A stretch of 34,800 nucleotides of DNA from NCBI GenBank assembly GCA_003671075.1, contig QWPT01000002.1:121458-156257 (forward strand), in the 5' to 3' direction. The position numbers were made by a program, and so were the translations under genes. This document shows positions 1 to 34,800 of the stretch, piece by piece. The first letter of the stretch is position 1. Each line of letters opens with the position of its first letter. Under the pieces are notes generated by a model. It saw nothing but the letters and a program-made list of their open reading frames with translations. It was not told where the DNA came from and ran no database searches. This DNA is from Planctomycetota bacterium (lineage in GTDB: Bacteria; Planctomycetota; Phycisphaerae; Phycisphaerales; SM1A02).

Positions 1-424
1 TCGGCGTCGCGACTTCATCCGACATCGCTTCAAGCGTGACCGCTGTCATGACTTCCGTCTTTACATCTGCGCCGGGGATAATGGTGAAGTGGCTCTGCCC
101 AAGCCGCGCGAGCATCTCGTTGAGGATTTCGCGCAGCTCGGCGGTGGTGCGGGCGTTGGCCGCGCGTGGACGCAATTCATCGCGCACCGCATTCCAGTCG
201 ACGCCGTTGAGCGTCTGGTCGTAATGCTCGTCGCGCACCATCGTCCACGCCGCATCGAAAGTTTCGGCTGGGCGCACCGCAGGCGCGCGAGCGGCTGCGT
301 TGGACTTGGTGGTTGTCGTGCAGCCGCCGACCGTCGCGCCAGCGAGCAGCGCTGCCGCCGCCAATGTCAGTGACGCGAGGCGGCGCGGGGCGGCGTTCCT
401 TGCCTTAGACATGGCTTTAGACAT
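1..424 (-). CDS. S41-family peptidase lipoprotein, N-terminal part (runs off the left edge)
   Basis: The visible ~141 residues start with a basic stretch, a hydrophobic segment and a lipobox-like V-G-G-C, so an exported lipoprotein is likely. After an Ala-rich linker comes a segment (FDAAWTMVRDEHYD, then NGVDWNAVRDELRPRA and LARLGQSHFTIIP) that matches the N-terminal helical region preceding the PDZ and catalytic domains of tail-specific (C-terminal processing) proteases. The PDZ domain and Ser/Lys catalytic residues would lie beyond the left edge. The start is uncertain: ATG at 424 and ATG at 412 are both in frame within a 12-bp tandem duplication, and a further in-frame ATG at 493 would add a second hydrophobic stretch. 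I prefer 424 or 412 because they give a normal lipoprotein signal. No clear ribosome binding site is seen. Divergent from metH. Confidence 0.75.
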   Translation of the reverse strand, partial: MSKAMSKARNAAPRRLASLTLAAAALLAGATVGGCTTTTKSNAAARAPAVRPAETFDAAWTMVRDEHYDQTLNGVDWNAVRDELRPRAANARTTAELREILNEMLARLGQSHFTIIPGADVKTEVMTAVTLEAMSDEVATP

Positions 425-426
425 GG
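403..426. repeat. 12-bp tandem duplication containing two in-frame ATG codons
   Basis: Two copies, 403-414 and 415-426, differ at one base. Read on the minus strand each contains ATG-TCT-AA(A/G)-GC, giving M-S-K-A-M-S-K-A at the start of the S41 lipoprotein. Seen directly; the effect on initiation is inference. Confidence 0.85.
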
Positions 427-594
427 CGGCAGCGATAGCAGCGCCGAGGAGGCCAGCGATGGATAGGGAGTGGGCGCGGTGTCGTCGAAGCATGGGCGGA
501 GGAGGGCGGATGGTAGAGCCCGCGTCCCTTGCGCCCAATCACGCAATTGCGCGGCGCGCTAAAACTTTGGAGGAAATTTCCGGGCTTGCTTCAT

Positions 595-614
595 CCATTC
601 ATCCGGATGAATGG
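595..614. promoter_or_regulatory. Perfect 20-bp palindrome upstream of metH (candidate operator)
   Basis: The sequence CCATTCATCC is followed immediately by its reverse complement, giving a perfect two-fold symmetric site with no spacer. It lies between the divergent S41 peptidase and metH, 37 bp before the preferred metH start. A dimeric repressor site is the simplest reading. A short hairpin in the metH leader is possible, but a 10-bp stem with no loop is less natural. The regulator is not identified. Confidence 0.55.
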
Positions 615-651
615 TTGAATGCAACGGGCGATCGTCGTATCCTCCCGCCCC

Positions 652-3600
652 ATGCAGCGTTCCCTTCTGAAGGCACTCGAATCTCGCACCCTCGTTTTTG
701 ACGGCGGCATGGGCACGCAGATTCATGCGTGCGCAGACTGCAATCCCAGCGACTACCTCGGCCGCGACAACTGCACCGACATCCTTGTCCGCAGCCGCCC
801 CGACATCATTCAGCGCATTCACGAAGCTTACCTCGCCGTTGGCGCCGACATCGTTGAGACCGACACCTTCGGCGCCAACATCCTGGTGGGACGCGAGTTC
901 GACGAGGAGCTTGCTTCGTGGACCTTCGACCTCAACAAGCGCGCCGCCGAGGTTGCGCGCGCCGCTTGCGCCAAGTTTGAAACCAGCGATCGCGCGCGAT
1001 TCGCCATCGGCTCGATGGGGCCGGGAACCAAGCTGGTTTCGCTGGGGCAGACATCGTGGGACGAGATGCACGCCAGCTATTTCGAGCAGGCGCGCGGGCT
1101 GATTGCCGGCGGCATCGACGGGTTCATGATCGAGACATCGCAGGACCTTCTTCAGCAGAAGATCGCGATCAATGCCTGCATCGACGCGCTTCGCGAGGCT
1201 GGACTCACGCCCGAGGATCGCGCGATTTTCTCGAGCGTGACCATCGAAACCACCGGCACCATGCTGCTTGGCTCCGATATCGCGGCGGTGGTGAACGCGC
1301 TCAAGCCGTTTCCGATCGCGTCGCTGGGCCTCAATTGCGCGACTGGTCCCGTTGAGATGGCGGAGCATGTTGCCTACATCTCCCGCAACTGGGATCGCGC
1401 GATCAGCGTGCTGCCCAACGCTGGTCTGCCGATTCTTGTTGATGGACGCACGGAGTATCCGCTGCAGGCCAAGCCGTTCCGCGAGGCGATGCGGCGTTTC
1501 ATCGAGGAATTCAAGGTCAGTTCGATCGGCGGCTGCTGCGGCACCACGCCTGAGCACATTCGCGAACTGCGCACCATGGTCAATGACCTCGGTCTCGACC
1601 GCAAGCAATCCAAGCGCAGCATCACTGCGCAGGCGCCGGGTTCCTCGAGCCTCTATGGCTATGTGGAGTTTGTGCAGGAGAACTCGTTCCTCATTGTCGC
1701 CGAGCGCACCAACGCCAACGGATCGCGCAAATTCAAGCGTTTGCTCGACGAAAGCGACTTCGACGGACTGGTGTCGATGGCCCGCGAGGAGATCAAGGAT
1801 GGCGGGCAGGTGCTCGATGTGTGCGTGGACTTTGTTGGACGCAGCGGCCCGAAGGACATGGCCGAGGTGGCCGCGCGCTTCGTGCGTCAGGTGAACGCGC
1901 CGATCATGTTTGACTCGACCGACGCGCGCGTGATCGAGGAAGGTCTGCAGCGCCACGGCGGAAAAGCGATCGTCAACTCGATCAACCTCGAGGATGGCGA
2001 GGAGCGCATGAACCGCATTTGTCCGCTGCTGCGAAAGTACGGCGCCGCGTGCGTTGCGCTCACTATCGACGAGGATCACCAGGCGGGCATGGCTAAGACT
2101 TGCGCGCGCAAACTCGAGATCGCCTCGCGCATCCACGGGCTTTACACGAAGAAGTGGGGGCTGCCTGAAGAGGACATCCTTTTCGATCCGCTCACCTTCA
2201 CCATCGCCACCGGCAACGACGACGACCGTCGCCTCGGCCTAGAGACGCTCGACGGAATTGCCGCGATTTCGCGGGCGTTCCCGCGCTGCGGCATCATTCT
2301 CGGCCTCTCGAACATTTCCTTCGGCCTGAATCCTCCAGTGCGCACGGTGCTCAACAGCGTGTACTTGCATCATGCGCGCGCGCGTGGCCTGACTGCGGCG
2401 ATCGTGCATGCGTCGAAGATCTTGCCGAGGAACCGCATTCCCGCCGAGCATTGGGACGCGGCTGAATGGCTCATCTTCGATAAGCGCGGCGACGAGCGAC
2501 CTGCTGGGCAGCCGGAGAATTTCGATCCGCTGCTTCACTTCATCTCGCTGTTTCCTGATGGCATGGAAGACACCACCGAGAAGAAGACGCTCGCGGATTT
2601 GCCGATCGAAGAGCGTCTTGCGCAGCACATCATTGATGGCGAGCTGCGCGACCTCGACAAGAGTCTCACCGAGGCGATGAAGACCTATGCGCCGCTGACG
2701 ATCATCAACGATCATCTTCTCGGCGGTATGAAGGCCGTCGGCGAACTGTTCGGCTCGGGTCAGATGCAGCTGCCGTTCGTGCTGCAATCGGCCGCAGTGA
2801 TGAAAAAGGCCGTCTCGTTTCTTGAGCCGCACATGGAGAAGTCCGAAGCGGGCGCGTCGAAGAAGGCGAGCATCGTGCTTGCCACCGTCGCTGGCGATGT
2901 GCACGACATCGGCAAGAATCTCGTTGACATCATCCTCTCGAACAATGGCTTCGAGATCCACAACATCGGCATCAAGCAGCCGCTGCAGACCATCCTCGAC
3001 GCGTGGCGCCGCACGGGCGCCGACGCAATCGGCATGAGCGGGCTGCTGGTGAAATCGGTGGCGGTGATGGAGGAGAACCTCCACGAGATGAACCGCCTCG
3101 GCATCACGGTGCCGGTGATTCTCGGCGGTGCCGCGCTCACGCGCCACTATGCAGAAAGCCATTTGCGCAACATCTATAAGGGCCAGCTTTATTACGGCCG
3201 CGATGCGTTCGAGGGCATGTCGGTGTGCGACGCGCTTGCATCTAAGCAGCTCGCCACCATCGACGCCGAGATCGACGCGCGCCTTTCCAAGCGCGAGGAA
3301 GTCGACTCGAAGGTCGCCAAGGCGCGCGCGCTTGCTCGTGACAACACGCCGCCGGTTGAACTGATGTCGCGTTCGAGCGTGTCGACCACCGTCGAGATTC
3401 CTCAGTCGCCGTTCCTCGGCGACCGCGTTGTTGCGGACATCCCGCTCGAGCAGATCTATCCATACATCAATCAAGTCGCGCTCTTCCGCGGACAGTGGGG
3501 ATTCAAGAAGGGCGACATGAGCGATGCGCAGTACGAGAAGCATCTCGACGCCCATGCGCGCCCAGTGTTCGAGCGGCTTTCGCAGCAGTGCAAGCTGGAG

Positions 3601-4215
3601 AAGATCCTGCGCCCACAGGTGGTGTACGGTTACTACCCGGTGAATTCCGACGGCGACGATCTGGTGGTGTACGACCCGAAGCAGCAAGACCGCGAGATCG
3701 AGCGCTTCACTTTTCCGCGTCAGGGTTCGCGCGAGCGGCTCTGCATCGCCGACTTCTTCCGCCCGGTTTCGAGCGGCGTGAAGGATGTGCTCGGCCTGCA
3801 TTGCGTCACCGTCGGCGCCGAGGTCAGTCAGTGCGCCAAGCGGCTCTTCGAGGCCAACGAGTACACCGAATACCTTTATTTGCACGGGTTTGGCGTCGAA
3901 TGCGCCGAGGCGCTCGCCGAGATGTGGCACAAGCGCATGCGCGCCGAACTGGGCATCGGCAACGACGACAGCCCCGAGATCCGCAAGCTGTTCACGCAGA
4001 ACTACCGCGGTTCGCGTTACAGCTTCGGTTACCCGGCGTGCCCAGACATGAGCGACCAAGAGAAGCTCTTCCGTTTGTTGCGCCCTGAGCGCATCGGCTG
4101 CGAGCTCACGGAGAACTGGCAGATGGTTCCCGAGCAGTCGACCAGCGCGATCATCCTGCATCATCCCGAGGCGAAGTACTTCGCCGTTGAGAGTGCGGCG
4201 CGGGTGCAGGGTTGA
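652..4215 (+). CDS. metH: Cobalamin-dependent methionine synthase
   Basis: Transfers a methyl group from methyltetrahydrofolate to homocysteine through cobalamin, making methionine. All four modules are present in the usual order. The homocysteine/zinc domain spans about 1-320, with G-G-C-C-G at 293-297. The pterin-binding domain starts near 348 (IVAERTNANGS). The B12 cap and B12-binding domain carries D-V-H-D-I-G, with the lower-ligand His at 751. The C-terminal SAM-dependent reactivation domain has R-Y-S-F-G-Y-P-A-C-P at 1122-1131. At 1,187 residues it is close to the roughly 1,200 usual for the family and looks intact. The start at 652 (MQRSLLKALES) matches the usual N-terminus; an in-frame ATG at 619 would add 11 residues. 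A perfect palindrome at 595-614 may regulate it. The stop overlaps the next gene's start. Confidence 0.97.
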   Translation: MQRSLLKALESRTLVFDGGMGTQIHACADCNPSDYLGRDNCTDILVRSRPDIIQRIHEAYLAVGADIVETDTFGANILVGREFDEELASWTFDLNKRAAEVARAACAKFETSDRARFAIGSMGPGTKLVSLGQTSWDEMHASYFEQARGLIAGGIDGFMIETSQDLLQQKIAINACIDALREAGLTPEDRAIFSSVTIETTGTMLLGSDIAAVVNALKPFPIASLGLNCATGPVEMAEHVAYISRNWDRAISVLPNAGLPILVDGRTEYPLQAKPFREAMRRFIEEFKVSSIGGCCGTTPEHIRELRTMVNDLGLDRKQSKRSITAQAPGSSSLYGYVEFVQENSFLIVAERTNANGSRKFKRLLDESDFDGLVSMAREEIKDGGQVLDVCVDFVGRSGPKDMAEVAARFVRQVNAPIMFDSTDARVIEEGLQRHGGKAIVNSINLEDGEERMNRICPLLRKYGAACVALTIDEDHQAGMAKTCARKLEIASRIHGLYTKKWGLPEEDILFDPLTFTIATGNDDDRRLGLETLDGIAAISRAFPRCGIILGLSNISFGLNPPVRTVLNSVYLHHARARGLTAAIVHASKILPRNRIPAEHWDAAEWLIFDKRGDERPAGQPENFDPLLHFISLFPDGMEDTTEKKTLADLPIEERLAQHIIDGELRDLDKSLTEAMKTYAPLTIINDHLLGGMKAVGELFGSGQMQLPFVLQSAAVMKKAVSFLEPHMEKSEAGASKKASIVLATVAGDVHDIGKNLVDIILSNNGFEIHNIGIKQPLQTILDAWRRTGADAIGMSGLLVKSVAVMEENLHEMNRLGITVPVILGGAALTRHYAESHLRNIYKGQLYYGRDAFEGMSVCDALASKQLATIDAEIDARLSKREEVDSKVAKARALARDNTPPVELMSRSSVSTTVEIPQSPFLGDRVVADIPLEQIYPYINQVALFRGQWGFKKGDMSDAQYEKHLDAHARPVFERLSQQCKLEKILRPQVVYGYYPVNSDGDDLVVYDPKQQDREIERFTFPRQGSRERLCIADFFRPVSSGVKDVLGLHCVTVGAEVSQCAKRLFEANEYTEYLYLHGFGVECAEALAEMWHKRMRAELGIGNDDSPEIRKLFTQNYRGSRYSFGYPACPDMSDQEKLFRLLRPERIGCELTENWQMVPEQSTSAIILHHPEAKYFAVESAARVQG

Positions 4216-5255
4216 CGCTCGACACCAACCACTCCGCGGCGCATCGGCCAAGCGCGTTGCGGGTCGTCATAGCGTTCGGCACGGTCTACCTCGTCTGGGG
4301 CTCGACCTACCTCGCGATCAAGTTGGTGTCGCAACACGGCGCGTTCGTGTTGGCGGGTTCGCGCTTCTTGTGCGCGGCGATCCTGCTGTTTGCCATCGCC
4401 TGTTGGCAAGGAGCGGTGCGGCGCAGCGATTTTACCGTGAAATCGTGGTCGAACGCGGCAGTGGTCGGATGTTGTCTCATGCTGATCGGCAACGGCGGCG
4501 TTGCGATCGCGACCAACACGGTCGACTCTGGTGTCGTCGCGCTCATGACCGCGATCACGCCGCTCTGGCTCGTTGGACTTGACCGCATCGTTCACAAATC
4601 CCATCGCCCAACCAAGACGGTTTGGATTGGGATTGCGCTGGGAATCTGCGGCATCGTGGTGCTCAAGGCCGACATGCTTCTTCCCGCAGGATTGGCTGCT
4701 ACCTCAACTGCTGCTTCAAGCTCAACCACGACTGCAACTACGGCTGCGGTGTCGACCGCGGTTTCGAGCGTGGGCATCGTGACCATGATTGTGGCGACCT
4801 TTGGCTGGGCGCTTGGAAGCGTGTGGTCGAAGCGGCCAGGCGGCGCGCATTCACCGCTCGTTGCAACGGCGATGCAGATGCTCGTTGGCGGCGTGGCGAT
4901 GCTCATCGCGAGCGTTCCCAAGGAACTCGCCTTTCACGACGAGTGGTCGCTGCTGCGATCTTCGCCGCCCGATTTCATCACCTGGATGCAGTGGTCGTAC
5001 CTCGTTGTGTTTGGCTCGTTGTGCGGTTTTACCGCGTATATCTGGCTATTGCGCCATCAGCCCGCCTCGCGGGTTGCGACCTACGCGTATGTGAACCCGC
5101 TGGTTGCGATCTTGGTTGGATGGATTTTCATCGGCGAATCCATCGGTTCGCGCACCATCTTGGCGGCGGCGTTGATGCTCGGCGGCGTCGCGGTGATCCA
5201 AGTTTCCAACGCGCGAAAGATGCTGTTTACTCGCGCGCCGATCGCGGCGGAGTAA
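4212..5255 (+). CDS. EamA/DMT-superfamily transporter
   Basis: A 347-residue inner-membrane protein with about ten hydrophobic helices in two EamA halves. The first starts with the typical VYLVWGSTYLAIKL; the second follows a linker and includes FGSLCGFTAYIWLLRH and PLVAILVGWIFIGE. Members export amino acids or other small metabolites, but the substrate cannot be read from sequence. The TTG start overlaps the metH TGA (TTGA, 4212-4215), so translational coupling with metH is likely. That makes a methionine-related or other amino-acid exporter a reasonable guess, and only a guess. The linker between the halves, about residues 156-185, is unusually rich in Ala, Ser and Thr. Confidence 0.88.
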   Translation: MTLDTNHSAAHRPSALRVVIAFGTVYLVWGSTYLAIKLVSQHGAFVLAGSRFLCAAILLFAIACWQGAVRRSDFTVKSWSNAAVVGCCLMLIGNGGVAIATNTVDSGVVALMTAITPLWLVGLDRIVHKSHRPTKTVWIGIALGICGIVVLKADMLLPAGLAATSTAASSSTTTATTAAVSTAVSSVGIVTMIVATFGWALGSVWSKRPGGAHSPLVATAMQMLVGGVAMLIASVPKELAFHDEWSLLRSSPPDFITWMQWSYLVVFGSLCGFTAYIWLLRHQPASRVATYAYVNPLVAILVGWIFIGESIGSRTILAAALMLGGVAVIQVSNARKMLFTRAPIAAE

Positions 5256-5266
5256 CGGGCGCTGGT

Positions 5267-5692
5267 TCAGAACAGCGCCTTGATCGAAGCCATGGTGGGA
5301 AGCGCCAGCCACATCCAAAAGTAGAGCCACGCGATTGCGTAACGCTTCCAGAACCAATGGTCGTCGTGATTGATAAAGCGCCAGCCGGTTGGGCCAAAGG
5401 TGCTCCAGTTCGCGAGCGGGAAGGTCAAGCGGTCGATTATTCCGTAGAGGCCGCCGGTCAAAAAGCCGAGCACAGCAATGACGAGCGTGAGCATCGCGCC
5501 CATGGCGGACGCGGCCTTTATGTAGAGAAAGAACATTTCGCGCGTCTGCAGGCTAAGCGCCGCCTCGAGCGCGATGAGCGGTGTTCCAACCAAAATAATA
5601 ATGAGCGCGTGCTTGCGATCGTTCGTGGATCGGCGGCGGGGCGGTTCCGGCAGCGGGTCGTACTTGAGGAGTGTCTGGCGGTCGATTGTCAC
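5267..5692 (-). CDS. Small integral membrane protein, unknown function
   Basis: About 141 residues with a short cytosolic-looking N-terminus (TIDRQTLLKYDPLPEPP), a basic patch and then three or four hydrophobic segments (HALIIILVGTPLIALEA; a long one from MFFLYIKAAS to GLYGII; YAIAWLYFWMWLALP). I do not recognise the family. The GTG start at 5692 is chosen because the sequence upstream of it looks non-coding. An ATG at 5740 is in frame and would add 16 residues, placing its start codon inside a palindrome shared with the divergent gene at 5747. It converges on the EamA gene with an 11-bp gap. Confidence 0.6.
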   Translation of the reverse strand: MTIDRQTLLKYDPLPEPPRRRSTNDRKHALIIILVGTPLIALEAALSLQTREMFFLYIKAASAMGAMLTLVIAVLGFLTGGLYGIIDRLTFPLANWSTFGPTGWRFINHDDHWFWKRYAIAWLYFWMWLALPTMASIKALF

Positions 5693-5735
5693 AGTAGCCG
5701 CGCAGCCTAGCGGCAAATCTGCCTCGGATCGCGTT

Positions 5736-5751
5736 AGCATGGATCCATGCT
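5736..5751. promoter_or_regulatory. 16-bp perfect palindrome spanning the start codon at 5747
   Basis: AGCATGGATCCATGCT is perfectly self-complementary and contains the ATG (5747-5749) of the plus-strand oxidoreductase and, mirror-imaged, an ATG (5740-5738) on the minus strand. The symmetry extends imperfectly to about 15 bp per arm, so both strands would begin M-L-T-R. It could be an operator overlapping the start or a by-product of an inverted duplication. Confidence 0.5.
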
Positions 5752-7174
5752 TACCCGCCGAGACATGATCAGGACTGCCGCGGCTACTGCCGGTGGCGTC
5801 GCCGCTTCCTCGCTGTTCACCGCGCATGCATTCGGGCTCGCCACGCCCGCGCCTAAAGCGCGCCCAGCGTTCCGCGGCAAACTTGGAAAGCTCCAAATCC
5901 TGCAGGTTGGCGTGGGCGGCAGCATCGCGCCTGCCGATCGCAGCGAACTCAAGGCTCACCCCGATGTGGTGTTCTCAGGTCTGTGTGATGTCGATAGCGA
6001 TGCACTCGCTTCGGTATCGCAGGAGCATCCCGAGGCCTTCACCTGCCGCGATTTTCGCGAGGCGTTTGACAAGCACGCCGACAAGTTCGACGCGGTGGTC
6101 GTCTGCACACCCGACCACAATCACGCGCTCGTCGATCTGTGGGCGTTGCGGGCAAACAAGCATGTCTACGGGCAAAAGCCGCTGGTTCAGCAACTGAGCG
6201 AGGTCGTTGCTATCGAGAAGGCGATCGCCGCGCGTCCGAAGTTGGTCACGCAAACCGGTAATCAGCGCATGGGTGCCGAAGGTCGGCAGTACGCCGTCGA
6301 CATCCTCAAGAAGGGCCTGCTCGGCAAGGCGCTCGAGGCGCATGTGTGGATCGGCGGTCCTGGCGAGGGAACCGATGGTTACTTCTGGTACGGCGGTCTG
6401 AAGGATCCGATCCAGCCGCCAGCAAACATCGACTGGCCGCTTTGGCTCGGCGCCGCGCAGGACGCGCCATGTCGTCCCGGGCTCATCAGCCTGCAGTGGC
6501 GTTCATCGTGGGACTACGGCACTGGCCAGCTCGGCGACTGGTGCACGCACCTGCTCGACATCCTCTACTTCTCCTACGACTTGCCCTCGCCGATGTCGGT
6601 GCAGGCGCACACGCTCAATCCGAGTGACTTCTATCACGCGCGCGGAGTGATGTCGACGCTGACATACGATGTCTCCAAGCAGCCGAATCGCGCGATGTTT
6701 GCCAAGGATCGTTTCGTCGTGCATTACGGCGACCAGAGCCAGGCGCCCTCGCGCGCCGAACTTGGCCTTCCGCCTGGAAAATTCTGGGGTTCGGCGACGC
6801 TCATCGTTTGCGAGCACGGCGTCATTGCCGTCGAGCCAGGCGGAGCCATCGAGCTCTTCATCGAGGGCAAGCCCGTCGATTTCAAAACGCTTCCCGGCGT
6901 AGGCAAGATCACCGCGCGCAATCACTGGCATTCGTGGGTCGACAACATCCTCGGCCAGACCACCAAGTCCGACGGCTTCGTGCAGACGCCGTTCCACTAC
7001 TCGGTTCGGATCGCCGAAGCGGGGCTTCTCTGCGCCAAGGCCGCGCGCTTCCCGCAAACCGAACTGCTCTGGGATAAGTCGAAGCTCGCCTTCACCAACC
7101 ACGACGAGGCGACCAAGACCATTGTCACGCGCGAGTACCGCAAGGGATTCGAACTGCCGACGGTCATCGCATGA
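5747..7174 (+). CDS. Tat-exported Gfo/Idh/MocA-family oxidoreductase
   Basis: A 475-residue NAD(P)-dependent oxidoreductase of the family acting on sugars, inositols and sugar acids. The N-terminus (LTRRDMIRTAAATAGGVAA) is a twin-arginine signal, so the folded enzyme is probably exported with its cofactor, as in many planctomycete homologues. The nucleotide-binding fold starts near residue 45 (LQILQVGVGG) and continues with FSGLCDVDSDAL and VVVCTPDHNHALVDLWAL. The E-K-P motif of the family appears as Q-K-P (143-145), a variant I recall from planctomycete members. The C-terminal dimerisation/substrate domain includes WRSSWDYGTGQLGDWCTHLLD and NHWHSWVDNILG. The substrate cannot be assigned. The gene lies 17 bp before the methyltransferase on the same strand. 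Confidence 0.92.
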   Translation: MLTRRDMIRTAAATAGGVAASSLFTAHAFGLATPAPKARPAFRGKLGKLQILQVGVGGSIAPADRSELKAHPDVVFSGLCDVDSDALASVSQEHPEAFTCRDFREAFDKHADKFDAVVVCTPDHNHALVDLWALRANKHVYGQKPLVQQLSEVVAIEKAIAARPKLVTQTGNQRMGAEGRQYAVDILKKGLLGKALEAHVWIGGPGEGTDGYFWYGGLKDPIQPPANIDWPLWLGAAQDAPCRPGLISLQWRSSWDYGTGQLGDWCTHLLDILYFSYDLPSPMSVQAHTLNPSDFYHARGVMSTLTYDVSKQPNRAMFAKDRFVVHYGDQSQAPSRAELGLPPGKFWGSATLIVCEHGVIAVEPGGAIELFIEGKPVDFKTLPGVGKITARNHWHSWVDNILGQTTKSDGFVQTPFHYSVRIAEAGLLCAKAARFPQTELLWDKSKLAFTNHDEATKTIVTREYRKGFELPTVIA

Positions 7175-7191
7175 AGTTGGTCGACTGATCC

Positions 7192-8223
7192 ATGCTCGCC
7201 GATCGCCTCGACAACCGCATGCGCCATGTCTCGAAATGGGCGCGAAAGCAGGGAATCTCCTGCTTTCGTCTCTATGAGAAAGACATTCCCGATTTCCCGA
7301 TGATCGTGGACTGGTATGGCTCGCCCGCAAGTGAAGGCGGGGGCGACGCGGTCGCGTGGTTCTTTCATCGCACCAAGGACGACACTTTCGAGCGCGACTG
7401 TGAGTATCGCGCCGCCGCCGAGGCGGAGATTCTCGCTGGTCTGGGCATCACCCGCGATCGGCTGTTCATCAAGCAGCGTGGTCGCCAGCGTTCGGAAGAG
7501 GGCGGCCGCGATCAGTATGAACGCGTTGATTCGCGCGCATGCGGAAGGATCGTTCACGAGCATGGTTTGCGCTTCGAGATCAACCTCTCCGACTACCTCG
7601 ATGTCGGTCTGTTCCTCGATCACCGTCCCACCCGCCTTTCCGTCCAGCAGCGCGCGGCGGGCAAGCGCGTGCTCAACCTGTTTGCGTACACCGGCGCGTT
7701 CAGCGTGCACGCGCGCGCGGGCGGTGCCGCCAAGACAACCACGCTCGACATGTCGAAGACCTACCTCGATTGGTACGAGCGCAACCTCGCGCTGAACAAC
7801 TTCGAGGTGAACTCCGATCACCGAGCGATTCACGCCGATTGTTTGCAGTGGCTCGAGGCCGGTCCGACCGGCGGCGAGCTCTACGACATCGTGGTGTGCG
7901 ATCCGCCCACATTCTCCAACTCCAAGCGCATGAAGGCAGACAGTTTCGCCATCGACCGCGACTATCCCGATCTCTTGCGCTCCATCGCGCGTTTCGTTGC
8001 GCCGGGTGGCGAGGTGTTTTTCTCGACGAATTCGCGCAGTTTTGAGTTGGATCTTGCGCATGTTCCTGCAAATTTCGGCGCGCACGAAATCAGCCATCGC
8101 TCGGTTCCCGAGGACTTTCGCAATCGGAAGATCCATCGATGCTGGCGATTGGCCGAGGGATGGAAACCCAAGGAACGCAGCTCGGACAAGAAGGCTGCGA
8201 ATCCCGATACTCTTCCCGAGTGA
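7192..8223 (+). CDS. RlmK/RlmI-like class I SAM-dependent rRNA methyltransferase
   Basis: A 343-residue protein resembling the C-terminal (RlmK) half of the fused 23S rRNA methyltransferase RlmKL, here standing alone. Visible signatures are the N-terminal RNA-facing region (MLADRLDNRMRHVSKWARKQ), a SAM-binding motif near 161-170 (LNLFAYTGAFSVHA), an acidic motif II (TTLDMSKTYLDWYERN) and the catalytic-site motif DPPTFSNSKRM near 237, which is characteristic of RlmK. In E. coli the RlmK half makes m7G in 23S rRNA; the same target is inferred here. The lack of an RlmL/THUMP half is common outside Gammaproteobacteria. Its stop overlaps the following regulator's GTG start (GTGA). Confidence 0.85.
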   Translation: MLADRLDNRMRHVSKWARKQGISCFRLYEKDIPDFPMIVDWYGSPASEGGGDAVAWFFHRTKDDTFERDCEYRAAAEAEILAGLGITRDRLFIKQRGRQRSEEGGRDQYERVDSRACGRIVHEHGLRFEINLSDYLDVGLFLDHRPTRLSVQQRAAGKRVLNLFAYTGAFSVHARAGGAAKTTTLDMSKTYLDWYERNLALNNFEVNSDHRAIHADCLQWLEAGPTGGELYDIVVCDPPTFSNSKRMKADSFAIDRDYPDLLRSIARFVAPGGEVFFSTNSRSFELDLAHVPANFGAHEISHRSVPEDFRNRKIHRCWRLAEGWKPKERSSDKKAANPDTLPE

Positions 8224-9908
8224 ATACTCACACCGTCAGTCAGCCCTTCACTGTCCTCATTGTCGATGATCAACCGATCGTCGGCGAAAGCGTGCGCCGT
8301 TTGCTTTCGGTCGTGCCCGAGGCGCGCGTCGAGGTTTGCATGCGTGCGGTGGATGCATTGGCCATGGCGTGCGCGCTTCGACCTGCGGTGATTCTGCAGG
8401 ACATCAACATGCCTGATGGCGATGGGTTGGATCTACTGGAGCGCTATCGATGGGAGAGCGCACTGGCGGAGAGTTCGATCGTGGTGCTTTCTGCCGAGGA
8501 ACACGCGGCAACCAAGGCCGAGGCCTTCGCGCGCGGAGCCGACGACTATCTGGTGAAGCTGCCGCCCGCGCAGGAATTCGTCGCGCGTGTGCTTCATCAC
8601 GCCGACGCTGCGCTTGCCAAGCGTGAACGGTCGCAGGCGTTTCGTTCGCTCGAGCGGGTCGAACGCGATTTGGCGCGGCGCAACACGCTGCTTGACCAAG
8701 CCAACGCGCAGTTGGCCGCGAGCAATCGCGATCTCGTTGTTGATGCCGATACGCAACGCGAGCGGCTCGATCGCATCGCTCAACTTTCGAGCGAACTTGC
8801 GCGGGTGCAGGACCTCGACATTCTGCTCGGACGCATCCTCAGCGAAGCGGTCTTGCTCGCGGGTTCGCGCGCAGGCGTGGTGTTTCTGGTTGAAGATGGT
8901 CGATTGCACGCCGCCGAAATCGTCGGCGCAACCGAGATCCGTTCGCGCGAACTAGCGCTCGATGCCAGCACCATCGCCGGCGAGGTTGCCATCAGCGCCG
9001 ACATCATTCGCCTCGGCAGCGATGCCTGCGCGCTCGCTGGTCGCAGTGCGCCGCCCATCGGCACCGAGCAGGCGCTTGGATTTCAAGCGAGTTCGGCATT
9101 GGTGGTGCCGATCATTCGCGCTGGTGATCGAGCGCTTGGCTGTATCGCGCTCATTGACGGTTTTTCCAGGCCATCGAGCAGTGCCGGCCACGATGCCCAA
9201 ACCAGAAGGAGCACCGACGGTTTTGATGAGAGTGACGAGCGTTTGGTTGCGCACTTTGCCTCGCTCGCAGCGGTCGCCATCGAGCGCGCGCAGTTGGTGC
9301 GTTCAATGATCCTGCGCATGATTGCGATGGCGGAGCTGCGCGATCCAACCGAAACGGCTGGTCATGTGGGCCGAGTCGCCGATCTCTCGATCATGATCTA
9401 CGACCGTTGGTGCGAGGCGCACGGCGTTTCTTCGGTGAGTTCGATGCGCACTCGCGACAGTCTGCGCATCGGCGCGCTGTTGCACGATGTGGGCAAGGTC
9501 GGAATCTCCGATGCGATTCTCAAGAAGCCTGGCAAACTCGACGACGCCGAGTTCGCTGAGATGAAGAAGCACACGATCGTTGGCGCCGAGCTTTTCGCGG
9601 GTATTCGCACCGATTTCGACGAGTGCGCCGCGGAAGTCGCGCTCTGCCACCACGAGCGCTGGGACGGCAAGGGATATCCGCGCGGACTTGCGGGCGACGC
9701 GATTCCGCTCTTCGCGCGCATCGTGGCGGTGGCCGATGTGTTCGACGCGCTCAGCTCCAAGCGTGTCTACAAGGAAGCCTGGCCGCGCGAGAAGATCGCA
9801 GTGGTGTTCGTCGAGGAAGCGGGCACGCACTTCGACCCCGAGTTGGCAGCGCTACTCGTTGCCAACCAACTCGAGGCCGAGGCATTGCGCGCGCGCAGGC
9901 CGGACTAG
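8220..9908 (+). CDS. Response regulator with REC, GAF and HD-GYP domains
   Basis: The protein has 562 residues. REC spans about 8-130, with the D-D pair in LIVDDQP, phospho-acceptor Asp61 (LQDINMPDGDG) and a Lys in LVKLPP. A coiled-coil segment follows (about 140-190), then a GAF-like sensor region (ILLGRILSEAVLLAGSRAGVVF) and an HD-GYP domain with LLHDVGK (HD at 422-423), HHERWDGKGYP (GYP at 485-487) and VADVFDALSS. HD-GYP domains hydrolyse cyclic-di-GMP or related dinucleotides, and the motif is intact, so activity is expected. The GTG start at 8220 overlaps the rlmK-like stop by 4 bp. An ATG at 8139 is in frame, but it would overlap the upstream gene by 85 bp and add unstructured sequence. 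No cognate histidine kinase is in the window. Confidence 0.93.
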   Translation: MNTHTVSQPFTVLIVDDQPIVGESVRRLLSVVPEARVEVCMRAVDALAMACALRPAVILQDINMPDGDGLDLLERYRWESALAESSIVVLSAEEHAATKAEAFARGADDYLVKLPPAQEFVARVLHHADAALAKRERSQAFRSLERVERDLARRNTLLDQANAQLAASNRDLVVDADTQRERLDRIAQLSSELARVQDLDILLGRILSEAVLLAGSRAGVVFLVEDGRLHAAEIVGATEIRSRELALDASTIAGEVAISADIIRLGSDACALAGRSAPPIGTEQALGFQASSALVVPIIRAGDRALGCIALIDGFSRPSSSAGHDAQTRRSTDGFDESDERLVAHFASLAAVAIERAQLVRSMILRMIAMAELRDPTETAGHVGRVADLSIMIYDRWCEAHGVSSVSSMRTRDSLRIGALLHDVGKVGISDAILKKPGKLDDAEFAEMKKHTIVGAELFAGIRTDFDECAAEVALCHHERWDGKGYPRGLAGDAIPLFARIVAVADVFDALSSKRVYKEAWPREKIAVVFVEEAGTHFDPELAALLVANQLEAEALRARRPD

Positions 9909-9924
9909 TTCGTGCTCGCCGCCG

Positions 9925-10722
9925 TTACGGGCAAGGGCCCCACGCGCTGAGCATCGCGGCGAGATCGATGGCGTTGGTCGTGCCGTCGCCGTTGATGTCC
10001 CCTCCACCCGTACCCCACGCGCTGAGCAGGATCGAAAGGTCGGGCGCGGTCACGCTGCCATCGGCATTGAGATCGCTCGAGCAGGGCGGTCCGCTGCCCG
10101 CAAGATTCGCCTCAACCCACGCAATCGCCGCATCGTGCTCGGCTTCGCTGCGATCATCGTTGAACACGATCCAGAACGGCGCGCTTGGCTTAGTCACGCC
10201 GTCGGTCGCGTACAGCTCGAGCTCCACGACATAGATGCCAGACGGCGACAGTTTCGCGCCCGCTGAGAACAGCGTGAAGTTGAGATGCCTGTGCCAGCCG
10301 CCGTCGGACTGCACGGTCAGGTCGAATCCCGGAGAGGCCTCCGATCCGATCACGGACGAAAGAATGAGATAGCTCGCTTCAATGCGTTCATCGCCGACGG
10401 GTTCGAGCGACTCGCCGTTGAAGCGCCGCAGGCCTGCAAGCGAGTTGAATCCCGTGCGCGTCCCCGGCTCGAATGTCCCTGCGGGCGCGATGAATCCCGG
10501 CTCGTCGGTGAAGTCGGGAACGCCGGTTGCGCCGAAATCTGCAGAAAAGACGCGGTTCGCAACGAGGCCGCTCGCGGTGTCGATCGATGTCGTGACCGCG
10601 CCGTCCATCCTGTGAATGATGATGTCGAAATGCTGCGCTGACGCGGAGCTCGTGATGAGCGCCGTTGCGGCGGCGATGCAGGCGAAGGCAGTGCTTCTGT
10701 TCGTGTTCGTGTTCATTTTCAT
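9925..10722 (-). CDS. Secreted protein with C-terminal dockerin-like cassette
   Basis: A 265-residue exported protein. A Sec signal ends near ITSSASA|QHF. The ~180-residue central domain has no family I recognise; it begins FDIIIHRMDG, is rich in beta-prone stretches and includes GIYVVELELYATDGV and PFWIVFNDD. The last ~55 residues hold two dockerin-type EF-hand loops, DLNADGSVTAPD and DINGDGTTNAID, each followed by a LLSAWG-type helix. Both loops keep the D-x-N-x-D-G-x-x-x-x-x-D calcium ligands. The gene lies 15 bp downstream of the pseudopilin and is probably co-transcribed. The first codons form a hexamer repeat, ATGAAA-ATGAAC-ACGAAC-ACGAAC. The cassette DNA is nearly identical to that of the gene at 24597. 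Confidence 0.85.
   Translation of the reverse strand: MKMNTNTNRSTAFACIAAATALITSSASAQHFDIIIHRMDGAVTTSIDTASGLVANRVFSADFGATGVPDFTDEPGFIAPAGTFEPGTRTGFNSLAGLRRFNGESLEPVGDERIEASYLILSSVIGSEASPGFDLTVQSDGGWHRHLNFTLFSAGAKLSPSGIYVVELELYATDGVTKPSAPFWIVFNDDRSEAEHDAAIAWVEANLAGSGPPCSSDLNADGSVTAPDLSILLSAWGTGGGDINGDGTTNAIDLAAMLSAWGPCP
10699..10722. repeat. Hexamer tandem repeat beginning at the start codon
   Basis: Read on the minus strand, the first 24 bases of the dockerin gene are four hexamers (ATGAAA, ATGAAC, ACGAAC, ACGAAC) encoding M-K-M-N-T-N-T-N. Copies drift from ATG to ACG, the same drift as in the repeat at 26616. Confidence 0.75.
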
Positions 10723-10737
10723 GCTGGGCTCGATGCG

Positions 10738-11526
10738 CTATTGCGCGGATGAAATTTGTGCGAAGAGGTTGCTGACATTGGGGTCAAGTCGGTTGCGTTG
10801 CGGATGGACGTACACGCGCGCGAACGAAAGCGACTCGACATGTCCATCGAGGAAGCTCCAGTTCGAAACCGATGCGGCGCTCGCTGCATCGCCCGACGCC
10901 GCGGCGACCGCGACCTGCGTCGAAGCGATCGTTGCGGCCGCGGGGCTCGCGCCCCATCCCTCGACATGCGGATGGTCTGCGCCGGCGTAGTCGCCAGTTG
11001 TCGCCATCAGCAGCATCTGCACGGTGTTCGCATGGTCTGCGACCTTCGACAGGCGATCGCTCGCCAGCGACGCGCTGATGCCGCCCCACGGGGAGTACTC
11101 GCGCGCGAGATGGTTGTTGAGTCCGTAGCTGGTCTGGCGGAACCGAGCGGTGGACCCAGGAACGGGGACGCCGTCGCCGCCGCGTTGGGTGGACCAGTGC
11201 GGGCTGTCGTCGAGCGGCGAGCGGATGAGCGACGTGTCGCAGTAGCGCAGCCGCGCGAGCACTTCGACGAAGCTTTGGTCGGAACCCTGGTCGTTGCCGC
11301 CGTGCGGAAGGCGCGCATCGATGAGCCAGCCCGACGAGTCGGTCGAGTAGGCCAGCGATGCTTGCTGCAGTGAGCGGAGGTTTGAGAGGCACGCGGTCGA
11401 ACGCGCACGCTGTCGGAGGGAGAAGGCCGCTGGAAGCAGCAGCGCGACGATCATCGCGACGATCGCGAGGACCAACAGGAGCTCGACGAGCGTGAACGCT
11501 CGCCGCTCCGATGCGGATGGAATCAT
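10738..11526 (-). CDS. Prepilin-type (type II pseudopilin-like) protein with C-terminal F-L-D-G-H motif
   Basis: The protein has 262 residues. Residues 8-30 (RRAFTLVELLLVLAIVAM...) form a class III/prepilin signal: basic leader, cleavage before Phe11 and Glu at mature position 5. The residue before the cut is Ala rather than the usual Gly. A globular domain follows with SNLRSLQQASLAYSTDSSGW, typical of planctomycete pseudopilins, and SFLDGHVESLSFARVY near the C-terminus, the motif of the H-X9-DG/DUF1559-like group. Such proteins are very numerous in planctomycetes and are thought to belong to type II secretion or pilus-like machines. The 15-bp gap to the dockerin gene suggests a two-gene operon. 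Confidence 0.88.
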   Translation of the reverse strand: MIPSASERRAFTLVELLLVLAIVAMIVALLLPAAFSLRQRARSTACLSNLRSLQQASLAYSTDSSGWLIDARLPHGGNDQGSDQSFVEVLARLRYCDTSLIRSPLDDSPHWSTQRGGDGVPVPGSTARFRQTSYGLNNHLAREYSPWGGISASLASDRLSKVADHANTVQMLLMATTGDYAGADHPHVEGWGASPAAATIASTQVAVAAASGDAASAASVSNWSFLDGHVESLSFARVYVHPQRNRLDPNVSNLFAQISSAQ

Positions 11527-11535
11527 GTGAAATCC

Positions 11536-11549
11536 CGCCTTTTCAGGCG
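11536..11549 (-). other. Small GAAA-loop hairpin in the pseudopilin leader
   Basis: On the minus strand CGCCT-GAAA-AGGCG forms a 5-bp stem with a GNRA loop 10 nt before the ATG at 11526. It could affect translation initiation. It is short and may be chance. Confidence 0.3.
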
Positions 11550-11637
11550 AAGAGAAGCTGCATAGTGGACGCGCGAGGCGAATGAGATGAGCCGACGCCC
11601 GCCGCTGTCAGCGGCATGCGCGGGTCACGGGTCCGAT

Positions 11638-12048
11638 TCAGGCGCGCTGCGGCGGTGGCCGCGCCGCGAGTACATCGGGCGCCTGCGGAGCGGGGAGCTG
11701 TGCCGCCTCATGCTGGTGGACGATCGCGAGGAGCGCGATGACGCTCACGAACGGCGAGTGCAGTGCGGGAGCGGGAGCATTGACCGCGAGTTCGTCGCAG
11801 ACCGGGCAGTCGTCGACATCGGTGGCCGAGTGGCGGTGCTCGGCATGCGCGTGTCGTGCCTCGTGGTGAGGATGGTGGTGAGAATGGTGGTGAGAATGGT
11901 GGTGAGAATGGTGGTGGACCAACGCGCAGGTGGTCCGGTCCGCAGCAGCGCCCGCTCGGGCGTCACAGGCGTGATGCGCATGCGCGGTCGCGAGGTGCAT
12001 GTGTTTCGCCACGCCGCCCGAGAGGGCGATCGCGAGGAAGGCGAGCAT
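11638..12048 (-). CDS. Small His-rich protein with CPVC motif
   Basis: 136 residues: a short hydrophobic N-terminus (MLAFLAIALSGGVA), a histidine-rich centre with three H-H-H-S units and one H-H-H-P unit, a D-C-P-V-C-D-E motif and a second hydrophobic stretch (PFVSVIALLAIV). His clusters plus a C-x-x-C suggest a membrane-associated metal-binding protein, perhaps for zinc, copper or nickel. The layout resembles short proteins found in metal-resistance loci (DUF2946-like), but I cannot confirm the family. Only one in-frame start exists. The His tract is encoded by four 12-bp tandem repeats. No transporter gene is adjacent, so a role in metal handling is inference only. Confidence 0.55.
   Translation of the reverse strand: MLAFLAIALSGGVAKHMHLATAHAHHACDARAGAAADRTTCALVHHHSHHHSHHHSHHHPHHEARHAHAEHRHSATDVDDCPVCDELAVNAPAPALHSPFVSVIALLAIVHQHEAAQLPAPQAPDVLAARPPPQRA
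11870..11917. repeat. 12-bp tandem repeat (four copies) encoding His-His-His-Ser
   Basis: Units 11870-11881, 11882-11893, 11894-11905 and 11906-11917 are G(G/A)ATGGTGGTG(A/G) on the plus strand. In the minus-strand CDS they encode H-H-H-S/P. Near-perfect identity suggests recent slippage. Confidence 0.85.
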
Positions 12049-12099
12049 GGTGACGAAGTTACGCAGAGCGGGCGAATGTAGGCGCGGCGTCGGCCGCGG

Positions 12100-13257
12100 T
12101 CAAGGAGTTTCGGCGCCGATGTACTCGGCGCCGCGTTGAACATCGGCCGTCGGCGCGATCCGATCGTTCGCGGGCAGTGGATCAACCGTGACCACATCTC
12201 CGCGCTCCGCATCAACAAACATGCGGTTTTCGTCAGTGGTTTCGCGGTCGAGCAAGCGCATCATGCGCAGTTGACCGTCGGCGCGGCAAACGAGCCGCTC
12301 GGTCTTGCCGCGGCTGCCGAGCGTGTCGGTCACCAGACGCAACTCGACGAGATTCGTCGCGCGCGCGGGCGCTGCGCCTGGTGCGGTCGCAAGAAATGAG
12401 AACAGCGCGCGCTCATCGCGTCGACCGACGATCTTGTCGATCGCGGCCACGCGCGGCGTCGGCTCGATGCGGCGCGCCTCGTGGCACCAGTCGCCTTCGC
12501 GCGCGCGCATCGGGCAGGGGAGCTGGTGCAGGCACGGCGCCACGATATGCGCGCCGCCCAATTGCACGAGTGCATCGCGCAGCGCCATCAGCGCGCGCGT
12601 TGTGGTCTTGAGCGCAGGTTCGATCACGAGCGTCGGCGCGGCGCGCGACCAGATCGAGACAAGTTCCACGGTCGCGCGCTCATGCTCGGCGCCGAGGAGA
12701 AGTTCATTGAGCGCGGTCTGGCAAAGCGTGAGATCGCACGGAGGCGGCGTGAGTTTGCGGAAATCCCGCGCTTCGATCATGATCGCCAGCGTGACGCCTG
12801 CAACGGTCGACGCCGCGGCTTTCACGCTTTCCTCGTATGCGCGCGCTGCAGGTTCGCCGAGTTCGACCGCGTGCAACTCGATGCGCACGGGCGTTGTGAT
12901 CGCTCGTCGCGCGCGCTCACCCGCAAGCCAACCGATGAATCCAACGCTTGTTGCGCCCACACCCGCGCCGAGGTCGGTCACGCGCACGGTTGCGAGAGTG
13001 GGCAGATGCGCAAAGGCGGCGCTCGCGGCGGCGCATTCACTCAGCGCTATCGCAACTTTCGGCGCATCGCTGGCAAGGAAGTACTCGCGCTTGGCCGTGA
13101 GGTAAGACGCGTCGGCCTGCTCGGTAGGAAGCGAGCCGCGTCGCGTGGTGTAAAGATCGGAGAGCCGCTCCACCGCTTTGGCGAGCGCGCGATCAGGCGT
13201 AGAAGCGTTGGCCGCTTCGACGGCGAGAATGCAATGGCGGGCCGCAGCGTGAAGCAA
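12100..13257 (-). CDS. Rsm22-like (METTL17 family) methyltransferase with Fe-S cysteines
   Basis: About 385 residues. A helical N-terminus is followed by a SAM-binding motif (VRVTDLGAGVGATS, near residue 95), then CDLTLCQTALNELL and the family hallmark APCLHQLPCPM...DWCHEARRI, with a fourth Cys in RLVCRADGQ. In mitochondrial Rsm22/METTL17 four such cysteines hold a 4Fe-4S cluster and the protein assists small-subunit ribosome assembly. The role of bacterial members is poorly known. The start is TTG at 13257, directly after the tRNA-Arg 3' end (13259). The longer frame to 13368 is rejected because it translates the tRNA itself. No ATG or GTG lies near the domain start. Expression is probably coupled to the tRNA transcript. 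Confidence 0.8.
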   Translation of the reverse strand: MLHAAARHCILAVEAANASTPDRALAKAVERLSDLYTTRRGSLPTEQADASYLTAKREYFLASDAPKVAIALSECAAASAAFAHLPTLATVRVTDLGAGVGATSVGFIGWLAGERARRAITTPVRIELHAVELGEPAARAYEESVKAAASTVAGVTLAIMIEARDFRKLTPPPCDLTLCQTALNELLLGAEHERATVELVSIWSRAAPTLVIEPALKTTTRALMALRDALVQLGGAHIVAPCLHQLPCPMRAREGDWCHEARRIEPTPRVAAIDKIVGRRDERALFSFLATAPGAAPARATNLVELRLVTDTLGSRGKTERLVCRADGQLRMMRLLDRETTDENRMFVDAERGDVVTVDPLPANDRIAPTADVQRGAEYIGAETP

Positions 13258-13258
13258 A

Positions 13259-13332
13259 CGCGCGCGAAGGGAATCGAACCCCCAACCTTCGGTTTCGAAG
13301 ACCGATGCTCTATCCAGTTGAGCTACGCACGC
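13259..13332 (-). tRNA. tRNA-Arg (anticodon UCG)
   Basis: A 74-nt cloverleaf without encoded CCA. It has a 7-bp acceptor stem (GCGTGCG with CGCGCGC, one G-U), D arm GCTC/GAGC, anticodon stem TCGGT/ACCGA with loop CTTCGAA (anticodon TCG, reading CGA codons), a 5-nt variable loop, a T arm GGGGG-TTCGATT-CCCTT with two G-U pairs, and discriminator G. It is on the same strand as, and immediately upstream of, the Rsm22-like gene. Confidence 0.95.
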
Positions 13333-13422
13333 AGAGGGAGGGATCATATCGGCTTCGGCGACGGCCACCAGCGGCGTCTTGAGGCCAATTTTCGAGCCTT
13401 CTCGCGGTGCGTATCCCAGAGG

Positions 13423-14025
13423 TCACGCTCGACGGCGTCGACCGGCGAGCGCACCGAGCACGAGCAGGGCCGCGGCGCCAGGTGCGGGCACGGCGGTGAC
13501 GGTGAATGCACTACCGCTGGCGAGGTACTCGATGCTGTTGGTGCTGATCGTGAAGCGGAACAGGTTGTAGCCAGTGCTGCCGAAAGGAACGGTGACGCCC
13601 TTTGGATTCACGCCGTTGCTGAGGAAGTAGTACGAAGTCACGCCACCGCGCTGCGTGGAGATGTCCGCTGCAGAAACGGTGGGGGTGGTGGTCGCATCGA
13701 AGGCCAAGTGAAGAAAGGCTTCGTAGGAAACGCCCTTGATGACGGTGGATCCCGCGTCGATCGCGCTGCCGCCTTGCAGCACGGCCAAGCTCATCGACTG
13801 CAGATACTGCGTGTTAAACGTCGTGTTCGGGAAGTTCGGATTGGCTTCGGTGAAGCTGAGCGGCGCGTCCGGCTTCGTGCTGAACAGTCCCTCGGCTCGG
13901 TAGCCGCCGTCGAAGTCGACGAAGAACTGGTAGTCGGCAGCGTTCGCGCAGGCGGCAATGGCGAGCGCAGTGGCGGCGATAAAGGTCGAGGAAAGCAGCG
14001 TTGATGTGCGATTGAATGTTTTCAT
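13423..14025 (-). CDS. Exported protein with PEP-CTERM-like sorting signal
   Basis: A 200-residue protein. The signal peptide (MKTFNRTSTLLSSTFIAATALAIA...) ends near ACANA|ADY. The body is beta-rich and unrecognised (FFVDFDGGYRAEGLFSTKP; FRFTISTNSIEYLASGSAFTV). The C-terminus, V-P-A-P-G then a hydrophobic stretch and a terminal R-R-R-R-A, fits a PEP-CTERM-type sorting tag, where an exosortase would cleave and an archaeosortase-like system would anchor the product. No exosortase is in the window. The ATG at 14025 is preferred over the longer frame to 14157 because it sits directly before the signal peptide. Three 12-bp repeats, each holding an in-frame GTG, abut this ATG. Confidence 0.78.
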   Translation of the reverse strand: MKTFNRTSTLLSSTFIAATALAIAACANAADYQFFVDFDGGYRAEGLFSTKPDAPLSFTEANPNFPNTTFNTQYLQSMSLAVLQGGSAIDAGSTVIKGVSYEAFLHLAFDATTTPTVSAADISTQRGGVTSYYFLSNGVNPKGVTVPFGSTGYNLFRFTISTNSIEYLASGSAFTVTAVPAPGAAALLVLGALAGRRRRA

Positions 14026-14061
14026 GGGATAGGTCACGGGATAGGTCACGGGATAGGTCAG
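14026..14061. repeat. 12-bp tandem repeat (three copies) abutting a start codon
   Basis: Units 14026-14037, 14038-14049 and 14050-14061 (GGGATAGGTCAC on the plus strand, last base of the third unit changed) sit directly upstream of the ATG at 14025. On the minus strand each reads G-TGACC-TATCCC and stays in frame with the gene (V-T-Y-P); the first two plus-strand units include a potential GTG start. Confidence 0.88.
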
Positions 14062-14284
14062 GGAAAAGTCTTGCGTCAGAACCCGTCGAAAGAGTTGTGC
14101 TCTTGGCTCGATCCCGATGACGACCTTCAGCTTCAACAATTCGAAGGTGCATCTCAATGGCGCTGAGTCAACACTTCTAGTGGTTCAATCGATTTTCTTG
14201 CGGAGTGCAGGCTGCGCGACTATCCGCGGAAACCGGCATGGTTCAGAAGTGCTACCTTTCCCAACCTTCAAGGAGCTTGCACCG

Positions 14285-15067
14285 ATGGGATTCATGACCG
14301 GTAAGCGTGGACTCGTGACCGGAGTCCTTCACGAAACCAGCATCGCAACCGCGATCGCTCAGAGCCTGCTGCGCGAGGGCGCGCAATGCCTGTTCACCCA
14401 TTTGCCCGGCGAGAAGATGGAGCGTCGCACCCGAAAGCTCGCCGAAACCGCGGGCGTTTCCAATCCTTGGCTTCAGCCCATGGATGTTGCCAGCGACGGG
14501 GACATCTCCGCGTGCTTTGAGCGCGTGGGCAAGGAGTTCGGCCAGATCGACTTCGTGGTCCACTGCATCGCGTTCGCCGACAAGGACTGGCTCAAGATCG
14601 GCAAGTTCGCATCGACGCCGCGCGCGGTGTTCGCCAATGCGCTCGATGTGTCGGCGTTTAGCTACATGGCGCTGGGAAACGCCGCGCTTCCAGTCCTCAA
14701 GGACGGCGGCTCGATGATTGGCCTCAGCTACTACGGCGCCGAGAAAGCAGTGCCTGGCTACAACGTGATGGGTGTGGCCAAGGCCGCGCTTGAGGCGGCC
14801 AACCGCTATCTGGCGATGGAGCTTGGGCGCGCGAAGAATGTGCGCTGCAACCTCATTTCCGCGGGGCCGATCAAGACGCTTTCCGCAGGGGCCGTCGGCG
14901 GATTCGATCAGATCCTCGATCGCATCCCGCAGGTCGCGCCGCTGCCGCGCAACATCACATCATCGGAAGTTGGCGACGCTGCCGCGTTCTTGCTCAGCGA
15001 TCTTTCGCGCGGCACGACGGGACAGGTGCTGTATGTCGACAGCGGCTATTCCATCATGGGCTTGTAG
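14285..15067 (+). CDS. fabI: Enoyl-[acyl-carrier-protein] reductase (NADH), FabI type
   Basis: Reduces trans-2-enoyl-ACP in the last step of each fatty-acid elongation cycle. The 260 residues are a full-length short-chain dehydrogenase of FabI type. The N-terminal cofactor segment is KRGLVTGVLHETSIATAIAQ, and HCIAFADKDWL and SMIGLSYYGAEKAVPGYN follow. The catalytic pair is Y-x6-K, Tyr159 and Lys166, with NLISAGPIKTLSAGAV after it. An AAGGAG ribosome binding site (14270-14275) fixes the ATG at 14285; a longer frame from 14117 is unlikely. The 3' end overlaps the convergent MnmE-like gene by 22 bp (15046-15067), so the two transcripts are antisense at their ends. Confidence 0.96.
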   Translation: MGFMTGKRGLVTGVLHETSIATAIAQSLLREGAQCLFTHLPGEKMERRTRKLAETAGVSNPWLQPMDVASDGDISACFERVGKEFGQIDFVVHCIAFADKDWLKIGKFASTPRAVFANALDVSAFSYMALGNAALPVLKDGGSMIGLSYYGAEKAVPGYNVMGVAKAALEAANRYLAMELGRAKNVRCNLISAGPIKTLSAGAVGGFDQILDRIPQVAPLPRNITSSEVGDAAAFLLSDLSRGTTGQVLYVDSGYSIMGL

Positions 15068-16101
15068 TGTTCGCGCGCCAGTCGCGCGTCAAAGATCCAC
15101 GGACGAGTGGAATCTCGGTCGGCCTTTGGCACCAACTTCTCGCGAACGAGTTCGCGCAGCGCCTTCAGGCCTTCGCCACTGTGCGCACTCACGGCGATAT
15201 CTGCGTGAGCACGCGCCGGATCATGGGCGGCAGAGGCGTGATCGAGCTTCGCGTACACGCGAATGTCGGGCGTGCGCGGAAGATCGATCCAGGGGATTCC
15301 AGGCGCCGCCAGCGAAATCACGAGATCAGCGTCACGCAGCAGACTCTGCGCGAGATGAATCGCATCGCGCTCGACGGTGTCGTTGGTGACGCGCATGCCC
15401 GGCAAATCAAACCACTCGACGACCAGCCCCGCAAGGTCGATGCGAGCGCTCACGGCGTCGCGGGTGGTGCCCGCATCGGGCGAGACGATCGACGCGGCGC
15501 GGCCGAGAAGAGCGTTCGAAAGCGTGCTTTTTCCAGCGTTTGGCGCGCCAACGATCACAACGCGCGCCGGATCCACCAATCGCATCAGTCGCGCGCTGCG
15601 GGCGTGGTCGGCGTTGTCGAACACGGTGTCGGCTTGCTCGGCCCAGCGCTCGCCTTGGGCGAGCAGCATCTGCACCGCCAACGGACTGGCCGCACGCGCG
15701 AGGGTCGCCAACGCGAGCGCCTCGGTGGCGGTTTCGGCTTCGGGAAAAAGTTCGGCGGGATCAAGTTCCGCGCGCATCGCCAGCGGATCGTCGATCCAAT
15801 TGGCGCCGCGCGAGGACAACCATTGCGCGATGCGCTCGATGATGCGTGTGCCACCGTGGGGCATCAGTTGTGCGCGTTCAGGCGCGAGTCGCGCGACCAG
15901 TCCCGCGTCGATTCCGTCAAAGGAACGCACGCGCAACGCGCCGACTTCAACATCTCGACCGCACAGCGCGGTGAGCGCCGGAGTCACATCGCCGACGAGT
16001 TCAACCATTGCCACCGCGCCCATGCCGTGCGGGGTTGCGCGGTAGCAGGCGATTTCAAGCGGCGTGGAGTTCCCTGCGCTCATCACGGGAGAGATCGGCA
16101 T
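15046..16101 (-). CDS. MnmE/TrmE-like GTPase, divergent, lacking the C-terminal cysteine motif
   Basis: 351 residues. The N-terminal part (EIACYRATPHGMGAVAMVEL) and helical middle resemble the MnmE N-terminal and helical domains but are shortened. The G domain has P-loop GAPNAGKST (near 183-191), switch motif GTTRD, D-L-P-G as DxxG, and A-K-L-D where N-K-x-D is expected. The remaining helical part ends EHYKPMME with no C-x-G-K, the C-terminal motif whose cysteine MnmE needs for U34 tRNA modification together with MnmG. It may therefore have a changed role, or be the lineage's own MnmE with altered chemistry. It is the last gene of the probable minus-strand operon from 18922. It overlaps fabI at the 3' end. 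Confidence 0.75.
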   Translation of the reverse strand: MPISPVMSAGNSTPLEIACYRATPHGMGAVAMVELVGDVTPALTALCGRDVEVGALRVRSFDGIDAGLVARLAPERAQLMPHGGTRIIERIAQWLSSRGANWIDDPLAMRAELDPAELFPEAETATEALALATLARAASPLAVQMLLAQGERWAEQADTVFDNADHARSARLMRLVDPARVVIVGAPNAGKSTLSNALLGRAASIVSPDAGTTRDAVSARIDLAGLVVEWFDLPGMRVTNDTVERDAIHLAQSLLRDADLVISLAAPGIPWIDLPRTPDIRVYAKLDHASAAHDPARAHADIAVSAHSGEGLKALRELVREKLVPKADRDSTRPWIFDARLAREHYKPMME

Positions 16102-16167
16102 TTGCCAAGGTTCGAATCATCGAATCCCGGCGCGTTCCGCGGGGATTCTGCGGGAAATTCCACGCGC

Positions 16168-17166
16168 TCAGTCGTGTCCGCTCTCGCCGTCTTCGTCGTG
16201 GATGTGTCCGGAGGAGTGACCGTCCGACGGCTGTCCGCCATCCATCCCGTCATCACCTACTGCGCTATCAGCCGAGGTGTTGGTCATGCGGCGCGCGTGC
16301 TTCGGTTCGACTTGTTGGGGCAGGAGCGAGAATCCCGCGCCTCCGCTGCGATCGAGGCCCGACCGATTGGCCGCACCGTCTTCGCCATCGGGCTCCAAAG
16401 CTGCTTTCGCCGCGAGCGCAACGCCGCGCAGCACCAGGTCGGGCACGATCTGGTTGATCAGTTCATCATCCGAGAACAACGCCGATGCATCGCCGCCGGT
16501 CGCGACGACGGGCGGAAATCCACCGTATTGCTCGGCGTATTTCTCGATCAGCCGCCAGACCAGTCCACGGGCGCCGTGGTAGACGCCACGAATCATCGCG
16601 TCGCGGGTGTTCGAACCCCAGGCGATTCCCTCGGGTACCGCGAAGTCAACAGGTGGCAGCGCGGCGGTGTGCTCGTGCAGCGCCTTCAACTGCATGCGAA
16701 GTCCTGGCGCAATGGCGCCGCCGTGAAAAACGCCTTCGCCGTCGACAAAATCGACGGTGATGCAGGTTCCCGCGTCGACCACTATGCAGGCCTGGCGAAG
16801 CTTGCTGTAGGCAGCGGCCGCGTTGAGCAAACGGTCAACGCCCGCGCGCGCGCCCGCGTCGAGGCAGGTGCCGATCGGCGCGGGCATGTCTTCTGGAACG
16901 AGGTAGATGTCGCAGGAAAGCTGGTCGCGCAGCGCGCTGGTGAGCGCGTCAGACACGGGCTTGTTCACGCTTGCAATGACGACCGACGAATCAGGCTCGG
17001 CGCCGATAGATTCGTAGAGGCGCGTGGCCGCCTCGATCGCGCCCGCAAGATCATCCTTCGCTACGAACACAACTTCCTCGGGGTCTTCGCCGCGGAAGGT
17101 GGCGAGCTTGACGCGGCTATTGCCAACTTGGATCGCGAGGACAGGTGGGTGCGCGGCTTGATTCAT
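16168..17166 (-). CDS. coaX: Type III pantothenate kinase
   Basis: Phosphorylates pantothenate, the first step to coenzyme A. The 332 residues include AGVDRLLNAAAAY and CIVVDAGTCITVDFV, the ASKHA-fold motifs of CoaX, then FHGGAIAPGLRMQLKAL and GFPPVVATGGDASAL. The first phosphate motif, normally D-x-G-N-[ST]-x-x-K, reads Q-V-G-N-S-R-V-K (Gln13 for Asp). The last ~70 residues extend beyond the usual length of about 255 and are low-complexity, ending in a His/Asp-rich tail. The gene sits 14 bp downstream of the transaminase and 66 bp before the MnmE-like gene, consistent with an operon. Confidence 0.88.
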   Translation of the reverse strand: MNQAAHPPVLAIQVGNSRVKLATFRGEDPEEVVFVAKDDLAGAIEAATRLYESIGAEPDSSVVIASVNKPVSDALTSALRDQLSCDIYLVPEDMPAPIGTCLDAGARAGVDRLLNAAAAYSKLRQACIVVDAGTCITVDFVDGEGVFHGGAIAPGLRMQLKALHEHTAALPPVDFAVPEGIAWGSNTRDAMIRGVYHGARGLVWRLIEKYAEQYGGFPPVVATGGDASALFSDDELINQIVPDLVLRGVALAAKAALEPDGEDGAANRSGLDRSGGAGFSLLPQQVEPKHARRMTNTSADSAVGDDGMDGGQPSDGHSSGHIHDEDGESGHD

Positions 17167-17180
17167 AATTTCGTCTCGTT

Positions 17181-20194
<3,014 letters not shown>

Positions 20195-20255
20195 ATTTCC
20201 GCGGAAGTCTGTGTGCATGCACGGGAGCGGTTCTGGGCGGGGTTAGCATGGGCTG

Positions 20256-22340
20256 ATGTTCATCGCCGTGCTGCTCATTTCCATCGTCTCGTTGATCGCG
20301 CCGCCCGTGGATCTTGAGCAGGGCTACACGCTGCGCGTCTACGACATCGGGCGCCCGATCGACCATGTTGCGCGCGTTGTTCAAGACCAGACGCCCAACG
20401 CCGATCGTCTGGAGAACAAGATCGACTTCAAGGACGCGCCCGCGCTCTGCGGCGCTGATATGCCGCTGAATCAGGTGGCGATTGAGGCGATCGGCTTTCT
20501 GAAGATCGACGTGCCCGGCAAGTACGAGTTCGAACTCCGCTGCGACGATGGAGGCCGGCTCGAGATCGATTCAAAGCAGGTAATCAAGCACGATGGTCAT
20601 CATCCGCCGTCGCCCAAGACTGGCTCGGTCGAGCTCAGCGCGGGACTGCACGCCTTTCGCATCGACCTCTTCCAGAACGAAGGCGGTGCCGCGCTCATTC
20701 TCAACTGGCGTACGCCGGGCGCGGGGCGATTCGAGCTTGTGCCTGAGTCGGCGTTGCGCACCGAGGCGGGCGTGACCCGCGTGACTGCACCGGGCAAGAA
20801 GATCTACAAGGACGGCCGCGAGAACATGCGTCCTGGCGATGGCATGCCGATCGAGGTCGTGCATCCGTCGTTTAAAATCGAGCCGCTGCGCCCAAAGGGA
20901 TTCGAGCCAAAGATCGGCGGCATGGCGTTTCTGCCCGACGGTCGGCTGGTCATAAGCGACTTCGAACCAGCGAACAACGGCGTCCTTCGCGAGAACACCA
21001 ACGGCACGCTCTACATCTTGTCGAATGTCGTCGACGCAACGCCGGAGACGATCAAGCTCGAGAAGCTTCCCGGCGGTTACCACGATCCGTGCGGCATCGC
21101 GGTGTACGACGGCGACATCTATGTTTCGCACCGCCCCGGCATCGACCGCCTGCGCGACCTCGACCACGACGGCACCTTCGAGACGCACGAAGAGTGGGCG
21201 CAGCCGTGGATCGGCAACAACTACCACCACTTTTCCTTCGGGCTCAAAGAGAAGGATGGATGGCTCTACGGCACGCTCTCGACAGCGATTTATTTCGGCA
21301 ACACCGTTGTGAAGGAGGGTGTCGAGGGCGACATCATCGGCCTCAACGGGCCGAACCCCGCCCATCGCGGTTCGCTGTATCGCATCAATGTCAAGACCAA
21401 GGAAGTGCAGTGGATCTCTGGCGGATTCCGAACGCCCAACGGCGTCGAGGTCGTGGCGTCGGGCGATTGTTTTGTGACGGAAAATCAGGGCGCGTGGATG
21501 CCGGCGAACAAGATGAACCATGCGAAGCAGGGGCGTTTCTACGGGCATTACAACGGCACGCAGAAGTCGAAGGTCTATCCCGACGGCGGCGTGCCGAGTT
21601 TGTATAGCGAGCAGCCATTCACGCAGCCCGCGGTTTGGCTGCCACAGAACGAGATCGCCAACTCGCCGACCACGCCGCTTGCGATTCGCAGCGGGCCGTT
21701 CGCGGGGCAGTTCTGGCTTGCCGAGTTGACGCTCGGTGGCATCAACCGCGTGTATCTCGAGGAGGTCGCGGGCGAGTTGCAAGGTTGCGCGCTGCGCTGT
21801 GGCAACGGGCTTGAAGGTGGAGTGCAGCGACTGATTGAAGGACCCGATGGCTGCCTCTACGCCGGCTCGATCGGTTCAGGCGGCAACTGGAATTGGCGCG
21901 ATACCCGCTTCGGTCTGCAGCGTCTGCGCCCGACTGGCAAGGATGCGTTCGAGTACCACCATGTGTCCGCCACCGCCGACGGGCTCGACATCGCGTTCAC
22001 CCGCGAGGTCGACCGAGCGTGGCTCGCCGACCCGAAGCATTTCACGCTCAAGCAGTGGCGCTACGAGGCGACGGCGCAGTACGGCGGGCCCAAGATCGAC
22101 GAGGAGGATGTCGAGGTCGCGAAGGCGATTCCGGCAGGCGACGGTCGATCGGTGCGCTTGATCGCGCCCAGCATCAAGGCTGGCCGCGTGGTGTATCTGC
22201 GCGCCAATCCCGTGCAATTGGGCACGACGGATTTGTCGGGCACTGGCTCGATCTGGGCGACAGAAGCGTGGTACACAATGAACGCGAAGCCCACCGCAGC
22301 GGATCCAGCGAAGGCGTTCGTAGCGGTTCCCGTGCACTGA
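20256..22340 (+). CDS. Secreted PA14-like and beta-propeller (glucose/sorbosone-dehydrogenase-like) protein
   Basis: A 694-residue exported protein with a short N-terminal hydrophobic segment (FIAVLLISIVSLIA). Residues ~25-165 look like a PA14 domain (GKYEFELRCDDGGRLEID, then LSAGLHAFRIDLFQNEGGAALILNW), a carbohydrate-binding fold. Residues ~200-570 form a propeller-type domain like those annotated as sorbosone dehydrogenase or PQQ-type sugar dehydrogenase in planctomycetes (GGMAFLPDGRLVISDF; YHDPCGIAVYDGDIYVSHRPGI; RLIEGPDGCLYAGSIGSGGNWNW). The C-terminus is beta-rich. No cytochrome c motif (CxxCH) is seen, so electron transfer would need a partner. Likely role: binding or oxidising an external polysaccharide or sugar; the substrate is unknown. 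Confidence 0.8.
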   Translation: MFIAVLLISIVSLIAPPVDLEQGYTLRVYDIGRPIDHVARVVQDQTPNADRLENKIDFKDAPALCGADMPLNQVAIEAIGFLKIDVPGKYEFELRCDDGGRLEIDSKQVIKHDGHHPPSPKTGSVELSAGLHAFRIDLFQNEGGAALILNWRTPGAGRFELVPESALRTEAGVTRVTAPGKKIYKDGRENMRPGDGMPIEVVHPSFKIEPLRPKGFEPKIGGMAFLPDGRLVISDFEPANNGVLRENTNGTLYILSNVVDATPETIKLEKLPGGYHDPCGIAVYDGDIYVSHRPGIDRLRDLDHDGTFETHEEWAQPWIGNNYHHFSFGLKEKDGWLYGTLSTAIYFGNTVVKEGVEGDIIGLNGPNPAHRGSLYRINVKTKEVQWISGGFRTPNGVEVVASGDCFVTENQGAWMPANKMNHAKQGRFYGHYNGTQKSKVYPDGGVPSLYSEQPFTQPAVWLPQNEIANSPTTPLAIRSGPFAGQFWLAELTLGGINRVYLEEVAGELQGCALRCGNGLEGGVQRLIEGPDGCLYAGSIGSGGNWNWRDTRFGLQRLRPTGKDAFEYHHVSATADGLDIAFTREVDRAWLADPKHFTLKQWRYEATAQYGGPKIDEEDVEVAKAIPAGDGRSVRLIAPSIKAGRVVYLRANPVQLGTTDLSGTGSIWATEAWYTMNAKPTAADPAKAFVAVPVH

Positions 22341-22355
22341 AAAGGCGACTCCCCC

Positions 22356-22922
22356 ATGATCAACACCAAGTCGATCAACAGCAAATCGATCAACACCCAA
22401 TCGATCAACACCAAGTCGATCAACACCAAGCCGATCAACACCAGGTCAGCACCGCGCCGCGAACTTTCCTTCCATTGCACCGGATGCCTCAAGGAAGAGT
22501 TGGCGCGTATCGAGGACGCCCATCGCAAAGGCACGCTCACGCACACGGGAAACTGGACGGCGGGCGAGAATCTCGACCATGTGGCCAAGGCGTGGGAGTT
22601 CGCCATCGATGGCTTTCCGAGCGAGGTCAAGGTTCCGTGGTTCATTCGCCTCATCGCAAGCACAATGAAGGGCCGCATGACCAGCGGCAAGACTCTTCCT
22701 GCGGGCTTCAAGATGGGTAAGGGCGGCGAGAGTTTTCTTCCAACGCCAGGAACGACCGTCGAAGCGGGGCTCGGGCGTTTGCGTGCGGTGGTCGATCGCC
22801 TCGACGCGGGCACGAAATGCACCAAGCCGAGTCCGGCGTTTGGCGCGTTGACGCACGATCAGTGGATGCGCCTCAACCTCGGGCACGCGCAACTGCATCT
22901 CGGATTCGTGTCGTATCCGTAA
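22356..22922 (+). CDS. DUF1569 (DinB-like fold) protein with repeat-built N-terminus
   Basis: 188 residues. Residues ~37-188 match the DUF1569 pattern: an opening LARIEDAHRKGTLTHTGNWTAGENLDHVAKAWEF region, a central TLPAGFKMGKGGE and the closing PAFGALTHDQWMRLNLGHAQLHLGF. The spaced His residues resemble the metal site of DinB/YfiT-type four-helix proteins. The function is unknown. The first ~32 residues are six five-residue units (I-N-T-K-S and variants) made by a 15-bp DNA repeat starting directly after the ATG. This tail is not part of the family and is positively charged and low-complexity. The gene follows the PA14 gene by 15 bp and an AAAAGG stretch precedes the start. Confidence 0.82.
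   Translation: MINTKSINSKSINTQSINTKSINTKPINTRSAPRRELSFHCTGCLKEELARIEDAHRKGTLTHTGNWTAGENLDHVAKAWEFAIDGFPSEVKVPWFIRLIASTMKGRMTSGKTLPAGFKMGKGGESFLPTPGTTVEAGLGRLRAVVDRLDAGTKCTKPSPAFGALTHDQWMRLNLGHAQLHLGFVSYP
22359..22448. repeat. 15-bp tandem repeat (six copies) directly after a start codon
   Basis: Six units, 22359-22373 through 22434-22448, follow the pattern ATCAACA(C/G)C(A/C)A(A/G)(T/C)C(G/A). Units 1 and 4 are identical. They encode I-N-T-K-S, I-N-S-K-S, I-N-T-Q-S, I-N-T-K-S, I-N-T-K-P and I-N-T-R-S. Confidence 0.93.
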
Positions 22923-22957
22923 CCTCTCAACTGTGAGGCGTGCCGTTTCGCTGCGGA

Positions 22958-24250
22958 TCAGTCCGGCAAATCCCATCGGACCAACAGCGCCGAGGGAGCT
23001 GGCGGATAGGCCATTGTCACGCGAATGAGTCGGTAGTCGGCGAGCTTGGCGCCGATGGCGGCGAACGCTTGGTGAACGATCGCCTCGTATCGCGGATAGG
23101 TCGACAGGGCAAAGCCCTCAGAGAGCTCTTCGATCAAAGTGGGCGCGCAGTCGATCGGCAGCATCGTGTTCGCGCGCTGCGTCTCGTCTTGCGAAAGCGG
23201 CTGTCCAAGCGTCGAGTGAATGCTTGATTGCAGGGTTGCGAGCCCCTCGAACGACTTGTGCACGAAGAGATCCGACGAGAAGTTCTCAGCGGGAAGGCTG
23301 ATCATTGTCATGAATTCCGACGCCGTGTCGTTGGGCATCTTGCGGACATTCATCCTGCCGCGAATCGTGCTGGCGAAAAAGAGGTCGGACTCGCCGATGC
23401 GACCGAGCGGACCTTCGGAAAGCTCGATGCAGTGCCTGCCGCCCGACTCGAAGCTTCGGACCACCGCGTTGGGAAACGAGGAAAAATCGCGGAGGAGGAA
23501 GTCGGGATGCTGCTGATCCGCGGAGGCGAAGACGGGCTGTGGCTGCGAAGGATCGCCCGGAGTGACGAAACCCGCGCGAAAGACCGGAAGCGATCCGATC
23601 GGGCGAAGCCGCTGCAGTCCGACGAGTCCAGCGATCAGGGTCACATCGGCGTTGTTCGGGTTGTCGCTGTTGGGCGAGAGAATCTGGGCGGTGATGCGTG
23701 ATCGCGCCCGCATGCCAAACACGCCAGCCATGCCTTTGAACGCCATGCGTCGCGACGCCTCGAGGTTTCCGTCGGAGCGGAGTCCGTCGAGCACGACTTC
23801 GAGTTGCGCGCGATCGCCGAAGTGGTGCGCGACAGTGGCGTCGAACTTGCGAATCGCCGCGCGCACGGGATCAGTGTGCTGGAGATCGATGCCAGCGCCT
23901 TCGAATGCACGCAGGTAGATCTCCAAGCCTTCAGGGCCCGGCAGCATCGGGATGGCGGCGAAGGAATCAGGCGCGAGCAGCACGCGCGCGAACTTCCAGG
24001 TGAGATTCTTGTTGAGGGCGAAGCGGCGGGAGACTTCCTGCGGCTTCAGCGGATCGCTGTCGGATTCCCTGGCGAGCGAAAGAAGTGCCCGTCTCAAGTC
24101 CTGAATCGCGTCGTCGCAGTCGGTTCGGAAGGCCCGAAGCGCAACCTCGAGCGGTGAGCGTGACGCGGGGCGTGGGCCAAAGCCGCCACCGCTGCGTGGC
24201 GAAAGCGATTGAGCAACGATAGATGTGAGTCGGGGCTTCTTTGTTCTCAT
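22958..24250 (-). CDS. Conserved-looking protein of unknown family, possible N-terminal helix-turn-helix
   Basis: 430 residues without signal peptide or membrane segments. The basic, Ser-rich first ~30 residues are followed by a helical region (ALRAFRTDCDDAIQDLRRALLSLA) and PLKPQEVSRRFALNKNLTWKFARVL, which could be a helix-turn-helix or wHTH. The rest (~330 residues) shows mixed alpha/beta character (IYLRAFEGAGIDLQH; AQLEVVLDGLRSDGNLEASRR; HCIELSEGPLGRIGESDLFF) and no motif I can name. Even base composition and length argue for a real gene. Convergent with the DUF1569 gene and divergent, across a 346-bp gap, from the secreted protein at 24597. A transcription regulator is a guess. Confidence 0.65.
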   Translation of the reverse strand: MRTKKPRLTSIVAQSLSPRSGGGFGPRPASRSPLEVALRAFRTDCDDAIQDLRRALLSLARESDSDPLKPQEVSRRFALNKNLTWKFARVLLAPDSFAAIPMLPGPEGLEIYLRAFEGAGIDLQHTDPVRAAIRKFDATVAHHFGDRAQLEVVLDGLRSDGNLEASRRMAFKGMAGVFGMRARSRITAQILSPNSDNPNNADVTLIAGLVGLQRLRPIGSLPVFRAGFVTPGDPSQPQPVFASADQQHPDFLLRDFSSFPNAVVRSFESGGRHCIELSEGPLGRIGESDLFFASTIRGRMNVRKMPNDTASEFMTMISLPAENFSSDLFVHKSFEGLATLQSSIHSTLGQPLSQDETQRANTMLPIDCAPTLIEELSEGFALSTYPRYEAIVHQAFAAIGAKLADYRLIRVTMAYPPAPSALLVRWDLPD

Positions 24251-24596
24251 TGCACGCTCGAACGGGCGGGTGGAGCATTCTGCCGTTTTTTACAGGGCGC
24301 GCGCGGAAAATTATCGGTGAGCCGTCCGAGGTGAGCTCGGAATATGCCGCTTGAAGGATGTGAAGCGACGGTTCACTATAATTGCGTTTTTTACTTAGGG
24401 AAGATTGCAGAGGTGATTTTTGCGACTAAGTTTACAACTGCGCCACAGTTTGTGGAGCAGCTTGCTGCGGGTTTGTTGGCTGAGCTCAGTGTCGTCCGCT
24501 TGAACGCGGCGCTACGGAGTCACGGTCATCGCGCAGGTTCGTCGCTCAGTCGTAGATTTTGAATCGTTCCCCCCGTTTTGAAGGCTCCCCGTTCCT
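24251..24596. other. 346-bp AT-richer divergent intergenic region
   Basis: It is visibly lower in GC than its surroundings, especially 24370-24440. It holds a candidate -10 (TATAAT, 24377-24382), small inverted repeats (CCGAG...CTCGG near 24328; CCACA-GTT-TGTGG at 24443-24455; GCAGC...GCTGC near 24457), and a 72-codon frame (24344-24562) with no protein-like features. It probably carries the promoters of both flanking genes and a leader of about 200 nt for the gene at 24597. Confidence 0.5.
24377..24382 (+). promoter_or_regulatory. Candidate -10 element (TATAAT)
   Basis: A perfect TATAAT in the AT-richer gap. The best upstream -35 look-alike, TTGAAG at 24351-24356, is 20 bp away, longer than ideal. 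A start near 24389 would give a leader of about 208 nt. Confidence 0.35.
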
Positions 24597-26468
24597 ATGC
24601 GCACAAATTTCACGCTCGTTGCGGCATCGATCTCTGCCACTCTGACCACGATGGCCTTTGCGGGACCACCTGCCGTTTGGGAAAATGTTGTTGTCGCCAA
24701 CGGCACCAATGAAGCCCCGAGCGTCCCGGGCGGGATCATGGTACCGAACTCGATGAACAATCCTGTCATCGACGGCAACGGCAACATCACCATCCGTGTT
24801 CAGCTCGCTGGCGCCGGCATTACCACCGCCAATTCGCGCATCATCCTGACGGGTAAGCCTGGCGCCTGGCTGACCGCGGCGCGTGATGGTTCGCCAGTTC
24901 CTGGCGGCTTTCCGACCGGCTATGTGTTCAACTCGACGACCGGAATCAACGGTCTGGCGAGTTCAAACAACATCTCTGAGAACGGCGGAATCCTCGCGAG
25001 CGGCAACATCAACGGCGCAGGCAACACCGCGCTGCTCGACACAGCGATGTACTTCCTGCCCCGAAGCGGAACGCCGTTCAATGTGGTTCGCGAGAGCGAT
25101 CCCTGCCCAGGTACGGCTGGAGCGATCATGAGCTCCGCGATGACCGCGGGCAGCGGTCAGCAGACCAACGATCTCGGTCAATCCCTCTTCGCCACGGCCA
25201 TGACTGGCGGAGACACCGTCACGACTGGTGCCGGCGCCAACAACTCGGCGATCGTGCTGCTCACCGATGGAGCCGACCAGCTCATTCTTCGTAAGGGCGT
25301 ATCGGGTTCTGCCTACGGCTACCCGGGCCTTACCATCACCCCCGACACTTTCGGCCTCTGGCTGACAGGCAGCAAAGTCGCCTTCTCCGCCAAGCTCGTT
25401 GGAACTGGAATCACCACCGCCAACGACGCGATTTACATGACGAGCTTTGGGGCCAACCCGAAGGTTGGGCTGCGGGTTTGGGCGCGCGAAGGCGATGCGA
25501 TTCCTGGCTTCGCGGGTCTCACCATCGCTAACACCAGCTCGCTCTCGTTCAGCCAGCATCCGATGGCCAACGACGGCACGATTCTCTTCATCGCGACCCT
25601 CGGCGGCTCGGCCGATGCCACCAACAATGCGGCAGTCATGACCGAAAAATTCGGCACCTTCAACATCCTGATGCGCAAGGGCGATTCGATCCCTGGCATC
25701 ACCGACTCAACCGATCCAAACTTTGCTGGCAAGGTGTTTCAACAGCCGAATACCTCCGCGTTCGTCAAGAACCGCAACGGGCTTCTCGCGTTTCAGGGCA
25801 TCTTCATGAACCCAGATGGTTCGGGCATTGTTTCGCCCGCTCCGTCTACTTTCTTCGGAGTGCGAAGCGCCGAAGGCGTGGTCACGACCATCCTGCGTCA
25901 GGGTGATCCGGTCGTCGGTCTGGCTGCCGGTTGGGTGTACAGCAGCATCAACGGCAGCACTTCCCCCTGTGTCAGCGACGCGGGCGTGGTCGTGTTCAGC
26001 GCGAGCATCGTGAACGCCACAATTCAAGAGGACGGCTCGGCGATCATGGCTTGGGATGCGGCCAATGGACTTCGTGTGCTCGCGAAGGCAACGACGAGCT
26101 CTGTGAGTCCGTTTGGTCCGACTGGCGACACCAATTTCACCGGAACTCCGTGCAATGCGTGCACGCTCATCGGCTCGACTGGCAACAACGGCGACGGTGG
26201 TCACACCGGCCTGAGCTCGAATGGCTGGCTCACGCTTCGCGCTTCCGACTCGGTCTCGGCCATCTACACGGTTGCCCGCATCTACCTCGGTGCAACTGGC
26301 GTACCGTGCCCGAGCGATCTCAATGCCGATGGCAGCGTGACCGCGCCTGACCTTTCGATCCTGCTCAGCGCGTGGGGTACGGGTGGAGGAGACATCAACG
26401 GCGACGGCACGACCAACGCCATCGATCTCGCCGCGCTCCTGAGCGCGTGGGGCGCCTGCCCTCAGTAA
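24597..26468 (+). CDS. Large secreted repeat protein with C-terminal dockerin-like cassette
   Basis: A 623-residue exported protein. The signal peptide (MRTNFTLVAASISATLTTMAFA) is followed by a body of about 540 residues with repeated motifs: VQLAGAGITTANSRIILTG, KLVGTGITTANDAIYMTS, then VWAREGDAIPGFAG, LMRKGDSIPGI and LRQGDPVVGL, each reading 'R-x-G-D-x-(I/V)-x-G'. These look like four or five units of a beta-propeller-like extracellular repeat, as in DUF7453-type planctomycete proteins; the family name is tentative. The C-terminal ~55 residues are two dockerin loops (DLNADGSVTAPD; DINGDGTTNAID) with all calcium ligands present. It is followed by a strong hairpin terminator. The cassette is nearly identical in DNA to that of the gene ending at 9925. 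Confidence 0.82.
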   Translation: MRTNFTLVAASISATLTTMAFAGPPAVWENVVVANGTNEAPSVPGGIMVPNSMNNPVIDGNGNITIRVQLAGAGITTANSRIILTGKPGAWLTAARDGSPVPGGFPTGYVFNSTTGINGLASSNNISENGGILASGNINGAGNTALLDTAMYFLPRSGTPFNVVRESDPCPGTAGAIMSSAMTAGSGQQTNDLGQSLFATAMTGGDTVTTGAGANNSAIVLLTDGADQLILRKGVSGSAYGYPGLTITPDTFGLWLTGSKVAFSAKLVGTGITTANDAIYMTSFGANPKVGLRVWAREGDAIPGFAGLTIANTSSLSFSQHPMANDGTILFIATLGGSADATNNAAVMTEKFGTFNILMRKGDSIPGITDSTDPNFAGKVFQQPNTSAFVKNRNGLLAFQGIFMNPDGSGIVSPAPSTFFGVRSAEGVVTTILRQGDPVVGLAAGWVYSSINGSTSPCVSDAGVVVFSASIVNATIQEDGSAIMAWDAANGLRVLAKATTSSVSPFGPTGDTNFTGTPCNACTLIGSTGNNGDGGHTGLSSNGWLTLRASDSVSAIYTVARIYLGATGVPCPSDLNADGSVTAPDLSILLSAWGTGGGDINGDGTTNAIDLAALLSAWGACPQ

Positions 26469-26504
26469 TCGACATCGTCGAACTCGACGATTGCAACAAC
26501 ATCC

Positions 26505-26536
26505 TTCGGGCGCGCGGGGAAACCCGCGCGCCCGAA
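26505..26536 (+). terminator. 14-bp perfect hairpin with GAAA loop
   Basis: Arms 26505-26518 and 26523-26536 pair perfectly over 14 bp, including a GC-rich CGGGCGCGCGGG core, closed by a GAAA tetraloop; a weak TTCTCGT follows. It lies 37 bp after the stop of the secreted protein and insulates it from the next gene. The very stable stem fits a terminator or 3'-protecting hairpin despite the poor T-tract. Confidence 0.8.
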
Positions 26537-26564
26537 TTCTCGTAAATACGGCTTAGAAACCCCC

Positions 26565-26573
26565 TGATATAAA
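26565..26573 (+). promoter_or_regulatory. Candidate extended -10 promoter (TGATATAAA)
   Basis: TG-A-TATAAA forms an extended -10 with no good -35. It lies between the terminator at 26505 and the ATG at 26592, predicting a short leader of about 12 nt. It supports independent transcription of the HAF gene. Confidence 0.45.
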
Positions 26574-26591
26574 AAACTCTATTCTCCGCCC

Positions 26592-27902
26592 ATGATGCCA
26601 AACCTCACCGCCACCATGCTCTCAGGCATGCTCTCAGGCACGCTCTCAGGCACGCTCGCCACCCTGTGCTTCACCGTCTCCTTCACATGCGCGACGGCGT
26701 CGGCGGGCGAGCTCTATCTCCTCGGACTCGTTCCGCAGGCCTACGCCGAAGATGTCAGCGACAACGGCCAGGTGGTCGTGGGCCACGACCCGCAGTCCTA
26801 CTGGTACTGGACTCCCACCACCGGCGTCGTGCAGCTGCTCAACACCATTCCGCCAGGAAACGGCGCTGGCGGTCAGGGGTGCATCACCGCTGACGGACGC
26901 TACATGACTTGCAGCACGCTCCAAGGCGATCTGCAGAAGGCCGAAGCGACGATCTACGACATTCAGCTCGCCAAGTTTCGCTCGATCGGAAGCTGGGGCT
27001 ACAACTGCGATATCGAGCGCACTGGCGCGTGGGGCATGTCCAACGACGGGCAGCATGTGGTCGGCCTCGGTTGGCAGATCGGTTGCGCCGCACGCGGATT
27101 CGTGTGGAACGAAGGCGACACCGCGCTCACCGATCTCGGCACCCTGTATTTCTACAAGCCCACCCGCGCCAACGCCGTCAGCGACAACGGCGGCGTGATC
27201 GCTGGATGGAACGACGACTACACCGGTTGGCGCCAAGCCGCCGCTTGGATCAAGAACGCGCAGGGCGTGTTTGTGCAGACCAACATCTCCGCGCCTCCGT
27301 CACCGGGCAGCACCATCCCGATCAAGATGCCCGAGGCCGGTGTGGTCAGCGGCAACGGTCAGTGGGTGTATGGCATTGGTCGCAGCGCTTACGCCGGCGG
27401 CGGCGCGTGGCGGTGGAGTCCCGCGACAGGCGTGCAGCCCGTCGGGACCAATCCGACTACGGATATTGGCTATGTCGTCGCAGCAAACTTCGACGGTTCG
27501 CGCGTCCTCTGCTTCTACGGAATGATGGGTTCCTCCGGCTCGTACATGTGGACTCCCAAGCGCGGATATGTGTCGCTCGCGCAACTTGCCAGCGAGGCTT
27601 CGGTGACGATTCCCCAGGGCTGGACGCTCAATCTTCCTTTGGGCATGAGCGAGGACGGGCTCTCCATCGTCGGTACCGCGTTTGGTCCCAACGGTTCATC
27701 GCCGTTCGTGCTCGACCTTCGTCCGACGGCGCAGTTCTGCACTGCGGATTTCGTTGCCAACGGCAGCGTCGACGCGCAGGATCTCGCGGTGCTGCTGAGC
27801 CAGTGGGGCAATGTTGGAGGCCAGGCCGATCTCAATGCCGATGGATCCGTCGGTCCGCAAGATCTCGCGATTCTGCTCGGCCAGTGGGGCCCGTGCCTCT
27901 AA
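26592..27902 (+). CDS. Secreted HAF-repeat protein with dockerin-like C-terminus (paralogue 1)
   Basis: 436 residues. The signal peptide ends near CATASA|GEL. The body carries HAF-type repeats (ALTDLGTLYFYKPTRANAVS followed by DNGGVIAGWNDD; EAGVVSGNGQWVYGIG; GMSEDGLSIVGTAFG), probably a propeller. Two dockerin-type loops end the protein. The first, DFVANGSVDAQD, has lost the ligand positions 3 and 5; the second, DLNADGSVGPQD, is intact. About 70% of residues look shared with the next gene, so the pair is a tandem duplication. Its N-terminus contains a 12-bp repeat that starts at an in-frame ATG (26616), so a start there is possible as well as at 26592. Ligand and role are unknown; a surface or extracellular location is expected. 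Confidence 0.82.
   Translation: MMPNLTATMLSGMLSGTLSGTLATLCFTVSFTCATASAGELYLLGLVPQAYAEDVSDNGQVVVGHDPQSYWYWTPTTGVVQLLNTIPPGNGAGGQGCITADGRYMTCSTLQGDLQKAEATIYDIQLAKFRSIGSWGYNCDIERTGAWGMSNDGQHVVGLGWQIGCAARGFVWNEGDTALTDLGTLYFYKPTRANAVSDNGGVIAGWNDDYTGWRQAAAWIKNAQGVFVQTNISAPPSPGSTIPIKMPEAGVVSGNGQWVYGIGRSAYAGGGAWRWSPATGVQPVGTNPTTDIGYVVAANFDGSRVLCFYGMMGSSGSYMWTPKRGYVSLAQLASEASVTIPQGWTLNLPLGMSEDGLSIVGTAFGPNGSSPFVLDLRPTAQFCTADFVANGSVDAQDLAVLLSQWGNVGGQADLNADGSVGPQDLAILLGQWGPCL
26616..26660. repeat. 12-bp tandem repeat with ATG-to-ACG drift at the N-terminus
   Basis: Units 26616-26627 and 26628-26639 are ATGCTCTCAGGC; 26640-26651 is ACGCTCTCAGGC; 26652-26660 is ACGCTCGCC. Encoded: M-L-S-G-M-L-S-G-T-L-S-G-T-L-A. 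Confidence 0.92.
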
Positions 27903-27953
27903 CGCCGTCGCCATTTCGTCCACGCAACACCATTGGATAGATTGGGTAACAAC

Positions 27954-29213
27954 ATGCAAATGCATCATGCACTGTTCGCCACCGTCGTCTTGGCCGCTTC
28001 GACTTGCGCCAACGCGGGCGAGCTCTTCCTTCTCGGCCTCGTTCCGCAGGCGTACGCAGAGAGCACGAGTGACAATGGTCTTGTTGTCGCTGGACATGAT
28101 CCGCAGTCGTATTGGTACTGGACTCGCGAAACGGGCGTGGTGCAGTTGATCGGTACGACCGTTTCGCCGGGTAACGGCGTCGGAGGCCAGGGCTCCATCA
28201 GCGCGGATGGTCGCTTCATGTCGGTGAGCTCGCTTCAAGGCGATGCGCAGAAGGCCGAAGGAACGATCTACGACATCGACCTGGCGTTGTTTCAGCCGAT
28301 CGGGAGTTACGGATTTCACTGCGACATCGAGCGCTGCAGCATCTGGGGCATGACCCGCGACGCGCAGTCGGCGGTCGGCCTCATCGATCAGGGACCGTGC
28401 GACGCCATCGCTTTCAAGTGGAGCGCGGCGACCAATGCCTTCACCAATCTCGGCACGCTGTACTTCTTCAAGCCATCGCGCGCCAACGCGGTGAGCAACG
28501 ACGGCGCGACGATCGCGGGCTGGAACGACGACTACAGCGGCTACCGTCAGGGCGCGGTCTGGATCCGCAACGCCGCGGGTGTTTATGTGCAAACCAACAT
28601 CACTGCGCCGCCACCTTCGGGAACCGTCCCGATCAAGATGCGCGAGGCTGGTGTGGTCAGCGGCAACGGTCAGTGGGTGTATGGCATCGGCCGCACTGGT
28701 TACGCCGGCGGCGGCGCGTGGCGGTGGAGTCCCGCGACAGGCGTGCAGCCCGTCGGAACCAATCCGACGACGGATATTGGCTATGTCGTCGGAGCAAACT
28801 TCGACGGCACGCGCGTCCTCTGCTTCTACGGGGTCATGGGTTCGGCAGGCTCGTTCATGTGGACGCCCAAGCGCGGCTATGTGTCGCTCGCCACTATCGC
28901 CGCCGAAGCAGGCGTGGTCATTCCCGCAGGTTGGGCTTTGAGCCTTCCGCTCGGGATGTCCGAGGATGGCCTGACGATCGTCGGCACTGCGTTTGGGCCA
29001 AACGGCACTTCACCATTCGTACTTGATCTTCGCGCGGGTGGCGGTCCTTGCCCGGCCGACCTAAACGCCGATGCCACCGTTGGGGCGCAGGACCTTGCGA
29101 TCTTGCTTTCAGCGTGGGGTTCGCTGGGCGGCAGCGCTGATCTCAACGGCGACGGCCTAGTCGGCGCGCAAGACCTCGCAGTGCTCCTGAGCGCGTGGGG
29201 CGCCTGCCCGTAA
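27954..29213 (+). CDS. Secreted HAF-repeat protein with dockerin-like C-terminus (paralogue 2)
   Basis: A 419-residue tandem paralogue of the preceding gene, 51 bp downstream. The signal peptide is MQMHHALFATVVLAASTCANA|GEL. The same repeats are present in the same order (TNLGTLYFFKPSRANAVS; EAGVVSGNGQWVYGIG; GMSEDGLTIVGTAFG). The C-terminal loops are DLNADATVGAQD (Gly at position 6 changed to Ala) and DLNGDGLVGAQD. A 204-bp stretch (28628-28831) matches the first paralogue with only 12 differences, while neighbouring regions are clearly less alike, suggesting gene conversion. An in-frame TTG at 27933 is a weaker start. A terminator with a triplicated arm follows the stop. Confidence 0.83.
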   Translation: MQMHHALFATVVLAASTCANAGELFLLGLVPQAYAESTSDNGLVVAGHDPQSYWYWTRETGVVQLIGTTVSPGNGVGGQGSISADGRFMSVSSLQGDAQKAEGTIYDIDLALFQPIGSYGFHCDIERCSIWGMTRDAQSAVGLIDQGPCDAIAFKWSAATNAFTNLGTLYFFKPSRANAVSNDGATIAGWNDDYSGYRQGAVWIRNAAGVYVQTNITAPPPSGTVPIKMREAGVVSGNGQWVYGIGRTGYAGGGAWRWSPATGVQPVGTNPTTDIGYVVGANFDGTRVLCFYGVMGSAGSFMWTPKRGYVSLATIAAEAGVVIPAGWALSLPLGMSEDGLTIVGTAFGPNGTSPFVLDLRAGGGPCPADLNADATVGAQDLAILLSAWGSLGGSADLNGDGLVGAQDLAVLLSAWGACP

Positions 29214-29262
29214 GCGCGACGCGCGAGCAGGGCGTTGTGAGATCAACAGCATTGAAATGAAA

Positions 29263-29301
29263 GCGGCCTCGGCGGATTGATTCGCCGAGGCCGCTGATTT
29301 T
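29263..29301 (+). terminator. Hairpin terminator with T-tract after the HAF paralogues
   Basis: Arms 29263-29274 and 29283-29294 pair perfectly over 12 bp around an 8-nt loop, followed by TGATTTT. It lies 50 bp after the stop at 29213. Its descending arm plus T-tract is the first of three 15-bp tandem copies (29287-29331). Confidence 0.82.
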
Positions 29302-29331
29302 GAGGCCGCTGATTTTGAGGCCGCTGATTTT
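29287..29331. repeat. 15-bp tandem triplication of a terminator arm and T-tract
   Basis: Units 29287-29301, 29302-29316 and 29317-29331 are identical (GAGGCCGCTGATTTT). Each can pair through GAGGCCGCT with AGCGGCCTC at 29262-29270, so three mutually exclusive terminator stems are possible, each with its own T-tract. Confidence 0.93.
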
Positions 29332-29366
29332 TGAATATCCAAGTTCCGCTGCGGAAGTTGCTCGGA

Positions 29367-31232
29367 TTACGGGCGCGGACCCTTGAAGCCAGTGCCGCCC
29401 TTGAAGTCTCTGCCGCGAACCGACTTGCCCGTGTTGTTGAAGCGCGTGCTAAACGGCGCCGGTCCAGCGTGCTTTGCGGGGCTGGGCTTCGGAGTATTGG
29501 ACTTCGGAGCGCCGGGCTTCGGTGCGCCAGGCCTCGGTGCGCCAGGCCTCGGTTCGCCAGGCCTCGGTTCGCCAGGCTTGGGCGCAGGCGAACCGTCTCC
29601 ACTCGAGCCACTCGAGTTGCCACCGCTTTGCGCGCGTGGTGAAGGATTTCCGCTTCCCGGATTCCCATGTCCTGGATGCGCATGATTCGGACGCCCATGA
29701 TTCGGACGGTCTGATCCGCGTGATGGCTCGCCGTAGCTGGGTCGGCCGCCAGCAGTCCCGCCGCCGGAACCAGCGCGTGGATGCATTCCAGGCTTCGAGG
29801 TGTTGGGTCGGCCTGATCCTGCGCCGCCACGGAAAGCGGGGCGGGGCGCCTGAGTGGGAGTCACTTCGCGCGGTTCTTCTGGTCGGCCTTCATCCATTCG
29901 ACGATCGATACGCGGGCCGTGCGAGCGCGGCGCAGGCGTGGAACTCGTCCGCCGCCCCGGCTGTTGCGCGGTCTTCGGCGAACGGGTCTCGATTTCGGGC
30001 GAGAGTCGACCCTCAGCGCGCAGAACCGGCGGTCCGCCAGCCTTTGCCGCAGCTTCGTCGGTCTTTGGAACCGAATCTGGCACGCGATCGCGCGGGATCT
30101 CGAAGCGGGTCAGGCGCTCGATGTCCTTGAGTAGACCCTTCTCCTCGACATCGCAGAACGAGATCGCCTCGCCCGACTTGCCGGCACGGGCAGTGCGGCC
30201 GATGCGGTGCACATAGGCCTCGGGCTCCATGGGCAGGTCGTAGTTGAACACATGGGTGATGTCGTCGACATCAAGTCCGCGCGCGGCAACATCGGTGGCA
30301 ACGAGAACGGGCGTGCGGCCAGAGCGGAAGGCATCGAGGGCGCGGGTGCGCGCGTTCTGAGCCTTGTCACCATGGATCGCATCGGCGTGAATACCCGCAG
30401 CCTTGAGCTTGCGAACCAGCCGATCGGCGCCATGCTTGGTCTTGGTGAAGACCAGCGTGCGCTCCATGTCGAGCTTGTCGAACAGATAAATGAGCATCTG
30501 CGTCTTCTGCGCCTTCATCACGAAGAAGAGCTTCTGCGCGATGCGGTCGACCGCGCTCGAGACGGGCGTCACCGTGACGGTGACGGCGTCGTGCAGCAGC
30601 GAGTTGGCCAGGGTGCGGATTTCTTTCGGCATGGTTGCCGAGAAGAGCATGGTCTGGCGATTGCGGGGAAGCAGCGCGGAAATGCGGCGAATTGGCTCGA
30701 TGAAGCCCATGTCGAGCATGCGGTCAGCCTCGTCGAGAACGAAGAACTCGATTTCGCTCAGGCTGATGAGCCGCTGGTCGAGCAGATCGATCAGGCGGCC
30801 GGGAGTGGCGACGAGGATGTCGATTCCCTGCTGGATCGTGCGCACTTGCGGGCCTTGTCCGACGCCACCAAAGATGATGGACAAGCGCAGCGGAGTGTGG
30901 CGGCCGTAGCTGGAGAAGCTGTCGGCGATCTGCGCGGCGAGTTCGCGCGTCGGCGCGAGGATGAGCGCCTTGGGCTTGCGGCCGGTGGCGAGTTTGCCGC
31001 CGCGCGGAACATTCTGAAGAAGGCGGTTGATGATCGGCAGCGCGAAGGCCGCGGTTTTTCCCGTGCCAGTCTGGGCGATGCCCAAGACATCGCGGGCTTC
31101 AAGGGCAGGCGGAATGGCCTGAGCCTGAATCGGCGTGGGAAACTGATAGCCGTCGGCGATAAGCGCATCGAGGATCGGCTGTGCGAGCTTGAGGCTGGCG
31201 AAGGTGGTTTGTTCGGTCGGGGTGGAAGACAT
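29367..31232 (-). CDS. DEAD-box ATP-dependent RNA helicase, RhlE-like
   Basis: A 621-residue RNA helicase. The core (~1-370) has a Q motif (FASLKLAQPILDALIADGYQ), AQTGTGKTAA (Walker A), PTRELAAQ, TPGRL, D-E-A-D in LDEADRMLDMGF, SATMP, then the second RecA domain with VLVATDVAARGLDVDDITHV and HRIGRTARAG. The first domain most resembles RhlE. The remaining ~250 residues are disordered, rich in Pro, Gly, Arg and His, with five-residue P-G-x-P-R/K repeats made by a 15-bp DNA repeat, and end in RGRDFKGGTGFKG, a likely RNA-binding RG tail. Probable roles: ribosome assembly, mRNA turnover or cold adaptation. ATG 31232 (MSSTPTEQTTFASL) is chosen over 31280. It is convergent with the HAF pair. Confidence 0.93.
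   Translation of the reverse strand: MSSTPTEQTTFASLKLAQPILDALIADGYQFPTPIQAQAIPPALEARDVLGIAQTGTGKTAAFALPIINRLLQNVPRGGKLATGRKPKALILAPTRELAAQIADSFSSYGRHTPLRLSIIFGGVGQGPQVRTIQQGIDILVATPGRLIDLLDQRLISLSEIEFFVLDEADRMLDMGFIEPIRRISALLPRNRQTMLFSATMPKEIRTLANSLLHDAVTVTVTPVSSAVDRIAQKLFFVMKAQKTQMLIYLFDKLDMERTLVFTKTKHGADRLVRKLKAAGIHADAIHGDKAQNARTRALDAFRSGRTPVLVATDVAARGLDVDDITHVFNYDLPMEPEAYVHRIGRTARAGKSGEAISFCDVEEKGLLKDIERLTRFEIPRDRVPDSVPKTDEAAAKAGGPPVLRAEGRLSPEIETRSPKTAQQPGRRTSSTPAPRSHGPRIDRRMDEGRPEEPREVTPTQAPRPAFRGGAGSGRPNTSKPGMHPRAGSGGGTAGGRPSYGEPSRGSDRPNHGRPNHAHPGHGNPGSGNPSPRAQSGGNSSGSSGDGSPAPKPGEPRPGEPRPGAPRPGAPKPGAPKSNTPKPSPAKHAGPAPFSTRFNNTGKSVRGRDFKGGTGFKGPRP
29515..29574. repeat. 15-bp tandem repeat (four copies plus a diverged fifth) in the helicase tail
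   Basis: Units 29515-29529, 29530-29544, 29545-29559 and 29560-29574 differ from each other by one or two bases; a diverged copy follows. On the minus strand they encode P-G-E-P-R or P-G-A-P-R/K. Confidence 0.85.
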
Positions 31233-31391
31233 GGATGCTGGCAACGCGACTGGCGTCAAGGATGACCTTTCGCCCGCCAACGCATGCGATGGCGAGCTAC
31301 TGCTGAAGATTCTGAGGCAGAATCGCGGTCCAAAGGCAAAATGTAATTCACAGCCAGTGGTACGGGATCAAGCCAATTGGCGCACGCGGAG

Positions 31392-31426
31392 CGCTTGAAA
31401 CACATTTTCAAGCGGTCGTTTTTTGC
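31392..31426 (+). terminator. Terminator-like hairpin on the plus strand with no obvious upstream gene
   Basis: A 9-bp perfect stem, CGCTTGAAA (31392-31400) with TTTCAAGCG (31406-31414), 5-nt loop, then GTCG and TTTTTT. It has the right form to stop plus-strand transcription, yet the genes on both sides are on the minus strand. Confidence 0.55.
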
Positions 31427-31454
31427 GTGCTGCCGGCTGATTCCCAGATTAAGC

Positions 31455-31473
31455 GTCGGACATCCTGTCCGAC
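31455..31473. repeat. 19-bp palindrome, GTCGGACA-TCC-TGTCCGAC
   Basis: Two perfect 8-bp arms around 3 bases, without a T-tract on either strand. A dispersed REP-like palindrome, an operator for the helicase, or a 3' hairpin of the sulfur operon are all possible. Only one copy is seen in this window. Confidence 0.5.
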
Positions 31474-31857
31474 CTGAGTTCACCGGCGAGAGAGCGTGGA
31501 GCCTAGCACAATCCCTGCGCCGTCGCGAATACAAAGTCCGCCGATGCTGCTGAATGATGCATGCGCATGCATGTTCTGGCGATTACCGGCATCACTCTGA
31601 GCTCCAAGGTCCCCGATGTTGCAGCGAGTCCCTGCGGTCAGGGCTTCAAGTCGGGCGCGTGGATTCGCCGTACCGCCGCAGGCTTTCTGACGACCATGGA
31701 TCCCGCTGATCGCGTACTGCTGTTCTCCAGCAACGCTCGCGTCGATGGGCAAAGAACTCGCGCCCTTCCATGTCGGGAAAGTCATGCGTCGCGGTTCGAT
31801 TCCGCGGCGGTGGTGAAATCGACGGCGAAATCAGCCACCAAGCCAACAACGCGGCCT

Positions 31858-32091
31858 TCAGCTCGCGCATGACGAGGAGCCGCAGTTCGTGCCCTTGTTC
31901 CACGGCATCTTTCCGATCACGACTGCGAGGCCGCAGGTTCCCGTTGCGCCAGCGACGATGAGGCCTGCACCCATCATTGCCGGTATCGCCAGCAACCATG
32001 GGTGAACGGCTGCGCCGAGAGCGGTGCCCACGAGCACGCCGATTCCGATGACAAGTTGCGTTTGCTGCATCACGCTCATGCGCGGTGGCAT
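31858..32091 (-). CDS. YgaP-like membrane protein (DUF2892)
   Basis: A 77-residue membrane protein with two hydrophobic helices: QTQLVIGIGVLVGTALGAAV, then HPWLLAIPAMMGAGLIVAGATG, followed by GTCGLAVVIGKMPWN. This is the pattern of the transmembrane part of YgaP, which in E. coli is fused to a rhodanese; here the two are separate adjacent genes. The C-terminus has an extra C-G-S-S-S-C, which could bind a metal or carry sulfane sulfur. The ATG at 32091 is the first start after an in-frame stop; ATG 32076 is possible. Third gene of the module, 33 bp after the rhodanese. Confidence 0.85.
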   Translation of the reverse strand: MPPRMSVMQQTQLVIGIGVLVGTALGAAVHPWLLAIPAMMGAGLIVAGATGTCGLAVVIGKMPWNKGTNCGSSSCAS

Positions 32092-32114
32092 GGTGTCGAC
32101 GACGGTCGGAAGTC

Positions 32115-32138
32115 CTGGCGCTTTTCATGGCGCTTTCC
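32115..32138. repeat. 12-bp tandem duplication at the rhodanese stop codon
   Basis: Units 32115-32126 and 32127-32138 (TGGCGCTTTTCA and TGGCGCTTTCCA) differ at one base. On the minus strand they read as two copies of ATG-(G/A)AAAGCGCC shifted over the stop codon of the rhodanese, with an ATGA overlap at the stop. Confidence 0.8.
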
Positions 32139-32469
32139 ATGCATCGATTCCGCCGCGCAAGTTTGCAACCGAAATGCCGCGCGAGGTGAGCTCCGCGCAT
32201 CGCATCGCCGCATCGGCCGACCGACGCCCCGACTTGCAGTGGACAACGACGCTCTTGGAACCGAGCGCCGCGATGCTCGCCGCCGTGAGCGAGGACAGCG
32301 GCACCGACTTCGCGCCGGCGATGCGCTCGCGCGCGTGCTCATCAGGCTCGCGTACATCAACGATGATGCATGCGCCGCTGGCATGAAGATCACGAGCGTC
32401 GCGCGGCTCGATGTCGGACAGGCGGGCGTTCAGTGGTGCTGCGATCACGGTGGTTGCAGTGGTGCTCAT
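32125..32469 (-). CDS. Single-domain rhodanese (sulfurtransferase)
   Basis: A 114-residue rhodanese: CIIVDVREPDEHARERIAGA (CH2A-like), then the active-site loop H-C-K-S-G-R-R-S with Cys78 and the C-terminal LRGGIDAWK. It carries sulfane sulfur as a cysteine persulfide and passes it on. The six-residue active-site loop (CKSGRR) is of the thiosulfate/persulfide type. It sits between the MBL-rhodanese fusion (18 bp) and the YgaP-like protein, all on the minus strand, so a single persulfide-handling operon is likely. AAGGAC precedes the ATG at 32469. Confidence 0.92.
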   Translation of the reverse strand: MSTTATTVIAAPLNARLSDIEPRDARDLHASGACIIVDVREPDEHARERIAGAKSVPLSSLTAASIAALGSKSVVVHCKSGRRSADAAMRCAELTSRGISVANLRGGIDAWKAP

Positions 32470-32487
32470 TGTTCGTCCTTCGGTGGT

Positions 32488-33924
32488 TCAGGCGTAAGTG
32501 GCTGCGCGCTTGGACTTCATGTAGGCGCCATAGCCCCCGGCCACATTGATGGGGAGGTAACCCTGGCGCTCGAGCAGTGCGCAAGCGCGCGCACTGCGGA
32601 CGCCGCCTTGACAATAGACGAGGATTTCACGGTCTTTCGCAACCAACGCCAACTTGGAAAGCAAGCGGGTGTGCGCGATGTTGGTTGCCCCCTCGATGTG
32701 TCCCGCGGCGAACTCAGTCGCGCGGCGCACATCGAGTACGAAAGGCTTTCGGGTATCGATCTCCAGCGTCGCGTCTCCAGCGGTGATCTCACGCGTGCTG
32801 GCAAACTTCACTCCCGCGGCCGCGAGCTCATCGAACTTCGCGACATCGAGGAACCCGACCACGCGATCAAGCCCGATGCGGATCAAGTCTCGCACCGCTT
32901 CCTCAACGCGCGCGGGGTCGATGATGAGAACGATGTCCTCGTCCTCGGTCACAAACGATCCCGCGTCGGTGTTGAACGACTTCTCGAGCGGCGCGAACAC
33001 CGAGCCAGCAACATGCTTGTCTCGAAAGACGGCCCATGCGCGGGTATCGATGATCGCCGTGCGCTTGCTGTCGATCGCGGCAAAGTCGCGCGCGGAGATT
33101 TCGCGCGGCTTCGGCAATCCGCCGAGCAAACGAGGCCCAAGTTTGTTGTCGCGTTTCATGCGCGCGAAGTAGAGGGGCGGCTCGGGCTGGGCAGTGAGTA
33201 TGAATTCGACGAACTCGTTCTCAGTCGTGGCGGCCCGGATCGCGCTATTCATGCGTCTTTCGTAGCCAACAGTGGATTGCGGTACCGCGCCGAGGGCCTT
33301 GCCGCACGCGCTGCCCGCACCGTGCGCGGGCCAGATTTGCAGGTAGTCGGCCCAGGTCTGGAAGGTCTTCACCGACTGGAACAGGCGATGCGCCGAAGAA
33401 TCGGCGTTTCCCACGATGCCCGCAGCGCTCTCGAGGAGATCCGGCCGCCCGACATCACCGACGAAGATGAAGTCGCCAGTGGCAATGCCCATCGGCTCGC
33501 TCGCACCGCCGCCGACATCAGTGACCTCGTAGCACAGGTGCTCAGGCGTGTGCCCGGGCGTGTGAATGGCGCGGAAGTGGATGTTGCCAACCTTGAAGGT
33601 CGAGCCGTGCTTGAGCAGCGCGGCGTCGTAGTTTCCACCAGTGGACTTCTTATGCAGCCACTCGTACTTCCAGTCGGCATCGCCCTCGTCGGAGACATAG
33701 ATGCGCGCGCCTTTTTCGGCGAACTCGCGCAGGCCGCTCAGAAAGTCCGCGTGGATATGGGTGTCGGCCGCCGCGACGATGCGTAGTCCGTTGGCCGACG
33801 CGACCTTCTCGTAGCGGTCGATATCGCGCTCGGGGTCGATGACGATCGCTTCTCCAGTGCGCTGGCAACCGATCAGGTAGGCGGCTTCAGCGAGCTTCTC
33901 GTCGTAAATTTGGCGGAAAAACAT
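32488..33924 (-). CDS. Persulfide dioxygenase-like MBL-fold protein fused to two rhodanese domains
   Basis: 478 residues. The N-terminal metallo-beta-lactamase fold (~1-245) has ADTHIHADFLSG, HTPGHTPEHLCY, GDFIFVGDVGRPDLL and WPAHGAGSACG, the iron ligands of ETHE1/persulfide dioxygenases; the His after H-A-D is Phe, as in many of these fusions. The first rhodanese domain (~265-365) lacks the active-site Cys (VLIIDPARVEEA) and is probably structural. The second (~375-478) has Y-C-Q-G-G-V-R-S with Cys438. Expected role: oxidise glutathione- or protein-bound persulfide to sulfite and transfer sulfur, detoxifying sulfide. AAAGGAA (about 33930-33936) precedes the ATG. It leads the three-gene module. 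Confidence 0.92.
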   Translation of the reverse strand: MFFRQIYDEKLAEAAYLIGCQRTGEAIVIDPERDIDRYEKVASANGLRIVAAADTHIHADFLSGLREFAEKGARIYVSDEGDADWKYEWLHKKSTGGNYDAALLKHGSTFKVGNIHFRAIHTPGHTPEHLCYEVTDVGGGASEPMGIATGDFIFVGDVGRPDLLESAAGIVGNADSSAHRLFQSVKTFQTWADYLQIWPAHGAGSACGKALGAVPQSTVGYERRMNSAIRAATTENEFVEFILTAQPEPPLYFARMKRDNKLGPRLLGGLPKPREISARDFAAIDSKRTAIIDTRAWAVFRDKHVAGSVFAPLEKSFNTDAGSFVTEDEDIVLIIDPARVEEAVRDLIRIGLDRVVGFLDVAKFDELAAAGVKFASTREITAGDATLEIDTRKPFVLDVRRATEFAAGHIEGATNIAHTRLLSKLALVAKDREILVYCQGGVRSARACALLERQGYLPINVAGGYGAYMKSKRAATYA

Positions 33925-34016
33925 GGAGTTCCTTTCGAGGCTGGCGTGCGGTGGGCTTGTATGGTGGCGGCGTGTGAGTCCGACTCCCGCAGAAAGGTTT
34001 CGGTTCCTTGTGCGAA

Positions 34017-34800
34017 TCAGTGGAATCGCGAACGCGCTTCGAGCAGTTCTTCCTGCAACGCGTAGTTGAAGCCCTTTTGCACAGCGTATGCCCCGGTATG
34101 CCCTGAGAAGTCAAGCGTGAGCATTCCGACTTGGTAGTTCTCGGGATTGGGATTCTTGGCGATGATGCGCGCGATCGCGTGTTCGCAGGCCTCTTGCGGG
34201 GTCGCACCCGCGCGCATCGCCTCGACGGCGAGAAGAGCTCCAAGCGTGCGTAACACCGTCTCACCGAGGCCAGTGCAGATGGCGCCGCCGATGGGTGCGT
34301 CGACAAAGATGCCCGCGCCGATGATGGGCGAATCGCCCACACGGCCGTGCATTTTGTACGCGAGGCCGCTGGTGGTCGATCCTGCGGCCATCGATCCTTG
34401 GGCGTCGAGCGCAAGCATTGAAATGGTGTCGTGGTTCTCGATGTTGATCTTCGGCGCATACTTGCGCTCGGCGAGCCACGCGCGCCATTGCTGCTCGGCG
34501 GCCGGAGTTAATTTGGGCGCGGCCACATTGATGCCGCACTCTCGGGCGAACTGCTCCGCGCCCTCGCCGACCAGAAGAACATGCGGCGTGCGCTCCATCA
34601 CCAACCGAGCGAGCGAGATCGGATGCGCCACTCCCTGGACAAACGCCACGCATCCCGCGCGACCGTCGCCCTGCATGACGGCCGCATCGAGCGTAACCCG
34701 CCCATCGCGGTCCGGCCGCGAGCCGAGGCCAACGGTCATGTCCGGACAATCGAGCTCCACCACATTGCAGCCCGCCTCAACGGCGTCGAGCGCTGAACGA
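34017..34800 (-). CDS. Glycosylasparaginase (N4-(beta-N-acetylglucosaminyl)-L-asparaginase), 5' end missing
   Basis: An Ntn-hydrolase of the isoaspartyl peptidase/glycosylasparaginase family. About 260 residues are visible. The frame stays open to the right edge and still matches the family there (SALDAVEAGCNVVELD, TVGLGSRPDRDG), so the first ~40-80 residues lie outside. The autocleavage site is H-D-T in NIENHDTISMLALD, where the Thr becomes the N-terminal nucleophile; GSTTSGLAYKMHGRVGDSPI and GAGIFVDAPIGGAICTGLGE follow, forming the substrate pocket. It hydrolyses the GlcNAc-Asn bond of N-glycoprotein fragments; some relatives act on other asparagine derivatives. A 92-bp gap separates it from the sulfur module, so shared transcription is possible but unsupported. 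Confidence 0.9.
   Translation of the reverse strand, partial: RSALDAVEAGCNVVELDCPDMTVGLGSRPDRDGRVTLDAAVMQGDGRAGCVAFVQGVAHPISLARLVMERTPHVLLVGEGAEQFARECGINVAAPKLTPAAEQQWRAWLAERKYAPKINIENHDTISMLALDAQGSMAAGSTTSGLAYKMHGRVGDSPIIGAGIFVDAPIGGAICTGLGETVLRTLGALLAVEAMRAGATPQEACEHAIARIIAKNPNPENYQVGMLTLDFSGHTGAYAVQKGFNYALQEELLEARSRFH

Follow-up and report, generated by a model that had tools for sequence, protein, structure and literature searches.

Two genes with nearly the same ending

How do two genes whose products are otherwise unrelated come to share a terminal domain that is almost identical at the level of DNA? The question is raised by genes A and B of the window (the whole 34,800-nucleotide stretch of DNA that was analysed). 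They face outward, and their C-terminal dockerin-coding sequences form an inverted repeat 16.2 kb apart. The features discussed are collected in Table 1. The source genome comprises 3.35 Mb in 113 contigs.

Direct alignment of the two 125 bp tracts gives just two mismatches (CCC/CCT and GGG/GGA), both at silent third codon positions, in agreement with the preliminary description. Within them the longest run without a mismatch is 45 bp. The repeat finder placed the arms of the inverted repeat at 9929-10086 and 26304-26461 (158 nt, 94%), and returned only one other inverted repeat of at least 40 nt, with a length of 63 nt and an identity of 73%. The bases immediately beyond each end of the tract are unlike in the two genes, as are the sequences downstream of the stop codons. 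The upstream parts of the proteins had been described as unrelated, and this was borne out by blastp, where the best alignment has E = 0.13 over 16 aa.

Table 1. Coordinates of the genes, tracts and short identity blocks within the window
Feature	Position	Strand	Remarks
Gene A	9925..10722	-	265 aa ORF, C-terminal type I dockerin; Pfam Dockerin_1, 32.2 bits
Conversion tract in gene A	9955..10079	-	Likely recipient
Gene A end past the tract	9925..9954	-	Last three sense codons as in G012 ortholog; native-looking
Gene B	24597..26468	+	623 aa, DUF7453 / NxxGxxAF-repeat protein, C-terminal dockerin
Matching tract in gene B	26311..26435	+	Likely donor
12-bp block, exact in B and G012 A ortholog	26310..26321	+	5' tract edge; possible recombination foothold
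14-bp block, exact in B and G012 A ortholog	26439..26452	+	Just past 3' tract edge; putative foothold
Tandem gene 1, HAF-repeat protein	26592..27902	+	Dockerin-like end 17.5 bits, Pfam cut-off 22.9
Tandem gene 2, paralog of tandem gene 1	27933..29213	+	73% aa over 357; dockerin-like end 21.8 bits, below cut-off
Conversion-like tract, body of tandem gene 1	27312..27518	+	Partner 28623-28829
Partner tract in tandem gene 2	28623..28829	+	Repeat family D1

Two other features of the window were recorded. An array of 15-bp repeats (family D3, 22343-22457) coincides with the beginning of ORF 22356-22922 and encodes an in-frame five-residue repeat, SINTK-like. The ORF at 13423-14157 on the reverse strand (244 aa) has no Pfam match at E = 0.01, and ends in VPAPGAAALLVLGALAGRRRRA, which resembles a sorting tail of the PEP-CTERM type.

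The dockerin domains of A and B

Each of the two proteins has two EF-hand-like loops, DLNADGSVTAPD and DINGDGTTNAID, with a linker between them, the loops being recognized by the spacing of their ligands. Both pass the curated cut-off of 22.9 bits for the type I dockerin (Pfam PF00404), B with a score of 27.8. They were not assigned to the GC-type dockerins (NCBIfam NF041540), for which they score 17.8 and 18.9 bits with a curated cut-off of 29. A docking function is plausible because the source genome has three matches to the cohesin model, two of them above cut-off.

For comparison at the DNA level we used a set of 104 cassettes, each a profile match covering at least 75% of the profile, from stretches around 126 protein matches; partial matches were excluded. 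The profile replaced a regular-expression search that had provided 19 cassettes. Within this set a cysteine just before the first loop and another in the short tail are both present in 45 cassettes and both absent from 46, with 13 having one of the two. There are thus apparently two kinds of dockerin ending, and the paired cysteines could possibly form a disulphide clasp.

Identity in excess of codon usage

Could the near-identity of A and B simply reflect extreme codon bias, together with purifying selection on a dockerin bound to one partner? The loops are indeed conserved in sequence across the cassette set. We compared 5347 pairs of cassettes, 9 of the 5356 having been dropped with fewer than 35 aligned codons. 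Their DNA identity has a median of 57% and a 99.9th percentile of 74%. Just six pairs exceed 75%, and A/B ranks first with 96.5%. Over all the dockerin pairs an identical amino acid is encoded by an identical codon in 50% of cases. In the A/B tract 39 of 41 codons are the same, compared with 18.4 expected if codons are used as in the remaining 102 cassettes (P = 1.1e-12, or 5.9e-9 after allowing for 5347 pairs). These two counts rule out codon bias, an explanation to which we attach virtually no weight.

The preliminary description had argued that purifying selection would not suffice, and had proposed aligning the dockerin ends of the whole genome; the alignment supports its reading. It had also named the finding that would count against it, namely codons shared genome-wide with no tract edges. 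This fails, given a codon agreement of just 50% over all pairs and only six pairs above 75%, and the edges of the tract lie inside the domain. Silent identity far above that given by codon usage, with edges inside homologous sequence, is what characterizes gene conversion. The synonymous divergence (dS) of A and B is 0.067 in the tract and 0.156 over the whole 52-codon cassette. There is no third near copy of the A/B cassette among the 104 examined.

Comparison with relatives

Orthologs of the body of gene A are present in 11 of 15 relatives in the genus, and those of gene B in 12 of 15. The nearest relative compared, G012, represents the pre-event state only at some distance; its orthologs are 81% (A) and 77% (B) identical in amino acid sequence. 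Between the source genome and G012, dS is 0.37 for the body of A and 0.94 for that of B. The A and B cassettes are 94% alike in the source genome, compared with 63-74% in the 10 other genomes of the genus that have both genes. The A/B identity of 96.5% may be set against 69.5% between the A cassettes of the source genome and G012, and 77.8% between the B cassettes. The two copies in one genome are therefore more alike than the orthologs.

The two genes differ in how their cassettes compare with the rest of the gene. In 20-codon windows after the first, the body of A has 80-95% DNA identity to its G012 ortholog, and this falls to 63-68% in the cassette windows. The B cassette, at 77.8%, lies within the values given by the windows of its body (62-83%). 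The B cassette and that of the G012 B ortholog are mutual best matches. For the A cassette the best match in G012 is also the B ortholog, and its own ortholog comes 7th among 122 cassettes, a number that includes at least one duplicate. Among 16 genomes of the genus, with initial candidates limited to 40 per genome, the cassette has its closest DNA counterpart beyond the source genome again in G012 B (82% over 109 bp). When averaged over the genus, the identity of either cassette to B cassettes (64%) is only slightly above that to A cassettes (62-63%). The last three sense codons of A (CCT TGC CCG) equal those of its G012 ortholog, which suggests that past the tract A retains its original end.

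In two relatives (G003 and G004) a single contig carries A and B, separated by 14-16 kb and again facing outward in the same order; the remaining 8 of the 10 genomes that have both genes carry them on separate contigs. A scan of named genomes located relatives of gene B at four loci, in records titled uncultured bacterium (two), Phycisphaera sp. and Planctomycetaceae bacterium.

Probable direction of copying

We consider a recent short gene conversion between A and B, in one direction or the other, to be highly probable, and most of that confidence goes to copying from B to A. Recent copying from B into A is favored by the ranking of the G012 cassettes, the drop in identity at the A cassette, and the 63-74% identity of the two cassettes in the 10 other genomes. 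The drop alone is no proof of replacement, because cassettes below 70%, with no known donor, also occur in other ortholog pairs that are well conserved.

Within the 41-codon tract, 22 informative sites agree with G012 B, 11 with G012 A and 7 with neither (P = 0.08). The best tree of the cassettes (26 rows, and too short to fix the direction) joins A, B and G012 B with support of only 50/45, and an AU test does not reject trees in which the A cassette stays with the A ortholog (p = 0.31 alone, and 0.36 jointly with that of B). Site counts and tree test together do no more than lean toward B as the source. The same process might instead have run from A to B or both ways, or the cassette could be a mosaic of both. 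In the first 17 codons A-like sites outnumber B-like ones by 9 to 7, as this would suggest, but the remainder is B-like by 15 to 2. Moreover the G012 B cassette is the best of the 122 for both cassettes. Copying from A to B would also require the cassette of A to have fallen far below its body, while that of B, at 78% to its ortholog, stays in the range of its body. We therefore consider these variants rather unlikely, and B the likelier donor, as judged from the sequences.

A probable short patch, possibly bounded by identity

The best reading of these comparisons is that the near-identity of A and B is due to a single recent patch, the pattern being confined to the source genome among those compared. 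Non-reciprocal recombination would have overwritten part of A with the matching stretch, about 125 bp long, from the end of B that encodes the dockerin, recently relative to the split from G012. The patch would have stayed inside the dockerin because A and B have no other homology, leaving the N-terminus, body, linker and final codons of A as they were. The preliminary description had offered recent transfer or continuing conversion. One recent conversion fits A and B best, and continuing conversion is not indicated for them, because the pair is not homogenised in the 10 other genomes with both genes.

The recombination would presumably follow a RecA-type pathway, with short blocks of identity at both edges acting as footholds; a search of the open-licence literature found no paper on a named short-patch pathway. 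If the G012 A cassette is taken as a stand-in for the former cassette of A, just two ungapped exact runs reach 9 bp in the comparison with the B cassette, one of 12 and one of 14 bp, and these are at the edges of the tract. This fits a conversion bounded by short identity blocks, and is suggestive only, because the blocks encode conserved parts of the domain. If a two-EF-hand docking module has been copied then A and B should dock to the same partner.

A different origin would be a mobile or shared docking cassette, in which a third, unsampled copy gave its domain to both genes by dedicated or illegitimate end-swapping. Dockerin cassettes do sit on many unrelated bodies. Furthermore, among 64 ortholog pairs in the source genome and G012 (bodies at least 60% identical over at least 150 aa), the cassettes of 15 fall under the 95th percentile of non-ortholog identity; 27 are mutually best. 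However, no flanks were copied with the domain, the third copy is missing from the 104 cassettes, and the B cassette appears to be vertically inherited. No copied unit with its own flanks or terminal repeats, as expected for a mobile gene cassette, was found at the A/B tract, and nothing in the analysis pointed to a dedicated cassette-moving system. Near-identical pairs are also rare under a strict codon test, with 2 of 5347 in the source genome and none that is real among 7330 in G012 and 5535 in G013. An origin of this kind thus seems improbable.

The genome is fragmented and probably metagenome-derived, and the four named relatives look metagenome-binned, so that a chimera of assembly must also be considered. 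Yet the copies differ at two sites with no exact match longer than 45 bp, A reverts to A-like sequence past the tract, and the arrangement of A and B on one contig recurs in G003 and G004. An artifact of assembly is very improbable.

Probable conversion elsewhere in the genome

The tandem genes that follow gene B carry a similar, conversion-like tract in their bodies. Within it 53 of 59 synonymous codons are the same, compared with a rate of 0.61 for the pair, and none of 2000 permutations was as high. In the core windows the synonymous differences are 15-16% between the paralogs and 58-68% between orthologs. The dockerin-like ends of these genes are 63% identical and not homogenised.

Another tandem pair of the source genome (G000 C92:39711-42068 and C92:42493-44961) has cassettes 95% identical and bodies 46% identical in amino acid sequence. 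The counterpart pair in G012 (C29) has cassettes about 88-89% identical, compared with 78% and 82% for the orthologous ones. Within the pair, dS of the cassettes is 0.13 in the source genome and 0.27 in G012, compared with 0.80 and 0.49 between orthologs. The case comes mainly from the first gene, where the ortholog is 78% identical in the body, because for the second gene the orthologs reach only 52% identity and body dS gives a mixed result (1.44 and 0.75 between paralogs, 0.78 and 1.04 between orthologs). In both species the likeness extends about 95 bp beyond the stop codon and includes a terminator-like hairpin. The pattern resembles concerted evolution in two lineages, and continuing conversion is indicated for this pair and its G012 counterpart.

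With the permutation test, tracts at 0/2000 were obtained for 2 of 84 pairs in the source genome, 5 of 146 in G012 and 1 of 108 in G013, with P per pair and uncorrected; repeats inside some bodies may contribute. In the strict test three matches of 100% (one in G012 and two in G013) proved on comparison of coordinates to be single loci fetched twice and were dropped; the 106 cassettes of G013 include at least two duplicates. The G012 counterpart of the tandem pair (88%) fell short of this test. Since the tandem bodies carry the same type of tract and strictly near-identical cassettes are rare, a conversion system specific to dockerins was set aside. Conversion apparently acts on whatever is repeated, and between A and B that is only the dockerin.

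Cassettes less than 20 kb apart are on average slightly more alike (54 pairs, mean 0.607) than the 5293 others (mean 0.571; one-sided Mann-Whitney P = 6e-4), an excess due to few pairs, as 3 of the 54 and 3 of the 5293 exceed 75%. The weak cassette orthology of the 15 pairs noted above could be due to fast divergence, older replacement or wrong orthology. Loci with conserved bodies and a dockerin that carries no signal of orthology to the G012 ortholog include G000 C108:2675, C75:8228 and C75:11532, among others.

Discussion

Gene conversion and concerted evolution are known for bacterial paralogs, as outlined for the release factors RF1 and RF2 (PMC4530459) and for 26 genes in prokaryotes (PMC6053082). 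As summarized there, those cases share with the present one an excess of silent identity and copies that are closer within a genome than to their orthologs. A and B differ in being homologous in one 50-codon domain only, in proteins that are otherwise unrelated.

Conversion has also been connected with domain shuffling in animals. The receptors concerned are reportedly the CEACAM receptors, and they form a gene family with homologous neighbors. The summary of that work (PMC8860441) describes conversion moving one domain among proteins, as here, but A and B have unrelated bodies and belong to a bacterium. The modular enzymes of Ruminococcus flavefaciens, part of them dockerin-bearing, are outlined as undergoing domain shuffling (PMC2721979). 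These too are modular secreted proteins that alter their domain make-up, although by the variation of whole modules between strains, whereas A/B is a patch at the DNA level. A cohesin-dockerin 'planctosome' was proposed in 2019 for freshwater Planctomycetes (PMC6461901). It likewise involves dockerin-bearing proteins and cohesins in planctomycetes, but in outline it is a peptide-degrading complex of Nemodlikiaceae, and the outline does not touch on exchange of dockerins at the DNA level. In titles and abstract openings of the open-licence literature we found no report of gene conversion for dockerins. That A and B are a new instance of a known process, a short conversion confined to the shared domain, is well supported.

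A wider possibility, which we regard as doubtful, is that the dockerins of these planctomycetes form a genome-wide pool re-edited by very short conversions that start from only 11-14 identical bases. Were this true, a single step could redirect unrelated secreted proteins to a different docking partner, and the lost cassette orthology of the 15 pairs would be the older traces of such editing.

A and B provide a bounded and relatively dated example of how recombination can rewrite the docking domain alone in a secreted protein that is otherwise unrelated. Domain phylogenies would be blurred by events of this kind, so that trees of dockerins need not follow those of the genes that carry them, and the partner to which a protein docks could be altered.
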